Source: Syntrophales bacterium | GTDB lineage: Bacteria > Desulfobacterota > Syntrophia > Syntrophales > UBA8958 | Direction of reading: 5' to 3' | Length of the DNA: 64,000 bases | Assembly: GCA_026416455.1 (NCBI GenBank) | Contig: JAOAFE010000002.1 | Coordinates: 150,212-214,211 of the forward strand | Part shown: in pieces, positions 1 through 64,000 of the stretch | How the letters are laid out: every line of letters begins with the position of its first letter | Position numbering within the stretch: the first letter of the stretch is position 1 | Program-made: the position numbers and the translations under genes | The notes under the pieces: model-generated | Told to the model about the DNA's origin: nothing | The model's database searches: none | Seen by the model: only the letters and a program-made list of their open reading frames with translations

Positions 1-1
1 C

Positions 2-325
2 GAAGGAAAAGCGGTTTTCTCCATGCCGATTCGTCGGGCCTATCTTCAAGGGGCCGGATATGTTCAGGGTGGAATCATGGTGGCCTTGGCGGATGAGACG
101 ATTGCCCATGCCGTCATGACGCGCCTTACGGTGGGTGAGGGTCTTATGACGTTAGAGTTGAAAAGCGATTTTTTGGCGCCGGTAAAAGAAGGTAATCTCA
201 TCGCTCACGCACAGGTGTTTAAAAAGGGACGAACGATTGCGATCGGTGATTGTCTCGTAAAAGATGAAGACGAACGCAACCTTCTGCGGGTTACGGCCAC
301 ATTTATGATCTTTCGAGCAGAATAA
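2..325 (+). CDS. PaaI-type hotdog-fold thioesterase, 5'-truncated by window edge
   Basis: Open frame continues upstream of the ATG at 23 to the window edge; hotdog-like 'GYVQGGIMVALADETIAHAV' and 'TLELKSDFLAPVKEGNLIAHAQVFKKGRTIAI'. Confidence 0.8.
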   Translation, partial: EGKAVFSMPIRRAYLQGAGYVQGGIMVALADETIAHAVMTRLTVGEGLMTLELKSDFLAPVKEGNLIAHAQVFKKGRTIAIGDCLVKDEDERNLLRVTATFMIFRAE

Positions 326-355
326 AAAACGCCCCGTCCCTTTGGGAGCGGGGCG
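321..355 (-). terminator. Intrinsic terminator for the minus-strand AtpZ/AtpI-like gene
   Basis: CGCCCCG-TCCC-TTT-GGGA-(G)-CGGGGCG stem-loop; the A-tract at 324-329 becomes a U-tract on the minus strand. Confidence 0.8.
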
Positions 356-372
356 AGGGAGAGAAGATATAT

Positions 373-615
373 CTAAACCTCTTTCCTCTTTTGCCATGCC
401 TCTTGGTAGAGACGCCCTACCGTAGTGACAATGGCGAGGAAGAAGAGTCCTAACATAAACGAAGGCGCCGTCCCAAACTGCTCATCCAGAAGATAACCAA
501 TGTACAGAAACCCCACAGAAGCACAGGCAATTACCATCCCCCAGGCACTCAACATCAGGATATGCCCCCATCGAAAAATGCCTCCCATCTCCTGTCGTCG
601 CATCCTCGTCGCCAT
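373..615 (-). CDS. AtpZ/AtpI-like small membrane protein
   Basis: 80 aa with two hydrophobic segments; 'GYLLDEQFGTAPSFMLGLFFLAIVTTVGRLYQEAWQK' resembles the AtpZ/AtpI family. Confidence 0.65.
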   Translation of the reverse strand: MATRMRRQEMGGIFRWGHILMLSAWGMVIACASVGFLYIGYLLDEQFGTAPSFMLGLFFLAIVTTVGRLYQEAWQKRKEV

Positions 616-785
616 AACAACACCTCCTTAAAAATCATCACCGTCCGTTAACCATATTTAATGCTTAAAACATGCCAACGAGGAGATTGGTGGTAACCCA
701 TTGAAAATAGGCAACATAACAATGAACGTTGGACATTTTGTCTATACGATTCGTTCAACCCATTGAACAAAACGAGCAAAATGAC

Positions 786-814
786 TTGACAGTGTTGGGA
801 ATCGTCAGTAATTT
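786..814 (+). promoter_or_regulatory. Sigma70-like promoter upstream of the TM1266-like/hydG unit
   Basis: TTGACA (786-791) - 17 nt - TAATTT (809-814). Confidence 0.6.
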
Positions 815-877
815 TAAAATCACAAAAGGTGTTTTCCTGAGATCAAGGGAGAAACCTGAGATTGAGGGTGTAGGTAG

Positions 878-1135
878 ATGGAAAAGAAGGTTGGAATTGT
901 CGGTATCGTAATCCGGGAGAGACAAAAGAATGCCTCCCGCGTCAATGCTATTCTCTCCGCCCATTCCGATATCATTATCGGGCGCATGGGCCTTCCGCAG
1001 AGGCACGAGGATATTGGGCTCATTTCTCTCTTTGTCGAAGGAAACACGGATAGAATAGGATCTCTAACGGGCAAACTGGGTACCATTGAGGGGGTCACGG
1101 TGAAGAGCCTCCTCATATCTCTGTCCGTCGAGTGA
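878..1135 (+). CDS. TM1266-family iron-only hydrogenase system regulator (putative)
   Basis: 85 aa ferredoxin-like/ACT-like fold: 'VGIVGIVIRERQKNASRVNAILSAHSDIIIGRMGLP...ISLFVEGNTDRIGSLTGKLGTIEGVTVKS'. Confidence 0.85.
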   Translation: MEKKVGIVGIVIRERQKNASRVNAILSAHSDIIIGRMGLPQRHEDIGLISLFVEGNTDRIGSLTGKLGTIEGVTVKSLLISLSVE

Positions 1136-1158
1136 GAACGGAGAGAAAGGAGAGGAGA

Positions 1159-2661
1159 ATGCTTACGGCGCTCACGAAGAGAGAGGAAGATTGGATGGCC
1201 GGGGTAATAAAGGAAGACGAATTCGCCAGGTACATGAGCGGTGGTCGAGATTTCATCGACGATGACCTTATTTGGCAAAAGCTCGCTTTAAATGCCAGAC
1301 CAGAAAAGAGGAAGGTCAGAGAAATTATTGAGAAATCTCTCAGTATTACCACTTTAGAGCCCGATGAGACGGCGACTTTGCTTAATGTGGAAGACCCGGA
1401 ACTTTGGCAGGAGATTTTCTACGCCGCGGCGGAGGTGAAGAAGAAGGTTTACGATAACCGCATTGTAACTTTTGCCCCTCTGTACGGTGGGGACTTGTGT
1501 GTAAACAATTGCCTCTACTGTGGGTTTCGGCGGGAAAACAAGGTCATAAAGAGAAGGGTTCTCACCCTGGAGGAGCTAAAAAGAGAGGCCGAGGTATTGG
1601 CCGGTCAGATTGGACATAAGCGGATTATTCTAGTCTATGGAGAACATCCGGCGACGGACGCCCATTTCATAGCCGATGCCATTAGGGCAATCTATGATGT
1701 CAAGGTGAAGACGAAAAATGGCTACGGACAGATAAGGCGGGTGAATGTCAATGTGGCTCCTCTGAATATAGGGGATCTTAAGCTCTTGCGGGATGTGGGA
1801 ATAGGCACTTATCAGGTCTTTCAGGAAACTTATCACCATGACACATATCGGTATGTTCATCCCGAAGGTACGTTGAAATCTCATTATCAGTGGAGATTAT
1901 ACTGCCACCATCGAGCCCTGGAGGCCGGGATAGATGATGTTGCCTTGGGTGTTCTCTTTGGGTTGTACGATTGGCGTTTCGAGGTTATGGGCCTTTTGTA
2001 TCATGCCCTCGATTTGGAAAGACAGTTCGGCATTGGTCCCCATACCATCTCCTTCCCCCGATTGGAACCAGCAGCGAACACGCCTTTCATTCAAGAATCT
2101 AAGTATCGGGTATCAGACGAGGACTTCAAAAAACTAATAGCGGTCATCAGGCTCTCCGTACCTTACACGGGTATGATTTTAACCGCTCGGGAGTCGGCCC
2201 AGATGAGAAGGGAGGTTATTCCCATCGGGATTACCCAGACGGATGCCTCGACAAGAATTGGGATCGGCGCCTATTCCGATCGATATACGGAGCAGGAAAG
2301 TGAAAGGCAGCAATTCCTCTTAGGGGATACCAGGAGCTTGGACGAGGTTATCCGAGAACTGGCCCAGATGGGCTATATAACCAGCTTCTGCACGGCCGGT
2401 TATAGGTGTGGACGAACGGGTGACCGTATCATGAGCCTTTTGAAGACGGGCAAAGAGGCGAAGTTTTGCAAACTTAACGCCGTTTTAACTTTTCGGGAAT
2501 GGTTGGACGATTTTGCCTCTTTGGAGACAAAGAAAGCAGGGGAAGAGATAATTGAAAAGGAACTCGAGGAAATAAGGCAACAGATGCCCGAGCAGGTGTT
2601 TTTCAAGATTCGGGAGTTCTATGACCGGATAAGAAATGGCGAACGAGACCTTTACTTCTGA
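1159..2661 (+). CDS. hydG: HydG-family radical SAM protein ([FeFe]-hydrogenase maturase-like)
   Basis: Radical SAM motif 'CVNNCLYC' (CX3CX2C), ThiH/HydG-like architecture, C-terminal 'RTGDRIMSLLKTGKEAKFC...LTFREWLDDFA'; ORF opens at 1132, ATG at 1159 preferred. Confidence 0.88.
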   Translation: MLTALTKREEDWMAGVIKEDEFARYMSGGRDFIDDDLIWQKLALNARPEKRKVREIIEKSLSITTLEPDETATLLNVEDPELWQEIFYAAAEVKKKVYDNRIVTFAPLYGGDLCVNNCLYCGFRRENKVIKRRVLTLEELKREAEVLAGQIGHKRIILVYGEHPATDAHFIADAIRAIYDVKVKTKNGYGQIRRVNVNVAPLNIGDLKLLRDVGIGTYQVFQETYHHDTYRYVHPEGTLKSHYQWRLYCHHRALEAGIDDVALGVLFGLYDWRFEVMGLLYHALDLERQFGIGPHTISFPRLEPAANTPFIQESKYRVSDEDFKKLIAVIRLSVPYTGMILTARESAQMRREVIPIGITQTDASTRIGIGAYSDRYTEQESERQQFLLGDTRSLDEVIRELAQMGYITSFCTAGYRCGRTGDRIMSLLKTGKEAKFCKLNAVLTFREWLDDFASLETKKAGEEIIEKELEEIRQQMPEQVFFKIREFYDRIRNGERDLYF

Positions 2662-2920
2662 ATTAGTAAAAGAATTTAACGCCTTAGCGGAGGAAATAAA
2701 GCGAGACTATGGTGTCCGAATGGGCTTGGTCCAGGTATGGGGGAAGCGCCATTCGTATGTGGCGGGAGAATGGGATAACGGTTTTCTCCCTCCCGAGATA
2801 ATTTACCTGGACGATTCTTATGCCCTCGTCTCGAGTGAATGGGACAAGATACCCGAGGAAAAAAGAACAGATATTGTGCTTGCCCTAAGAGGGATAGGGA
2901 AGGAAAAGAGTTTCAGGTGA
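2636..2920 (+). CDS. Small conserved-looking protein overlapping the hydG 3' end
   Basis: 94 aa ORF starting 26 nt inside the hydG end; same strand; soluble, ordered composition. Confidence 0.65.
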   Translation: MANETFTSELVKEFNALAEEIKRDYGVRMGLVQVWGKRHSYVAGEWDNGFLPPEIIYLDDSYALVSSEWDKIPEEKRTDIVLALRGIGKEKSFR

Positions 2921-2960
2921 ACCCTCACCTTTAGAGCCTGCCGATAATATACCCAAGAAG

Positions 2961-3503
2961 TCAAAACGCCATGAAGTATCCGGTGGTGAAAAAATGAGAA
3001 TTGAGTCCACCGTTCGAGAGGTGGCGGAAGCGGTAACCAAACTGGAGATAAGATTTTTTGTCCAGTTGGATGCTCACACCCGCTTCCAGCGTGCTAGCGA
3101 AGAGAAAGCCGTTTTCCTGTTCAGGGCAACGAAAGGTGATGTAGTGGGGACCGAAGGTACCCAAGAGATAAGGATGAAGAATTCTGTGTCCGTGGAATAC
3201 GTATTTAAACCCTAATCCTACCCCCGATTCGATTTCCCCTTGGGAAGCGACGGCAGGGTTAACTTGAGGTTCAAGGAGAAGATAAAAGTTATGCCAACTC
3301 GGAGAAATTTTTAGATTAAAGGTGAGCTGGAAGGCTGCCAGTATGGGATGGTAGTTTCCTTCAGAGGTATGGGTATATCCAATGCCTAGGACATAACCGA
3401 TCTCAGCACTTTTGTCCCCTCGATTGCTCGCAATGCAAGGTGAGATTCCGAGGATGAGAAGGAAGAAAAGGACGGAAAGAATACCTATTCTTCTCTTCTT
3501 CAT
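2961..3503 (-). CDS. PagL-like lipid A 3-O-deacylase / acyloxyacyl hydrolase family outer-membrane protein
   Basis: Signal peptide; beta-barrel pattern; C-terminal 'YRFRHLSNGGLN' with PagL-type H-x-S. Confidence 0.75.
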   Translation of the reverse strand: MKKRRIGILSVLFFLLILGISPCIASNRGDKSAEIGYVLGIGYTHTSEGNYHPILAAFQLTFNLKISPSWHNFYLLLEPQVNPAVASQGEIESGVGLGFKYVFHGHRILHPYLLGTFGPHYITFRCPEQENGFLFASTLEAGVSIQLDKKSYLQFGYRFRHLSNGGLNSHFFTTGYFMAF

Positions 3504-3811
3504 CTTTCCACTTGAACGGTGATTTTTAGAGTAATGACCCCACCCGTTCCGACACCGATAAACTTCCCCTCACCGTTGAAGGCGAAGGGGACTTCCACCG
3601 CCTTCACTCCGGGGCAGATGCGAAAGAATTGAGTTATTTCATCCGTTATGCCTTGTAATTCCCGTTTTTTTTCTTCTAGCCCCTGCTTGAGTTGATCGGG
3701 TGATATTACGCGCGGTGGGAGGGGGGGAGACGGAGGAGAGGGCTTTCGCCGAATAACGTGAAGAGGTTCTGGTCTGGTCGATTCGCCTTTTTTATTTTTT
3801 TTACGTGCCAT
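3500..3811 (-). CDS. Hypothetical protein with Lys/Pro-rich N-terminus
   Basis: 103 aa ORF overlapping the PagL-like start by 4 nt. Confidence 0.55.
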   Translation of the reverse strand: MARKKNKKGESTRPEPLHVIRRKPSPPSPPLPPRVISPDQLKQGLEEKKRELQGITDEITQFFRICPGVKAVEVPFAFNGEGKFIGVGTGGVITLKITVQVER

Positions 3812-3820
3812 AACGTACCA

Positions 3821-4462
3821 TCAACCTATCAATTTGTTTTGCACTGCATAGAGGGTTATTTCGGCATTGTTTTTCAATTTCATCTTCTCCAAGATGTGTG
3901 ACCGGTAAGTGCTCACCGTTTTTACGCTGAGGCATAGTTCTTGAGCAATTTGGCTTACCGTCTTTCCTGATGCGATCATGAGCATGACCTGTAATTCGCG
4001 ATCTGAGAGTTTTTCGTGCGGGGCCTTGTCTAGGTCTGTTCCCAAATAATCGGTGAGTTTCTCAGCCAAGGCGGTGCTGATGTATTTGCCACCGGAAGTT
4101 ACTTTTCTGATGGCGGCGATTAGCTCATGAGGGGCAGAGGCCTTGGTAAGGTAACCGGCTGCCCCGGCCCTTAAGGCCCGAATGGCATACTGTTCTTCCG
4201 GGTAAATGCTTAAAAAAAGAACGGGGATCTTGGGTTTCAAGGCCTTGATGTCCTTTAAAATCTCTAAGCCGTTTCTTCCCGGCATGGAGATGTCAAGTAG
4301 GATGATGTCGAAATCTCTTTTCCTGATTAAGCTCATTACCTCCTGGCCGTTCGATGCTTCCGCTGCTACTTCCATATCTCCCGTATCGGCCAGGACTTGT
4401 TTAAATCCCGCCCGGACGATAGGATGGTCATCAGCGATAAGAATTTCAATTTTTTTCTTCAC
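3821..4462 (-). CDS. NarL/FixJ-type response regulator (REC + LuxR HTH)
   Basis: 'ILIADDHPIVRAGF...IILLDISMPGRNGLE' and 'LSDRELQVMLMIASGKTVSQIAQELCLSVKTVSTYRSHILEKM'. Confidence 0.93.
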   Translation of the reverse strand: MKKKIEILIADDHPIVRAGFKQVLADTGDMEVAAEASNGQEVMSLIRKRDFDIILLDISMPGRNGLEILKDIKALKPKIPVLFLSIYPEEQYAIRALRAGAAGYLTKASAPHELIAAIRKVTSGGKYISTALAEKLTDYLGTDLDKAPHEKLSDRELQVMLMIASGKTVSQIAQELCLSVKTVSTYRSHILEKMKLKNNAEITLYAVQNKLIG

Positions 4463-6017
4463 GTGTCCTCTCCTGCGACAATGGAAGTGTCACCTTTATC
4501 TCCGTTCCCGCACCTTTTTTCCCTTTAATCACTAAGGTGCCTCCGAGGCTGGCTACGCGCTCTCTAATGCCGAGAAGACCGAAAGAATGGGGTTTGTACT
4601 TTTCTTCTTCCGTTATACCCCTGCCATCGTCCTTGACCTTTAGGCACACCCGCCCGTCCTTTAAGTACAGGCAGCCCGTGACCTGAGTAGCATGGGCATG
4701 GCGGGCGATGTTGGTAAGCGTCTCCTGAAAGATACGAAATAAGGTGGTGGAAAGTTCCGTATCCAGGGTAAGATTTTCTGGTCTCACCTTGATCTGACAG
4801 GGTATACCGGTGCGACGGGAGAAATCGTCGGCCTGCCAGAGCACCGAAGAGGCGAGACCTAGGTGGTCAAGCATACCGGGACGAAGTGACATATATATCC
4901 TTTTCAAGGCTTGCATGGTTATGTCGATGAGACGTGAGATGGAGGCAACGCGGTTCACGAGTTCCTCGTCCTCAGAGGGTAGACGGCGGGCGAGAAGGAC
5001 CGTTTCCGTGTTCAGGGCGGTTAGAAGCTGCCCTATTTCATCGTGCAGCTCTCGGGCAATTGATGAGCGTTCCTTCTCCCGAACAGATTCAAGGTGGGCC
5101 GTCAGTTTTCTCAGTTCCTCCCTCGATTTCTCCAGTTCATCCTTCTCTTTTTTTCTCTCGGTTACATCTTCGAAGATAACAACGATGTTCTTTTCGATCA
5201 GTTCTTCGCCGATCCGGGCGGCACTGATGGCACATACTATATCTGTTCCGTCTTTCTTCCTGCACGGAAATTCCAACCTGACGGCCGGTTCCGTGGCGAG
5301 CATATCGTAGATATACTTTGCCACCTCCTCATAGTCTTCATCAGAGCGATAGAGTATACGTGTACTTTTTCCTATCATCTCTTCCGCTTTCCAGCCGAAA
5401 ACCCTTTCTACTCCGTTATTGGCAAAGATAATTCTTCTGTTTCTCAGTCCCACCACCGCATGGGGCATGGCTTCGAGGATGGAGGCTTCTAACGCCTCGA
5501 GCTCTTCGAGGCGTTTTTGCGATTCCACTTGTTCCGTTATGTCCATATAATTGACGAGAACGGCCCTTTTCCCCTTGTAACGGATGGGAGCGACCGTTTC
5601 TGTGACCCATCTTATTTTCCCTTCTTTGGTGAAGCCACGAAAGATGATGGGTGTAAACCTTCTCCCCTGGAGCATGTCTATGACAGCCTGACGGGTACTT
5701 GCCCTGTCCTCAGGATGGACGATGCAAAGTGAATCTTTTCCGATGAGTTCCGACAAATTGTATCCCCAATGGCTTTGAGAATGGCGGTTTACAAACTGAA
5801 ACTTACCATCTTGGATAATGAAAATGCCCATTAAGGGCTCATACTCCAGGGTTCGAAAGAGCCCCTCCTGGAGAGACCTCTCCTCCTCCATGTTTTTCAA
5901 GGTTTCCACCAATTGTCTAATTCTCGTGAGCTCTGTCAGGATTTTTTCTTCTTTATTTTCCTTGTTTTCCAAGGGCTTTCTCTCCGGTCGGCTCTGCACT
6001 TGTGTGTATCCTATCAA
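4446..6017 (-). CDS. PAS-domain sensor histidine kinase (HisKA_3 / NarX-type)
   Basis: Two PAS domains; 'ERSSIARELHDEIGQLLTALN' and 'VKDDGRGI...GLLGIRERVASLGGTLVIKGKKGAGTEIKVTLP'. Confidence 0.92.
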   Translation of the reverse strand: MIGYTQVQSRPERKPLENKENKEEKILTELTRIRQLVETLKNMEEERSLQEGLFRTLEYEPLMGIFIIQDGKFQFVNRHSQSHWGYNLSELIGKDSLCIVHPEDRASTRQAVIDMLQGRRFTPIIFRGFTKEGKIRWVTETVAPIRYKGKRAVLVNYMDITEQVESQKRLEELEALEASILEAMPHAVVGLRNRRIIFANNGVERVFGWKAEEMIGKSTRILYRSDEDYEEVAKYIYDMLATEPAVRLEFPCRKKDGTDIVCAISAARIGEELIEKNIVVIFEDVTERKKEKDELEKSREELRKLTAHLESVREKERSSIARELHDEIGQLLTALNTETVLLARRLPSEDEELVNRVASISRLIDITMQALKRIYMSLRPGMLDHLGLASSVLWQADDFSRRTGIPCQIKVRPENLTLDTELSTTLFRIFQETLTNIARHAHATQVTGCLYLKDGRVCLKVKDDGRGITEEEKYKPHSFGLLGIRERVASLGGTLVIKGKKGAGTEIKVTLPLSQERTREEKN

Positions 6018-6091
6018 AACATGTTATCAAATTCAATTGCCTATCCGATTGAGCATTGAAACTTTTTTTCAAATTCAATAAGAATGAGGTT

Positions 6092-6601
6092 ATGAGGGAA
6101 AGAGAGAAAATAGCTGTTTTGTCCATCGTAGGCAGGTCCAATTCGGGGAAGACGACCTTGATCGAGAAAATTATACCCGAGCTCAAGAAACGGGGATGGC
6201 AGGTGGGTACGATTAAACATAATCGGCATGGATTCGAAATAGATCACGAAGGCAAGGATAGCTATCGCCATCGGCGTGCGGGTGCGAAGGTTACGGTCAT
6301 TGCTTCTCCCCAGCAAATCGCGGTGATCCAAGAAGTGGAAAGAGATTACGAGATTGGAGAACTTATATCTCGGTTCATAAGTGGGGTAGATATCGTGCTG
6401 GTTGAGGGATTCAAGGAAAACGCCTACCCCAAAATCGAAATGCGTCGATTCGGTGTTTCCGGGGACCCAATATATGGGAAAAAAGATAATCTGCTAGCCT
6501 ATGTGGGAGATGTGAGGGAGGAGAGGGAAGTGCCCTTTTTCCATTGGGATGAAATCGAAAAGATAGTTGACTTGATAGAAGAATATTTTGGCCGTGCTTA
6601 A
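6092..6601 (+). CDS. mobB: Molybdopterin-guanine dinucleotide biosynthesis protein B
   Basis: 'IVGRSNSGKTTLIEKIIPELKKRGWQVGTIKHNRHGFEIDHEGKDSYRHRRAGA'; ORF opens at 6056, ATG at 6092 preferred. Confidence 0.92.
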   Translation: MREREKIAVLSIVGRSNSGKTTLIEKIIPELKKRGWQVGTIKHNRHGFEIDHEGKDSYRHRRAGAKVTVIASPQQIAVIQEVERDYEIGELISRFISGVDIVLVEGFKENAYPKIEMRRFGVSGDPIYGKKDNLLAYVGDVREEREVPFFHWDEIEKIVDLIEEYFGRA

Positions 6602-7871
6602 GGTTCAGGTACCATTCCTTTCTTATCTCTTATGGGAAAGAGGAGCGAGGTGGACCTTATTTTTCTTCCTCGGTGTGTTTCTGTGCCTTCTTTTTCAGCC
6701 CGTGCGTTTGGGGGCGGCGGTTTCACAAGATCACTTTTCATACATCGATATGATGAAGGCGGATGAGACCCTTTTAGCCTCCAAAGAGCAATTCCTTTTT
6801 TCCGATCATTACTTGCGACAATATTTCATGCCCTGGACGGAAAAAGGACCCCTCTACGAGCAAAAAAGAGTAGAGATGTTTTTTGCCACATATCTAGAGA
6901 AGATAGCTCGCAGAGAAGGAAGGAAAGAAAGAAAGCTAATAAAAAATGCATCACTCTCACAGTACCCAAAATTGAACTTCCCGGCCATTGCTACCGATCG
7001 AATTGATGTTTTGGGGCTTCCTTATCGATCAAAACGTGATGGTCAGCTGAATCTTTCCCTTCAGGCCTCTTCGGTGTCGCGGGGGACCCCTCTTTTAATT
7101 TCCCATCAATCGCTGGATGAGAAATGGTACTATGTTGAAACGGCATTTGTTTGTGGATGGGCGAGAAAAAAACATATCGTGCCTGTGTCGTTAGATTTTG
7201 TGGAAACGTGGCGGAAGTATCCATTGGTTGTTGTCGTGCGGGACGGGAACAGATATTCTGTTGGCGAACTATATCCCGCGATTAGAGAGAGGGCGGAAGG
7301 TTGGGACATTCTCATTCCCCGTGGAGGGATCAGAAAGGAAGCCAGGATGGAAGAGGCTTTTATCTCCCATAGGCAAGCTGTTCGGTTTCCTTTGTCCGTT
7401 ACCTATCGACACCTTGCACAGATAGCTAACAATCTGACAGAGCAGCCCTATGGATGGGGAGGGATCAACGGATTTCGGGACTGCTCATCCCTGCTACGGG
7501 ATTTTTTATCTCCCTTTGGGATATGGCTTCCTCGTCATTCGGCCGATCAAGCCCTCGAGGGAGGCGTGTTTGTCGACCTGTCAAAAATGACGAGGGAGGA
7601 GAAACGTAACCGCATTATTACCCACGGCATTCCTTACCTTACCCTCCTTTGGATGAAAGGACATATTATGCTTTACATCGGCACCAAGGATGGAGAACCT
7701 TTCGTTTTTCACACTTTCCGTCGTGCCCTTATCCAGGAAGAAGGTGGACAGAGGGGTGAAAAAATAGTGGGGAAGTCTTGCATAACGACCTTGGCCGGAA
7801 AAGATGCCCCACGTGACCTGTTAGCATCCATCCAAGGCATGGTCTTCGTCGCCCGGGAGCCTCATATATGA
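6588..7871 (+). CDS. Exported SH3-domain + NlpC/P60 cysteine peptidase
   Basis: N-terminal hydrophobic segment; 'YGWGGINGFRDCSSLLRDFLSPFGIWLPRHSADQ' and 'GHIMLYIG' (Cys/His catalytic motifs). Confidence 0.85.
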   Translation: MAVLKVQVPFLSYLLWERGARWTLFFFLGVFLCLLFQPVRLGAAVSQDHFSYIDMMKADETLLASKEQFLFSDHYLRQYFMPWTEKGPLYEQKRVEMFFATYLEKIARREGRKERKLIKNASLSQYPKLNFPAIATDRIDVLGLPYRSKRDGQLNLSLQASSVSRGTPLLISHQSLDEKWYYVETAFVCGWARKKHIVPVSLDFVETWRKYPLVVVVRDGNRYSVGELYPAIRERAEGWDILIPRGGIRKEARMEEAFISHRQAVRFPLSVTYRHLAQIANNLTEQPYGWGGINGFRDCSSLLRDFLSPFGIWLPRHSADQALEGGVFVDLSKMTREEKRNRIITHGIPYLTLLWMKGHIMLYIGTKDGEPFVFHTFRRALIQEEGGQRGEKIVGKSCITTLAGKDAPRDLLASIQGMVFVAREPHI

Positions 7872-8656
7872 GAACGAGATACCGTCTTACCATCGAATAC
7901 GATGGTACCCCTTTTCAAGGGTGGCAAATCCAGGAAAAGGGGCGGACGATCCAGGGGGTAATCGAGGCGGCGGCGGAGACATGCTTCGGAGAGAAAGTGA
8001 GTATCTGCGGGGCGAGCCGTACCGATGCCGGTGTACATGCCATAGGCCAGGTTGCCCATCTGGATTTAAGGAGAAAATGGCCGGAAGAACGGGTGAGATA
8101 TGCCCTCAATGACCATCTGCCGGCCACGGTCAATATCCTTTCCGTGACGGAAGTCCCCATGTCCTTTCATGCGAGGAATGACGCCAAAGAGAAAACTTAT
8201 TTATACTGCATTTCTCGGGAGAGAACGGCCTTTGCCAAAAAGTATGTCTGGTGGATAAAAGATGACCTAGACGTGAATCTCATGCATCGAGGAGCACAAT
8301 TCTATGCAGGTTTTCACGATTTCTCCTCCTTTGCCGATAAGCGTGTCGATCCCTCCTCTTCCCGTCGGGTGTTGATTACGGAGGCAAAGGTGGAAGAGAG
8401 AGGGGCTTTAATCCTTTTTCTTGTAACCGGATCCCATTTCCTTTGGAAGATGGTGCGCCGAATGACAGGCATCTTGGTGGAAATCGGTCGCGGTAATTTA
8501 CTTCCTGATATTATTCCCCACCTCCTTGCCGCTCCTTCTTCCCTTCCGGCCCAATACACGGCTCCCCCCTCGGGTCTTTTTCTTGTGCGCGTGTGGTATG
8601 AGGGAGAAGAAAGGGGGCAGATTCCCTGGCCGCCCTGGGGGGTGGGCATAAGGTAG
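7868..8656 (+). CDS. truA: tRNA pseudouridine(38-40) synthase TruA
   Basis: 'RLTIEYDGTPFQGWQIQ', 'GASRTDAGVHAIGQVAHLD', 'FLWKMVRRMTGILVEIGRG'. Confidence 0.96.
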   Translation: MRTRYRLTIEYDGTPFQGWQIQEKGRTIQGVIEAAAETCFGEKVSICGASRTDAGVHAIGQVAHLDLRRKWPEERVRYALNDHLPATVNILSVTEVPMSFHARNDAKEKTYLYCISRERTAFAKKYVWWIKDDLDVNLMHRGAQFYAGFHDFSSFADKRVDPSSSRRVLITEAKVEERGALILFLVTGSHFLWKMVRRMTGILVEIGRGNLLPDIIPHLLAAPSSLPAQYTAPPSGLFLVRVWYEGEERGQIPWPPWGVGIR

Positions 8657-8659
8657 CAT

Positions 8660-9637
8660 ATGGTTAGTCGTATCGATCTTTTATACGCCTTCGTCGCCAA
8701 CCGAAAACGTTTTTTCACGGGAGGATGGGGAGATATAGGGGTCCTGCAGTCATTGGTGGGGGATTATGCTCCTCCCACGGGAAACGGAACGGAGATAGAG
8801 ATAAATTGGATGGAGGATGAACACAAAGGATTTTTTTCCATAAAAAGAGGCTTCTTCGATTCACCGGCACGAGACGTAGGTCTACCTGAGCAAAGCAGAC
8901 AAGCCTATGTGGAATGGATCATGCCGGCAGATAGCACCTCCCATACACCCATTACTATTCATTTTGCCGCCACGGGAGACGAGGGTTTCTCAAGACGGCG
9001 TATGGCGTTCGGCTTGCCTCTTGCCCGCCGCGGAGTTGGTTCGGTCATATTGGAAAATCCTTATTACGGGCGAAGACGTCCAAGGGCCCAAGAGGGGAAG
9101 TTTCTCCCTTACGTGAGCGATCTGTGGAAAATGGGACGGGCGTCGACCGAAGAGGGCCTGGCCATTTCCCGCTGGTTAAGAAGACAGGGGTACAAGAGAC
9201 TCATCGCCTGCGGCGTCAGTATGGGAGGTCACATTGCCGCCAAAGTAGCTAACTTCAGCTCGGAACCAATGGGTTGCGTTGCCTTCCTTGCACCCCACAG
9301 TGCCGAGGCAGTTTATCTGCAGGGGATTTTAAGTAAATATGTAGCCTGGGAGGTTTTGGAGCGCGAAGCCAGAGGGGATTTTGCTGTCCGGGATTTTTTT
9401 CGAGCGGTCCTTTCGCAAACGGATATTCGTACCACCCCTCCTCGATATTCCATGAAGGCGGCGCTGATCATTGGGGCGCTGAAAGATGCTTATATTCCCC
9501 GGGAATCGGTTGAGACGCTGAAGAAACATTGGCCGGATGCAAGGCTCAAGTGGGTAAGAGGAGGACATGTAACTGCCTTCCTGCTACACCGAGAGGCATT
9601 AATCCAAGGAGTATGGGAAGTGTTGAGGGAACTTTAA
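8660..9637 (+). CDS. Alpha/beta hydrolase, DUF2048/ABHD18-like
   Basis: 'VGSVILENPYYGRRRPRAQ' and nucleophile elbow 'GVSMGGHIAAKVAN'. Confidence 0.75.
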   Translation: MVSRIDLLYAFVANRKRFFTGGWGDIGVLQSLVGDYAPPTGNGTEIEINWMEDEHKGFFSIKRGFFDSPARDVGLPEQSRQAYVEWIMPADSTSHTPITIHFAATGDEGFSRRRMAFGLPLARRGVGSVILENPYYGRRRPRAQEGKFLPYVSDLWKMGRASTEEGLAISRWLRRQGYKRLIACGVSMGGHIAAKVANFSSEPMGCVAFLAPHSAEAVYLQGILSKYVAWEVLEREARGDFAVRDFFRAVLSQTDIRTTPPRYSMKAALIIGALKDAYIPRESVETLKKHWPDARLKWVRGGHVTAFLLHREALIQGVWEVLREL

Positions 9638-9640
9638 GAG

Positions 9641-10741
9641 ATGAAGATATTTACCCTTCGCTCTTCGTACGATTATGAACGGCTGAGGACAGACGTATAT
9701 ACCCTTGTATCAAAGGTCATTCCCGATAGTATCTTGACCGGGAAAAGGGTGTTGGTAAAGCCAAACCTGCTCCTTCCCGCCACACCTGAGCAGGCCGTCT
9801 GTACCCATCCCCTCGTTGTAAGGGCGACGGTGGAATACGTGCTTGAAGCGGGTGGGCGTCCTATAGTCGCCGATAGCCCGGCTTTGGGGACCTTCGCCCG
9901 CGTAATGAAGGTGTCGGGACTGGAGGAGGCCCTTTGCGACCTACCTGTCTTATGTCTTCCGTTCCGGAACTCAATAGCCGTTGATTGCGGCCCTCCTTTC
10001 GGTGACGTTGAGTTGGCCCAAGAGGCGGTCGAGTCGGAAGTCATAATCAACCTACCTAAGTTAAAAACTCATTCTCAAATGCTCCTTACCTTAGGGGTGA
10101 AGAACCTGTTCGGATGTTGTGTGGGGCACCGAAAAGTAGAGTGGCATCTTCGAGCGGGAGTTAATCGCCAGCTATTTGCCGATCTTTTGTTGTCCATAGC
10201 TAAGAGGCTTTCTCCCGCCGTAACCCTGCTAGATGGTATTCTGTCCTTGGAAGGGGAGGGTCCCGGAAAGAGGGGGCATCCTCGCCCGTTGGGAACGCTG
10301 ATTGCGTCTGATCACCTACTGGGAGTGGACATCGCCGTAAGTCGTATGCTGGGATTGAGAATCGAAGAAGTGCCCGTTCTGGCAGCGGCTGATCGACAGG
10401 GGTTACTTCCCGATCCGAAGGAAATACCCGCCTTCGATATGTCAATAAAAGATTTTCAGCTCCCGACCTTAGAACCCCTACTGGCCACAGTGGGCCCCTT
10501 TGATGGGGTGTTGAGGAAATATTTCGTTGCCCGCCCGGTGCCGGATAAAGTGCGGTGTCTCCTGTGTGGGGAATGTGCAAAGATGTGTCCTGTCCAGGCG
10601 ATAAAGATGGGAAAGGGGCTTGACATCGCTTACGACCGGTGCATTCGCTGTTACTGCTGTATCGAGGTATGTCCTTATGGGGCAATGGCAAAAGAAGAAG
10701 GCCTTTTTGCGAGGTTAATTAGGCATGTTTTTAAAAGGTGA
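9641..10741 (+). CDS. DUF362 protein with C-terminal 2x[4Fe-4S] ferredoxin domain
   Basis: 'GKRVLVKPNLLLPATPEQAVCTHPLVVRATVEYV', 'CLLCGECAKMCPVQAI...CIRCYCCIEVCPYGA'. Confidence 0.88.
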   Translation: MKIFTLRSSYDYERLRTDVYTLVSKVIPDSILTGKRVLVKPNLLLPATPEQAVCTHPLVVRATVEYVLEAGGRPIVADSPALGTFARVMKVSGLEEALCDLPVLCLPFRNSIAVDCGPPFGDVELAQEAVESEVIINLPKLKTHSQMLLTLGVKNLFGCCVGHRKVEWHLRAGVNRQLFADLLLSIAKRLSPAVTLLDGILSLEGEGPGKRGHPRPLGTLIASDHLLGVDIAVSRMLGLRIEEVPVLAAADRQGLLPDPKEIPAFDMSIKDFQLPTLEPLLATVGPFDGVLRKYFVARPVPDKVRCLLCGECAKMCPVQAIKMGKGLDIAYDRCIRCYCCIEVCPYGAMAKEEGLFARLIRHVFKR

Positions 10742-11502
10742 AGGTCATGAATGATTTCTCGGTGCTTTCTAATTTGATTAAAACCCTCCGATCACCGGAG
10801 GGATGTCCCTGGGATCGGACACAGAAAAAGGCTGATCTGGGAAAGTATCTCATAAACGAGGCCTATGAGGTATTAGATGCCATCGAGTCAGGGGACAAGA
10901 TCGCCTTCCGGGAGGAATTGGGGGATTTGCTGTTTCAGATCGTTTTTCTGGCCGTCTTGGCCGAAGAGGAGGGGGAGTTTACGTTGGAGGAAGTGGTATC
11001 TCATGTGAAAGAAAAAATGGTACGTCGCCATCCGCACGTGTTTGGGGAAAGGGCGGTGGATGGGGTAGAGGAGGTAAAGAAGAATTGGGAACTAATGAAG
11101 ATGGAGGAAGGAAAATCGCTGCTTAACGGGACACCGCGGTCCCTGCCCGCCCTGAGACGGGCTCAGGAAATCACCAAAAGGGCAGCTCGGGTGGGCTTTG
11201 ATTGGCCACAGATAGAAGGGTTGTGGAAAAAGATGGACGAGGAACTCGATGAACTGAAACAGGCTTTGGCAGCGCAAGACAAAGATAAAGTCGAGTTGGA
11301 GGTGGGCGATCTTCTTTTCACCTGCGTTAACCTGGCCCGGTTTCTCCAAGTAGAAGCGGAAGAGGCTTTACGAAATACAACCGATCGTTTTGTTGAGCGC
11401 TTTTCTTACATTGAAGATAGGTTGAAGGCCAAAGGGAAAAAGCTGGAAGAGGCGACGTTAGAAGAAATGGACGCCCTGTGGGAGGAGGCAAAAGGCAAGT
11501 GA
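10738..11502 (+). CDS. mazG: Nucleoside triphosphate pyrophosphohydrolase MazG
   Basis: 'LRSPEGCPWDRTQKKADLGKYLINEAYEVLDAIESGD...EELGDLLFQIVF' and a second MazG repeat. Confidence 0.95.
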   Translation: MKVMNDFSVLSNLIKTLRSPEGCPWDRTQKKADLGKYLINEAYEVLDAIESGDKIAFREELGDLLFQIVFLAVLAEEEGEFTLEEVVSHVKEKMVRRHPHVFGERAVDGVEEVKKNWELMKMEEGKSLLNGTPRSLPALRRAQEITKRAARVGFDWPQIEGLWKKMDEELDELKQALAAQDKDKVELEVGDLLFTCVNLARFLQVEAEEALRNTTDRFVERFSYIEDRLKAKGKKLEEATLEEMDALWEEAKGK

Positions 11503-12803
11503 TTTTTAGGGACGGGGAACCAGATATCCGTGTGGGTCTTGTTGAAGGAGAAAAGGAGATCGAAGGCTTCCTGGAGGGTCCATACGAGTTAGACGGTATT
11601 CTCGTAACCAATGTCCCCTTTAGAGTGGTGGTAGAGGGAGGAAGACTTGTCTTGACCGTAAAAGGAGAAGTTAAGGGTAAGAGCAAGCAATGGACCTGTA
11701 CGCCTAAAAGCGATGTCTCGACTCTTTCCCTATCGGGTGTCACCATCGGACGCAAGTTTCACTGGGAAAGAACAGAAAAACAGCTTTTCCGCGGGACCGT
11801 AAGTTTTTTCTGGGACGAAGGGGCGCTAATTGCCGTCAACCGGTTGCCCTTGGAACAGTATTTGGAGATCGTCGTTTCTTCTGAAATGAGTGACCGGGCG
11901 CCGGAGGAATTCTTGAAGGCCCACGCCGTGATCGCACGATCATGGGCGGGACGCATTCTCTCGGCAGAAGCGGATGGATCCTCGATGGAGATGGTTCCAA
12001 GGGAAGGAGAATTCATCCGGTGGTATGATTGGACGGGACACGGCAACTTCGATGTCTGTGGGGATGATCATTGTCAACGTTATCAAGGAATCGGACGTAT
12101 GAAAACGGGGAAGGCAGCTCAGGCGGTCAGAGATACGAGAGGCCTCTTTCTCATTTTTGCGGGAAAGATCTGCGATGCGCGATATCATAAGGCCTGTGGA
12201 GGGAGAACGGAACTTTTTTCAAGCGCCTGGGATGCCCGAGAGGTGCCGTATATCAAGTCTGTCTCCTGTGGAGAGAGGGATTTTTCGGCCATTGGTAATG
12301 AAAGGGAGGCAGAAGATTGGATCCGGTCACATCCACCCGCCTTTTGCGGCGTCAAGGAAAAAGGCATATTGGAAAGCATCCTCAATGAATATGACCGGGA
12401 GACGGAGGATTTTTTCCGCTGGGAAGTGACGTACAGCAGAGAAGAGCTCACGGCTATGGTAAAGGAAAAGTCGGGGATAGATTTCGGTCGCATCGAAGCC
12501 CTGCTCCCCTTAGCTCGGGGACCATCGGGTAGGATTTATCGCTTGGAGATTAGAGGAAGTAGACGCAATGTTATTGTGGGGAAGGAGTTGGAAATCAGAC
12601 GCTGGCTTTCTCCTACGCATCTTTTGAGCAGTGCCTTTATTGTGAAGGTAGCAGGTGATACCTTTCGGATAAAAGGGGCGGGTTGGGGACATGGGGTAGG
12701 TCTCTGTCAGATTGGAGCGGCAGTTATGGCTTCACTGGATTGGGATTTTACGCGAATTCTCTCTCACTATTTCCCCTCTACTTCTCTTTACCGCCTTTAC
12801 TAA
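11499..12803 (+). CDS. SpoIID/LytB-domain protein without an obvious signal peptide
   Basis: 'EQYLEIVVSSEMSDRAPEEFLKAHAVIARSWA', 'CDARYHKACGGRTE', 'GAGWGHGVGLCQIGA'; GTG at 11499 overlaps the mazG stop (GTGA). Confidence 0.88.
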   Translation: MIFRDGEPDIRVGLVEGEKEIEGFLEGPYELDGILVTNVPFRVVVEGGRLVLTVKGEVKGKSKQWTCTPKSDVSTLSLSGVTIGRKFHWERTEKQLFRGTVSFFWDEGALIAVNRLPLEQYLEIVVSSEMSDRAPEEFLKAHAVIARSWAGRILSAEADGSSMEMVPREGEFIRWYDWTGHGNFDVCGDDHCQRYQGIGRMKTGKAAQAVRDTRGLFLIFAGKICDARYHKACGGRTELFSSAWDAREVPYIKSVSCGERDFSAIGNEREAEDWIRSHPPAFCGVKEKGILESILNEYDRETEDFFRWEVTYSREELTAMVKEKSGIDFGRIEALLPLARGPSGRIYRLEIRGSRRNVIVGKELEIRRWLSPTHLLSSAFIVKVAGDTFRIKGAGWGHGVGLCQIGAAVMASLDWDFTRILSHYFPSTSLYRLY

Positions 12804-13225
12804 AGATGGGGAGGAGGTTCGTTCCATTGAAGCCAGTAGAGGCCTAGTATTTTCATCGCTTCAGTAAACTCGATGAAATTAACTGGCTTACAGACATAGC
12901 CGTTGGCTCCGCGACGATAAGCTTCTTTTCGATCCCTATCTTCCCGCGATGAAGAAAGGACAACGACGACAAGCATCTGTGTTCGCTCTTGAGACCTTAT
13001 TTTTTCAAGGAGCTCAAAACCGTCAATCCGAGGTAGTTTCAGGTCAAGGAGAACAAGAACGGGGAGTCTATTTTCTGGGTTAAATAGGTAATCCATGGCT
13101 TCGACTCCATCTTGGGCTACGACAAAATCATAAGACCATCCGTTTTTTCGAAAGGCACGAATCGTCAAATCTACATCATCAGGATTGTCTTCCACGAGTA
13201 ATATAGGATTTCCTTTTCTCGTCAC
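12800..13225 (-). CDS. Rcp1-type single-domain response regulator
   Basis: 'ILLVEDNPDDVDLTIRAFRKNGW...VLLDLKLPRIDGFELL...NGYVCKPVNFIEFTEAM'. Confidence 0.93.
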   Translation of the reverse strand: MTRKGNPILLVEDNPDDVDLTIRAFRKNGWSYDFVVAQDGVEAMDYLFNPENRLPVLVLLDLKLPRIDGFELLEKIRSQERTQMLVVVVLSSSREDRDRKEAYRRGANGYVCKPVNFIEFTEAMKILGLYWLQWNEPPPHL

Positions 13226-15396
13226 TTGCCCGTCTCCTCGCCGTGAGGTAAATAAAAATAGAAGGTGGCTCCTGCATGGGGCATACCTTCTCCTCTAATC
13301 CAACCGCCGTGGCGTTTAATGATCCGGTCGACAATGGTCAGCCCAATACCTGTTCCTGGATATTCAGATAGGCCGTGTAGTCTTTGGAAGGGGTGAAAAA
13401 GTTTCTCCGCATACCTCATATCGAATCCCGTTCCGTTGTCCCTGATGAAGTAGACCGATCCATTTTCGCCATTTTCAACTCCGAACTCGATTTTAGCCTC
13501 TTCTTTTCGGATTGACGTAAACTTCCAGGCATTGTCGAGTAGATTTCTCAAGGCAATAAAGATGAGTTTTCTGTCTGCCCAGGCAAACATATTATCATAA
13601 CAGGTGAAGTTTATGTGACGAGATGGATCCTCTGACCTCAATTCGTCCATAATATCTCGGGCCATGGCCCCTAGATCCACCTGCTCTTTTTTTATCTCCT
13701 GGCGGCTTAAGCGCGATAGTTTAAGGAGTTCGTCGATGAGATAGGACATTCTGTCCGAGGCTTGCAGGATACGGGAAAGCATCCCCTTTGCTTCGTCACT
13801 CAATTCATGGCCGAAATCTTCCTCTAGGGCCCGGGCAAATCCGGAAATAGCTCTCAGCGGTGCTCTTAAGTCATGAGAAACGGAATAGCTAAAAGCTTCC
13901 AGTTCGTTCGTTCTTTCCGCTACCCGTCTTTCTAATTCTTCATTTAATCGCCTGATGGCTTCTTCTGCTTCCCATTGGGCACTTATGTCCCTCGTGACAC
14001 CTACTATTTCCTTGGGCTTTCCTTCTTTGTCTAGGATGATCGTGGCTGAGGTTTCCACCGGTAACATCTTTCCCCCTTTTCCTACGAGTACATGTCTTGT
14101 CGTGCGCACTCGGTCCTCTGCTTTCCCTCCGACAAAAGATTCTATCCGTTCGTGGAGGGCCCGCCGCAGGGAGGGATAATCCTGAGGCATAAGCAGGTCC
14201 TTCAACGTTAAATTTTCTGCCTCTGCTGGAGTATACCCCGATAAATTGTAGGCGGAGGGGCTGAGATAGAAAAAACGTTCCGATTCGATGTCCATCACCC
14301 AGACAACGTCTGCTGTGTTTTCGGCAATGAGTCGGTAGTGCTCTTCTTTTTCACGCAAATTCGTTTCCAGGGCGTGTTCTCTTTCGTAGTGGGTCCTCAT
14401 CCGTCTTGACCACACGAGCGATAGGCCGAAAGCACAGGCGAAGATTATGGCCAACACAGTTACGCCGATAAAAATGGCCAGTTGATTGATGGGACGGTAA
14501 ATTTCTTCAATATCGATCTTGGCTAGGATCAGCCAGTTGGTCTCTGGCACCTCTTTGATGCAGGCGAGAACCGGTTTCCCTCGGTAATCCTTGCCCTGGA
14601 CAAAACCCCGTGCTCCCAGGGCTGCCATGGCGGCCGGCAATTCCTTCTCTGTCAGTTTTCTTCTTAATTTTAAGGCCGCCCCTTGGACGAATCGAAGTTC
14701 GTTGAGAAAAACGACCTCTTCTCCTTCCCTCCTTACCATGAGGGTTTCTGCCGAATCACTAGGCATGGGCCAGGATTGAATGGTGGGAAACAAAAAGGTA
14801 GCCGGATCGATACGCATCATGATGGCACCCACTATCTCTTCTCTGCCTTCTTCTCTAAGGGTCAAAGGAGCGGCAATATCGATGTGGATTCTTCTTTCGT
14901 CCGGAAATTCGTGCAGGTCGGACATGGCGACCTCTCTCTTTTCAAGGGACGTAAGAACTAAGTGGCGGGCATATGGACCGATACTATCTCCCCGATAGCC
15001 CAAGTACCACCGAGATTTCAGCCCGAGGTCTAAGAGTTGAATGGAGATGTACTGTTCACAGCGGTAAAGGCTCGAGATCGTGTCTAAAACTATGTTCTGG
15101 GCCCTTTTATCTCCGGAAAAGAATTTTTTCACCTCCAGGGCAAAGGCAGAGTTTTGGGATAGGATTTCTGCGTCTTTCAGCCGTTCCCGACGCCATGAGA
15201 CGATTTGTTTCACTTTTTCGTCCGCCACGGCGGCTAGCATCTTATGCTGATGTAATTTGATACTCTCTTTCTGTTTTTGGTAGACATACGTACCCACTGA
15301 GATTATACCGGCTGCCAGGGCAACAAAGGTTATGGCCACCGGTAAAACGGATAGTTTATCTTTCTTGTTCTTCATTGTCCCCCGTGAAAAAATCAT
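13222..15396 (-). CDS. Membrane sensor histidine kinase (extracytoplasmic Cache-like + PAS + HisKA + HATPase)
   Basis: N-terminal TM, second TM near aa 305, PAS, 'SYSVSHDLRAPLRAISGFARAL', 'GTGIGLTIVDRIIKRHGG'. Confidence 0.92.
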   Translation of the reverse strand: MIFSRGTMKNKKDKLSVLPVAITFVALAAGIISVGTYVYQKQKESIKLHQHKMLAAVADEKVKQIVSWRRERLKDAEILSQNSAFALEVKKFFSGDKRAQNIVLDTISSLYRCEQYISIQLLDLGLKSRWYLGYRGDSIGPYARHLVLTSLEKREVAMSDLHEFPDERRIHIDIAAPLTLREEGREEIVGAIMMRIDPATFLFPTIQSWPMPSDSAETLMVRREGEEVVFLNELRFVQGAALKLRRKLTEKELPAAMAALGARGFVQGKDYRGKPVLACIKEVPETNWLILAKIDIEEIYRPINQLAIFIGVTVLAIIFACAFGLSLVWSRRMRTHYEREHALETNLREKEEHYRLIAENTADVVWVMDIESERFFYLSPSAYNLSGYTPAEAENLTLKDLLMPQDYPSLRRALHERIESFVGGKAEDRVRTTRHVLVGKGGKMLPVETSATIILDKEGKPKEIVGVTRDISAQWEAEEAIRRLNEELERRVAERTNELEAFSYSVSHDLRAPLRAISGFARALEEDFGHELSDEAKGMLSRILQASDRMSYLIDELLKLSRLSRQEIKKEQVDLGAMARDIMDELRSEDPSRHINFTCYDNMFAWADRKLIFIALRNLLDNAWKFTSIRKEEAKIEFGVENGENGSVYFIRDNGTGFDMRYAEKLFHPFQRLHGLSEYPGTGIGLTIVDRIIKRHGGWIRGEGMPHAGATFYFYLPHGEETGK

Positions 15397-15465
15397 TTAT
15401 CACACCTTTTATTGCGGTCAAGGGTATTGTGAGAGCGGATTTTTTGTGCCATACAGGCACCTTGT

Positions 15466-16176
15466 ATGGTGACAGATATAACGTCGATAACCACGGCTTT
15501 TATTTTGGGGGCAGGGAGAGGAGAGAGGCTGCGACCCATGACGGAGGAATATCCCAAGCCCCTTTTATTGGTGAGGGGGAGACCGGTGATTACGTATGTC
15601 ATGGATCATTTGCTCTCCGTCGGGGTAAAAAAGTTTATCGTCAATACCCATCATCGGGCGGAGAGGTACGCCGAAGTGTTCCCGGAAGGAAATTGGCGGG
15701 GGGTGCCGATCGACTTTCGATACGAACCCGTGCTTTTGAATACGGGAGGAGGATTGAAGAATATCGAAGATCTGATTCAGGGAGAGGAGCACCTTTGGGT
15801 ATACAACGGTGATATCATCTCTGATTTGCCTTTATCGCGGCTGGCCGAGGTTCATCTGGAGGGACAGAATGAAGTCACTTTGGCCTTAAGAACCAAAGGG
15901 AAAAACCTCAACGTGGGTGTCGATAGGGATGGCAGACCGTGTGATTTTCGCTTTGTGTTGGGGCGTAAATGTCATAGTTATCGTCAATTTGCGGGTATTT
16001 ATTTGGTGCGGACGGAATTTCTCTCCCGCTTGCCCGCGGGGGTGCCCATAGATATCGTAACTGTTTTTATCGACCTGGTGAAAGAAAAACCGGATGCCAT
16101 AGGAGGTGTAATCATAGACGAAGGCACCTGGGATGATGTAGGGGATGTGGCCACCTATCGGCAACTCAATGAGTGA
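15466..16176 (+). CDS. NDP-sugar pyrophosphorylase-type nucleotidyltransferase (MurU-like)
   Basis: 'AFILGAGRGERLRPMTEEYPKPLLLVRGRPVITYVMDHL', 'YEPVLLNTGGGLKN', 'DVGDVATYRQLNE'. Confidence 0.88.
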   Translation: MVTDITSITTAFILGAGRGERLRPMTEEYPKPLLLVRGRPVITYVMDHLLSVGVKKFIVNTHHRAERYAEVFPEGNWRGVPIDFRYEPVLLNTGGGLKNIEDLIQGEEHLWVYNGDIISDLPLSRLAEVHLEGQNEVTLALRTKGKNLNVGVDRDGRPCDFRFVLGRKCHSYRQFAGIYLVRTEFLSRLPAGVPIDIVTVFIDLVKEKPDAIGGVIIDEGTWDDVGDVATYRQLNE

Positions 16177-16182
16177 ATTCAT

Positions 16183-17184
16183 ATGGAGAGGCTAAAAATA
16201 GCTTTGACTTGGGCCAAAGAACAACTGGGGATGGGACGTGAGGAAGAAGTCAAGATGCAAGACCTCTTTAGGGGGGGATCGGGTAGGAGATATGTGCGCC
16301 TGATATGGGATAAAGGTTCGTGTATTCTCATGCTTTATGATACGGAGCGGAAAGAAAACGAATTCTTTGTCCCCCTGGCACGGTTTCTGGCTCGCCTGGG
16401 GGTGTCGGTACCTCACATTTTAGCGTGGGAAGGAGAAAAAAATTTTGTGCTCCTCGAGGATTTGGGAGACGATACCCTGTGGTCTCTGAGAGAACAAAGG
16501 GGCGAGAAGCTTTGGGAATTATATGGCAAAACTATAGAGGTCATTACGGTCCTACATACCTATCCTTTAGATGCGTTTCGGTCGCAGGGCCTATCCTCCA
16601 TGCCGGGATTCGATAAGACCCTCTATCAGTGGGAAAGGGACTATTTTCGTGAAAATTTCGTCTATCGATTGGCCGGCTTAGATCTCTCGGAAACAGAGGA
16701 GAAGGAACTGGAGACAGAGCTATCAATGCTCGCGGAAAGGCTACTATCTTTCCCTTCTTGCCTCATTCATCGTGATCTCCAGTCGCAGAATATAATGGTT
16801 TACAAAGAAAAACCGTATTTGATCGATTTCCAAGGTTTGAGGGAGGGAAACCCTCTTTACGACATAGCCTCTTTGGCGTACGATCCTTATATGCCCCTGT
16901 CGGATGAAGAGAGGATAAGGGTGGCAAACTACTATTATGAAATCAGGCCGTTCGAGCTTAATAGGGAAGAATTCTTTCTCAAACTCTGGGAAGCTGCGGC
17001 CCAAAGATTGATGCAGGCTCTGGGAGCTTATGCCTATCTTGGTGTGGTTAAGGGATTAGACAGTTTCCTTGCTTACGTCGGTCCAGGACTTAAGAATCTC
17101 CTTTGGGTTACTGAGAGAGTGCCTTCTCTTTCCCATCTTTACCGTCTTGCCCGTCGGCTGGAAGGGACTGTATTTAAATCGTAG
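16183..17184 (+). CDS. APH-fold sugar kinase-like phosphotransferase (AmgK-like)
   Basis: 'CLIHRDLQSQNIMVYKEKPYLIDFQGLREGNPLYDIASLAYDP'; follows the nucleotidyltransferase as in amgK-murU pairs. Confidence 0.82.
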   Translation: MERLKIALTWAKEQLGMGREEEVKMQDLFRGGSGRRYVRLIWDKGSCILMLYDTERKENEFFVPLARFLARLGVSVPHILAWEGEKNFVLLEDLGDDTLWSLREQRGEKLWELYGKTIEVITVLHTYPLDAFRSQGLSSMPGFDKTLYQWERDYFRENFVYRLAGLDLSETEEKELETELSMLAERLLSFPSCLIHRDLQSQNIMVYKEKPYLIDFQGLREGNPLYDIASLAYDPYMPLSDEERIRVANYYYEIRPFELNREEFFLKLWEAAAQRLMQALGAYAYLGVVKGLDSFLAYVGPGLKNLLWVTERVPSLSHLYRLARRLEGTVFKS

Positions 17185-17208
17185 GGTAGAAAAACAGGGA
17201 GAAAACAA

Positions 17209-17874
17209 ATGGAGAAAAGCAAGATTGCTTGTATCATTACGACGATAGCCGTGATTTGCTGGATTTTGTCCTGTGCTCCTGGACGGGAGATGTATCACGT
17301 AAAGTTAAAGTATGAACCAATGAGCGTGAAACCCCTATTTGAGGCAGGAGAGAGAAAACACGTGACCGTTGCCTTCTTTCGGGATGCGAGGACCATCGAC
17401 GACCCCGTCAAGATGGGGTGGGTCAGCCATCCAAAGGGGAGACGGTGGGTGATGCCGGAGGAAAAATATCCTGATGTGGCCGTGACGGAGGCCGTAAGAG
17501 AATACCTAAAAAGCTGCGGGGTGAGTGTGGAAGCCCAACATCCCCGCTGGGATCTGACGGAGGAATCAATCGAGGCAAATTGGGGACATATTATCTTAGG
17601 CGGTGCCATCGAAGAACTAGAAGTACTCTGTGATGATACGGATCGCTTCAATCCGGTAAAGAAATATCAAGCTAGAGTGAAGCTTAAGGTCGTTCTGGCC
17701 GATGGAAAGAGAAAGAAAATAGTTTACAGAACGGAAGCCGAGGCCCGTATGTCCCTCCAAGACATTTCCTGTTCGCCGGAAAAGATGGAAAAACTGCTGA
17801 ATGCCGCCCTTTACGAGGTTTTGGAGAGGATTTTTGCCGGAAAAGAAATGGTGCAATTGCTCAAGGCCCTATGA
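17209..17874 (+). CDS. Putative lipoprotein (~222 aa) of unknown function
   Basis: '[12 protein letters not shown]' lipobox-like N-terminus. Confidence 0.7.
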
Positions 17875-19310
17875 AGGTCTTTGTCGTTTTAGTGGGCATA
17901 TCGAATAGAGAAGAGATCTCCTCTTTCCTTCCCCTCTTCGGGCACCCTCAAGTGTCCGGTGGAGTTGTCATAACTCCATTGGCTGTTGATTTCGGCGGAA
18001 CTATAGCTGGCCTCGTAACGGATAAGGTAGAAAGCAGCGACACAATTGCCCAATTGGCAGACCAGGCAAAGGGAGATTACATCCTGTGGGTGGATGCGAA
18101 AAAGAGCTTACACGTTTTCCCAGAAGCCCTGGAGCGCAGTCTTTCGGTCGCCCAAGATTGTGGGGCAAGTATCGTCTATGCAGATTATGAGGAACGTGCT
18201 CTAACGGACTACGAGCTGGGAAGCGTAAGGGATAATTTCGATTTAGGCCCTTTTCTTTTTTTGCATCGAGAACGGTTGAAAGACATTTTGGCTAGGGAGA
18301 GGCGTGGCTATCGTTTGGCTGGACTTTACGACGCCCGCCTTAAATTGTCGCGCCTGGGACCAATCGTCCACCTGCGAGAGCCTCTCGGGCAAGAAAGGTC
18401 GGCAAAGGATTATGATAAGGAAAAGTTTTCTTACCTGGAGGCGACCAATGAAGCTTATCAACGGGAACTGGAGCATGCTTTCACCGAGCATTTAAAAGCC
18501 ATCGGGGCGTATTTAGCCCCCGAGTATGAGCCCTTGCCTTACGACCATGATCTCTATCCCGTAGAGGCAAGCATTATAATTCCCGTAAAAAACCGTGCTT
18601 CCACCATAGGAGATGCGCTAAGGAGTGCCCTTAGTCAGAAGGCGAGCTTTCCCTTCAATATCATAGTTGTGGACAATCATTCGACCGATGGAACCAGTCA
18701 GATCCTCGATGAGCAAGCCCACAAAAATAGTAATCTTATAGTCCTAAGGCCGGAAAGGACGGATCTCAATATTGGCGGCTGCTGGAACTTAGCTGTCCGC
18801 TCACCACATTGTGGGAGATGGGCTGTACAGCTTGATTCGGATGACCTTTACGCTCACGAGGGGGTGCTTTCGATGATCGTTCATATGCTCTCCGGCGGGG
18901 ATTATGCCATGGTTATTGGTTCATATACCTTAGTGGATATGAAAGGCCGGATCCTGCCTCCTGGCATAATTACCCATCGGGAATGGACGGAAGAAAATGG
19001 GCGGAATAACGCTTTGCGGGTGGAGGGTTTTGGTGCTCCCCGCGCCTTCCGCACGCAGATATTAAGAAATATGCCCTTTCCCAACGTAAGTTACGGGGAA
19101 GATTATGCCGTAGCGTTGAGGATTTCTCGTTTTTACCGGATAGGTCGGATCTTCGAAAGCATTTACTTTTGTCGGCGATGGGAAGGAAATTCCGATGCCC
19201 GTCTTACTCCGGAGAGGGTAAATGAATTCAACGCCTACAAAGATCGAATTCGTACGATAGAGATCATGGCCCGCCAGCGCCTGAACGAGAGGAGACGTGA
19301 AAGGAATTAA
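17871..19310 (+). CDS. Family 2-type glycosyltransferase, two-part
   Basis: '[44 protein letters not shown]...VQLDSDDLY'; ATGA overlap with the upstream gene. Confidence 0.85.
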
Positions 19311-20211
19311 TCCAATCCTGGCAGAATTTTTCGATCGACAGAGGAGAACATGGTCTGAATTCAACGGGGCCTGCCAAGCCCTAGGTGGGGCCCAGTCAAA
19401 GAGAATAGAGTTCGAGGGCGGTTATTTTCTAGTGCAACTAAACCCCCAAAGGCGGGTCAATGTAGAAGTCACACCTGATGACACCCCATGCCTTCTTTGT
19501 GAAGAAAATCTTCCATTGGAGCAGGAGAGAATGCCTTTGGGTGAATCCCTCTATCTCTTGTGCAATCCCCGACCGATCTTCCCCTATCATTTCACTTTGG
19601 CATCTCGCCAACATGAAAAGCAGGCAATAGAAGGTCGCGAAAAACTGTTATTAGATGTGGCAAAAGAATTGGGGCCGGGCGTGGCCTTATTTTATAACGG
19701 TCCCCATTCAGGAGCCTCTATTCCCTTTCATTTCCACTTCCAGGCCGTGCCCTTTTCTAATCTCCCTATTCATGAGGATCGTCGATGGTTGAAATGGGCA
19801 GATCTTTCGGTCGTCGCCTTAGTGAATCACCAGATACGAAGCTACTTCTTCCTGCGAGGGACAGATAGAGATGCCTTAATCGAAAACGTAAGGCGCTTTA
19901 TGATGGCGTGGAAAAAGGTCTCGGCCAGTGAAGATGAACCCATGGTAAATATCATAGTAGCCTTCGAAGATGGGTTGTGGCTCGTTTATATCTTTCCCCG
20001 TCGGGGTCATCGGCCGAAAAGATTCTTCGCAAGCGAAGGAGAGAAGATTATCGTAACACCGGGAGCGGTAGAGATGGGAGGAGTGATAGTGACGGTGCGG
20101 GAAAGGGATTTTCTTGCTTTGAATGAAAGAATATTACAGGAAATCATGAGCGATGTCTGTGTTGCCCCTGAAGTGCTCGATGATATTGTGAGGCAATGTA
20201 AGTGTTTATAA
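19297..20211 (+). CDS. DUF4922-like GalT/HIT-superfamily protein (putative sugar-phosphate nucleotidyltransferase/phosphorylase)
   Basis: '[15 protein letters not shown]' (CxxC) and '[10 protein letters not shown]' (HxHxQ) as in the GalT/HIT superfamily. Confidence 0.75.
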
Positions 20212-20255
20212 AAATTAAACATACGTTTTGCTTAAGAAGGTCGTGAAATTTGTAG

Positions 20256-20284
20256 TTGACAGGTATCGGCCATGTTTGTTATTG
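20256..20284 (+). promoter_or_regulatory. Promoter upstream of the liv-type operon
   Basis: TTGACA (20256-20261) - 17 nt - TTATTG (20279-20284). Confidence 0.5.
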
Positions 20285-20345
20285 TGAAACAAACGGTAGG
20301 GGTCAGAGAGGCGGGTTCCGTAGACCCCAGGGGGGGACGAAATAT

Positions 20346-21401
20346 ATGGACATGAAGCGCGACTACTACGAAGACGTTCAGCTCTTCGAAAGTAACGTCG
20401 TGCTTTTTTGGACGGTAGTTTTACTGGTTTTTCTTTTTACTCTTCCCCTCTACGTGCCGTCTTATCGTTTTTCCCTTTTTAATCTCGTTTTGGTTCACGT
20501 GATTTTAGCCGTGGGGTTAAATATACTCGTCGGCAACACGGGTCAGATTTCCCTGGGTCATGCGGGATTTTTTGCCATTGGAGCTTACGGCACGACCCTT
20601 CTTATGACGAAGTTGGGGCTCCCCTTTGTTCTCGCTTTGCCCCTTGCCGCTTTTATTTCGTCCGCGTTCGGTTTTATTTTGGGCCTTCCGGCGCTGAGGC
20701 TCGAGGGACCGTATCTATCCATAGCGACTTTGGGTTTCGGGCTGACGGTAACCCATATAATAGGGCACTGGGATTTCTTCGGTGGGCGAACGGGGTTGCA
20801 AGTTCCGCCCCTCGATTTAGGTGGCGGCTTTATTCTCAAGACGGATGTACAGAAGTATTATCTCATTCTCATCATCACCATTTTTCTGGTCCTTTCGGCG
20901 CGTAATCTGTTGAAGACCCGGGTTGGTCGGGCTTTTGTCGCCATTAGAGATAGTGACATTGCGGCCGAGGTAATCGGAGTTAATTTACTCATCTACAAGA
21001 CTCTATCCTTTGCCGTAAGTGCTTTTTATGCGGGGATTGCGGGGGGTCTCTTTGGGTTTGTTCTTGGCTTTTTTAATCCCGAACCTTTCAATCTCATCCT
21101 TTCTATTGTCTTTCTCGTGATGATCGTGGTCGGCGGATTAGGGGCCATTGCCGGGTCCATCATGGGGGCCACCTTGATTACTATCCTTCAATATAGTCTG
21201 CTCAAAAACATAAAGGAAGTACCTTATGTGGGACCTTTCATGGTGGACATATCGAGTCGCTGGTTTACCGTCATTGGCTTAGAGAACCTAAATAGCATCG
21301 TCCTTGGTCTCATTATGATTGCCATTGTTATCTTCGAGCCGTTGGGTATATACGGTATATGGTTGCGTATAAAAAAGTATTGGAGGACATGGCCATTCTG
21401 A
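20346..21401 (+). CDS. livM: Branched-chain amino acid-type ABC permease (LivM-like)
   Basis: 'LNILVGNTGQISLGHAGFFAIGAYGT', 'GRAFVAIRDSDIAAEVIGVNL'; ORF opens at 20256, ATG at 20346 preferred. Confidence 0.93.
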   Translation: MDMKRDYYEDVQLFESNVVLFWTVVLLVFLFTLPLYVPSYRFSLFNLVLVHVILAVGLNILVGNTGQISLGHAGFFAIGAYGTTLLMTKLGLPFVLALPLAAFISSAFGFILGLPALRLEGPYLSIATLGFGLTVTHIIGHWDFFGGRTGLQVPPLDLGGGFILKTDVQKYYLILIITIFLVLSARNLLKTRVGRAFVAIRDSDIAAEVIGVNLLIYKTLSFAVSAFYAGIAGGLFGFVLGFFNPEPFNLILSIVFLVMIVVGGLGAIAGSIMGATLITILQYSLLKNIKEVPYVGPFMVDISSRWFTVIGLENLNSIVLGLIMIAIVIFEPLGIYGIWLRIKKYWRTWPF

Positions 21402-21417
21402 CATTTTTGGGGGTGGG

Positions 21418-22290
21418 ATGTACGGACAGTTAATCGTAGAAGGTTTATCGATCGGAGCATGTTATGCCGTCTTCGGCATTGCCGTCGTCATAATCTATAA
21501 GACGTCCGAGGTCATCAACTTTGCCCAGGGTGAGATGGCTATGATATCTACGTTCGTAGCCTATCATATTCTTAACGTCTACGGATGGCCTTTTTGGTAT
21601 GCCTTTATCGGGGCTCTTTTTTTTGCCGTCTTGCTCGGTGTATTTATTGAGGTGTGCTTTTTGCGGCCCGCCAAAGATCCTACGGTATTGGGTCTCATTG
21701 TTATCACCTTAGGGGCAGAGATGTTGCTCATGGGTCTGGCTAGTTGGAAGTGGGGGGCGGAGCAAAAAGACTTTGCCTTACCCTTTTCTTTCCACAAAAC
21801 GCACGAACTATTCAAGGGAGTAGTAATAAACGATTGGTCTATTGCCGTCTTCGTCATGGCGGCGGTCCTCATGATCTTTCTCTATATCTTTTTCCGTTAT
21901 ACGAAGCTGGGTGTAGCCATGAGGGCGACGCAGCAGAATGAGCATGCGGCGCGAATTATGGGTATTAAGGTGGAGCGGGTATTCTCCTTTGCCTGGGGAT
22001 TTAGCTCCTTAATCGGGGCCCTGGCGGGCATGTTTTTCGCCGCTCGGTCCACTTTGGACCCGGCCTATATGATGGAGCCTTTTCTTCGGGCCTTTGCCGC
22101 CGCCGTCTTAGGTGGGCTCATGAGTATACCCGGGGTCGTCATCGGAGGAGGTATTTTGGGTATTCTGGAAAACTTCGTCGGTTTCCATTGGCCGGCGTGG
22201 AAACCCATCGTCGCTTTTCTCGTCATCGTTGCCGTCCTGTGTATCCGACCGAGTGGTTTGTTTGCTCGTCATTACGAGAAAAAGGTATAG
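21418..22290 (+). CDS. livH: Branched-chain amino acid-type ABC permease (LivH-like)
   Basis: 'GACYAVFGIAVVIIYKTSEVINFAQGEMAMISTFVAY', 'GVAMRATQQNEHAARIMGI'. Confidence 0.93.
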   Translation: MYGQLIVEGLSIGACYAVFGIAVVIIYKTSEVINFAQGEMAMISTFVAYHILNVYGWPFWYAFIGALFFAVLLGVFIEVCFLRPAKDPTVLGLIVITLGAEMLLMGLASWKWGAEQKDFALPFSFHKTHELFKGVVINDWSIAVFVMAAVLMIFLYIFFRYTKLGVAMRATQQNEHAARIMGIKVERVFSFAWGFSSLIGALAGMFFAARSTLDPAYMMEPFLRAFAAAVLGGLMSIPGVVIGGGILGILENFVGFHWPAWKPIVAFLVIVAVLCIRPSGLFARHYEKKV

Positions 22291-22336
22291 CGGAAGGGGT
22301 TGGGATTAACCTTATGGCGAAAAGGAGGTTTAGGTT

Positions 22337-23533
22337 ATGAAAGGGAAAGGAAGGTTTTGGGCAGTACTGTTTACTATTTCGTCTTTGGTCTTGTGGACAG
22401 GAATAGGTTTGTGTGGTGCCCCGGGATTTGATGACAAGGAGATTAGGATTGCGGCATGGGGCCCTCAGACGGGGCCGGCTGCACCGTGGGGTAGTGTAGC
22501 TCGGGCGCCAGCCGTACTGGCCGCTATGATCAATGAACAGGGCGGCATTCATGGCAGAAAGCTGAAACATTTTGTGCGTGATGACCAGTACAACCCCGCT
22601 CAGACGAAGGTGGTTGTCAAGGAACTGGTGGAAAAAGAAGGTATATTTTCCTTTGTCTGCGGTACCGGTTCGGCGGGTGGCTTGGCGGTGAAAGATTATC
22701 TGGCCCAGAATAAGGTTATTTGGGTGGGTCCGGCGACATCAGTCAAAGAGTATGTCTTCCCCGTTCAGCCTTACCTTTTTAGCGTTTATCCCCTCTACGA
22801 GGATGAAGGAAGTATTCTGACCAAGTACGTAATCGAGAAGCTGGGGATAAAAGAGATAGGTGTAGTGTATCAGAATGATCCCTATGGGAAGAACGGGTTA
22901 GACGGTGTACGGCAGAGACTCGATCATTTGAAAATGAAGGCCGTTGCCGAAATACCAGTGGAGGCCACGGAGAAGGACCTGTCTTCCCATGTACTTAAAT
23001 TAAAGAGCGCTGGTGCCAAAGCAGTATTAATGTGGGTTCATCCAACCACGGGGGTCGTATTAGTAAAAACCGCGGCAACCATCGGTTACAAGCCGCAATG
23101 GGTGGCGTCCAACACCCTCTCGGATTTTGAATTGATGAACAAAATTTCTGGTGGGCTCTGGGAAGGCATAATCACCGGTGCCTTCATGCTCCCTCCGGAT
23201 TCAGACGATCCGCGGGTAGTCAAGTATCGTGAGGCTGCCAAAAAATATGCTCCTGAGGAAAGGTTCGGTGTCTTCTTTATGGCCGGCATCATGTTTACCG
23301 AACCCTTGGTTGAGGCTCTTAAGCGGGTAGGGAAAAACTTAAGTACCGAAGCGGTTTTAAAGGCTCTAAACTCAATGAAGAATTTTCAGGGTGTCGGTCC
23401 GAAGCTGACCTGGTCGCCGGATCAGCATCAAGGTAGTGATTCCATTCAGATTTGGAAGTGTGGACCGGGTGGTAAGACGATTCTCCTCCAGGACTGGACG
23501 GTGAACGAGCTGGCACATTGGAAGAAAAAATAG
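22337..23533 (+). CDS. Periplasmic substrate-binding protein of the Liv-type transporter
   Basis: Signal peptide; 'PQTGPAAPWGSVARAPAVLAAMINEQGGIHGRKLKHFVRDDQYNPAQTKVVVKELVEK'. Confidence 0.92.
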   Translation: MKGKGRFWAVLFTISSLVLWTGIGLCGAPGFDDKEIRIAAWGPQTGPAAPWGSVARAPAVLAAMINEQGGIHGRKLKHFVRDDQYNPAQTKVVVKELVEKEGIFSFVCGTGSAGGLAVKDYLAQNKVIWVGPATSVKEYVFPVQPYLFSVYPLYEDEGSILTKYVIEKLGIKEIGVVYQNDPYGKNGLDGVRQRLDHLKMKAVAEIPVEATEKDLSSHVLKLKSAGAKAVLMWVHPTTGVVLVKTAATIGYKPQWVASNTLSDFELMNKISGGLWEGIITGAFMLPPDSDDPRVVKYREAAKKYAPEERFGVFFMAGIMFTEPLVEALKRVGKNLSTEAVLKALNSMKNFQGVGPKLTWSPDQHQGSDSIQIWKCGPGGKTILLQDWTVNELAHWKKK

Positions 23534-23553
23534 AAGGTAATTCGGAGCGATAC

Positions 23554-24345
23554 ATGGGCGATCACTTTCGGGTGGAAAACCTATCCATCAGTTTCGGTGG
23601 ACTCAAAGCCGTGGATGGAGTGAGCTTTGACGTGGAGCCGAACACGATCTTTTCCATCATCGGTCCAAATGGATCGGGAAAGACGACCATTTTCAACCTT
23701 ATCTGCGGCATTTATCATCCCCATTCGGGGCGGATTATCCTTGAGGGAAGAAACATAGTGGGGTTGAAGCCCGATCGCATCGCCCGTTTAGGTATCGCGA
23801 GGACTTTTCAAAACATTGAACTCTTCGGTAATGCAACGGTCATGGATAACATTATGCTCGGTCGCCATATCCATATGAAGACCGGTGTGTTTTCTGGTGC
23901 CTTTATGTGGTGGCGGGGATCCCGGGCTGCCCAAGAAGAGATTGTCCATCGGGAGGAAGTGGAAAAAATTATAGATTTTCTAGATCTCCAATCCGTGAGG
24001 GATCAGTTTGTCTCCAGCCTGCCTTACGGGAAGAGAAAGCTTGTCGAACTGGGGAGGGCCTTGGCGCTAAAACCAAAGGTCCTCCTCCTGGATGAGCCCT
24101 CAGCAGGCATGAACACGGAAGAAAAAGAGGACTTGAGCATTTGGATTAAAGACATTCGGGAGGACTACAAAGTCACCATTCTTTTAATTGAGCACGACAT
24201 GAATATGATTATGGGCATTTCAGATCGTGTCATCTGTTTGAACTACGGTCGGAAGATCGCCGAGGGGTTGCCTCAGGAGGTGCAAAAGCACCCGGAGGTC
24301 ATCGAGGCCTACCTGGGTGAGGAGGACATATTCCGTCATGCTTAA
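23554..24345 (+). CDS. livG: ABC transporter ATP-binding protein (LivG-like)
   Basis: Walker A 'GPNGSGKTT', 'RTFQNIELF', Walker B 'VLLLDEPSAGMN'; ATG at 23554 preferred over 23518. Confidence 0.93.
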   Translation: MGDHFRVENLSISFGGLKAVDGVSFDVEPNTIFSIIGPNGSGKTTIFNLICGIYHPHSGRIILEGRNIVGLKPDRIARLGIARTFQNIELFGNATVMDNIMLGRHIHMKTGVFSGAFMWWRGSRAAQEEIVHREEVEKIIDFLDLQSVRDQFVSSLPYGKRKLVELGRALALKPKVLLLDEPSAGMNTEEKEDLSIWIKDIREDYKVTILLIEHDMNMIMGISDRVICLNYGRKIAEGLPQEVQKHPEVIEAYLGEEDIFRHA

Positions 24346-25120
24346 AGTCAACAACATCGAAACGTGGTACGACCTCATCCGAGCTTTGCACGGCATTTCC
24401 TTCGAGGTCAAAGAAGGGACGATCGTTGCCCTTTTGGGTTCCAATGGAGCGGGAAAGACAACTACTTTAAAGACCATCATGCGCCTTCTTTACGATTTGC
24501 GAGAAGAACAACCGGAAAAAGGCACGATCGAATTCATGGGTGTGCGTATCGATCGGAAGGATACGGAGGAGATAGTCCGGATGGGGATCAGCTATGTACC
24601 CGAAGGGAGAGAGGTCTTCCCGGAGCTCACGGTGGCGGAAAACATACTCATGGGCGCCTATACGAGGAAGGATAGGAAGGGTGTCAAGGAAGACATGGAA
24701 AGGCTAATGGCCCGTTTTCCCATTCTGGCGGAAAGAAGAAATCAGGAGGCCGGCTACCTGAGCGGCGGAGAGCAGCAGATGCTAGCCATCGCCCGGGCCC
24801 TCATGAGCCGACCGAAACTCCTGATGCTGGACGAACCGTCATTAGGCCTTTCCCCTCTTCTTACAAAACAGATTTTCGATATCATTAAGGAGCTCAACGA
24901 AAAAGACGGGGTTACCATCCTCCTCGTGGAGCAAAACGTGAACATGGCTTTGAAATATGCCCATTTTGCCTACCTCATGGAAAATGGTCGCATCGTGCGG
25001 GCCGATAGGCCGGAGGTGCTAAGAGAAGATGAGGATGTAAAAGAGTTCTACTTGGGGATTGCAACTGAGCAATCCGTGAAGGGTTTCAAGCGTTATCGCA
25101 GAAAGGTGAGGTTCAGATGA
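24338..25120 (+). CDS. livF: ABC transporter ATP-binding protein (LivF-like)
   Basis: Walker A 'GSNGAGKTT', 'LSGGEQQMLAIARALMSRPKLLMLDEPSLGL'; ATG at 24338 preferred over 24317. Confidence 0.93.
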   Translation: MLKVNNIETWYDLIRALHGISFEVKEGTIVALLGSNGAGKTTTLKTIMRLLYDLREEQPEKGTIEFMGVRIDRKDTEEIVRMGISYVPEGREVFPELTVAENILMGAYTRKDRKGVKEDMERLMARFPILAERRNQEAGYLSGGEQQMLAIARALMSRPKLLMLDEPSLGLSPLLTKQIFDIIKELNEKDGVTILLVEQNVNMALKYAHFAYLMENGRIVRADRPEVLREDEDVKEFYLGIATEQSVKGFKRYRRKVRFR

Positions 25121-26934
25121 CGCCTTTGGAAGAAACGGTCGATACTCTACCTAAGGCCTTTGTCCGAACGGTGAAGAAACAACCGAACCGGGTGGCCCTA
25201 CGCTATAAGGAATACGGCATTTGGCACGATGTTACGTGGGCGGAGTATCTCGAAAAGGTAAAGCAGGTCGCCATGGGCCTTTATGCCTTAGGGGTCAAAA
25301 GGGGGGATAAAGTTTCCATTATTGGGGAAAACAAACCCGAATGGCTGTATAGTGCCATGGGTGTGATGTCCATCGGAGCAACCTTTGTCGGCATTTATAC
25401 GACCAATCCCGCACCGGAATGCGAGTATGTGGTAGGTCATTCCGAGTCGGTCGTTTATATCTGCGAGGATGAGGAACAGTTTGATAAGGCCCTCGTCTTC
25501 CGGTCTCGGACGCCCAAGTTGAGAAAGCTCATCGTCTGGGACATGGAGGGACTGCGCCATTTTGAAGACCCTATGCTCATGAGTTTCGACGATTTACTGG
25601 CCTTGGGGAAAAAAACAAACGAAGAGCATCCAGGTCTTTTTGATGAGCTCGTATCTCAAGGCAAAGGGGAAGATATAGGGGGCATCATCTATACGTCTGG
25701 TACGACCGGTCCTCCCAAGGGAGCCATGCTGTCACACGAGGGTTACCTGTGGGTGGGGCAGAAGGCGGTGGAGATTACCCAGACGACACCGGAGGATGAG
25801 ACCATTTCTTTTTTACCTCTTAACCACGTCTATGAGCAAATCTTCGATCTTATGGTTCACGTCCAGGCGGGACACATCGTGAACTTCACGGAAAACACGG
25901 ATACGGTTATGGGAGACATGAAGGATGTCTCGCCCACCCTTTTCCATGCCGTGCCTCGCATTTGGGAGAAGTACTATTCCGGAATCGTCCTCAAAATGGA
26001 AGATGCCACTTGGTTTAAGAGGACTTGTTACAACATAGCTGTGAAAATCGGTTCCCAGTACAACACGGTAAAGCTGAGTGGGAAGAAAATACCTCTCCCC
26101 CTTCAGGTTGCCTACTGGATAGCCTATTTCGTCGTTTTTCGTAAACTTAAAGAGCGGTTAGGATTTGATCGGGTACGGCTTGGTTTTTCTGGCGCCGCGC
26201 CCATCTCGCACAATATTCTCAAATACTTCCAAAGCATTGGCATTCCCATCCGGGAAGGGTATGGTATGACGGAGACAACAGGCATAACCCATATGTCGGA
26301 TGAAAAGAATTTCAAACTCGGGACGGTGGGAAAGGCCTTGCCGGGCACGGAGGTGAAGATAGCGGAAGACGGGGAAATTCTCGTGCGTCATAAAGGCATC
26401 TTCAAAGGTTACTATCGAGACGAGGAAAAGACCAAAGAAGCCTTGAGAGACGGCTGGCTTTACACTGGAGATGTGGGTGAGGTGGATGAGGAAGGTTACC
26501 TCAAGATTACGGATAGGAAGAAGGACCTCATCATCACAGCGGGGGGCAAAAACATCGCTCCTCAGTACATCGAGAACTTGCTTAAGTTTTCTCCTTATAT
26601 CAACGATGCCGTTGTCATTGGTGATGGGCGTAAATATCTGACCGCTCTCATCGTCATTGACGAAGAAAACGTGGTTAAGTACGCTCAGGACCATAAAGTG
26701 CAGTATACGACCTTCGCGAGCCTCACACGGGCACCAGAGGTGGTGAAACTCATCGAGGAAGAGGTGAATAAGGTCAACAAACAGCTCGCCCGCGTAGAGA
26801 ACATAAGGAAGTTCCGCATCTTGGACAAGAAGCTTTACACGGAAGACGGTGAAGTCACCCCCACCATGAAGGTAAAAAGAAAGGCCATCAACGAGCAGTA
26901 CAAGGACTTAATCGAGTCCATGTATCAGGATTGA
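25117..26934 (+). CDS. AMP-forming long-chain acyl-CoA ligase (FadD-type)
   Basis: 'IIYTSGTTGPPKGAMLSHEGY', 'GYGMTETTG', 'YTGDVGEVDEEGYLKITDRKKDLIITAGGKNIAPQYIE'; ATGA overlap with livF. Confidence 0.93.
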   Translation: MTPLEETVDTLPKAFVRTVKKQPNRVALRYKEYGIWHDVTWAEYLEKVKQVAMGLYALGVKRGDKVSIIGENKPEWLYSAMGVMSIGATFVGIYTTNPAPECEYVVGHSESVVYICEDEEQFDKALVFRSRTPKLRKLIVWDMEGLRHFEDPMLMSFDDLLALGKKTNEEHPGLFDELVSQGKGEDIGGIIYTSGTTGPPKGAMLSHEGYLWVGQKAVEITQTTPEDETISFLPLNHVYEQIFDLMVHVQAGHIVNFTENTDTVMGDMKDVSPTLFHAVPRIWEKYYSGIVLKMEDATWFKRTCYNIAVKIGSQYNTVKLSGKKIPLPLQVAYWIAYFVVFRKLKERLGFDRVRLGFSGAAPISHNILKYFQSIGIPIREGYGMTETTGITHMSDEKNFKLGTVGKALPGTEVKIAEDGEILVRHKGIFKGYYRDEEKTKEALRDGWLYTGDVGEVDEEGYLKITDRKKDLIITAGGKNIAPQYIENLLKFSPYINDAVVIGDGRKYLTALIVIDEENVVKYAQDHKVQYTTFASLTRAPEVVKLIEEEVNKVNKQLARVENIRKFRILDKKLYTEDGEVTPTMKVKRKAINEQYKDLIESMYQD

Positions 26935-26946
26935 TTTCCTTCGTCC

Positions 26947-26976
26947 TTGACAGCAAATCCCGTTTTATTTCATAAG
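26947..26976 (+). promoter_or_regulatory. Promoter-like element upstream of the sufC-like gene
   Basis: TTGACA (26947-26952) - 18 nt - CATAAG (26971-26976). Confidence 0.4.
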
Positions 26977-27005
26977 ATGTAAGAATTTGCTCCGGGAGGT
27001 GGATA

Positions 27006-27770
27006 ATGCTGGAACTCAAGGATCTCAGCTTTTCTGTTCCCGTCGAAATCGACGGCGAGGTGCAGGAGAAGGTGATAATAGATCATTTAAATTTTACCTT
27101 CGAGAAGGGAAAGTTTTATGCCATCACTGGTCCCAACGGATCCGGAAAGACAACCCTGGCTCGCTTGGTCATGGGTATTTTTCAGCCCACGGGAGGGAAG
27201 ATTCTGTATGAGGGCCAGGACATAACTAATCTGTCCATTACAGATCGGGCGAAGATGGGTATCGCTTACAGTTTCCAACATCCAGCCCGCTTCAAAGGAC
27301 TAACTTTTCGGGATTTGCTTTCTATTGCCTCTGGAACGGATGATGAGGAGATGATTCTCGCCCTCCTTCGGAGGGTGGGCATATGTTCTTTTTCTTTTCT
27401 CGACTTGCCAGTGGATGCCAAACTGTCAGGTGGAGAAATCAAGAAAATCGAGCTCGCCACTACCATTGCCCGCAATCCAAAACTCGCCATTTACGATGAA
27501 CCTGATACGGGTATCGATCTCTGGACCATTAACCCCATGGTGCGTCTCTTGAAGAGGGAGCAGCTGGAAAGGGGGACGACGACCATTGTCGTGAGTCATA
27601 ACCGTGCCTTCCTCGAGGTGGCCGATTCTGTCCTCATTATTGTTAAAGGCCAAATAGCCTACCAGGGAAAGTTGGAAAATGCTCTCACTATGCTTTCGGA
27701 CATGAGTGTATGCAGCTATAGACATTGCGATAAATGTTCAGGAGAAGAAGATGCTGAATGCTATCGATAG
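27006..27770 (+). CDS. sufC: SufC/SmsC-like Fe-S assembly ATPase with Cys-rich C-terminus
   Basis: Walker A 'GPNGSGKTT', 'LSGGEIKKIELATTIARNPKLAIYDEPDTGIDLWTI'; tail '[17 protein letters not shown]'. Confidence 0.87.
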   Translation: MLELKDLSFSVPVEIDGEVQEKVIIDHLNFTFEKGKFYAITGPNGSGKTTLARLVMGIFQPTGGKILYEGQDITNLSITDRAKMGIAYSFQHPARFKGLTFRDLLSIASGTDDEEMILALLRRVGICSFSFLDLPVDAKLSGGEIKKIELATTIARNPKLAIYDEPDTGIDLWTINPMVRLLKREQLERGTTTIVVSHNRAFLEVADSVLIIVKGQIAYQGKLENALTMLSDMSVCSYRHCDKCSGEEDAECYR

Positions 27771-28671
27771 AGAACTGTTGAAAACCGTTGCCGATCTCGA
27801 AGATCTCCCCAAGGGGGCGTACAATATAAGAAAGGATGGTAAGCTCCTTACCAGGGCGACGACCGCTAATATCGATATCGAAACCTATGGGGATGGTAAG
27901 GGTATTATCGTTAAGATCAAGCCTCATACCGTTAATGAATCCGTACACATTCCCGTCATCTTGAGTCAGGCGGGGTTGTTCGATGTGGTTTATAACCGTT
28001 TTGAAATTGGAGAGGGATCCGATGTAACCATTATCGCCGGCTGTGGTATCCACTGTGGGGGACCGGATCCGGAAGGTCATGCGGGAATTCATGAGTTCAT
28101 CGTGGGAAAGAACGCCAAGGTGAAGTATGTGGAAAAGCACTTTGCCACGGGGCCCGGTAAGGGGAAGAGAACTTTGAACCCGGGGACGAAGGTTTTTTTG
28201 GCTGAAGGGGCACAGGTAGAAATGGAGCTCACCCAGATCGGGGGCGTAGATGAGGCCCATCGGAAAAACGAGTTGATTCTGGGCCCTTCAAGTATGGCTC
28301 TCGTTACAGAACGGGTGATGACGGAAGGGGAACAGATTGCGGAATCGCGAAACACGATTATCCTTGAAGGAGCCAAAAGCCGGGCTAACATGGTGGCCCG
28401 CTCGGTGATAAAAGGAGATTCAGTGCAAAATTTTTATGCCGTCATGGAAGCCCAGGCACCCGCCTTCGGCCACATCGAGTGTGATGCCATCATCATGGAC
28501 CGGGGCCGCAACGAAACCATTCCCTCGCTTAAAGCACTGCATCCGGAGGCGGAGTTAAGTCACGAGGCTTCTATTGGAAAAATTGCGGGCGATCAGCTAA
28601 CCAAGCTAATGAGCTTGGGACTGACCTTTGATGAGGCCGTAGCAAAAATAATCCAGGGATTCTTAAGATAA
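27751..28671 (+). CDS. SufB/SufD-family (SmsB-like) Fe-S scaffold protein
   Basis: '[72 protein letters not shown]', '[29 protein letters not shown]'; ATG at 27751 preferred. Confidence 0.88.
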
Positions 28672-29720
28672 TGGAAGTAAAGAATTTGCTCGTGACTGGT
28701 GGTTGCGGATTTATTGGTAGCAACTTCGTCCGTTATATCCTTTCGCGTGAGGATTTCAGCGGTCGGGTTATCAACGTGGACAAGCTTACCTATGCAGGGA
28801 ATCCAGAAAATCTGGCGGGCATAGAAGAGGCCTTCCCAGGACGTTACGTCTTTTTAAGGGTTGATATCTGCGATGCCGAGGCGATGGAGAAGATTTTTTC
28901 CGAATTTGAGATTGACGCGGTTTGTCATTTTGCTGCCGAGTCACACGTGGACCGCTCGATCAAGAGGCCCGAAAGCTTTATCCAGACGAACATCGTAGGT
29001 ACCTTCAATCTTTTGGAGGCGGCCAAGAAAGCTGGCGATAGTTTTAAACTCTTTCACCACATCAGCACGGATGAAGTATACGGTTCTTTAGGCCCCACGG
29101 GTTTCTTTACCGAGGAGACACCTTACCGACCCAACAGTCCCTATTCGGCTTCCAAGGCGGCATCCGACCATCTCGTACGGGCGTACCACGAAACTTACGG
29201 ACTGCCGACGACCATTTCCAATTGTTCGAATAATTACGGCCCTTATCAGTTCCCGGAAAAACTGATCCCTCTCATGATCTTAAATGCCCTTGAGGGGAGG
29301 CCTCTGCCCGTTTATGGTGATGGAAAGAACGTCCGGGATTGGTTGTATGTGGTCGACCATTGTGAGGCCATCTGGACGATCATGAAAGAGGGGAGGAGAG
29401 GGGACACTTACAATGTAGGGGGAAACTGCGAAAGGGAAAACATAACTATTGTGGAGCTCATCTGTGACCTTTTGGATGAAAAGTTTCCGTGCGGTACGTC
29501 CCGTCGGAGTTTAATTACCTTTGTTCCCGATCGTCCCGGTCATGATCGCCGTTATGCCATAGATTTTTCTAAAATCAGACGCGAATTGGGATGGTCTCCC
29601 CGAGAATCGTTTGAATCGGGTCTCAAGAAGACGATCAATTGGTACGTGGAAAATCGAGCTTGGACCGAAAGAGTGAGAAGCGGCGAATATCAAGCCTGGA
29701 TCAAAGAACATTACGGATAG
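28671..29720 (+). CDS. rfbB: dTDP-glucose 4,6-dehydratase
   Basis: '[19 protein letters not shown]', '[12 protein letters not shown]', '[22 protein letters not shown]', '[17 protein letters not shown]'. Confidence 0.95.
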
Positions 29721-30020
29721 AAAAAGTTATTCCCCCAGGGCTAACACATTCCAAGGTAAACGTTTCGCCTCAAAGAATCCCCCGAAGCCGTTCTTCTTTC
29801 ATGATCTTTAAGTTGGGAGAAATCATATCCGGCAGGTTCCGGAAGAAATGATACCTCGTCAAGACTTTTCTCGAGAGGGGGACAAGGCTTGATTATTATT
29901 GTTGCTCAAAAAGAAGAGAGGGAGGCTGAGTATTTGACTTTATTGGTATCCTTCTATATGGTCTCTAAAATCTATGTAATCCCTTAAATTCCGTGGCAGG
30001 TGTGGATTGTTAAAAATTTC

Positions 30021-30049
30021 TTGACAGGCGGAAATAAATCGATTATTTA
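30021..30049 (+). promoter_or_regulatory. Promoter of the Rrf2/nadA/met/cys operon
   Basis: TTGACA (30021-30026) - 17 nt - TATTTA (30044-30049). Confidence 0.7.
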
Positions 30050-30091
30050 CTACTATTACGATAGGAATAATAGACAAAGAAGGGAGGGAAG

Positions 30092-30550
30092 ATGAAATTA
30101 TCTACCAGGGCACGTTATGGGTTGCGTTTGATGTTCGCCTTGGCCAAGAATTATGGAAAGGGGTATGTGCTTTTGAAGGATGTTGCGTGTGCGGAGGAAA
30201 TTTCTGAAAAATATTTGAGTCTTATCGTTATCCCGTTGAGGTCAACGGGTTTGATCAATTCGGCCCGGGGTGCGACAGGAGGGTATAGTTTGGCCAGGGA
30301 TCCATCACAGATTACGGTGAAGGAGATTGTAGATGTTCTGGAAGGAGAGGCCCTTTTGGATTGTTTGAAGAACCCGTCTTTGTGTCCTCGCGTCAGTTCC
30401 TGTGTGAGCCGTGACGTGTGGGTGTTGCTCAATGATAAAATTTCTGAGACGCTGAGTTCCATTACCTTGGAAAAGCTTATTCAGATGGAAAATGAGAAGA
30501 TAAGCGGTGGAAAGATCGAGAAAGGAGGAAATCATGAAGATAGTCGATGA
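30092..30550 (+). CDS. Rrf2-family regulator (IscR/CymR-like)
   Basis: 'MKLSTRARYGLRLMFALAKNYG', 'GLINSARGATGGYSLARDPSQITVKEIVDVLEG', 'DCLKNPSLCPRVSSC' three-Cys cluster. Confidence 0.92.
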   Translation: MKLSTRARYGLRLMFALAKNYGKGYVLLKDVACAEEISEKYLSLIVIPLRSTGLINSARGATGGYSLARDPSQITVKEIVDVLEGEALLDCLKNPSLCPRVSSCVSRDVWVLLNDKISETLSSITLEKLIQMENEKISGGKIEKGGNHEDSR

Positions 30551-31442
30551 GATTAGTAAATTAAAAAAGGAAAGAAACGCCATAATTTTGGCTCATAATT
30601 ATCAACTGCCGGAGGTGCAGGATATAGCGGACTTCGTAGGGGATTCTTTGGGACTTAGTATCGAGGCGGCCAAAACCCAAGCACATGTTATTGTCTTTTG
30701 TGGCGTGCACTTTATGGCTGAAACGGCCAAAATATTATCTCCTGGGAAAACAGTCCTTCTCCCCGATGAAACTGCAGGGTGTCCCATGGCGGAGATGATA
30801 ACCGAGGAGGACGTGAGAAGTTTGAAGGCTCAGTTTCCTCGGGCTAAAGTCGTCTGCTACGTTAACACCTCCGCCCGGGTCAAGGCGGAAAGTGATATCT
30901 GTTGTACCTCGGGAAATGCGGAAAAAATAATACGCGAAGCCGTCGGGGAAGATGAGACCGTCATCTTCATTCCCGATCAATACCTGGCTCGGAATATCGA
31001 GCAACGGGTAGGCCGGAAGTTTATCTTTTGGGAGGGATACTGTCCCGTACACATCCAGATTCTGCCAGAAGATATTGAAAAAATGCGATCTCGTTACCCG
31101 GGAGCGGAGGTATTGGTCCATCCGGAGTGCAGACCAGAAGTTGTTGCCCTGGCCGATAGAGTCCTGTCGACGGAGGGCATGTGTCGATACGTACTGAGGT
31201 CGGAGAAAAGGGCCTTCATTATTGGGACTGAGGTTGGTATTCTCCATCGGATGCAGAAAGAAAATCCGGAGAAAAAGTTCTATCCCCTGTCGGAAAGGGC
31301 CATCTGTCCCAATATGAAAAAAATAACACTAGAGAAGGTTTTGTGGGCTCTGGAGGAAAATCGACACGAAATTATCGTGCCGGTCGATGTCATGGAAAGG
31401 GCGAAAGTTAGCTTGGAGAAGATGATTCAATATCAACCTTGA
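30534..31442 (+). CDS. nadA: Quinolinate synthase
   Basis: 'AIILAHNYQLPEVQDIADFVGDSLGLSIEAAKTQAHVIVFCGVHFMAETAKIL', 'HPECRPEVVALAD', 'CPNMKKITLEKVLWALE'. Confidence 0.96.
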   Translation: MKIVDEISKLKKERNAIILAHNYQLPEVQDIADFVGDSLGLSIEAAKTQAHVIVFCGVHFMAETAKILSPGKTVLLPDETAGCPMAEMITEEDVRSLKAQFPRAKVVCYVNTSARVKAESDICCTSGNAEKIIREAVGEDETVIFIPDQYLARNIEQRVGRKFIFWEGYCPVHIQILPEDIEKMRSRYPGAEVLVHPECRPEVVALADRVLSTEGMCRYVLRSEKRAFIIGTEVGILHRMQKENPEKKFYPLSERAICPNMKKITLEKVLWALEENRHEIIVPVDVMERAKVSLEKMIQYQP

Positions 31443-32747
<1,305 letters not shown>

Positions 32748-32763
32748 AGGGAGGCATGAGATC

Positions 32764-33693
32764 ATGGAACGGATATTCGCAGATATCACCCAAACGATAG
32801 GGAACACACCTTTAGTTCGGCTAAACAAAATAGGCCAAGGATTGGGTGGAGAAATTGTCGCGAAGATTGAATCCTTCAATCCACTGTCCAGTGTAAAGGA
32901 TAGGATTGGAGTGGCCATGATTGAGGCGGCTGAAAAAGAGGGGCTTATAGATAAGGAAACGGTGATTGTGGAGCCTACCAGCGGCAATACGGGCATTGCC
33001 CTGGCCTTCGTGTGCGCCGCAAAAGGGTACCGTCTCATTCTGACCATGCCCGATACAATGAGTATGGAGCGACGGCGACTCTTGTCCATCCTCGGGGCGG
33101 AATTGGTTTTAACGGAAGGAACGAAGGGTATGAGGGGGGCAATCGAGAAGGCGGAAGAATTAAAAACCAAGTATAAAAAAAGTTTCATGCCCCAGCAATT
33201 CAAAAATCCGGCCAATCCCGAGATTCACCGGAGAACAACGGCTCTCGAAATATGGAACGATACGGGCGGTAGAGTGGACTTTTTCGTGGCTGGCGTTGGA
33301 ACGGGCGGTACGATTACGGGTGTGGGTGAGGTATTAAAACAGAAGAATCCCACCATCAAAGTCATAGCGGTGGAGCCTAAAGATTCTCCCGTTCTCTCCG
33401 GCGGGAACCCGGGACCTCACAAAATACAGGGTATCGGTGCCGGGTTCATCCCCGACGTATTGAATAAAGGCATTATTGATGAAGTAATAGCCGTTGACCA
33501 TGAGGATGCAGGCGCGATGGCAAGGAGATTGGCAAGGGAGGAAGGGATCTTGGCCGGCATATCGAGCGGGGCTGCCCTCTGGGCAGCCGTTTCGGTGGCA
33601 AAGAGAGCAGAAGCGTCGGGCAAAAGGATTGTAACCGTTTTACCGGATACGGGAGAACGATATCTGTCCACCTGGTTATTCGAAACTGGATAA
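32764..33693 (+). CDS. cysK: Cysteine synthase A
   Basis: '[13 protein letters not shown]', '[21 protein letters not shown]', '[13 protein letters not shown]', '[14 protein letters not shown]'. Confidence 0.95.
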
Positions 33694-33697
33694 AAAA

Positions 33698-34822
33698 ATG
33701 GAATCGAAGAAAGATAATGCCCTTGGCATCGTAGACACCCAATATTTCACCTTCGGAGGCCCCGGCAATGAGTTAACATTGGCGAGCGGTGAGAAGTTGG
33801 GGCCGATTACGCTGGCCTACGAGACCTATGGAGAGCTTAACCACGATAAGTCTAACGCTGTTTTGATTCTTCATGCCCTTTCGGGGAATGCCCATGCGGC
33901 TGGTGTCTCGCAAGAAGGGGAAGTTGGATGGTGGGATAACATGATCGGTCCCGGCAAGGCCTTCGATACAAATAAATATTTCATTATCTGTTCAAATGTA
34001 ATCGGTGGATGTAAGGGATCGACGGGCCCATCTTCCATCAATCCTTCAACGGGGAAGCCATACGCCCTTGACTTTCCGTTTATCACCGTATCCGATATGG
34101 TAGCTGCACAGAGACATTTAATCGACTTCCTCGGCATTGAGAGGTTGTTGTGTGTGGCTGGTGGTTCCATGGGAGGTATGCAAGCCCTACAATGGGTGTC
34201 ATCCTATGGTGAACGGGTAAAATCGGCGGTGGTAATAGCCTCGACTTTAAAACATTCGGCCCAGCAGATCGCCTTCAATGAGGTGGTGCGTCAGGCTATT
34301 ATGGCGGATCCCGATTGGCGGGGTGGTTATTACTATGATTATGGACAACCGGAAAAGGGCCTCGCCTTGGCTCGCATGATCGGGCACATTACCTTTATGA
34401 GCGAGGAATCGATGGAGAAAAAATTTTCTCGCCGTTTGAAAAATGGAGATTTCAGTTTCCGGTTTGAGACGGATTTCGAGGTCGAGGGATATTTACATTA
34501 CCGGGGAGAAAGTTTCGTGAGAAGATTCGATGCGAATTCCTATCTTTATCTAACGAAGGCCCTAGATTACTTCGACCTCTCGGGAGGAAAACTAATCCCT
34601 CAGGATACCTCCATTGATACCCGCTTTCTGGTTATATCTTTTCGGTCAGATTGGCTTTATCCCCCTTCTCAATCGAAGGAGATAGTGCGTGTATTAAAGA
34701 AAAGACATATGGAGGCTACCTACTGCGAACTTAAATCTTCTTATGGCCACGATGCCTTTTTAGTGGAAACGGGAGAACAGACGGAGTTGATCAGACATTT
34801 TTTGGAGAGCATCTGTAAATGA
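33698..34822 (+). CDS. metX: Homoserine O-acetyltransferase
   Basis: 'LAYETYGELNHDKSNAVLILHALSGNAHAAG', 'VAGGSMGGMQALQW', 'SSYGHDAFLVE'. Confidence 0.95.
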   Translation: MESKKDNALGIVDTQYFTFGGPGNELTLASGEKLGPITLAYETYGELNHDKSNAVLILHALSGNAHAAGVSQEGEVGWWDNMIGPGKAFDTNKYFIICSNVIGGCKGSTGPSSINPSTGKPYALDFPFITVSDMVAAQRHLIDFLGIERLLCVAGGSMGGMQALQWVSSYGERVKSAVVIASTLKHSAQQIAFNEVVRQAIMADPDWRGGYYYDYGQPEKGLALARMIGHITFMSEESMEKKFSRRLKNGDFSFRFETDFEVEGYLHYRGESFVRRFDANSYLYLTKALDYFDLSGGKLIPQDTSIDTRFLVISFRSDWLYPPSQSKEIVRVLKKRHMEATYCELKSSYGHDAFLVETGEQTELIRHFLESICK

Positions 34823-35436
34823 AAGGGCGAAAAACAGCAAATCAGGAGAAAAAACTCAGATTGGACCACCATATCATTTACTCTCTGATAGAGCCTGGCT
34901 CTCGGGTTCTGGATCTGGGTTGTGGTGATGGGGAGCTCCTGTTTTCTCTGGTTCGCGACAAAGGGATTCAGGCGCAGGGGATTGAACTTGACGAAGAAGC
35001 CGTCTATGCCTGCGTCAAAAAAGGTCTTAACGTTTTCCAGGACGACATAGAAAACGGCCTCCACGGTTATCCGGATGAGGCCTTTCATTATGTAATCCTC
35101 AATCAGTGCCTACAAGAAGTAAGGAAGATAGATGAGGTGATAAACGAGTCCCTTCGTATTGGCCGCCAGGTCATAGTAGGTTTTCCCAACTTTGCTCACT
35201 ATAAGTCACGTTTCATGCTTTTCTTTCGCGGCCGCGCGCCGATGACTGAGACCTTACCTTACAGTTGGTATGATACACCGAACCTACGTTTCTTGAGTAT
35301 CAAAGATTTTGAAGATTTTAGTCGGAAGAGAAACATCAAAATCGTTAAATCATACTTCATAACAGCCAGGCGACAGATTAAAATATTTCCCAACCTGTTT
35401 GCCGAAAGTGCTGTTGTTGTTTTAACTAAAAAATAG
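34819..35436 (+). CDS. metW: Methionine biosynthesis protein MetW
   Basis: 'GSRVLDLGCGDGELLFSLVRDKGIQAQGIELDE'; ATGA overlap with metX. Confidence 0.93.
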   Translation: MKGRKTANQEKKLRLDHHIIYSLIEPGSRVLDLGCGDGELLFSLVRDKGIQAQGIELDEEAVYACVKKGLNVFQDDIENGLHGYPDEAFHYVILNQCLQEVRKIDEVINESLRIGRQVIVGFPNFAHYKSRFMLFFRGRAPMTETLPYSWYDTPNLRFLSIKDFEDFSRKRNIKIVKSYFITARRQIKIFPNLFAESAVVVLTKK

Positions 35437-35447
35437 GGGGAGTACGT

Positions 35448-36290
35448 ATGTGGGAGTATACGGATAAGGTAAAGGATCATTTTCTTAATCCGCGCAATGT
35501 GGGGGAAATAGAAAATCCCGATGGAGTGGGGGAGGTGGGGTCCATTGCCTGTGGAGATGCGCTGCGACTGACCTTTAAATTAGACGAAAACAAAAGGATA
35601 AAGGAGGCAAAATTTAAAACCTTTGGTTGTGCTAGCGCCATCGCGTCAGCCTCCGCCTTGACGGAGATGATCAAGGGTCTCACCTTAGAAGAGGCAAAAA
35701 AAATAACCAATCAAGACATTGCCAGGTATTTGGGTGGTCTACCGGATGAGAAAATGCACTGTTCGGTCATGGGGAGGCAAGCCCTGGAGAAGGCGATCGA
35801 TTACTATGAGGGTAAGGTATATACTCAAGAAGAAGGGACGATCGTCTGCGAATGCTTCGGTGTTACGGAAGAGGAAATCGAACGGGCCATCAAGGAGAAT
35901 AACCTTTCCACGGTGGAGGAGGTCACCAATTATACCAAAGCGGGTGGCGGTTGTGGCAATTGTCGAGGGCGGATCGAGGAGATTTTGGAACGACTGAGAG
36001 GCCAGGTGAAGGCAGGGGACAAGAAAAAGCTCTCTAACCTGCAGAAGATTCGTCTCATTGAAGAGACCATTGAAAGGGAAATTCGTCCTTCCTTGAAAAA
36101 AGACGGGGGAGACATAGAATTGGTAGATATTGTTGGCAACCGGGTGATTGTGGCTACACGTGGGGCCTGTGCCACCTGTAACGCTGCCGGTATTACCTTA
36201 AAGCATTTCGTAGAACGACGGCTAAAAGAGGTGGTGTCTTCAGACATTGTCGTGGAGGAGGCAGAAAATGAAAACAATATATCTCGATAA
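35448..36290 (+). CDS. nifU: NifU-type Fe-S scaffold (IscU-like + Fer2_BFD + NifU C-terminal)
   Basis: 'KDHFLNPRNVGEIENPDGVGEVGSIACGDALRLTFKL', 'CECFGVTEEEIERAI...GGGCGNCRGRIEEIL', 'RPSLKKDGGDIELVDIVGNRVIVATRGACATC'. Confidence 0.95.
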   Translation: MWEYTDKVKDHFLNPRNVGEIENPDGVGEVGSIACGDALRLTFKLDENKRIKEAKFKTFGCASAIASASALTEMIKGLTLEEAKKITNQDIARYLGGLPDEKMHCSVMGRQALEKAIDYYEGKVYTQEEGTIVCECFGVTEEEIERAIKENNLSTVEEVTNYTKAGGGCGNCRGRIEEILERLRGQVKAGDKKKLSNLQKIRLIEETIEREIRPSLKKDGGDIELVDIVGNRVIVATRGACATCNAAGITLKHFVERRLKEVVSSDIVVEEAENENNISR

Positions 36291-37449
36291 CAATGCAACA
36301 ACAAAAGTTTCGGAGGAAGTATTGGCGGAGATACTTCCCTACTTTAGTGAATTTTATGGCAACCCCTCTAGTATGCATACCTTTGGTGGGCAAGTGGCGA
36401 CAAAGATAAAAGAGGCCCGACAGCAGGTAGCCGCCCTTATCGGGGCGTCTCCTGATGAAATAATCTTTACGAGTTGCGGGACGGAAAGTGATAATACGGC
36501 TATTAGGTCCGCCCTCCTGGCAAATCCGAATAAAAAACATATAGTTACCAGTCGGGTAGAACATCCTGCCGTGCTCGCGCTTGTGTCTCACCTATCGACG
36601 CTGGGATATAGGATTACCGAACTACCGGTTAACAAAGAAGGACTGTTGGATTTAGAGCTTTTGAGAAGGAGTATTACGGCCGACACAGCCATAGTCAGTT
36701 TGATGTGGGCGAATAACGAAACAGGAGTCATCTTTCCGGTGGAAGAGGCGGCGGAGATTGCCCATGAAAAAGGGGTACTTTTCCACACCGATGCGGTGCA
36801 GGCGGTGGGTAAAATCCCGATCGATATGAAGAGGAACGTGATAGATATGTTATCCCTTTCGGGGCATAAACTCCATGCGCCCAAAGGCGTCGGAGCTCTT
36901 TACGTGCGACGAGGTACCAAGTTTGCTCCATTTCTCATCGGAGGTCATCAAGAAAAGGGAAGGCGAAGTGGTACCGAGAACGTACCGGGCATTATAGGTT
37001 TGGGGAAGGCCTGTGAACTCGCGGCGGCGAATATGGAAAAAGAGAATACCTACGTTCGTCGTCTCCGGGACAGGTTAGAACAAGGGCTTCTTTCTCGCAT
37101 TCCTCGGTGTAAAATAAATGGCCATCTTGAAAAACGGCTGCCCAATACGACTAATATCAGCTTCGAATACGTGGAAGGAGAGGCTATTCTTCTTTTATTG
37201 AATGAGTGGGGTATCTGTGCCTCTTCCGGTTCGGCCTGTACGTCCGGTTCTCTGCAGCCCTCCCATGTACTTAGGGCCATGGGGGTCCCGTTTACAATGG
37301 CTCACGGCTCCATTCGATTCAGCTTAAGTATCTACAATACAGAAGAGGAAATAGATTTCGTCCTGGATAAGATGCCGACGATTATCTCGAGGCTGAGAGA
37401 GATGTCGCCGTACTGGCAGCAGGTCGAAAGTTGTGAATACATGTCTTGA
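36268..37449 (+). CDS. nifS: Cysteine desulfurase, NifS-type
   Basis: 'IYLDNNATTKVSEEVL', 'LSLSGHKLHAPKGVGALYVRRGT', 'ASSGSACTSGSLQPSHVL'; ATG at 36268 preferred. Confidence 0.95.
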   Translation: MKTIYLDNNATTKVSEEVLAEILPYFSEFYGNPSSMHTFGGQVATKIKEARQQVAALIGASPDEIIFTSCGTESDNTAIRSALLANPNKKHIVTSRVEHPAVLALVSHLSTLGYRITELPVNKEGLLDLELLRRSITADTAIVSLMWANNETGVIFPVEEAAEIAHEKGVLFHTDAVQAVGKIPIDMKRNVIDMLSLSGHKLHAPKGVGALYVRRGTKFAPFLIGGHQEKGRRSGTENVPGIIGLGKACELAAANMEKENTYVRRLRDRLEQGLLSRIPRCKINGHLEKRLPNTTNISFEYVEGEAILLLLNEWGICASSGSACTSGSLQPSHVLRAMGVPFTMAHGSIRFSLSIYNTEEEIDFVLDKMPTIISRLREMSPYWQQVESCEYMS

Positions 37450-37462
37450 TTGGTAAGACGGT

Positions 37463-38449
37463 GTGAAAAAGATGAGAGATCGAGCCAAATGCAGAAAATC
37501 GCTAAAGGAAAAGATTGATATACGGAACGAATTGCCGAAGGTGGTGAAAAAATTAGTTGCTTCATGCGACGATGAAAGATGCTTCGATCACGTAAGCGCT
37601 GAGCCCATTCCCGACCGCAGGGCGGTAATAGAGATTCTCCATCGTTTAGTTGTGGTTCTTTACCCAGGATATTTTATTCGACACCGGCTGGATAAAATCA
37701 ATTTGGCCTACTATTTGGGAGAACAAATAACCGGTCTTTACGAAGCCCTTTCGAATCAGATTATCTTGGCCCTCCGTCATGATTGTCTGCGCCTGAATAA
37801 ATCTTGCGTTCACTGTGAAACCTTGGGGCAAAAGTTGGCTCTTCAATTCATGAAAAAGTTGCCGGATTTGAGATTGGCTTTGGCCAAAGATGTAAGAGCG
37901 GCCTACGAAGGAGATCCGGCAGCCAAGAGTTATGACGAAATCATCTTCAGTTATCCGGGCATATTTGCCATTACCGTTTACCGCATTGCCCATGAACTGT
38001 TTAAATTGCACGTTCCTTTAATTCCGAGAATTATGACCGAATACGCCCATAGTCAAACGGGGATCGATATTCATCCGGCTGCTCAGATCGGAGAAAGTTT
38101 CTTTATCGATCACGGAACGGGAGTAGTGATTGGGGAAACATGCATCATTGGCAACCGCGTGCGCATCTATCAAGGCGTTACGCTGGGGGCCCTTTCTCTC
38201 TCCAAATCGGAGGTTGAGGGGTTAAGGGAAAAGAAACGCCACCCCACGATAGAAGATGACGTTATTATTTATGCCAATGCAACCATATTGGGTGGAGATA
38301 CGGTGGTTGGAGCCCGGTCTGTGATCGGGGGTAATGTGTGGCTAACCCATTCGGTGCCGCCGGAGACAGAGGTGTATATTGATGTAAAGAATCAGTACCA
38401 GAAAAACATGGACTCGGCAAAGAATACTCGTCGAAAGGGTGGCTTTTAG
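37463..38449 (+). CDS. cysE: Serine O-acetyltransferase
   Basis: 'GIDIHPAAQIGESFFIDHGTGVVIGETCIIGNRVRIYQGVTLGALS', hexapeptide repeats, 'ANATILGGDTVVGARSVIGGNVWLT'. Confidence 0.92.
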   Translation: MKKMRDRAKCRKSLKEKIDIRNELPKVVKKLVASCDDERCFDHVSAEPIPDRRAVIEILHRLVVVLYPGYFIRHRLDKINLAYYLGEQITGLYEALSNQIILALRHDCLRLNKSCVHCETLGQKLALQFMKKLPDLRLALAKDVRAAYEGDPAAKSYDEIIFSYPGIFAITVYRIAHELFKLHVPLIPRIMTEYAHSQTGIDIHPAAQIGESFFIDHGTGVVIGETCIIGNRVRIYQGVTLGALSLSKSEVEGLREKKRHPTIEDDVIIYANATILGGDTVVGARSVIGGNVWLTHSVPPETEVYIDVKNQYQKNMDSAKNTRRKGGF

Positions 38450-38460
38450 GGCGCGAAAAA

Positions 38461-38907
38461 ATGGATAGGAAAGGCAGAATAATTGCGATCAATATCTCTT
38501 CGAAAAAAGGGGAGAAAAAGAAAAACGTGGGACGGGGGATCCTGGTAGCTGATCTGGGCTTACAGGGGGACGCCCATGCCGAGCAGGGCCCAAGGCAAGT
38601 CAGCCTTCTTTCTCAAAAATGTCTTGAGCAGGTGAGACAACAAAGGGGTGTCAATATAGGTTATGGCGATTTTGCGGAGAATATAACCGTAGAAGGGATC
38701 GACTTCTCATTGCTCAAGGTAGGGATGAGATTGAAGGTTGGTAGGGACGTACTTCTTGAGATATCTCAGATAGGTAAATCATGTGATCACCCATGCCATA
38801 TCTTCTATGCCGTCGGGGAATGTGGAATGCAAAAAGAAGGAGTCTTTGCGCGTGTTGTTTTAGGTGGTGAGATAAAAATGAGTGATGACATTGAGATTGT
38901 TTCGTAA
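38461..38907 (+). CDS. MOSC-domain protein
   Basis: 'GLQGDAHAEQGPRQVSLLSQ', 'DFAENITVEGIDFSLLKVGMRLKVG', 'QIGKSCDHPC'. Confidence 0.88.
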   Translation: MDRKGRIIAINISSKKGEKKKNVGRGILVADLGLQGDAHAEQGPRQVSLLSQKCLEQVRQQRGVNIGYGDFAENITVEGIDFSLLKVGMRLKVGRDVLLEISQIGKSCDHPCHIFYAVGECGMQKEGVFARVVLGGEIKMSDDIEIVS

Positions 38908-39038
38908 TAGGCGCGAAACAAGCAGTCCCAACGATCAATTCATCTTCGAAGTTCAAATCCGTTCGAAATTATTAACTTGACATAAGTTGTTAATAATCTA
39001 TAGCCTCAAAAAAATAGGGCGGATGGATGAGGTGACGT

Positions 39039-40568
39039 ATGAGTTTTCTCAACATGCGCATGGCATTTTTGACCAATATTTTCGTTTTTAGCATCCTCAC
39101 TGCCATGGTCGGCTTATTGTGGTGGCAGACGCGCAAACGCTACCAGGGGATGTTTTTGTTATTTATCGATTTTATTCTTCAAACCGTCTCCGTGGTATTT
39201 CTTGTCCTTCGTCAAGTCATTCCCGATATTTTATCTATAGGCATGGCGAATATTCTTGTCGTCGTAGGATCCATTCTGGGCTATATAGGGCTTCAACAAT
39301 TCGTAAATCGCCGCACTTCTCAGGTACACAACTATATTTTATTAGCTGTATTTTCTGTCTGTTTTATCTACTTTTCTTACGTGCCCACGGATTTTAACAT
39401 TCGTAATTTTATTGCCTCCTTGGGTTTTCTAATAATTTGGGCCCAGTGTTTCTGGTTAATGACTTTTCAGGTAGGGCCAGAATGGCGTCCACTCACGAGG
39501 GGAGTGGGCCTCGCCTTCGGAGGCCTCTGTTTGGTTAATGTTTGGCGGATATTGCATCTGATCGATGCTCCTCCTGGTGGTATTGATTACATGCAAGCGA
39601 GAGAATTTCAGGTTATTATGGTTTTGGCATATCAGATGTTCGTAATAATTCTCGTCTTCAATCTAGTCCTGATGGTAAATAAACGCTTGATAGGAGAAAT
39701 TCGGGTAGAAGAGGAAAAATTTTCCAAAGCGTTTAGATCTTCGCCCGCTGCTATTATTATCAGTAGATTGGCAGATGCGATAATCGTGGATGTGAACGAT
39801 GGTTTCGAAGCCATCTCAGGTTATAAAAAAGAAGAAGTTATAGGAAAGACCGCTCTGGAACTGAAACTTTGGAGAAATGAAGAGGATCGCAAGAAGGTTG
39901 TTGCCGAATTATTACGTAGCGGCAGTTTAAGGAATTGGGAAATTGAATTTACAGTAAAATCTGGTGAGAAGATAACCGGGATCTTATCTGTAGAAGTAGT
40001 GAGCATCGGTGGAGAACAATACATGTTGAGCACCGTGCATGATATAACTGATAGGAAAATCATGGAGGAGAAGATAAGGGAGCTTTCCTTGCGGGATGAA
40101 ATGACGGGACTTTATAACCGTCGTGGGTTTTTTACCCTGGCCGAACAGGAGATAAGAAAAACCGTGCGAACGGGGAAAAAGCTACTTTTTACTTATATAG
40201 ATTGTGATGGACTCAAGGCCATCAACGATATGTATGGGCACGAAGAGGGTGACCGGGTTTTGAAGGCGACAGCGGACATTCTGCGTCAGAATTTTCGTAT
40301 GTCCGACATAATCGCCCGCATGGGTGGTGACGAATTTGTTGTCCTCTCCACAGATGCGGAGATTGAAAACCCAGAAGTCATTACAAGGAGACTGGCGACA
40401 AGTATCGAGACATATAATAAAAAACAAGCTGGGCCTTGGCAGCTCGATATGAGCTGGGGTACGGCGGTCTATGATCCGGTCCAACCGGTTAGTTTAGATG
40501 AACTGATGGCGCAGGCCGACGGTCTTATGTACCAAAACAAAAAGGCCAAGATGAAAGAAGGGCCTTGA
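39039..40568 (+). CDS. Membrane PAS-GGDEF diguanylate cyclase
   Basis: Multiple N-terminal TM segments, PAS, 'LSLRDEMTGLYNRRGF', 'RMSDIIARMGGDEFVVL' (GGDEF plus RxxD I-site). Confidence 0.93.
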   Translation: MSFLNMRMAFLTNIFVFSILTAMVGLLWWQTRKRYQGMFLLFIDFILQTVSVVFLVLRQVIPDILSIGMANILVVVGSILGYIGLQQFVNRRTSQVHNYILLAVFSVCFIYFSYVPTDFNIRNFIASLGFLIIWAQCFWLMTFQVGPEWRPLTRGVGLAFGGLCLVNVWRILHLIDAPPGGIDYMQAREFQVIMVLAYQMFVIILVFNLVLMVNKRLIGEIRVEEEKFSKAFRSSPAAIIISRLADAIIVDVNDGFEAISGYKKEEVIGKTALELKLWRNEEDRKKVVAELLRSGSLRNWEIEFTVKSGEKITGILSVEVVSIGGEQYMLSTVHDITDRKIMEEKIRELSLRDEMTGLYNRRGFFTLAEQEIRKTVRTGKKLLFTYIDCDGLKAINDMYGHEEGDRVLKATADILRQNFRMSDIIARMGGDEFVVLSTDAEIENPEVITRRLATSIETYNKKQAGPWQLDMSWGTAVYDPVQPVSLDELMAQADGLMYQNKKAKMKEGP

Positions 40569-40655
40569 CGCCTTTTTCTTATCGCAAGAATAATTTTTGG
40601 ATGTCGATCCGTTTAAAAAAACAAAAAACGAATGAAAGTTAAGAGGAGGACGATT

Positions 40656-41063
40656 ATGCCATTAATTAAATGGGATAATAGTTTTAGCGTTAACGTAGCA
40701 GAAATCGATGGCCAGCATCAAAAATTAGTCTCACTGATAAACAGCCTCGACGATGCCATGAGGCAGGGGCGAGGGAAAGAGGTGCTGGATAAGACCATAG
40801 CTGAGCTTATAAACTATGCAGCCACCCACTTTCAGACGGAAGAAAAATACTTTGAGCAGTTCGGTTACCCAGAAAAAGACGAGCACAAAAGAGAACATGG
40901 CTATTTTGTCCAAAAAGTCTCGGCTTTCAAAAAAGAGATGGATGAAAGAAGACTAGGTTTAACGATCGAGGTTATGAATTTTTTGAGCCACTGGCTTACA
41001 AACCACATTAAGGGGACGGATAAAAAATACTCTCAGTTTTTTAACGAGAAAGGACTCAAATAA
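40656..41063 (+). CDS. Bacteriohemerythrin
   Basis: 'WDNSFSVNVAEIDGQHQKLVSLINSL', 'HFQTEEKYFEQFGYPEKDEHKREHGYF', 'LSHWLTNHIKGTDKKY'. Confidence 0.95.
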   Translation: MPLIKWDNSFSVNVAEIDGQHQKLVSLINSLDDAMRQGRGKEVLDKTIAELINYAATHFQTEEKYFEQFGYPEKDEHKREHGYFVQKVSAFKKEMDERRLGLTIEVMNFLSHWLTNHIKGTDKKYSQFFNEKGLK

Positions 41064-41088
41064 AATTGGGCTTCTGCCCCATTTTTTA
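41064..41088 (+). terminator. Intrinsic terminator downstream of hemerythrin
   Basis: TGGGC-TTCT-GCCCCA stem-loop followed by TTTTTT. Confidence 0.6.
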
Positions 41089-41099
41089 GGAGGTAGCAG

Positions 41100-41633
41100 A
41101 TGGTGAAATTGTGGAGATGTCTCATTTGCGGTGATCCCTATATAGGGGAAAGCCCGCCGAGTAATTGCCCTTTTTGTGGCGCCCATGGGGAGTTCATTCG
41201 GGAGGCAAAGGAGGCGGTAGTATTTTTTGATGTTCCCCTAACGGAGAAAGATCGCGCCAATGCGGAATACGCTTTACAAGTGGAAGTTAGCAACTCCACT
41301 TTTTACTTTTGTGCCGCTGAAGAGACGGACGATCCAGAGGGAAAGCTTCTCTTCAAGGCATTAGGAAAAGTGGAAGCGGAGCATGCCTCAATTTGGAAAA
41401 AGATTCTTAAACTGCCTCAGGTTCCCGAAGGGCATGAATCATGCCACCGAGAAAATAGGAAGAACCTGGAGGAGTCTCACGCTCGAGAGGAGCGGGCGAT
41501 TAACTTTTATCGAAAAGCGGCCCAAGAGAGCGACCACGAAAGGATAAGACAGATTTTTACCGCCTTAGTGACTATCGAAACCGACCATCTGCATTTGTCT
41601 AAAGAGAGATTAATGCATAATCGGGGTCTATGA
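41100..41633 (+). CDS. Rubrerythrin-like protein with N-terminal rubredoxin-like zinc ribbon
   Basis: 'CLICGDPYIGESPPSNCPFCGA', 'EAEHASIWKKIL', 'EERAINFYRKAAQES...IETDHLHLSKE'. Confidence 0.85.
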   Translation: MVKLWRCLICGDPYIGESPPSNCPFCGAHGEFIREAKEAVVFFDVPLTEKDRANAEYALQVEVSNSTFYFCAAEETDDPEGKLLFKALGKVEAEHASIWKKILKLPQVPEGHESCHRENRKNLEESHAREERAINFYRKAAQESDHERIRQIFTALVTIETDHLHLSKERLMHNRGL

Positions 41634-41727
41634 AGAAAGTATTATAAACGGCACTTAATGGCCGTAGAAAGAAAGGACGGTTTTCATTTGGGATTTCGCT
41701 CCCGCCGACCTTCTTTGCCAGCGATAG

Positions 41728-42405
41728 TCATTCATAGACCCTGTTTCCCACCTGGAGGCGGGTGACATAGATGATCTCGCACGCCCCCCGGCCGGTGTCC
41801 GTACGAGAGAGACTGGTCTTCCATGAGATATGCTGTTCTGCACTGTGGCCTTCAACGTTAACCAGATATCCTTCAAGAATGATCCTAGCTTGGACCTTAA
41901 CGTGACGGTCAACCGCATTAAAGATGTTGGTATTTGCGGGGATAATATGGTTGTTTGATCCATGGGAAGCAGCGTAATCCGTTTCGACGGGCGGATTCGA
42001 CCCTTTTATCCGGAAATAGGCCATTCGAGTGCTGTCATGCTTGAAAACCAGGTATTTCTGCACATGTGGGTACGTCAGCATACCCCAGACGATGGCGAGG
42101 TCGAAGGGGGCGACCTCTGCCCCCCAGCCGTGGGTGTACTTCCTCTTAGATACGACCTGTCCAGCAATTCTGTAGGTTGCCACAGGTGTGATGGTGATGC
42201 TACCGTTTTTAATCTTGAGCAATATGTTTTCTTGGGTGGTATAGGGTTCTTGTTGCGGGTCTTGAAGAAACAGAGCCTGCGGGGGCTCGCTGCTCTTCAC
42301 GGAAACAGTCTCATCTCCACAGGCTGCCGGTAGAAAAGCTATTGCCAGGATGACCAGTTTCAGGTGGCAAACACGCACCAAGCCTTTTGCCGTGGTTTTT
42401 AACAC
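41728..42405 (-). CDS. Putative lipoprotein of unknown function
   Basis: 'LVILAIAFLPAACGDE' lipobox. Confidence 0.65.
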   Translation of the reverse strand: MLKTTAKGLVRVCHLKLVILAIAFLPAACGDETVSVKSSEPPQALFLQDPQQEPYTTQENILLKIKNGSITITPVATYRIAGQVVSKRKYTHGWGAEVAPFDLAIVWGMLTYPHVQKYLVFKHDSTRMAYFRIKGSNPPVETDYAASHGSNNHIIPANTNIFNAVDRHVKVQARIILEGYLVNVEGHSAEQHISWKTSLSRTDTGRGACEIIYVTRLQVGNRVYE

Positions 42406-42546
42406 AGGCTTTTTCTCCCATACATCATGGCTTGACTGATCTGGAACTTTAACCCTTCTTTTTTTTCATGCGGTCAATTTTGATTTTATTGCCCCATAGG
42501 CGATATTTGTTGGCTTAAGCAGGTTAATTATCACCCCACTAGAAGA

Positions 42547-44892
42547 CTACTTTTTTACTTTGCCTACGGGGAAGGATTGACCGCTCGGTGTGGCGGTTGG
42601 ATATTGGGGGCGTTTGAAGATCTTTTCCGCCAGCATTGGCACTTCGCTATCGACGTAGTTGGCAATTTCCAGGGTCTTGATAAAACCATCTTTATCTAGG
42701 TCTGCTTTCCCCTTCATCCCTTCTGTGAGGACATAGGTAAAAAGACCATGTCCTTGATAGCCTTCGATTGCCTCCTGAAGAGAGGTCGAAGCACTGAGTA
42801 TAGTCGAACCTACGGCACGGGAAAGAATCTTTATCGCCGTCTCTTCGCTCATACCGCGCGTCGCCATGGCAACTTGAAGCGCTTCCCCCAACTTGCCTGC
42901 ATTGCATGTATCTATGACAATCATTTTCTTGGTCGAGGGAATGTTGGCAATTAATTCTTTCAGCTCTACCTGGGTTAAAGCATCCTCTCTGAGCCTCGAG
43001 GTGCTGAGGGAGCCTACATTTGAGGTAATTAGAAAATATTCCCCTTCGTCGACCGTTCCATGGCTAGCCACGTAGAAAACGAATACATCATCCGGATTTA
43101 TTGATTTATATCCTTGCAATACCTTTTTTATGTTTTCCTTTGTCGTCTCTTCCCTCGTCGTGAGTATCTTTATTTTGACCGTATCAAACAGGGGATTAGC
43201 TATCTCACTAAGTGTATGAGCGAATAGCTGTGCATCGGCGGCTGCGTATTTTAGTTCGAGCTTGGGGTTTTTGTATTCGTTTATTCCGATGGCCAATACG
43301 TACATCTTTGGTTTTCGACTAGTCATGAAGGTGGACTTTACCTTGTGCAAGACCGGCTTGCTCTGCATAGTACCGTCGGCATTGAAGGCAACTACCTTGA
43401 TGATGTTTTCCCCGGAAAGTAGTTTTACCGCATATGTCTTTTGTATAACTTTATCTCCCGGTAGGTAACTTATCTTGACCCCTCTTGCACTATCAAGGAT
43501 AACTGAAGTGTCATTGAGATAAAGTCTGACATCGCCAATCCCCCCTCCTACGTCTATAAGTTTCACTTTAACGAGCACCTCGTCAGTCTGGACTTCAATC
43601 GGTGTTTCTACAATTTGTACTTCTGGGGGTTGCTTTATATCCGCTACCGATCGGTGGTGTTCCAAAACCCGCCCAGCGAGGGCTAATTTTACTAAATCCG
43701 GCCGATAGAACGCTTCTCGTAGCTGCTCTATGGTATATTCTTTACCGCTCACCTTTACCGTATAAAGCTGATCGCCCCGCTCAGAGCTATTGTAGTACCC
43801 AGAAGGCGTCAAGGCGATCCATTCTCCGTTTTGAAAAGTGATAAACGAAGCCAACTCCTTTCCGGAATCAACATCCCAGACCCTCACAGCATCGCCTGCG
43901 AGAGAAACGATTCGCTTTCCATCCGGAGAAAATTTTGCATCGATGGAATGGAGTACCTCAAAGAAAGATGGATGATCTATGACCTTCACCTCTTTTAAGG
44001 TAGAGAGTTCTCTAATAACTATCTTGCCTCCTCCTCCTGAAAGAAGATACCTTCCATCGGGGGAGACATCTACCGACCAGGCTGCCTGTTCCCCTTTAAT
44101 CTTCTTCACTTCATGCAGGGTGTTTGCATCCCATACGATAATATCTCCCGATGTGCATCCGGTGATGACATGCCTCCCATCGGGAGAAACAGTTGCTATC
44201 GATTGTGGGTTGAAAGAAAGGGTGGGGCAAGCTTTGGCTTTTTTTATTTCTTTTCCCGCGCGGACATCCCACATTTTGAAATCGGGCGATGTATAGACAT
44301 ACTTTCCATCCTTCGAGAATATCGCGTTAAAATATATTTGGTAAGGTTTGGTCGGGAAATCCTTTACTTTTCTTCCTTTTTCAACATTGAAGAGGGAGAT
44401 GATTGCGGGAAGAGACGGCCCAAACAGGCCCCGATCAGGGCCGGGAGATACGGCCAAGAGGTACTTGCCATCTGGTGAGAAAGAAAGCCCCGCACAGGCT
44501 TCGATATCAAAACTTCCAGTTTCTTCTTTTTTTTCGATATCCCATAGGGTAATACTCTTTTCACCCCCAACGGCAAAAAACTTACCGTCTGGTGAAAACG
44601 CCACTCCGCCACCACATGGGATCCCCAAAACTTTTCTCGGAGCAAAACTTCCCACCATCACCTGGACTCCTTCGTAGAGATCGTACAAACTGAAGGATCC
44701 CGTTCCGCTTATGACCAAGGCATATCTACCATCTGGCGAGATTTTGAGCCCAAATCCTAAGGGTACTTTTTCCTTAACCCCTGCCTCAATGCCGGCCTTT
44801 TCGGTCTTAATATGAGGTTGAACAGCGCAGTGACAAAGGAAAGAAGACAGCAGAAGTATCCCTAATAAAGAAACATATTTCCCGACTCTCAA
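42547..44892 (-). CDS. Exported WD40-repeat + caspase-like (peptidase C14) protein
   Basis: N-terminal hydrophobic leader; seven 'S(P/K)DG[KR]' beta-propeller motifs; caspase p20-like 'VLAIGINEYKNPKLELKYAAADAQLF...FYVASHGTVDEGEYFL...MIVIDTCNAGKLGEAL'. Confidence 0.87.
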   Translation of the reverse strand: MRVGKYVSLLGILLLSSFLCHCAVQPHIKTEKAGIEAGVKEKVPLGFGLKISPDGRYALVISGTGSFSLYDLYEGVQVMVGSFAPRKVLGIPCGGGVAFSPDGKFFAVGGEKSITLWDIEKKEETGSFDIEACAGLSFSPDGKYLLAVSPGPDRGLFGPSLPAIISLFNVEKGRKVKDFPTKPYQIYFNAIFSKDGKYVYTSPDFKMWDVRAGKEIKKAKACPTLSFNPQSIATVSPDGRHVITGCTSGDIIVWDANTLHEVKKIKGEQAAWSVDVSPDGRYLLSGGGGKIVIRELSTLKEVKVIDHPSFFEVLHSIDAKFSPDGKRIVSLAGDAVRVWDVDSGKELASFITFQNGEWIALTPSGYYNSSERGDQLYTVKVSGKEYTIEQLREAFYRPDLVKLALAGRVLEHHRSVADIKQPPEVQIVETPIEVQTDEVLVKVKLIDVGGGIGDVRLYLNDTSVILDSARGVKISYLPGDKVIQKTYAVKLLSGENIIKVVAFNADGTMQSKPVLHKVKSTFMTSRKPKMYVLAIGINEYKNPKLELKYAAADAQLFAHTLSEIANPLFDTVKIKILTTREETTKENIKKVLQGYKSINPDDVFVFYVASHGTVDEGEYFLITSNVGSLSTSRLREDALTQVELKELIANIPSTKKMIVIDTCNAGKLGEALQVAMATRGMSEETAIKILSRAVGSTILSASTSLQEAIEGYQGHGLFTYVLTEGMKGKADLDKDGFIKTLEIANYVDSEVPMLAEKIFKRPQYPTATPSGQSFPVGKVKK

Positions 44893-45017
44893 TGTTTTCT
44901 TCCTCTAATTAAATTAAAAGTAATTTTTTGCCATAAATGGCTAAACGCGTTAAATTCATTTTATATATTTTGAAGGAAAAAAACAATTTAAAAAGTCGAA
45001 TTAATTGTAATTTGATG

Positions 45018-45045
45018 TTGACACATTTTCCCAACCTGTTAAAAT
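45018..45045 (+). promoter_or_regulatory. Promoter upstream of the lipase-like lipoprotein
   Basis: TTGACA (45018-45023) - 16 nt - TAAAAT (45040-45045). Confidence 0.6.
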
Positions 45046-45140
45046 GAATAACACTCACGGCATTCCGATTTTATATCACAATTCACGATTCTGATTTTAC
45101 CGCCTACGGGCGAGAAAAATAAGGAGGGGGGGTAAGTAAT

Positions 45141-47045
45141 ATGAAGAAAATCATCGGTCTTTTTTTAGCCCTGACGGGTATATTATTGTTCCTATTTGGA
45201 TGCGGAGGTGGGACGTCAGGAACTGGGCCTTTACGGGGCATATTTGTTGATGCACCGGTAGAGGGATTGGATTATACGACTACTTCTGGCATTACTGGGA
45301 GAACCGATGCTAATGGTGGATTTTTCTACGACCCAGGTGATACGGTAAACTTTAAAATTGGAAATTTAAATCTCGGTTCCGCCAAAGGGGCAGCCCAAAT
45401 CACACCGGTTGATATTATATCTGGGGCCACGGCCAATGATCAGCGTGTCGTCAATATGTTGGTTTTGCTTCAGACCTTGGACGAAGACGGAAATCCGAAC
45501 AATGGTATTAAAATAAATACTGCAACCAGGAATGTAATATCCGCTAATGCAAGTAACATTAATTTTAATCAAACTCCTAATTCCTTTCAGGGAGATACAA
45601 AAATCGCCACTCTTCTTACAACTCTGAATGCAACGGCTGGTGCCTTTACAGGAGGAGCGCGCACCTTAAGGGGTGTGGCCGCAGCGGTCGAACATTTCAC
45701 TAGTTCGACCAATGAACGCTATGTCCAAACCTTGCCTGCACCTCAGTATCCTATCGTTTTTGTCCATGGAGGTTCTGGATCGGCTTCACAATTTGAGTCA
45801 CAGGCGCAGCGTTTTATAGCCAATGGATATCCATTAAACTTTTTATACGCATTCGAGCATGATACATCTAGTTCTACAACAGACGTTATAACAGCTCAGG
45901 CCGCTCAGTTAGAGACCTTCATCGATGGTGTTTTGGCCAAGACAGGGGCGAGTAAAGTGGATCTAATCGGTCATTCACGGGGTACTACCGTAAGTCATAC
46001 TTATTTATCTGTTCCATCTCGCGCGGCTAAGGTGGCTCGTTATATAAATGTGGATGGACGGACGGCTACGAGCCTTCCAGGTGGGGTTCCCACTTTGGCC
46101 CTATGGGCGGATGGATGGCTATCAGAAAAAGGTCCACCTAAGGATCCTTACTCTGGAAAAATAGAGGGGGCGGAGAACGTTTATATCCTAAATCAGGCCC
46201 ATATAGAGGTGTGTACTTCGGCTGAAGCTTTTTGGTACATGTTTAGATTTTTAATGGGTGTTAACCCGAAGACGGTGCAAATTCCCGAAAAACAAGGAAA
46301 TACAGTAAAAATCGCGGGTAAAACTAACTACTTCCCTGCCAACACTGGTGCTTTAGGGACCCTCTATATTTACGAAATTAATCCAAATACTGCCGCCCGT
46401 GTAAGTGATACCCCCGTGGCCACCTTTACTATCGACTCCAGTGGCAATTGGGGCCCGGTGGATTTAAAGAAAGGGGCAACGTACGAATTTGCTTTCCATC
46501 ACGCCAATGGAAGTAAACATTACTTCTACCGCGAACCATTTTTGACCGACAATTACTTCGTCCGTCTGAACACATCTAATCCCGCGTCGCCAACCAGCTT
46601 GGGTAATCTATTGACGAGAACCAATAATCATACGAGTATTCTCATCAGCCGCGACAAGGAAATGTGGGGCGACCAGGGGGACAACAGCGATATACTAACG
46701 GTAGATGGAACGAATGTGATGACTAATGTGGCAGCCCCCAGAACCAAACATCTATCAGGATTATTCTTGGTAGATTGGGGTCCCAATCATAGTGCCTTAT
46801 CTACTTCCACATCTAATCCGCCCGATCAAAAGACGGATTTGACAACGCCAATCAGTATTTTCCATTCACTTACCTTCTTCTCCGGTCTTGACCTTTATCT
46901 GCCAGCGAGCATTCCGTGGAACAAGGCCATTACCCTCAGTCTGACCCCGCGTGGTGGAGGAGGAAAGGTACAGACGATTAAAGTTCCTAATTGGGCCTCT
47001 TCTGACGTGCGCATATCGGTTATCTTCCGTGATTATGTGCAATGA
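45141..47045 (+). CDS. Secreted lipoprotein with alpha/beta-hydrolase (lipase-like) domain
   Basis: 'LLFLFGCGGG' lipobox-like N-terminus; 'YPIVFVHGGSGSASQFESQAQRF' oxyanion region and 'LIGHSRGTTVSH' (GxSxG). Confidence 0.82.
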   Translation: MKKIIGLFLALTGILLFLFGCGGGTSGTGPLRGIFVDAPVEGLDYTTTSGITGRTDANGGFFYDPGDTVNFKIGNLNLGSAKGAAQITPVDIISGATANDQRVVNMLVLLQTLDEDGNPNNGIKINTATRNVISANASNINFNQTPNSFQGDTKIATLLTTLNATAGAFTGGARTLRGVAAAVEHFTSSTNERYVQTLPAPQYPIVFVHGGSGSASQFESQAQRFIANGYPLNFLYAFEHDTSSSTTDVITAQAAQLETFIDGVLAKTGASKVDLIGHSRGTTVSHTYLSVPSRAAKVARYINVDGRTATSLPGGVPTLALWADGWLSEKGPPKDPYSGKIEGAENVYILNQAHIEVCTSAEAFWYMFRFLMGVNPKTVQIPEKQGNTVKIAGKTNYFPANTGALGTLYIYEINPNTAARVSDTPVATFTIDSSGNWGPVDLKKGATYEFAFHHANGSKHYFYREPFLTDNYFVRLNTSNPASPTSLGNLLTRTNNHTSILISRDKEMWGDQGDNSDILTVDGTNVMTNVAAPRTKHLSGLFLVDWGPNHSALSTSTSNPPDQKTDLTTPISIFHSLTFFSGLDLYLPASIPWNKAITLSLTPRGGGGKVQTIKVPNWASSDVRISVIFRDYVQ

Positions 47046-47054
47046 TTAAAACAG

Positions 47055-47089
47055 GGGGTAGCCTTTATTTACAAGGTGAAGGCTACCCC
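47055..47089. terminator. Stem-loop downstream of the lipase-like gene
   Basis: GGGGTAGCCTT (47055-47065) / AAGGCTACCCC (47079-47089), 11-bp perfect stem; weak U-tract. Confidence 0.55.
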
Positions 47090-47196
47090 TTCCGTCATGG
47101 AAGGGAGCAGCCATCTAAACATACCCGCTTTTCATGAAGGGATGTAAGAGGAAAGGAGAGCATTTCTCAACTATTTATTCTCTTAGGGAGGTGTGT

Positions 47197-47661
47197 ATGA
47201 AAAAGGTGGTAATGATTTTACTTGCTTTGGCGGTGGCCCAGGTAGCATATGGCTATGACCGGCAACTTGCTGCCAGGTTCGATGCTATGTTTTCTCAATT
47301 GACCCCCGAGATGATTACCAAACGACCGTGCGAGATAAATGCGAAGCAACTTTTCGACATGATTAAGAAAAAAGAAGATTTTGTTGTTCTTGATATCAGG
47401 ACCCCCCAGGAAATGGAAATTGTGGGCGTTACCTTAAAAAATACTCTACAAATCCCTATGCATGTACTTTTCAAAGAGGAGAATTTAAAGAAACTTCCGA
47501 AAGATAAAATGATTGTTGTTGTTTGCCACACGGGCACGAGGGCCGCCGCCGCAGTGATAGCTTTAAGGGCGGTTGGTTTTATGAATGCCTGGATTTTCAA
47601 AAATGGGATCGGAGAGTTGGCCAAGGAAGCGGGAAGGAATGTGGTCGATGTACTTTGGTAA
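47197..47661 (+). CDS. Exported rhodanese-domain protein
   Basis: Signal peptide 'MKKVVMILLALAVAQVAYG'; 'FVVLDIRTPQEMEIVGV', 'IVVVCHTGTRAAAAVIALRAVGF'. Confidence 0.9.
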   Translation: MKKVVMILLALAVAQVAYGYDRQLAARFDAMFSQLTPEMITKRPCEINAKQLFDMIKKKEDFVVLDIRTPQEMEIVGVTLKNTLQIPMHVLFKEENLKKLPKDKMIVVVCHTGTRAAAAVIALRAVGFMNAWIFKNGIGELAKEAGRNVVDVLW

Positions 47662-47718
47662 TTATAAAGTGAAAACTTCTTTTAGTCTGCAGCTTTGAAA
47701 AAATAGGATCTGTGTTTT

Positions 47719-47760
47719 CCGCCGATGGGTACCCGCATGAATTGCAGACCCCATCGGCGG
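47719..47760. terminator. Stem-loop between convergent rhodanese and PepSY genes
   Basis: CCGCCGATGGG (47719-47729) / CCCATCGGCGG (47750-47760), 11-bp perfect stem. Confidence 0.6.
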
Positions 47761-47772
47761 CGTTACCGTCTT

Positions 47773-48321
47773 TTATCTTGATGGAGATGAGTATAACGAA
47801 GCATCCCGTGCTGCCTTCCAGTCAGGAAGTATAGAGCCGGTTTGACCGTTAACCTTTATATGAGCAATAACCGCCTTTTTTAAAATTAACCCCACCTTCC
47901 ATTCCCCATGCTTACCCAAGCTTACAGATGCCGCATCCATATTGGGAAGGGCCTGTTGGACTATCTTTACTGATTGCTCAGGTGAGGCAGATACAGAATT
48001 GACATCAGTTTCAAAGCCTTTTGGAAGAATTTCGCCTGTAGCAGGATTAAGCCTTATTCGCGCTACGATATTTCCTTCATAAATGAGCGGTACCTCTAAA
48101 TTCTTTTCTCCTCTCTTTCCAGTTTTTACGTAACTGTTTCCGACCGTCAGCTTGGGTAGGGCGGACTTAACAGTTGATAATGCTTGCTCGGCTGTTATAG
48201 TTGGTGCGATATAAGTACCTTTTTCTTTTGCCCCTTTTGCCAAGGCCAATGTTGCAGTGAGACCTATGATGATTTGCACGAAAATTGTGGTCCGCAGTAT
48301 CATAACGACTCTTTTTCTCAT
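47773..48321 (-). CDS. Exported tandem PepSY-domain protein
   Basis: 'ITAEQALSTVKSALPKLTVGNSYV...VARIRLNPATGEILP' and a second repeat 'SVKIVQQALPNM...IAHIKVNGQTGSILP'. Confidence 0.72.
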   Translation of the reverse strand: MRKRVVMILRTTIFVQIIIGLTATLALAKGAKEKGTYIAPTITAEQALSTVKSALPKLTVGNSYVKTGKRGEKNLEVPLIYEGNIVARIRLNPATGEILPKGFETDVNSVSASPEQSVKIVQQALPNMDAASVSLGKHGEWKVGLILKKAVIAHIKVNGQTGSILPDWKAARDASLYSSPSR

Positions 48322-48422
48322 AACAAACCTCCCCGATTTTTTGGCTATTATAAAGGCTAAAAATTACTGGACCATTTCATAAACATTACTTTTTTGAAAG
48401 GTTGAGAGAATAGGCTTGCTAA

Positions 48423-49838
48423 CTATTCTTTAAGGGGGAGGTATACGAGGAAGGTGGAACCATCGAGTGGCCTGCTTAATACTTCTATGTGGCCTCCGTG
48501 GATATCCACTATTGATTTTACAACACTCAATCCAAGACCGAGGCCTCTTTGAGAGCGACTTTGGTCTCCGCGATAGAGGCGCTCCCATATCTTTGGTAGA
48601 TCCTTTTCGCTTATGCCGATGCCAGTGTCTTTTATCTCAATGATCGCTTCCTTAGGTGTCTTCTTCTGTGCTTTTATACTTATCACACCGCCTGTGTTTG
48701 AATACTTGATGGAGTTATCAATAAGATTACCTATGGCCTGCTTTATTCGGCTCGGGTCAGCTAAGATGATTATTTCCTCTGATAAATCTGCGTGGATTTT
48801 AATTTGCTTCTCTTCCGCGAGATAAAGATAAACTGCGACAACCTCTTCAATGAGTGCCGATATATTAACCCTTTCTCTATTAAGCTTGAGGGTACCTGCA
48901 TTAGCCTCTGCTATATCCATTAGTGTGTTTAACATCATCATAATCCGTTCAGACTCCTCCATACAGTCAGAGAGGGCTTCACGGCATGATTCAATAGTAT
49001 TATTTGAAGCGAGAGCACTTTCTGCCAAAACTCTAAGTCTTGTTATGGGGGTTCGCAGTTCATGTGCTACGTTATCCAGAGATGCTTTCATGCCTTCGAT
49101 TAGGTGCTCTATACGCATGATCATATGGTTAAAGAGGGAAACCAGTTCACCTAATTCGTCATCTGTCTTTCCTATCGGGACACGGGCACCAGTCTCGCCC
49201 GTATTGGCTATTGATTTTATAGTTTTAGTAAGATTACGGATGGGTAAAAGTGTCCTATAGGTGACAAGGTAACCACCTAAAAGGCCCATTAGGATGGCAG
49301 GCAGCATTACGACAAAAGAGACTTTTTTAAAACGATTTAGTATTTCCTCTCTATAGTTTATGTCCTTTCCAATCTGTATGAAATTTCCATCTTGTAGGGG
49401 AAATGTCATGATTTCGTAAATGGTTTCGTTGCCTTTATTTTTTGGACTTATCTGCTGAATCTCCATGTTTATATTGATGCGACTTAGTTCTGTGATATCA
49501 ATTCTATTCCATTGATCGGGTAGACTTAAAAGAAGGGTGTGATTGCCTTTATCTGCTATGCGAAGGAAAAAAAGTCCTGGTTTTTCAGCAATTCTTTCAA
49601 GGGCAATTGCTGATTGTACTCCTTCTAAACCGTTATCATTATAAAATGCTTTGTATTTGTTGAGTCTGACTACGATTGCCTTCTCATCTTCTTTTTTTAA
49701 TGAAGACATAAGGGCATAATAGGCGATGGTGAAGATGGCAATGAAGGCAAAGAGAGACACTGTTGTGTACCACAGGGTAAGACGTAAACTGAGATTTCTT
49801 TTTGCCCTATTAAGAAGGCTTAAGAACATAGCCGACAC
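48423..49838 (-). CDS. HAMP-domain sensor histidine kinase (OmpR-partner type)
   Basis: Two TMs; 'SLDNVAHELRTPITRLRVLAES', 'RGLGLGLSVVKSIVDIHGGHIEV'. Confidence 0.93.
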   Translation of the reverse strand: MSAMFLSLLNRAKRNLSLRLTLWYTTVSLFAFIAIFTIAYYALMSSLKKEDEKAIVVRLNKYKAFYNDNGLEGVQSAIALERIAEKPGLFFLRIADKGNHTLLLSLPDQWNRIDITELSRININMEIQQISPKNKGNETIYEIMTFPLQDGNFIQIGKDINYREEILNRFKKVSFVVMLPAILMGLLGGYLVTYRTLLPIRNLTKTIKSIANTGETGARVPIGKTDDELGELVSLFNHMIMRIEHLIEGMKASLDNVAHELRTPITRLRVLAESALASNNTIESCREALSDCMEESERIMMMLNTLMDIAEANAGTLKLNRERVNISALIEEVVAVYLYLAEEKQIKIHADLSEEIIILADPSRIKQAIGNLIDNSIKYSNTGGVISIKAQKKTPKEAIIEIKDTGIGISEKDLPKIWERLYRGDQSRSQRGLGLGLSVVKSIVDIHGGHIEVLSRPLDGSTFLVYLPLKE

Positions 49839-50487
49839 CTCTGATGGTGTGAATAATTTCCTTCTCTGGTGCAGCTTCCTCTAATTTCTTGCGTAGCCGA
49901 CACACAAGAACATCCACTACGTTAGTCTGAGGGTCGAAGGAATAATCCCACACATGTTCCATGATCATTGTTTTAGATAGGACTCTGCCACTGTTGCGCA
50001 TAAAATATTCAAGAAGGGAAAATTCACGGGGTTGTAGATCTATTCTACGGTTTCCATAAAACACTTCTCTCGTTAAAAGGTCTAGCGTCAATTCGCCTGC
50101 TATTATTTTAGTGGTTTCCTGATTTGAGCTCGCCCGTCTCATTAAGGCGTGTACGCGGGCAAGGAGTTCTGAAAAAGAAAAGGGTTTTATGAGATAATCG
50201 TCACTTCCTATCTGCAATCCCTTCACCCTATCTTCAATAGAGCGTTTGGCGCTCAAAATAATCACGGGTGTATTCTTTTTGTTTCGTCTCATCTGCTCGA
50301 TGAGACTCAGTCCATCTATTTTAGGAAGCATAACGTCAATAACGCAGACATCGTAAGGTTCAGTAAGTGCCAGATCTAACCCCGTTTCACCATCAGCTGC
50401 CACATCCACAGCAAAACCCGCTTGCCTGAAGCCCTTTGCCAACAGGGAAGCGAGCTTGTTGTCATCTTCTACCAGTAAGAGTCTCAT
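49810..50487 (-). CDS. OmpR/PhoB-type response regulator
   Basis: 'MRLLLVEDDNKLASLLAKGF...VCVIDVMLPKIDGLSL', winged helix 'LQPREFSLLEYFMRNSGRVLSKTMIMEHVWDYSFDPQTNVVDVLVCRLRKKL'; start at 50487 preferred over 50547. Confidence 0.94.
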   Translation of the reverse strand: MRLLLVEDDNKLASLLAKGFRQAGFAVDVAADGETGLDLALTEPYDVCVIDVMLPKIDGLSLIEQMRRNKKNTPVIILSAKRSIEDRVKGLQIGSDDYLIKPFSFSELLARVHALMRRASSNQETTKIIAGELTLDLLTREVFYGNRRIDLQPREFSLLEYFMRNSGRVLSKTMIMEHVWDYSFDPQTNVVDVLVCRLRKKLEEAAPEKEIIHTIRGVGYVLKPS

Positions 50488-50801
50488 GAAAATTATCGAT
50501 CCATTTGATATTTGAATTAATTTTAACTTTTTTAGTCGTAATGTCAATTTTTAATATGCTATGGCATCTTGCAATTCTGAGTCCCCATGGTAGTCTGGTA
50601 AGAATAAGTTGCGAACTTGCTTGCCATTTCTCTTAAACTATCGCATAGATAATCTTCTGGTACGCTTTGAAATCTTCGTGTGTAAAGAAAAGAATTCTCT
50701 GCTTTATTAGTTTTTTTCTTGACTATTAATCTTTTTTCACCGTAGCCTGTAGAGACATAAAAAGCCCATATTGGCCGGAAAAAAGGTGTAAGAGTTTCTG
50801 T

Positions 50802-51542
50802 ATGGCATTAAGAGAAGAGTTAGAAAAAACAGGTCATTGGCTCTTTCGCTGGAGAAGTTATTTGCCCTTGCTGGTGATTGGTCTATCTATTATTGCTTTT
50901 CGTGAATTTCAGTACCCATTTAGCAGCCATTTAATGGACAATTTGTGGGAATTATTTTGCTTGGCTGTGTCGATGGTAGGTATAGTCGTGAGGGCGCTTA
51001 CCATTGGCTTCGTACCTGAGGGGACATCAGGCCGCAATACAAAAGAACAGGTCGCGAATGAGTTGAACACAGCGGGGATGTACTCAATTGTAAGACATCC
51101 ACTTTACCTGGGTAATTTCATCATATGGTTCGGAATCTCATTGTTTGTAAGGCTTTGGTGGCTTAGCCTCATAATTATACTTATCTTCTGGCTCTACTAT
51201 GAGAGGATTATCTTTGCAGAGGAGGAGTTTCTGCGGAGAAAGTTTGGTCACTTTTATCTGGAATGGGCGGAGAGAACGCCGGCTTTTTTCCCTAAATTTA
51301 GCCTTTGGCGTAGGCCCACCCTTTCATTTTCTCTCCGGACTGCTCTGAAGGAGGAATATTCCGGGTTTTTTGCTATTATCGCTACTTTTACGTTTCTTGA
51401 GATTATGGGAGACTATTTCGTAGAAGGAATTTTGGAATTCGACACCCTGTGGCAGGTTATCTTCTTTTGCGGTTTGTGCTTCTATATGACTGTCAGAATT
51501 ATGAAAAAGGCCAATCTCTTAAATGTAGAAGGGCGGCCGTAA
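50802..51542 (+). CDS. Isoprenylcysteine carboxyl methyltransferase-like membrane protein (ICMT/PEMT family)
   Basis: Multiple TMs; 'LNTAGMYSIVRHPLYLGNFIIWFG...EEEFLRRKFGHFYLEWAERTPAFFPKF'. Confidence 0.85.
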   Translation: MALREELEKTGHWLFRWRSYLPLLVIGLSIIAFREFQYPFSSHLMDNLWELFCLAVSMVGIVVRALTIGFVPEGTSGRNTKEQVANELNTAGMYSIVRHPLYLGNFIIWFGISLFVRLWWLSLIIILIFWLYYERIIFAEEEFLRRKFGHFYLEWAERTPAFFPKFSLWRRPTLSFSLRTALKEEYSGFFAIIATFTFLEIMGDYFVEGILEFDTLWQVIFFCGLCFYMTVRIMKKANLLNVEGRP

Positions 51543-51737
51543 GATGCGTAATATTGTAATTTGAAGGCTTGTATTAGAGTACCTAATTTTTAGCAAAGTT
51601 CCTCAAGACTATTATGGAAAGTAATTTCTCATTAGCTCTCAAAACGAGATCAGATTTAACTTCGGCCTAAAGTTCAATCAAAATAAGTGGCTATCTATCA
51701 AGGCAGGAGGTGTTTAAATATACTAAAAAAGTTGACC

Positions 51738-52301
51738 CTATTTCAGGTGGTCGATTAATATCTTGATACCGATTGCAATGAGAACAAGACCCCCTAAGAT
51801 TTCTACTTTACGTCCCAAGAGGCGGGCGAGTATGCGGCCAAAGAGCATGCCTACAGCCGTGACGGTAAAGCACATCAATCCAATGATGACCGCGGGTTTC
51901 CAGATGATGATGTTGATGAGGGAGAAGCTAAATCCTACAGCTAGAGAGTCAATGCTGGTCGCGAGAGAAAGTAAAAGAAGACTTAAACCTTTTGTTGGGT
52001 CATTGTTCATTTCACCCTGTTCTTCTCCTTCCTCGAGGCCCTCTTTGATCATTTTTAAGCCGACGAAGAGGAGAATTAAGAAAGCCACCCAGTGATCAAA
52101 AGAGGCAATCCAGTTTACGATGGCCTGTCCTGCAAACCAGCCTAAAATGGCCATAAAGAACTGAAATAAACCGAATGAACAGGAAAGTCGAATGATAGGA
52201 GCATAAGAGATATGCCCATTCCTGGCGCCAATGCCGATGGCAACAGCCAAGGCATCGAGGCTTAAGCCAAAGGCGATGGTTGCTGTCATCCAAAGTTCCA
52301 T
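51738..52301 (-). CDS. mntP: Manganese efflux pump MntP family
   Basis: 'ATIAFGLSLDALAVAIGIGARNG', 'LLSLATSIDSLAVGFSFSL', 'LGGLVLIAIGIKILIDHL'. Confidence 0.93.
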   Translation of the reverse strand: MELWMTATIAFGLSLDALAVAIGIGARNGHISYAPIIRLSCSFGLFQFFMAILGWFAGQAIVNWIASFDHWVAFLILLFVGLKMIKEGLEEGEEQGEMNNDPTKGLSLLLLSLATSIDSLAVGFSFSLINIIIWKPAVIIGLMCFTVTAVGMLFGRILARLLGRKVEILGGLVLIAIGIKILIDHLK

Positions 52302-52347
52302 GCCCGTTCCCTACCCATTGGACTTTCGCCTGTCAAGGCGAATTTGT

Positions 52348-52376
52348 TTGAGTCCTTTTTCTGGCCGTAGTAAAGT
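52348..52376 (+). promoter_or_regulatory. Promoter upstream of the CoA-transferase/GNAT fusion
   Basis: TTGAGT (52348-52353) - 17 nt - TAAAGT (52371-52376). Confidence 0.45.
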
Positions 52377-52416
52377 ATTACTGTAAAACGGGAAAATTAA
52401 TGGGGGGAGAGGCATT

Positions 52417-54285
52417 ATGGATCTCGAATTTAAGTCCAAGTTTAAGGATAAATTTGCTTCCGAAGAGAAAATTTTTTCCCACATCCACCGGGGCGATCGT
52501 ATCTTTATCTCTACTGCCTGTGCGGAGCCCCAGTACACAATCCAAGCCCTCATGAAGTACGTGGAAGACCACCCCAAGGCCTTTGCCGAGGCGGAGTTAA
52601 TGCATATCTGGACCCTGGGTGTGGCCCCTTACGTGGAAGATCGTTTTACCTTCAACTTCCGTCATAATTCCTTCTTCGTGGGTGATAACACGCGGGAATC
52701 GGTCAACCGCGGAGTGGCTGACTATACCCCCATTTTTCTCTCCCAAATACCGCGTCTCATCTATACGGAAAGGATTCCTATCGATGTAGCGATTATCCAA
52801 ACTTCCCTTCCCGACCGTAACGGTTATGTAAGTTTAGGCATCAGTGTGGACATCTGCCGGGCGGCAGTGGACAAAGCGAAAATTATCATCGCTCAGATAA
52901 ACCGTTACATGCCTCGCGTGCATGGTGACACCTTTCTTCATCTCGATGATATAGATTTCATCATCCACCATGATGAGCCCCTTTTAGAATACGCGCCTCA
53001 GGTACCCGACGAAGTGGCCATGAAAATTGGAAAGAACGTGTCCCGCATCGTAAATGATGGGGATACGATTCAGCTCGGTTACGGAAGCACCCCAAACGCA
53101 ATTTTAAGTCATCTCGAGGAGAAAAACGACCTGGGCATCCACACGGAGCTCTTGACGGATTCGATGGTGAGTCTAATCAGGCAGGGAGTGGTAACCAATC
53201 GGCGGAAAAACATAAACCGAGGGAAGACCATCGCCTCTTTCTGTATGGGAACCAAGAACACTTATGATTTTCTTGACGACAATCCGGCGGTTGAATTTCG
53301 GAGCATTGACTACACCAATGATCCACGCATTATCTGTCAAATAGAAAATATGACGGCCATAAATGCAGCCCTTCAGATTGACCTTACAGGTCAAGCAACG
53401 GCCGAATCTATCGGACGCATATTCTACAGCGGCATCGGTGGCTCAGCCGATTTCATGCGTGGTGCCGTCTGGGCACCGGGGGGAAAGACTATTCTCGTCC
53501 TCCAATCGACGGCGCGGGGGGGAGAGGTGTCTCGTATTGTTCCTTTTCTCGATAGTGGTGCTGGGGTGACCCTCAACCGCGGCGATATTCATTATGTCGT
53601 TACGGAGTACGGCATCGCTTACGTCCACGGAAAAAATATTAGGGAAAGAGCCATGAGTCTTATTGCCATCGCTCATCCTAAGTTTAGACCGTATCTCATC
53701 GAAGAGGCAAAGCGCCTGAATCTCATTTACCCTGATCAAGCCTTTATCCCGGGCGAAAAAGGCGAATATCCTGCTTATTTAGAAACTTTAAGGACAACGA
53801 AGACGGGCCTTACGGTAAAACTACGTCCCGTGAAACTCGATGATGAACCTCTCATCAAAGATCTCTTTTACTCCATGTCAGACAAGAGTCTCGAGCGAAG
53901 GTTTATGGAGATTAGATACGATGTGCCTCATCCCATGAGGCAAACCTTTGTGGTTATCGATTATACGAGGGAAATAGTAATTCTCGCGACGATTGAAACA
54001 AACGGCAAGGAAATAGTCGTCGGCATGGGTCAGGCCATCAAAGACCCCGAATCCCAGATGGCGGAAGTAGCTTTTGCCGTGAGGGATGAATATCACGGGC
54101 AAGGGATCGGAACGGAACTCCTTTCCTATCTGACTCAGTGGGCTAAGAAAGAAGGATTGCAAGGGTTTACGGCGGATGTGCTCTTGGAGAACAAGCCCAT
54201 GCTCCATGTGTTCGAAAAGATGGACTTCGACATGAAAAAGAGGGTGGAAGCGGGGGTTTATGAACTAACCATGAAATTTAAGTAA
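52417..54285 (+). CDS. Acetyl-CoA hydrolase/transferase with C-terminal GNAT domain
   Basis: 'DTIQLGYGSTPNAILSHL', 'GIGGSADFMRGAVWAPGGKTILVLQSTARGGEVSRIVP' CoA transferase; C-terminal 'AEVAFAVRDEYHGQGIGTELLSYLTQWAKKEGLQGFTADVLLENKPMLHVFEKMDF' GNAT. Confidence 0.93.
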   Translation: MDLEFKSKFKDKFASEEKIFSHIHRGDRIFISTACAEPQYTIQALMKYVEDHPKAFAEAELMHIWTLGVAPYVEDRFTFNFRHNSFFVGDNTRESVNRGVADYTPIFLSQIPRLIYTERIPIDVAIIQTSLPDRNGYVSLGISVDICRAAVDKAKIIIAQINRYMPRVHGDTFLHLDDIDFIIHHDEPLLEYAPQVPDEVAMKIGKNVSRIVNDGDTIQLGYGSTPNAILSHLEEKNDLGIHTELLTDSMVSLIRQGVVTNRRKNINRGKTIASFCMGTKNTYDFLDDNPAVEFRSIDYTNDPRIICQIENMTAINAALQIDLTGQATAESIGRIFYSGIGGSADFMRGAVWAPGGKTILVLQSTARGGEVSRIVPFLDSGAGVTLNRGDIHYVVTEYGIAYVHGKNIRERAMSLIAIAHPKFRPYLIEEAKRLNLIYPDQAFIPGEKGEYPAYLETLRTTKTGLTVKLRPVKLDDEPLIKDLFYSMSDKSLERRFMEIRYDVPHPMRQTFVVIDYTREIVILATIETNGKEIVVGMGQAIKDPESQMAEVAFAVRDEYHGQGIGTELLSYLTQWAKKEGLQGFTADVLLENKPMLHVFEKMDFDMKKRVEAGVYELTMKFK

Positions 54286-54298
54286 GGGGGGTGTAAAT

Positions 54299-55741
54299 AT
54301 GGCAAAGAAGATTATCTGGGTCCTTGGTATTTTCCTAACTTTGCTGGTCCTTATCGTTGTGGTGATCGGAGTGGTGGTTTATGTGACGGTCGATAAAAAA
54401 TTTGTGGAGTCTAAGTTGGCGCAGGTTCTAAATAGGCACGTAACCATCGAGTCTGTAAATGTAAGCATTTTGTCCGTTTTTTCCGGTATCGAAGTCAAGA
54501 GAGTGTCCATTTCCCACTTCAAAACCCCGGATGAGCGGGCTAAATTGGCAGGGAAACCCGTCAGTTCCGATGATACTTTTGCTCGCCTCGAGGCCCTCAG
54601 GTTCAAAATGAAATTCTTGCCGCTGCTGAAAAGAGAAGTGGAGGTGAAAGAACTCGTCATCATCCGTCCGATGTTGAATTTGATAAAGAACAAGGATGGA
54701 ACGATGAACGTAAGCGACCTCATCGTGCTGGCAAAAGGTGAAGAAATTAAAGAGAAGAAAGAGGACACCCCTTCCAGGCCCGTAAGCGCCGATATGATAC
54801 CGGCGGCGGTTTCCATCGGGGAAATCGGGTTTAAGGAAGGGACAATCAATTATTATGATGCGAAACTGGGACAAACCTTTCAGCTTTATGACCTCACTTT
54901 CCTCCTCCACGGAATCGAAATAGATCCCCGAGATCTGGAAAAGAAAAATGAAATCAAACTCACCTTCCATACAGGCTTAAAGACGGTGGATAAACTAAAA
55001 ACGGAAAGTATTCAGAGTTTCGATGTGGTCTTCGACACCACAGGGCAAATTATACCCTTCGATAAAAAGACGAGACTATTGGATCCCGAAATCATCTTGC
55101 ATATTTCCTGTCCGGAGGGACAGATAACGGGACTCAAAATATTCGACACTATTGCCTCTATCCCTATTTTAGGAGAATATCTGGGTGAATACCTTTCTTT
55201 TCTCAAAGGAACACAAAAATGGAAAGCCTCTCGGACAAGTGGGGTAGAGGTAAGGTATAAGGCCGATCATCTCTACCTCAAGAAAGGTCGACTTGATTTG
55301 TCGTCAGCGCAGTTGTCCTTTTTCGGAGAAATGAACACGAAAACGAAAGCCGTAGATATGGATTTAGGAATAACCATGAGTAAAAAGGTCAACGATGCGG
55401 TGAAAGGTAGTGTGGCGAGGAAAATTGCCTCTGCCATCCCGAGGCCAGAGATAAGGAAATACGTGAATCCCGATTCTGTGGCCCAGGCTGCTTTGAAGCC
55501 TTTGCTCGACGAGGAAGGATCAATCTTTTTTGTCGTTAAAGTAAGCGGAACGACAGAAAAGCCATCCGCCAAGATTATAAAACCTGAACTTAAGCCTATT
55601 GCAGAATGGGCGAAAGATGCGGCCTCCCAGGTTACCCAGGAAGTGGCCAAAGAGGTCATAAAAGAAAAGGCCAAAGATTTATTGCCAGGAAGCGGGGGAC
55701 GGCTCTTAGAGGGTGTCGGAGATCTCATAAAGAATAAATGA
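54299..55741 (+). CDS. AsmA-family protein
   Basis: N-terminal TM; 'VTIESVNVSILSVFSGIEVKRVSI...ALRFKMKFLPLLKREVEVKELVIIRPMLNLIKNKDGTMNVSDLI'. Confidence 0.83.
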   Translation: MAKKIIWVLGIFLTLLVLIVVVIGVVVYVTVDKKFVESKLAQVLNRHVTIESVNVSILSVFSGIEVKRVSISHFKTPDERAKLAGKPVSSDDTFARLEALRFKMKFLPLLKREVEVKELVIIRPMLNLIKNKDGTMNVSDLIVLAKGEEIKEKKEDTPSRPVSADMIPAAVSIGEIGFKEGTINYYDAKLGQTFQLYDLTFLLHGIEIDPRDLEKKNEIKLTFHTGLKTVDKLKTESIQSFDVVFDTTGQIIPFDKKTRLLDPEIILHISCPEGQITGLKIFDTIASIPILGEYLGEYLSFLKGTQKWKASRTSGVEVRYKADHLYLKKGRLDLSSAQLSFFGEMNTKTKAVDMDLGITMSKKVNDAVKGSVARKIASAIPRPEIRKYVNPDSVAQAALKPLLDEEGSIFFVVKVSGTTEKPSAKIIKPELKPIAEWAKDAASQVTQEVAKEVIKEKAKDLLPGSGGRLLEGVGDLIKNK

Positions 55742-55762
55742 AAATCATGACGGGGAATTAAG

Positions 55763-57109
55763 ATGAGAATATTCAAGCGAGAGTTTAAGGACATTTTGGT
55801 TTTCCTGCGGGAAGATATCTGGCGCATCCGGCGCGCAACTATTTCCCCCACGAAGGCTTTACTCTTGTATTTGGTTAGGGTTTTTGTCCTTTCCGTTCGT
55901 GGATTCCACGAGGATAAATGTCAGCTCCGGGCGTCCGCCCTCACCTTCTACTCCCTCGTTTCCATTGTGCCCATCTTTGCTATGGCCTTCGGCATCGCCA
56001 AAGGATTTGGTCTGGAAAAACTACTGGAGACGCAATTACAAGAAAAACTGGCAGGGCATGAAGAGATTTTGACCAACGTCCTTAACTTTTCTCGTTCCCT
56101 GCTGGAAAATACCAAAGGGGGAATTATCGCTGGTGCCGGTCTCATCGTCCTTTTCTGGTCTGTAATTAAGGTTTTGAGTCATATCGAGCATTCCTTTAAC
56201 GATATCTGGAAGGTGAAGGAACCGCGCTCATGGGGAAGAAAATGTTCTGACTACCTTTCTCTCATGCTTATATGCCCGGTTATTATCATTCTCTCCGGCG
56301 GGGTGACGGTGTTTTTCTCCACCCAAGTCAATCTTATTCTTGAGAAATTTGCCGTTCTCGGGTCTTTTCGGGGTGTGGTTCTCCTTTTCCTTCGCCTATT
56401 GCCCTATACTATGATGTGGGGATTGTTTACCTTGCTCTATTTTTTCCTGCCCAACACCAAGGTTAGAGTATCGGCGGCCCTCATCGGCGGAGTCGTGGCG
56501 GGGACGATCTTTCAGATTGTTCAATGGATCTACATCACCTTCCAGGTGGGGGTAGCTAAATATAACGCCATTTACGGTAGCTTTGCGGCTTTACCCATGT
56601 TCCTAGCCTGGATGCAGTTAAGCTGGCTCATTCTTCTTTACGGAGCGGAGCTTGCCTTTGCTTATCAGAACGAGGAGCTGTATGAGTTTAAACCCGATGC
56701 CGCTCGGGTCAGCCATAGATTGAAAATAATTCTTTGTCTCACGATCATGCACTATCTAGTTCACAGGTTCATCCGGGGGGAAAAACCCCCTACCGCCGGA
56801 GAGATTTCACAGGAGCTCGGATTTCCCATTGGTTTCGTAAATGACCTTCTTTTATTAATCACGAAGGTTAAACTGGTTTCGATGGTAGCTGTAGGTAGAG
56901 GTGGTGTATTTGGGTATCAGCCAGCCATTGATCCGGATGTGATAACAATCCGTTACGTTACGGAAAAAATTGAGCAAGAAGGGGTTAACGAAATGCCTTT
57001 TTTGACGGGAAAGGTGAGTGAAACCCTCATCTCTTGTGTGGACACTATAGGGCAGAAGATGGCAACACTTAAGGAAAATTATCGCCTTCAAGACCTGCCC
57101 GTAGTGTAA
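55763..57109 (+). CDS. YihY/BrkB-family inner-membrane protein
   Basis: 'QLRASALTFYSLVSIVPIFAMAFGIAKGFG', 'YNAIYGSFAALPMFLAWMQLSWLILLYGAELAFAYQN', extra C-terminal region. Confidence 0.9.
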   Translation: MRIFKREFKDILVFLREDIWRIRRATISPTKALLLYLVRVFVLSVRGFHEDKCQLRASALTFYSLVSIVPIFAMAFGIAKGFGLEKLLETQLQEKLAGHEEILTNVLNFSRSLLENTKGGIIAGAGLIVLFWSVIKVLSHIEHSFNDIWKVKEPRSWGRKCSDYLSLMLICPVIIILSGGVTVFFSTQVNLILEKFAVLGSFRGVVLLFLRLLPYTMMWGLFTLLYFFLPNTKVRVSAALIGGVVAGTIFQIVQWIYITFQVGVAKYNAIYGSFAALPMFLAWMQLSWLILLYGAELAFAYQNEELYEFKPDAARVSHRLKIILCLTIMHYLVHRFIRGEKPPTAGEISQELGFPIGFVNDLLLLITKVKLVSMVAVGRGGVFGYQPAIDPDVITIRYVTEKIEQEGVNEMPFLTGKVSETLISCVDTIGQKMATLKENYRLQDLPVV

Positions 57110-57253
57110 AGTGCATCTAAAGACAATAACTGAATGAGTCGGCGGAGAAGAAAATAAACGATTGTTTTTGTTGAAAAAAGGATTTTTTGTCTAAAGATTT
57201 ATCCTTTTCTTCCGATATATGGTGAAGGCAGCTATTGCCCTAGGGGGGTATAA

Positions 57254-59794
57254 ATGGATTTTTCTTTCGTCGTCGAGTCCCTGCCCTGGCCAGTGGTAAT
57301 GGTAGAGGAGGAGGGGAAAATTACCTATGCCAATGCGGCGGCGAAGAAAATCTTTGGTGCTGCTTCCCGCCTGCCGTCTTCGTTAGCCGATCTGATTGAA
57401 TTTCTTCCCACCCGATGGGAATGGGCAGGAAGAATATTCGAGGTACGGGGGGAATTAACAGAGAAAGGGGGGCTTCTTTTCTTTCAGGATAAGAGCGATA
57501 GCCTTACGTGGGAGGAACAATTCCATGTCTTAGCCGACCTCCTCCCATACAGCCTGCAAATTATACAAATCGTGGATGGTATACCCCAGTATGTTTACGT
57601 TAATTCGGCCTTTACCCAGAGGATGGGATATACCAAAGACGACCTAAGGGGCAGATCTGTCTATGAGATAATCGATCCCGCCTATCATGATTTGATCAGG
57701 GAAAGGGAGGCTCAGCGTATTCAAGGTGATACAGATCGCGGTTTTTATGAGCTTCCGGTTATAACTAAAGAAGGTAGGAGGATTTGGGTTCGAGCAATTA
57801 CGTCCTATATTGCCTACTATGGGGCCCCCGCGATCCTTTGCTGTGCATACGACATCACCGATATCAAAGAGGTCGATCGAATTCTTAAAGAGGCCAATCA
57901 GGGCTTCATCAACATCATCAACGCCCTACCTTTTGCCACCTTTGCCATTGATCTAGAAGGCAAGGTGATCGGATGGAATAAAACGATGGAGACCTTGACG
58001 GGTATTTCAGCTCGGGAGATAGTCGGTCAAGGCGGAAGGGCATATGCGAAAGCCCTTTATGGTGATGAAAGACCCATTGTCATCGACAAGGTTTTGGATA
58101 GCCGTGTTGAATTGGGTGATACGTATAAAGATGTTGTTGAAAGAAACGGGATTTGGTACGCGCGCGGGTTTATACGGCTGCCTCAAGGACAGGAGTCTTT
58201 TTATTTGGCCGTAGCGAACTGTCTGCGAGACGGAGAAGGAAATGTAATTGGAGCCGTTGAATCTATAATCGATCTAACTCGGCAGTATGCGGCAGAAGAA
58301 GCCCTCCAGGAAAGTGAGAAACGTTTTCGCGCCCTGGCCGAAGAATCTCCCGATGTGATTATGCTCTTCGATCGGGAAGGCAGGCATCTTTACTGCAATT
58401 CTGCGATTAAACGTTATACCTCCCTTACGCCAACCGATTTCATCGGCCGTACTCACCGGGACCTTAATTTTCCTCCAGGACTTGTGGACGAGGTAGAAAG
58501 GGCCATCAAGGAGGTCTTTCGGACTGGGAAGACGATGCGTCGCCAGCTGATTATGAGCAACGGCATGTGTTTCGATTGGCTCCTTTCCCCTATTAAATCA
58601 CAAAACGGAGAAGTAACCCACGTCATCACCTCCTCTAGAGAGATTACGGAGATGAAGAAGATGGAAGAGGCCTTGATCAGATCTGAGAAAATGGAGGCAA
58701 TCGGCAATCTGGCCGGAGGAGTGGCACACGATTTCAACAATATTCTTCAAGCTGTTTTGGGCTATGCCACCCTGATTCAGATGAACCATCCCAAGGGAAG
58801 TGATGACCATGTGCGGGCGCAGCTCATCATCAATGCGGCGACTAGTGCGATGGAACTCATAAAACGTCTCCTTGGTTTTGCTCGAAGCACACCGGGAGAT
58901 GTGAGCACTTTTGATCTCAACGATGAAATAACAAAAATCGTTCAGATGTATGGACGGACCAAAAAAGGGATCGAAATCCACATTAAACTCGGGCCTAACC
59001 TGCCTTCTGTCGAAGGAGATAGGGTGCAAATAGAGCAAGTTTTCCTCAACATCTTGGTGAATGCCGGTCAGGCTATGCCAGAGGGAGGAGACATATTCGT
59101 TGAGACAGAAGAGGTTGAGATAGATGAACAGACAGCTCGCATCCATCGCGTCAAGGCCGGCCATTATGTAAAAGTTTCTATCACCGATACGGGCATAGGG
59201 ATGGACGAAGAAACCCGGTCAAAGATATTCGAGCCCTTCTTCACCACCAAATCGCCGGAAGAAGGGACGGGTTTAGGATTGACTACGGCCTACGGCATCG
59301 TGAAAGCCCATCACGGTTTTATCAACGTTTACAGTGAACTGGGGCGAGGAACAACTTTTAGTGTCTATTTGCCCGCTTCAGACAAAGCCGTCGTTGAGCA
59401 TAAAGAGAAAGGGAAGACCGCCCCAACGGGATGTGAAACGATCCTGGTGGTGGATGATGAATTGCCCGTTTTGGATGTGGCCGCAGACATATTGAGTTAC
59501 CTTGGATACACCGTTCTTAAGGCCTCAGGAGGTGAAGAGGCTATTAGCATATACCGGGAGAGAAAGGCAGATATAGACCTCGTCATCCTCGATATGATCA
59601 TGCCTCGAATGAACGGGAAAGATGTCTTTATTCGTTTGAAGGAAATTGATCCCTCTGTTCGGGTGTGTATAACAACGGGATACACACAGACGGGACAGGC
59701 TCTTGAAATGCTCGATCTGGGAGTTAAGGCCTTTATACAGAAACCGTATGCAATCTCAGAGCTCGCCCATCGTATTCGAGAGATCCTCGACTAA
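57254..59794 (+). CDS. Multi-PAS hybrid sensor histidine kinase with C-terminal receiver
   Basis: Several PAS domains; 'NLAGGVAHDFNNILQAVLGYA', 'GTGLGLTTAYGIVKAHHG', C-terminal 'ILVVDDELPVLDVA...LVILDMIMPRMNGKDVF'. Confidence 0.93.
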   Translation: MDFSFVVESLPWPVVMVEEEGKITYANAAAKKIFGAASRLPSSLADLIEFLPTRWEWAGRIFEVRGELTEKGGLLFFQDKSDSLTWEEQFHVLADLLPYSLQIIQIVDGIPQYVYVNSAFTQRMGYTKDDLRGRSVYEIIDPAYHDLIREREAQRIQGDTDRGFYELPVITKEGRRIWVRAITSYIAYYGAPAILCCAYDITDIKEVDRILKEANQGFINIINALPFATFAIDLEGKVIGWNKTMETLTGISAREIVGQGGRAYAKALYGDERPIVIDKVLDSRVELGDTYKDVVERNGIWYARGFIRLPQGQESFYLAVANCLRDGEGNVIGAVESIIDLTRQYAAEEALQESEKRFRALAEESPDVIMLFDREGRHLYCNSAIKRYTSLTPTDFIGRTHRDLNFPPGLVDEVERAIKEVFRTGKTMRRQLIMSNGMCFDWLLSPIKSQNGEVTHVITSSREITEMKKMEEALIRSEKMEAIGNLAGGVAHDFNNILQAVLGYATLIQMNHPKGSDDHVRAQLIINAATSAMELIKRLLGFARSTPGDVSTFDLNDEITKIVQMYGRTKKGIEIHIKLGPNLPSVEGDRVQIEQVFLNILVNAGQAMPEGGDIFVETEEVEIDEQTARIHRVKAGHYVKVSITDTGIGMDEETRSKIFEPFFTTKSPEEGTGLGLTTAYGIVKAHHGFINVYSELGRGTTFSVYLPASDKAVVEHKEKGKTAPTGCETILVVDDELPVLDVAADILSYLGYTVLKASGGEEAISIYRERKADIDLVILDMIMPRMNGKDVFIRLKEIDPSVRVCITTGYTQTGQALEMLDLGVKAFIQKPYAISELAHRIREILD

Positions 59795-59802
59795 AATTCT
59801 TT

Positions 59803-59831
59803 TTGACACGAGCTGGTTATTTTTCTATTTA
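59803..59831 (+). promoter_or_regulatory. Promoter upstream of nitronate monooxygenase
   Basis: TTGACA (59803-59808) - 17 nt - TATTTA (59826-59831). Confidence 0.65.
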
Positions 59832-59864
59832 CGGGGCAAGTTTCGGTGAAAAAGGAGGAATTTT

Positions 59865-60914
59865 ATGCTCAAGACAAAAATGACCGAGATGTTCGGCATC
59901 AATCATCCTATTATGCTGGCAGGGATGAATTGGATTACGGAGCCTAAGCTGGTGGCGGCAGTGTGTAATGCGGGAGGGTTGGGAATACTTGCTGTTGCCC
60001 GCTATAACCCAAAAGAAACGAGGGCGTGTATTCGCCAGATAAGGGAGATGACGGATAGGCCTTTCGGCATCAACCAAATTCTAATCGGTCCGGGGGCGAA
60101 AGAAAATATTGCCGTTGCCATTGAAGAGAAGGTGCCAGTTATCAACTATTCTTTGGGGAAACCCTGGTTTATAAACGATGTGCATGCCTATGGCGGTAAG
60201 GTGGTCGGTACAATAGCCATCGCCCGCCATGCGGCTAGGGCGGTAGAATTGGGTTGTGACGCCATCGTCGTTACAGGTCATGAGGCAGCGGCTCACGGCG
60301 CAGCGGCGACCTCCATGGTTCTAATACCTATTGTAGCCAGTATGGTAAATGTGCCGATCATTGCCGCCGGTGGGTTCTACGATGGTCGCGGTCTAGCAGC
60401 AGCACTAGCCTTGGGAGCCCATGGTATTTCCATGGGAACGAGATTCATGCTCGTCAAAGAAAGCCCCGTTCACGATAACTTCAAACGTTTATGTTTGGAA
60501 GCAACGGAGCAAGATACTTTATACGACAATGTCTTTGATGGCATGGACGGACGGGTACTTAAAACTAAAGCGGCCGTTAAAATGACCCGGCGAGGCTTCC
60601 CTGTAATCGAGGCTTTCAAAGGAGCGCTTCTCGTAAAGAAACTTCTCAACCTCTCTTATGGAAAATTCATCGCCTCGGCCTTCGCCATGATGACCGCGGA
60701 AGAAGGTCATCCCCTCTGGGTGCTCGCCCGACAGGCTGTGGGTAACATGAGGCATCTTAAGGCCATCCAAGAAGGCGATACAGAAGAGGGTATCCTCTTT
60801 GCCGGGCAATGCTGCGGCGGCATCTCCGATGTGCCGACGGTTCAGGAGGTGGTGGACCGCGTGGTGGCCGAGGCAGAAGAAACGATCGCCAAGTTACAGG
60901 GCCTGAAAATTTAG
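59865..60914 (+). CDS. Nitronate monooxygenase / NPD-like flavoprotein
   Basis: 'HPIMLAGMNWITEPKLVAAVCNAGGLGILA', 'GCDAIVVTGHEAAAHG', 'PIIAAGGFYDGRGLAAALALGAHGISMGTRFM'. Confidence 0.9.
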   Translation: MLKTKMTEMFGINHPIMLAGMNWITEPKLVAAVCNAGGLGILAVARYNPKETRACIRQIREMTDRPFGINQILIGPGAKENIAVAIEEKVPVINYSLGKPWFINDVHAYGGKVVGTIAIARHAARAVELGCDAIVVTGHEAAAHGAAATSMVLIPIVASMVNVPIIAAGGFYDGRGLAAALALGAHGISMGTRFMLVKESPVHDNFKRLCLEATEQDTLYDNVFDGMDGRVLKTKAAVKMTRRGFPVIEAFKGALLVKKLLNLSYGKFIASAFAMMTAEEGHPLWVLARQAVGNMRHLKAIQEGDTEEGILFAGQCCGGISDVPTVQEVVDRVVAEAEETIAKLQGLKI

Positions 60915-61714
60915 TGCATAACGGCACCGCCGTCCACGTTGATGGCCTGGCCCGTAATATTTCCCGCCTCCTCCGAAGCGAGATAGGCGACGAGAGATGC
61001 TACGTCTTCTGGATTTTGTGGGCGTCCTAAAGCGGTTAGATGCTTTGTCCTCATCTCGAATATCTCACGGAGGGATTTGTCGGCTAGGGAGGAATAGCTC
61101 TCCTTCATAGCTTGGGCCAGCTTTTCCCAACCGGGTGTGAAAACGTAGCCAGGGCAGACGGCATTGACGGTGATATTATATCTTCCCAGTTCCTTTGCCA
61201 TCACTTGTGTGAGGCCGATGACTCCGAACTTGGCGGCGCAATAAGGACCGATTAGGGATTCCCCTAGTTTCCCCGAAATAGAAGAGATGTTTATGATCCT
61301 TCCGGCCCGTTTCTTGATCATTTCTGGCGCTGCCGCCCGAGAGCAAAGAAAGGCGCTCTTTAAGGTGAGATCGATCGTTCGGTCCCAGCTTTCGGTGGTG
61401 GTCTTTACAATCGGTACGGGTCCACCTCCACCTCCTCCGACGTTATTTACTAAAATATCCAGCGTCCCGAATTTTTCTATGGTCTGACGAATAAATTCGT
61501 TTACCTTTTCCTCTTGGGTGGCGTCAGCTTCGATGGCGAAAGCATCACCACCTTTTTCTACTATCTCCTTTGCTACTCTCTTTGCATCTTCCCCTGCAAT
61601 GTCGACGACAACTACTCTCGCCCCCTCTTCGGCCAGCCTTATGGCGATGGCGCGACCAATACCATTTCCTCCACCGGTTACCACGGCTATTTTACCCTTG
61701 ATTTTGAGATCCAT
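60911..61714 (-). CDS. Short-chain dehydrogenase/reductase (FabG-like)
   Basis: 'AVVTGGGNGIGRAIAIRLAEEGARVVVVDI', 'NISSISGKLGESLIGPYCAAKFGVIGLTQ', 'GQAINVDGGAVM'. Confidence 0.94.
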   Translation of the reverse strand: MDLKIKGKIAVVTGGGNGIGRAIAIRLAEEGARVVVVDIAGEDAKRVAKEIVEKGGDAFAIEADATQEEKVNEFIRQTIEKFGTLDILVNNVGGGGGGPVPIVKTTTESWDRTIDLTLKSAFLCSRAAAPEMIKKRAGRIINISSISGKLGESLIGPYCAAKFGVIGLTQVMAKELGRYNITVNAVCPGYVFTPGWEKLAQAMKESYSSLADKSLREIFEMRTKHLTALGRPQNPEDVASLVAYLASEEAGNITGQAINVDGGAVMH

Positions 61715-61786
61715 TTCTGTTTTCCTCCCCAGTTAGACGTTTGTTTGCTTAATAGCGATTATTTGATCGCCCTTGTCAAGGGTTAA

Positions 61787-62401
61787 ATGGGGGTAAATGA
61801 GCAAATGGAGATCATCCTCGTGCGTCATGGAGAGACACCTTGGAATCGAGAGGAGAGGGTTCAGGGTATAAGCGACATCGAACTCTCCGAAGAAGGAAGA
61901 GATCAGGCGAGAAGATTGGCGACCGCCTTAAGAGAAAAAGCGTTCGGATCTATTTACTCCAGTCCCCTCTCTCGGGCATTGGAGACGGCCAGAATTATCA
62001 ATATCCATCACGGCCTATCAATCCAAGTACGTGAAGAATTGAGGGAAATGGATCAGGGGGTATTCGAGGGTATGTCCTTTCGAGAGCTCATGGAAAAAGA
62101 AGGGGAATTTCTCTCTCGATGGATTAAAGATCCGGCATCCGTCACCATGCCGGGGGGTGAATCTCTTTTGGACGTCCAGCGGCGCGCTTGGCCGGTCGTT
62201 GAGGAAATATTAGAAAGAGGTGAAAATAGCCTCATCGTATCTCATAGCTTTACCTTGTCTACGATCATCTGCGGGATGGCAGGCATTCCCCTCTCCCGTT
62301 TCCGGCGGGTATCTGTGTCGCCGGCGTCCCTGTCGATAATTCGTTTTGAGGGAGGCAGTTGCCGAATAGAGAAAATAAACGATTGTCGTCATCTAGCATA
62401 A
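61787..62401 (+). CDS. Histidine phosphatase family protein (phosphoglycerate mutase/CobC-like)
   Basis: '[19 protein letters not shown]', '[16 protein letters not shown]', '[19 protein letters not shown]'. Confidence 0.92.
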
Positions 62402-63081
62402 GGAGTAGGATCAGGAATGCCAGCTTCCTTGAATCCCTTCTTTCTCAACTGACAACTATCGCATTCCCCGCAGGCATAACCCCCAGGGGTCGGGTCATAG
62501 CAGCTATGGGTCAGACTGAAATCGACGCCCAACGCATGTCCCCTTTTGATGATTTCGCCCTTCGATAGGTTAATGAGAGGAGTCTTGATTTTTATTTTCA
62601 TTCGCCCTTCGACGGTTGCCTTGAGGGCCAAATTGGCCATGTGTTCGAAGGCCTCAATGTATTCTGGACGGCAGTCCGGATAACCGCTGTAGTCGACGGC
62701 CGTTACACCAATAAATATGTCAGAAATGTCGAGGACTTCTGCCCAGGCTAGGGCAAGGGACAAAAAAACGGTGTTACGGGCAGGGACATAAGTGGCCGGT
62801 ATTCCGCTTCTTATTTGTTCTTCCGTCCTCCCCTTTGGTACGGGTGAAGAAGAAGTGAGGGCCGAGTGGGAAAAAAGGTCAGGATTCAAATCCACCACCA
62901 GGTGGGAAATTACACCCATCCTCTCTGCCAGGAGGCGCGCCGATTCTATTTCTCGCGCATGCCTCTGCCCGTATCGAAAACTTAATGCGTGAATGGCATA
63001 GCCCTCGGCTTTTGCTATGGCCAAAGTTGTCGCCGAATCTATCCCCCCGCTGAGAAGAACTATGGAGCGCTTTTCTTCCAT
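62389..63081 (-). CDS. queC: 7-cyano-7-deazaguanine synthase
   Basis: '[35 protein letters not shown]', '[31 protein letters not shown]...[15 protein letters not shown]'. Confidence 0.97.
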
Positions 63082-63726
63082 TTACACCCCTCTTTGCTCC
63101 CCCCAGATAACTTTATGGAGGGGAACTTGTAGACGCACCTTCAGACGATCTTCGAGAATCCATCCTGCTAAGGTTTTCAAATCCAAGAGGCCAAAGATGG
63201 GGGAAAAGATGGGTGGTTGGGGTCGATCGAGGAGGAAGGGGTAGCGAGCAAGGACATCTTGGGCGTATTCATAGTCTATGCGATTGCCCATAACGAATTT
63301 TACTTCATCTCTCGGGGTAAGCAAATCGAGGTTCTCCCATCTCATACGGTGCTGCTCACCACTGGAGGGAAGCTTGATATCCATGATACGATGGCATCTA
63401 GCATCCACCTTTCCTATATCCAGGCTTCCGTTGGTTTCCAGCAGTACCTCATAGCCTTCGTCTAAAAGTGAGTTGATCAGATAGCGGGTCGGAGACTGCA
63501 AAAGAGGTTCTCCCCCCGTAATTTCAACGAGGTGACATTGATACGATTTGATACTTTTTCTAATTTCTGCCATATCTAAAAGAATACCTTCGTCGTATGC
63601 GTATTTTGTGTCGCAGTAAGGGCAACGCAAATTACAGCCTGTAAGGCGGATGAAAATACAGGGACGGCCCGCATGGGAAGATTCACCCTGCACACTGTAA
63701 AAAATCTCATTTACCCAGAGTTTCAT
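63082..63726 (-). CDS. queE: 7-carboxy-7-deazaguanine synthase
   Basis: 'NEIFYSVQGESSHAGRPCIFIRLTGCNLRCPYCDTKYAYDEG' radical SAM motif; 'LVEITGGEPLLQ'. Confidence 0.96.
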   Translation of the reverse strand: MKLWVNEIFYSVQGESSHAGRPCIFIRLTGCNLRCPYCDTKYAYDEGILLDMAEIRKSIKSYQCHLVEITGGEPLLQSPTRYLINSLLDEGYEVLLETNGSLDIGKVDARCHRIMDIKLPSSGEQHRMRWENLDLLTPRDEVKFVMGNRIDYEYAQDVLARYPFLLDRPQPPIFSPIFGLLDLKTLAGWILEDRLKVRLQVPLHKVIWGEQRGV

Positions 63727-64000
63727 TCCCCCTCTCGATAGATGACCCCCGTCTCGGACGTCTCGGCTACTTCTACTTGCGCGATGTGTACACCGTAAGG
63801 TGCTAGTCTTCTCTTCATTTCCTCGTAAATGTATCGGGCTATGTTTTCCGAAGTGGGGTTGGTTTTTTGGAAGGCTTCGAGCTCGTTAAGGTATGAATGA
63901 TCAAGACGAGACACCACTTCATTTAATTGTCTTTTTACCGTTCTGAAATCTATAGCCATGCCCAGATCGTTAAGTTTTTCGCACCGTACGTAGGCCCTGA
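63723..64000 (-). CDS. queD: 6-carboxytetrahydropterin synthase QueD, 5'-truncated by window edge
   Basis: Frame stays open past 63959 ('AYVRCEKLNDLGMAIDFRTVKRQLNEVVSRLDHSYLNEL'); 'NPTSENIARYIYEEM'; overlaps the queE start by 4 nt. Confidence 0.9.
   Translation of the reverse strand, partial: RAYVRCEKLNDLGMAIDFRTVKRQLNEVVSRLDHSYLNELEAFQKTNPTSENIARYIYEEMKRRLAPYGVHIAQVEVAETSETGVIYREGE

Follow-up and report, generated by a model that had tools for sequence, protein, structure and literature searches.

A SpoIID and tandem glycosyltransferase gene set predicted to salvage peptidoglycan sugars in the cytoplasm of anaerobic bacteria

The AmgK-MurU anhydromuramate bypass of Pseudomonas combines import by AmpG with an anomeric kinase and a sugar-1-phosphate uridylyltransferase. 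A further related system is the ampG-murTKQ operon of Tannerella forsythia (Tanf_08345-08385; PMC5388701, PMC7670621), co-transcribed as gtf-gtf-lytB-ampG-ybbC-murTKQ and earlier labelled glycosylation-related (PMC5388701). In this operon ybbC is NamZ, and AmpG and MurTKQ have been characterised, while gtf, gtf and lytB have no assigned function. T. forsythia has no AnmK; its AmpG imports GlcNAc-MurNAc and GlcNAc-anhMurNAc, and it grows on the latter via AmpG, with downstream processing called open (PMC7670621). The SpoIID lytic transglycosylases of Bacillus subtilis, Clostridioides difficile and Waddlia share a catalytic Glu and a zinc-ligand set (E101, H134, C140, H145 and C146 in the C. difficile reference; PMC6221140). 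SpoIID cleaves denuded strands (PMC6221140), one homologue is able to act as a muramidase (PMC6635528), and the known proteins function outside the cytoplasm (PMC6221140, PMC6635528).

The window, which is the whole 64,000-nucleotide stretch of Syntrophales DNA that was analysed, includes the following features.

10738..11502, + strand: MazG pyrophosphohydrolase, start-stop overlap with the SpoIID gene
11499..12803, + strand: SpoIID/LytB-domain enzyme of a subfamily without signal peptide (Pfam SpoIID, 2e-21)
11883-11885, + strand: codon of the SpoIID catalytic Glu, E129
12039-12074, + strand: SpoIID zinc-type ligands H181/C187/H191/C192
12800-13225, - strand: response regulator
13222-15396, - strand: PAS histidine kinase
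15466..16176, + strand: MurU-like NDP-sugar pyrophosphorylase, GAGxGxRLRP...PKPLL signature (Pfam NTP_transferase, 2e-20)
16183..17184, + strand: AmgK-like APH-fold kinase, HRDLQSQN and IDFQG (Pfam APH, 7e-24)
17209..17874, + strand: predicted lipoprotein within the operon, no family match
17871..19310, + strand: tandem GT-A glycosyltransferase, GT2 (Pfam GT2, 4e-22)
19297..20211, + strand: DUF4922 protein, GalT/Apa2-like nucleotidyl transferase or phosphorylase (Pfam DUF4922, 7e-35)
19729-19743, + strand: HFHFQ active site of the DUF4922 protein

The SpoIID, MurU-like, AmgK-like, two-part glycosyltransferase (GT), DUF4922 and lipoprotein genes of the earlier note all lie at the positions it gives, and all but the lipoprotein have Pfam matches, although the set does not lie beside SpoIID as one stretch. 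The opposite-strand histidine kinase/response regulator pair (12800-15396) splits SpoIID from the remaining genes, so that SpoIID is the last gene of one operon and the genes with the AmgK-like kinase start another. In the sister locus L032, MazG-SpoIID-NTase-APH-GT-DUF4922 is unbroken and the pair is missing; in other relatives its slot holds AmpG. A role as module regulator was therefore rejected, and the pair is, on gene order, a lineage-specific insertion outside the module. MazG, likewise adjoining in L032, is a housekeeping neighbour. The lipoprotein, which the earlier note had counted in the set, has no Pfam family match and no homologue among the neighbourhood loci; it was rejected as a conserved component and is probably not part of the set.

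Co-occurrence was examined in 297 genomes of the phylum of the window (Desulfobacterota) and in 118 Bacteroidota genomes. In Desulfobacterota the SpoIID subfamily is present in 33/33 genomes with DUF4922 and in 7/264 others (p = 3e-37), an association above chance, although kinship between genomes inflates this and the other co-occurrence p-values. GT is found in 40/40 SpoIID genomes, and in Bacteroidota SpoIID and GT occur in the identical 18 of 118 genomes (p 1e-21), in agreement with the similar Bacteroidota sets mentioned in the earlier note; the two were never apart in genomes where both were sought. DUF4922 is absent from 7 of the 40 SpoIID genomes, which retain GT, and was rejected as a core member. 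The invariant core is GT and SpoIID, with DUF4922 and the kinase pair variable. The set extends beyond close relatives, as the earlier note had required of its salvage proposal, being conserved in Desulfobacterota, Ignavibacteria and Bacteroidota and common to many anaerobic bacteria. Neither this core nor AmpG and the two-component insertion had been recorded in the earlier note.

The SpoIID enzyme scores 167.4 bits against TIGR02669 (SpoIID/LytB domain; cut-off 83.3) and falls below the equivalog cut-off of the sporulation protein model TIGR02870 (121 vs 234.75 bits). It has the same domain, catalytic Glu and zinc-ligand set as the known lytic transglycosylases, and E129, H181, C187, H191 and C192 are invariant across 32 members. 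However, the spacing is C-x3-HC rather than C-x4-HC, no hydrophobic N-terminal segment indicative of a signal peptide or membrane anchor was found in any of the 32, and the subfamily is distinct (>200 bits for members, 93 or less for other SpoIID proteins).

The GT model (AF2, mean pLDDT 91) contains two GT-A domains and has the GT-A fold, DXD and catalytic acidic residue of GT2. Domain 2 keeps DSDD, GEDY and CRRW, of which DSDD and GED show no variation across 43 rows; in domain 1 a weaker set, YADYEE/YDxRLK, is retained (conservation 0.75 for domain 2 and 0.52 for domain 1). The tandem layout and the DSDD and ED motifs resemble those of the E. coli K4 chondroitin polymerase (K4CP), a two-domain enzyme that is the closest fold match, and of the GT2 enzymes TarS and TarP, but the GT described here adjoins peptidoglycan recycling genes and its domain 1 is less conserved. 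The DUF4922 protein contains CxLC and HxHxQ (H145, H147 and Q149 invariant) and matches the Apa2 fold (E 1.5e-10), consistent with the GalT-like assignment made earlier from CxxC and HxHxQ. Fold and motif place it in the GalT/Apa2 branch of the HIT superfamily, with a predicted activity of that type. The active site is that of Apa2 Ap4A phosphorylase, GalT and the ADP-glucose and GDP-hexose phosphorylases, but identity to these is 17% or less, and DUF4922 is linked to GT or, at 11 loci, fused to it; one such natural fusion is from Smithella. Literature retrieved under the term DUF4922 comprised plant GGP papers only; a plant-type GDP-L-galactose phosphorylase role was rejected, as this set has no link to ascorbate.

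Identification of the kinase as AmgK and of the nucleotidyltransferase as MurU is not supported by comparison with the NCBIfam equivalog models (84.8 and 65.7 bits against cut-offs of 550 or 500, and 105 against 250, respectively). AmgK is nonetheless the top NCBIfam family for 18/18 kinase members, all under the cut-off (strongest E-value 2.6e-28). The kinase has an APH fold, carries the HxDxxxxN and DF motifs and adjoins a uridylyltransferase-like gene, to which it is fused in L180, of the same family; the pyrophosphorylase signature G-x-G-x-R/PKPLL is conserved in the latter. The pair is hence described as AmgK-like and MurU-like, with putative activity on MurNAc and MurNAc-1-P. The arrangement recalls the Pseudomonas bypass but differs from it in these low scores, in the addition of SpoIID, tandem GT and DUF4922, and in the absence of NagZ and AnmK from most carriers.

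In Desulfobacterota, GH3 was detected in 4/40 SpoIID+ and 196/257 SpoIID- genomes (p 5e-16; p 1e-11 at genus level). Of the four exceptions, three are without the NagZ motif, for which the counts are 0/40 SpoIID+ and 89/257 SpoIID- genomes. A search of the window genome found no GH3, NagZ or AnmK. For AnmK the anti-correlation is not significant in Desulfobacterota (3/40 vs 25/257) and is weak in Bacteroidota (8/18 set-bearing genomes vs 73/100 others, p 0.03), so strict mutual exclusion with SpoIID was rejected. Exclusion of NagZ is also only partial in Bacteroidota, with the NagZ-type motif in 12/18 set-bearing genomes and 94/100 others (p 0.003); secreted GH3 fusions that bear this motif may account for it. 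Replacement is therefore not strict in that phylum.

In many relatives the muropeptide importer AmpG lies within the SpoIID operon; in the window genome it is encoded elsewhere (452 bits, above cut-off). Bacteroidota sets adjoin AmpG, NamZ, MurK and MurQ. In the Bacteroides ihuae locus L117 the order is GT-DUF4922-SpoIID-AmpG-NamZ ... MurK-MurQ, with secreted NamZ enzymes, and corresponds to that of the T. forsythia operon, in which the second gtf, going by gene order alone, may be DUF4922. Where T. forsythia has MurK and MurQ, the phylum of the window has the route joined to AmgK/MurU-like enzymes.

Judged from sequence, the set very probably serves to degrade and recycle, in the cytoplasm, cell-wall sugars that have been imported where the usual enzymes are absent, and we assign a probability of roughly 0.6 to its being a salvage module independent of NagZ and AnmK. 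The cytoplasmic salvage proposed in the earlier note is therefore retained in outline, strengthened by a conserved set joined by AmpG, MurK, MurQ and NamZ, while its AmgK and MurU identities and its inclusion of the lipoprotein are not supported. Muropeptide sugars would be imported through AmpG, and SpoIID and the tandem GT would split GlcNAc-(anhydro)MurNAc in the cytoplasm, feeding the kinase and nucleotidyltransferase. GT, acting in reverse, would transfer the GlcNAc of the disaccharide to UDP; DUF4922 would phosphorolyse this UDP-GlcNAc to GlcNAc-1-P, returning UDP; and SpoIID would use water as the nucleophile at C1 of (anhydro)MurNAc, giving free MurNAc. The AmgK-like kinase would then form MurNAc-1-P and the MurU-like enzyme UDP-MurNAc, whereas in Bacteroidota MurK and MurQ would convert MurNAc to GlcNAc-6-P. 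Gene content, co-occurrence, neighbours, folds, conserved active sites and the lack of a signal peptide are observed; substrates, directions and step order we infer from them, and this detailed mechanism (reverse GT, DUF4922 phosphorolysis, SpoIID at MurNAc C1) is tentative. Slightly more doubtful still is recycling that dispenses with glycosidase and AnmK altogether, with backward GT giving UDP-GlcNAc or, via fused DUF4922, GlcNAc-1-P, and SpoIID opening MurNAc C1; such a scheme would conserve glycosidic and anhydro bond energy in energy-limited anaerobes. Counting against the route are the strand and bond specificity of known SpoIID enzymes, which cleave MurNAc-GlcNAc and not GlcNAc-MurNAc, the forward direction usual for GT2 enzymes, and the 7/40 genomes without DUF4922.

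That bond specificity would suit a different division of labour within the same salvage role. Imported MurNAc-GlcNAc disaccharides would then be cut by SpoIID on its own, through lytic transglycosylase or muramidase activity, and GT and DUF4922 would reuse GlcNAc in the forward direction, e.g. for carrier glycosylation. The muramidase variant (PMC6635528) and the secreted NamZ enzymes, which suggest MurNAc-GlcNAc fragments, are in keeping with it, but the T. forsythia AmpG substrates GlcNAc-MurNAc and GlcNAc-anhMurNAc do not contain that bond (PMC7670621) and the obligate GT partner is left unexplained, making it unlikely. Somewhat less likely again is that GT polymerises UDP-GlcNAc and UDP-MurNAc, made by the kinase and nucleotidyltransferase, into a cytoplasmic peptide-free MurNAc-GlcNAc glycan that SpoIID degrades. 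We know of no such polymer. The obligate GT-SpoIID partnership, the K4CP fold match, the partial GT2 motifs of domain 1 and cleavage of denuded strands by SpoIID (PMC6221140) would all fit; the lower conservation of domain 1 does not, and the company of AmpG, NamZ, MurK and MurQ and the loss of NagZ would go unexplained.

The nucleotidyltransferase scores 110 bits against the mannose-1-P guanylyltransferase model and 105 against MurU, which, with the former glycosylation label of the T. forsythia operon (PMC5388701), could point to an unrelated nucleotide-sugar pathway (LPS heptose, capsule or protein glycosylation) with SpoIID as a passenger. The constant SpoIID-GT pairing, the AmpG, MurK, MurQ and NamZ neighbours and AmgK as top kinase family in 18/18 make this very improbable. 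Least probable is non-classical export of SpoIID for periplasmic peptidoglycan remodelling with precursors supplied by the other genes; this would match the location of known SpoIID proteins (PMC6221140, PMC6635528), but a hydrophobic N-terminus is seen in none of the 32 members and the co-operonic enzymes appear cytoplasmic.

Under the salvage reading, the always-paired cytoplasmic SpoIID and tandem GT, with DUF4922 as helper, are candidate enzymes for processing AmpG imports in AnmK-less bacteria including T. forsythia, and bacterial DUF4922 gains a functional context. If correct, it would give SpoIID enzymes a cytoplasmic metabolic role and define a single cell-wall recycling pathway spanning Desulfobacterota, Ignavibacteria and Bacteroidota. 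The B. ihuae locus also has an FAD/Fe-S oxidase of the D-lactate dehydrogenase type.

The genes named in the earlier note are present in the window, as confirmed by the ORF list and by Pfam and NCBIfam scans. "Set strand" below is the strand of SpoIID and the other set genes.

11499-12803, set strand, SpoIID (ORF list, Pfam/NCBIfam)
12800-15396, opposite strand, PAS histidine kinase and response regulator (HK/RR)
15466-16176, set strand, NDP-sugar nucleotidyltransferase (NTase; ORF list, Pfam/NCBIfam)
16183-17184, set strand, APH-fold kinase (ORF list, Pfam/NCBIfam)
17209-17874, set strand, lipoprotein (ORF list)
17871-19310, set strand, GT2 protein (GT; ORF list, Pfam/NCBIfam)
19297-20211, set strand, DUF4922 protein (ORF list, Pfam/NCBIfam)

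The genes from the NTase to DUF4922 are tightly packed on a single strand, and SpoIID is split off from them by the HK/RR pair. The sister locus L032, from the window's family, has the uninterrupted one-strand arrangement MazG-SpoIID-NTase-APH-GT-DUF4922, so the HK/RR pair is an insertion. In L180, also from this family, NTase and kinase form a single ORF (562 aa). Elsewhere, the window carries an ABHD18-family alpha/beta hydrolase gene (8660-9637, +; 236 bits), from a family named for a eukaryotic protein, a caspase (Peptidase_C14) domain in a WD40-repeat protein (42547-44892, -), and a GNAT acetyltransferase domain fused to an acetyl-CoA hydrolase/transferase (52417-54285, +).

DUF4922 was sought in 297 genomes of the Desulfobacterota, and 80 named loci from a GTDB collection were added; many surveyed genomes are MAGs. 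Profile mapping of 109 non-redundant loci, many ending at contig ends, placed the GT near DUF4922 in 98 (fused with it in 11); SpoIID accompanied DUF4922 in 50 loci, and 34 had AmpG-like genes. In a sister family (L033-L038, L084, L086 and relatives), the GT-DUF4922 fusion is flanked by LeuRS-LptE and an M15 carboxypeptidase-like gene. The SpoIID subfamily profile separates cleanly, with members at 211 bits or more (gene fragments aside) and other SpoIID proteins at 93 or less. The subfamily occurs in 40 of the 297 genomes; these include every one of the 33 DUF4922 carriers, and the remaining 7 lack DUF4922 (Fisher 3e-37). All 40 have the tandem GT, either adjoining DUF4922 or found by search; it was not found in the 9 SpoIID-negative genomes tested (scores ≤72 bits). 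In Bacteroidota, 18 of the 118 genomes surveyed carry both SpoIID and the GT, and none was found with only one of them (p 1e-21). As the two always occur together, they form the constant core, and DUF4922, kinase and NTase are frequent partners.

The order SpoIID-AmpG-NTase-APH(-GT) is found in many Desulfobacterota, and TIGR00901 is the best family for the neighbouring AmpG. Other neighbours are NamZ exo-muramidases, MurQ etherases, in some loci a secreted GH3 fusion, and BadF-family kinases, which are putative MurK enzymes by membership of the MurK family. GH3 proteins, the family of NagZ, were found in 4/40 SpoIID-positive versus 196/257 SpoIID-negative Desulfobacterota (p 5e-16) and by genus in 3/27 versus 135/171 (p 1e-11), p-values being still inflated by shared ancestry. 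Three of the four exceptions (the other is in genome G201) are 652-806 aa and lack the NagZ motif KHFPGHG, present in 11 of 15 sampled GH3 proteins from SpoIID-negative genomes. The coded motif (0/40 versus 89/257 genomes) is supporting evidence only, because it misses many GH3 genes. AnmK was not found in 37 of the 40, and is rare across the phylum anyway. The contrast recurs in the order to which the window belongs and again in family f62, in each of which NagZ is present in a genome that lacks the set and set-bearing relatives mostly lack GH3; the pattern is therefore not one single split. Exclusion is weak in Bacteroidota (with versus without the set: NagZ motif 12/18 and 94/100, AnmK 8/18 and 73/100). 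In the window genome, AmpG is present (452 bits, contig C43), and neither GH3 nor AnmK was detected. At L195:671-2724, this AmpG gene lies directly 3′ of an ORF that by eye resembles a gamma-glutamyl hydrolase of the class-I glutamine amidotransferase type, and the product of this ORF might target the gamma-D-Glu bond of stem peptides.

No hydrophobic N-terminus was found in 32 SpoIID members. In C. difficile SpoIID (PMC6221140), the equivalents of their Glu and H, C, H, C set are E101, H134, C140, H145 and C146; the C-to-HC spacing of the subfamily is one residue shorter. AmgK is the top NCBIfam family for 18/18 kinases, all far under cut-off, and MurU and mannose-1-P guanylyltransferase models tie for the NTase. 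The GT AF2 model (mean pLDDT 91) has two GT-A domains, matching K4 chondroitin polymerase best, then TarS/TarP-type enzymes; in domain 2, DSDD and GEDY are invariant and CRRW nearly so, and domain 1 retains a weaker motif set. DUF4922 (pLDDT 92; HxHxQ invariant) matches yeast Ap4A phosphorylase Apa2 best (E 1.5e-10), with GalT and ADP-glucose phosphorylase as the next matches.

The set is conserved, its proteins lack signal peptides, and it is linked to the import of muropeptides and the metabolism of MurNAc; in one phylum, its carriers lack NagZ. We infer cytoplasmic splitting by GT and SpoIID. Inverting GT2 enzymes form beta-linked GlcNAc from UDP-GlcNAc; run backwards, the GT would convert GlcNAc-(anh)MurNAc and UDP to UDP-GlcNAc, and a fused phosphorylase, by returning UDP, would pull this reaction. 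SpoIID would act at C1 of MurNAc, where water as nucleophile could give MurNAc for the kinase, as when Waddlia SpoIID works as a muramidase (PMC6635528). That the GT instead builds a cytoplasmic, peptide-free MurNAc-GlcNAc glycan, which SpoIID degrades, is considered improbable.

A related system is known from Tannerella forsythia, where AnmK is not predicted, GlcNAc-anhMurNAc is used via AmpG, and its cytoplasmic processing is an open question according to the authors (PMC7670621). The operon order, xanthan lyase-gtf-gtf-lytB-ampG-ybbC-murT-murK-murQ (PMC5388701), corresponds to that of the Bacteroides ihuae locus L117, and by gene order the second gtf would be DUF4922. Within the L117 salvage locus, 14898-17765 encodes a predicted FAD-oxidase and Fe-S/CCG protein, by family membership of the D-lactate dehydrogenase type, which would fit because MurQ releases D-lactate.
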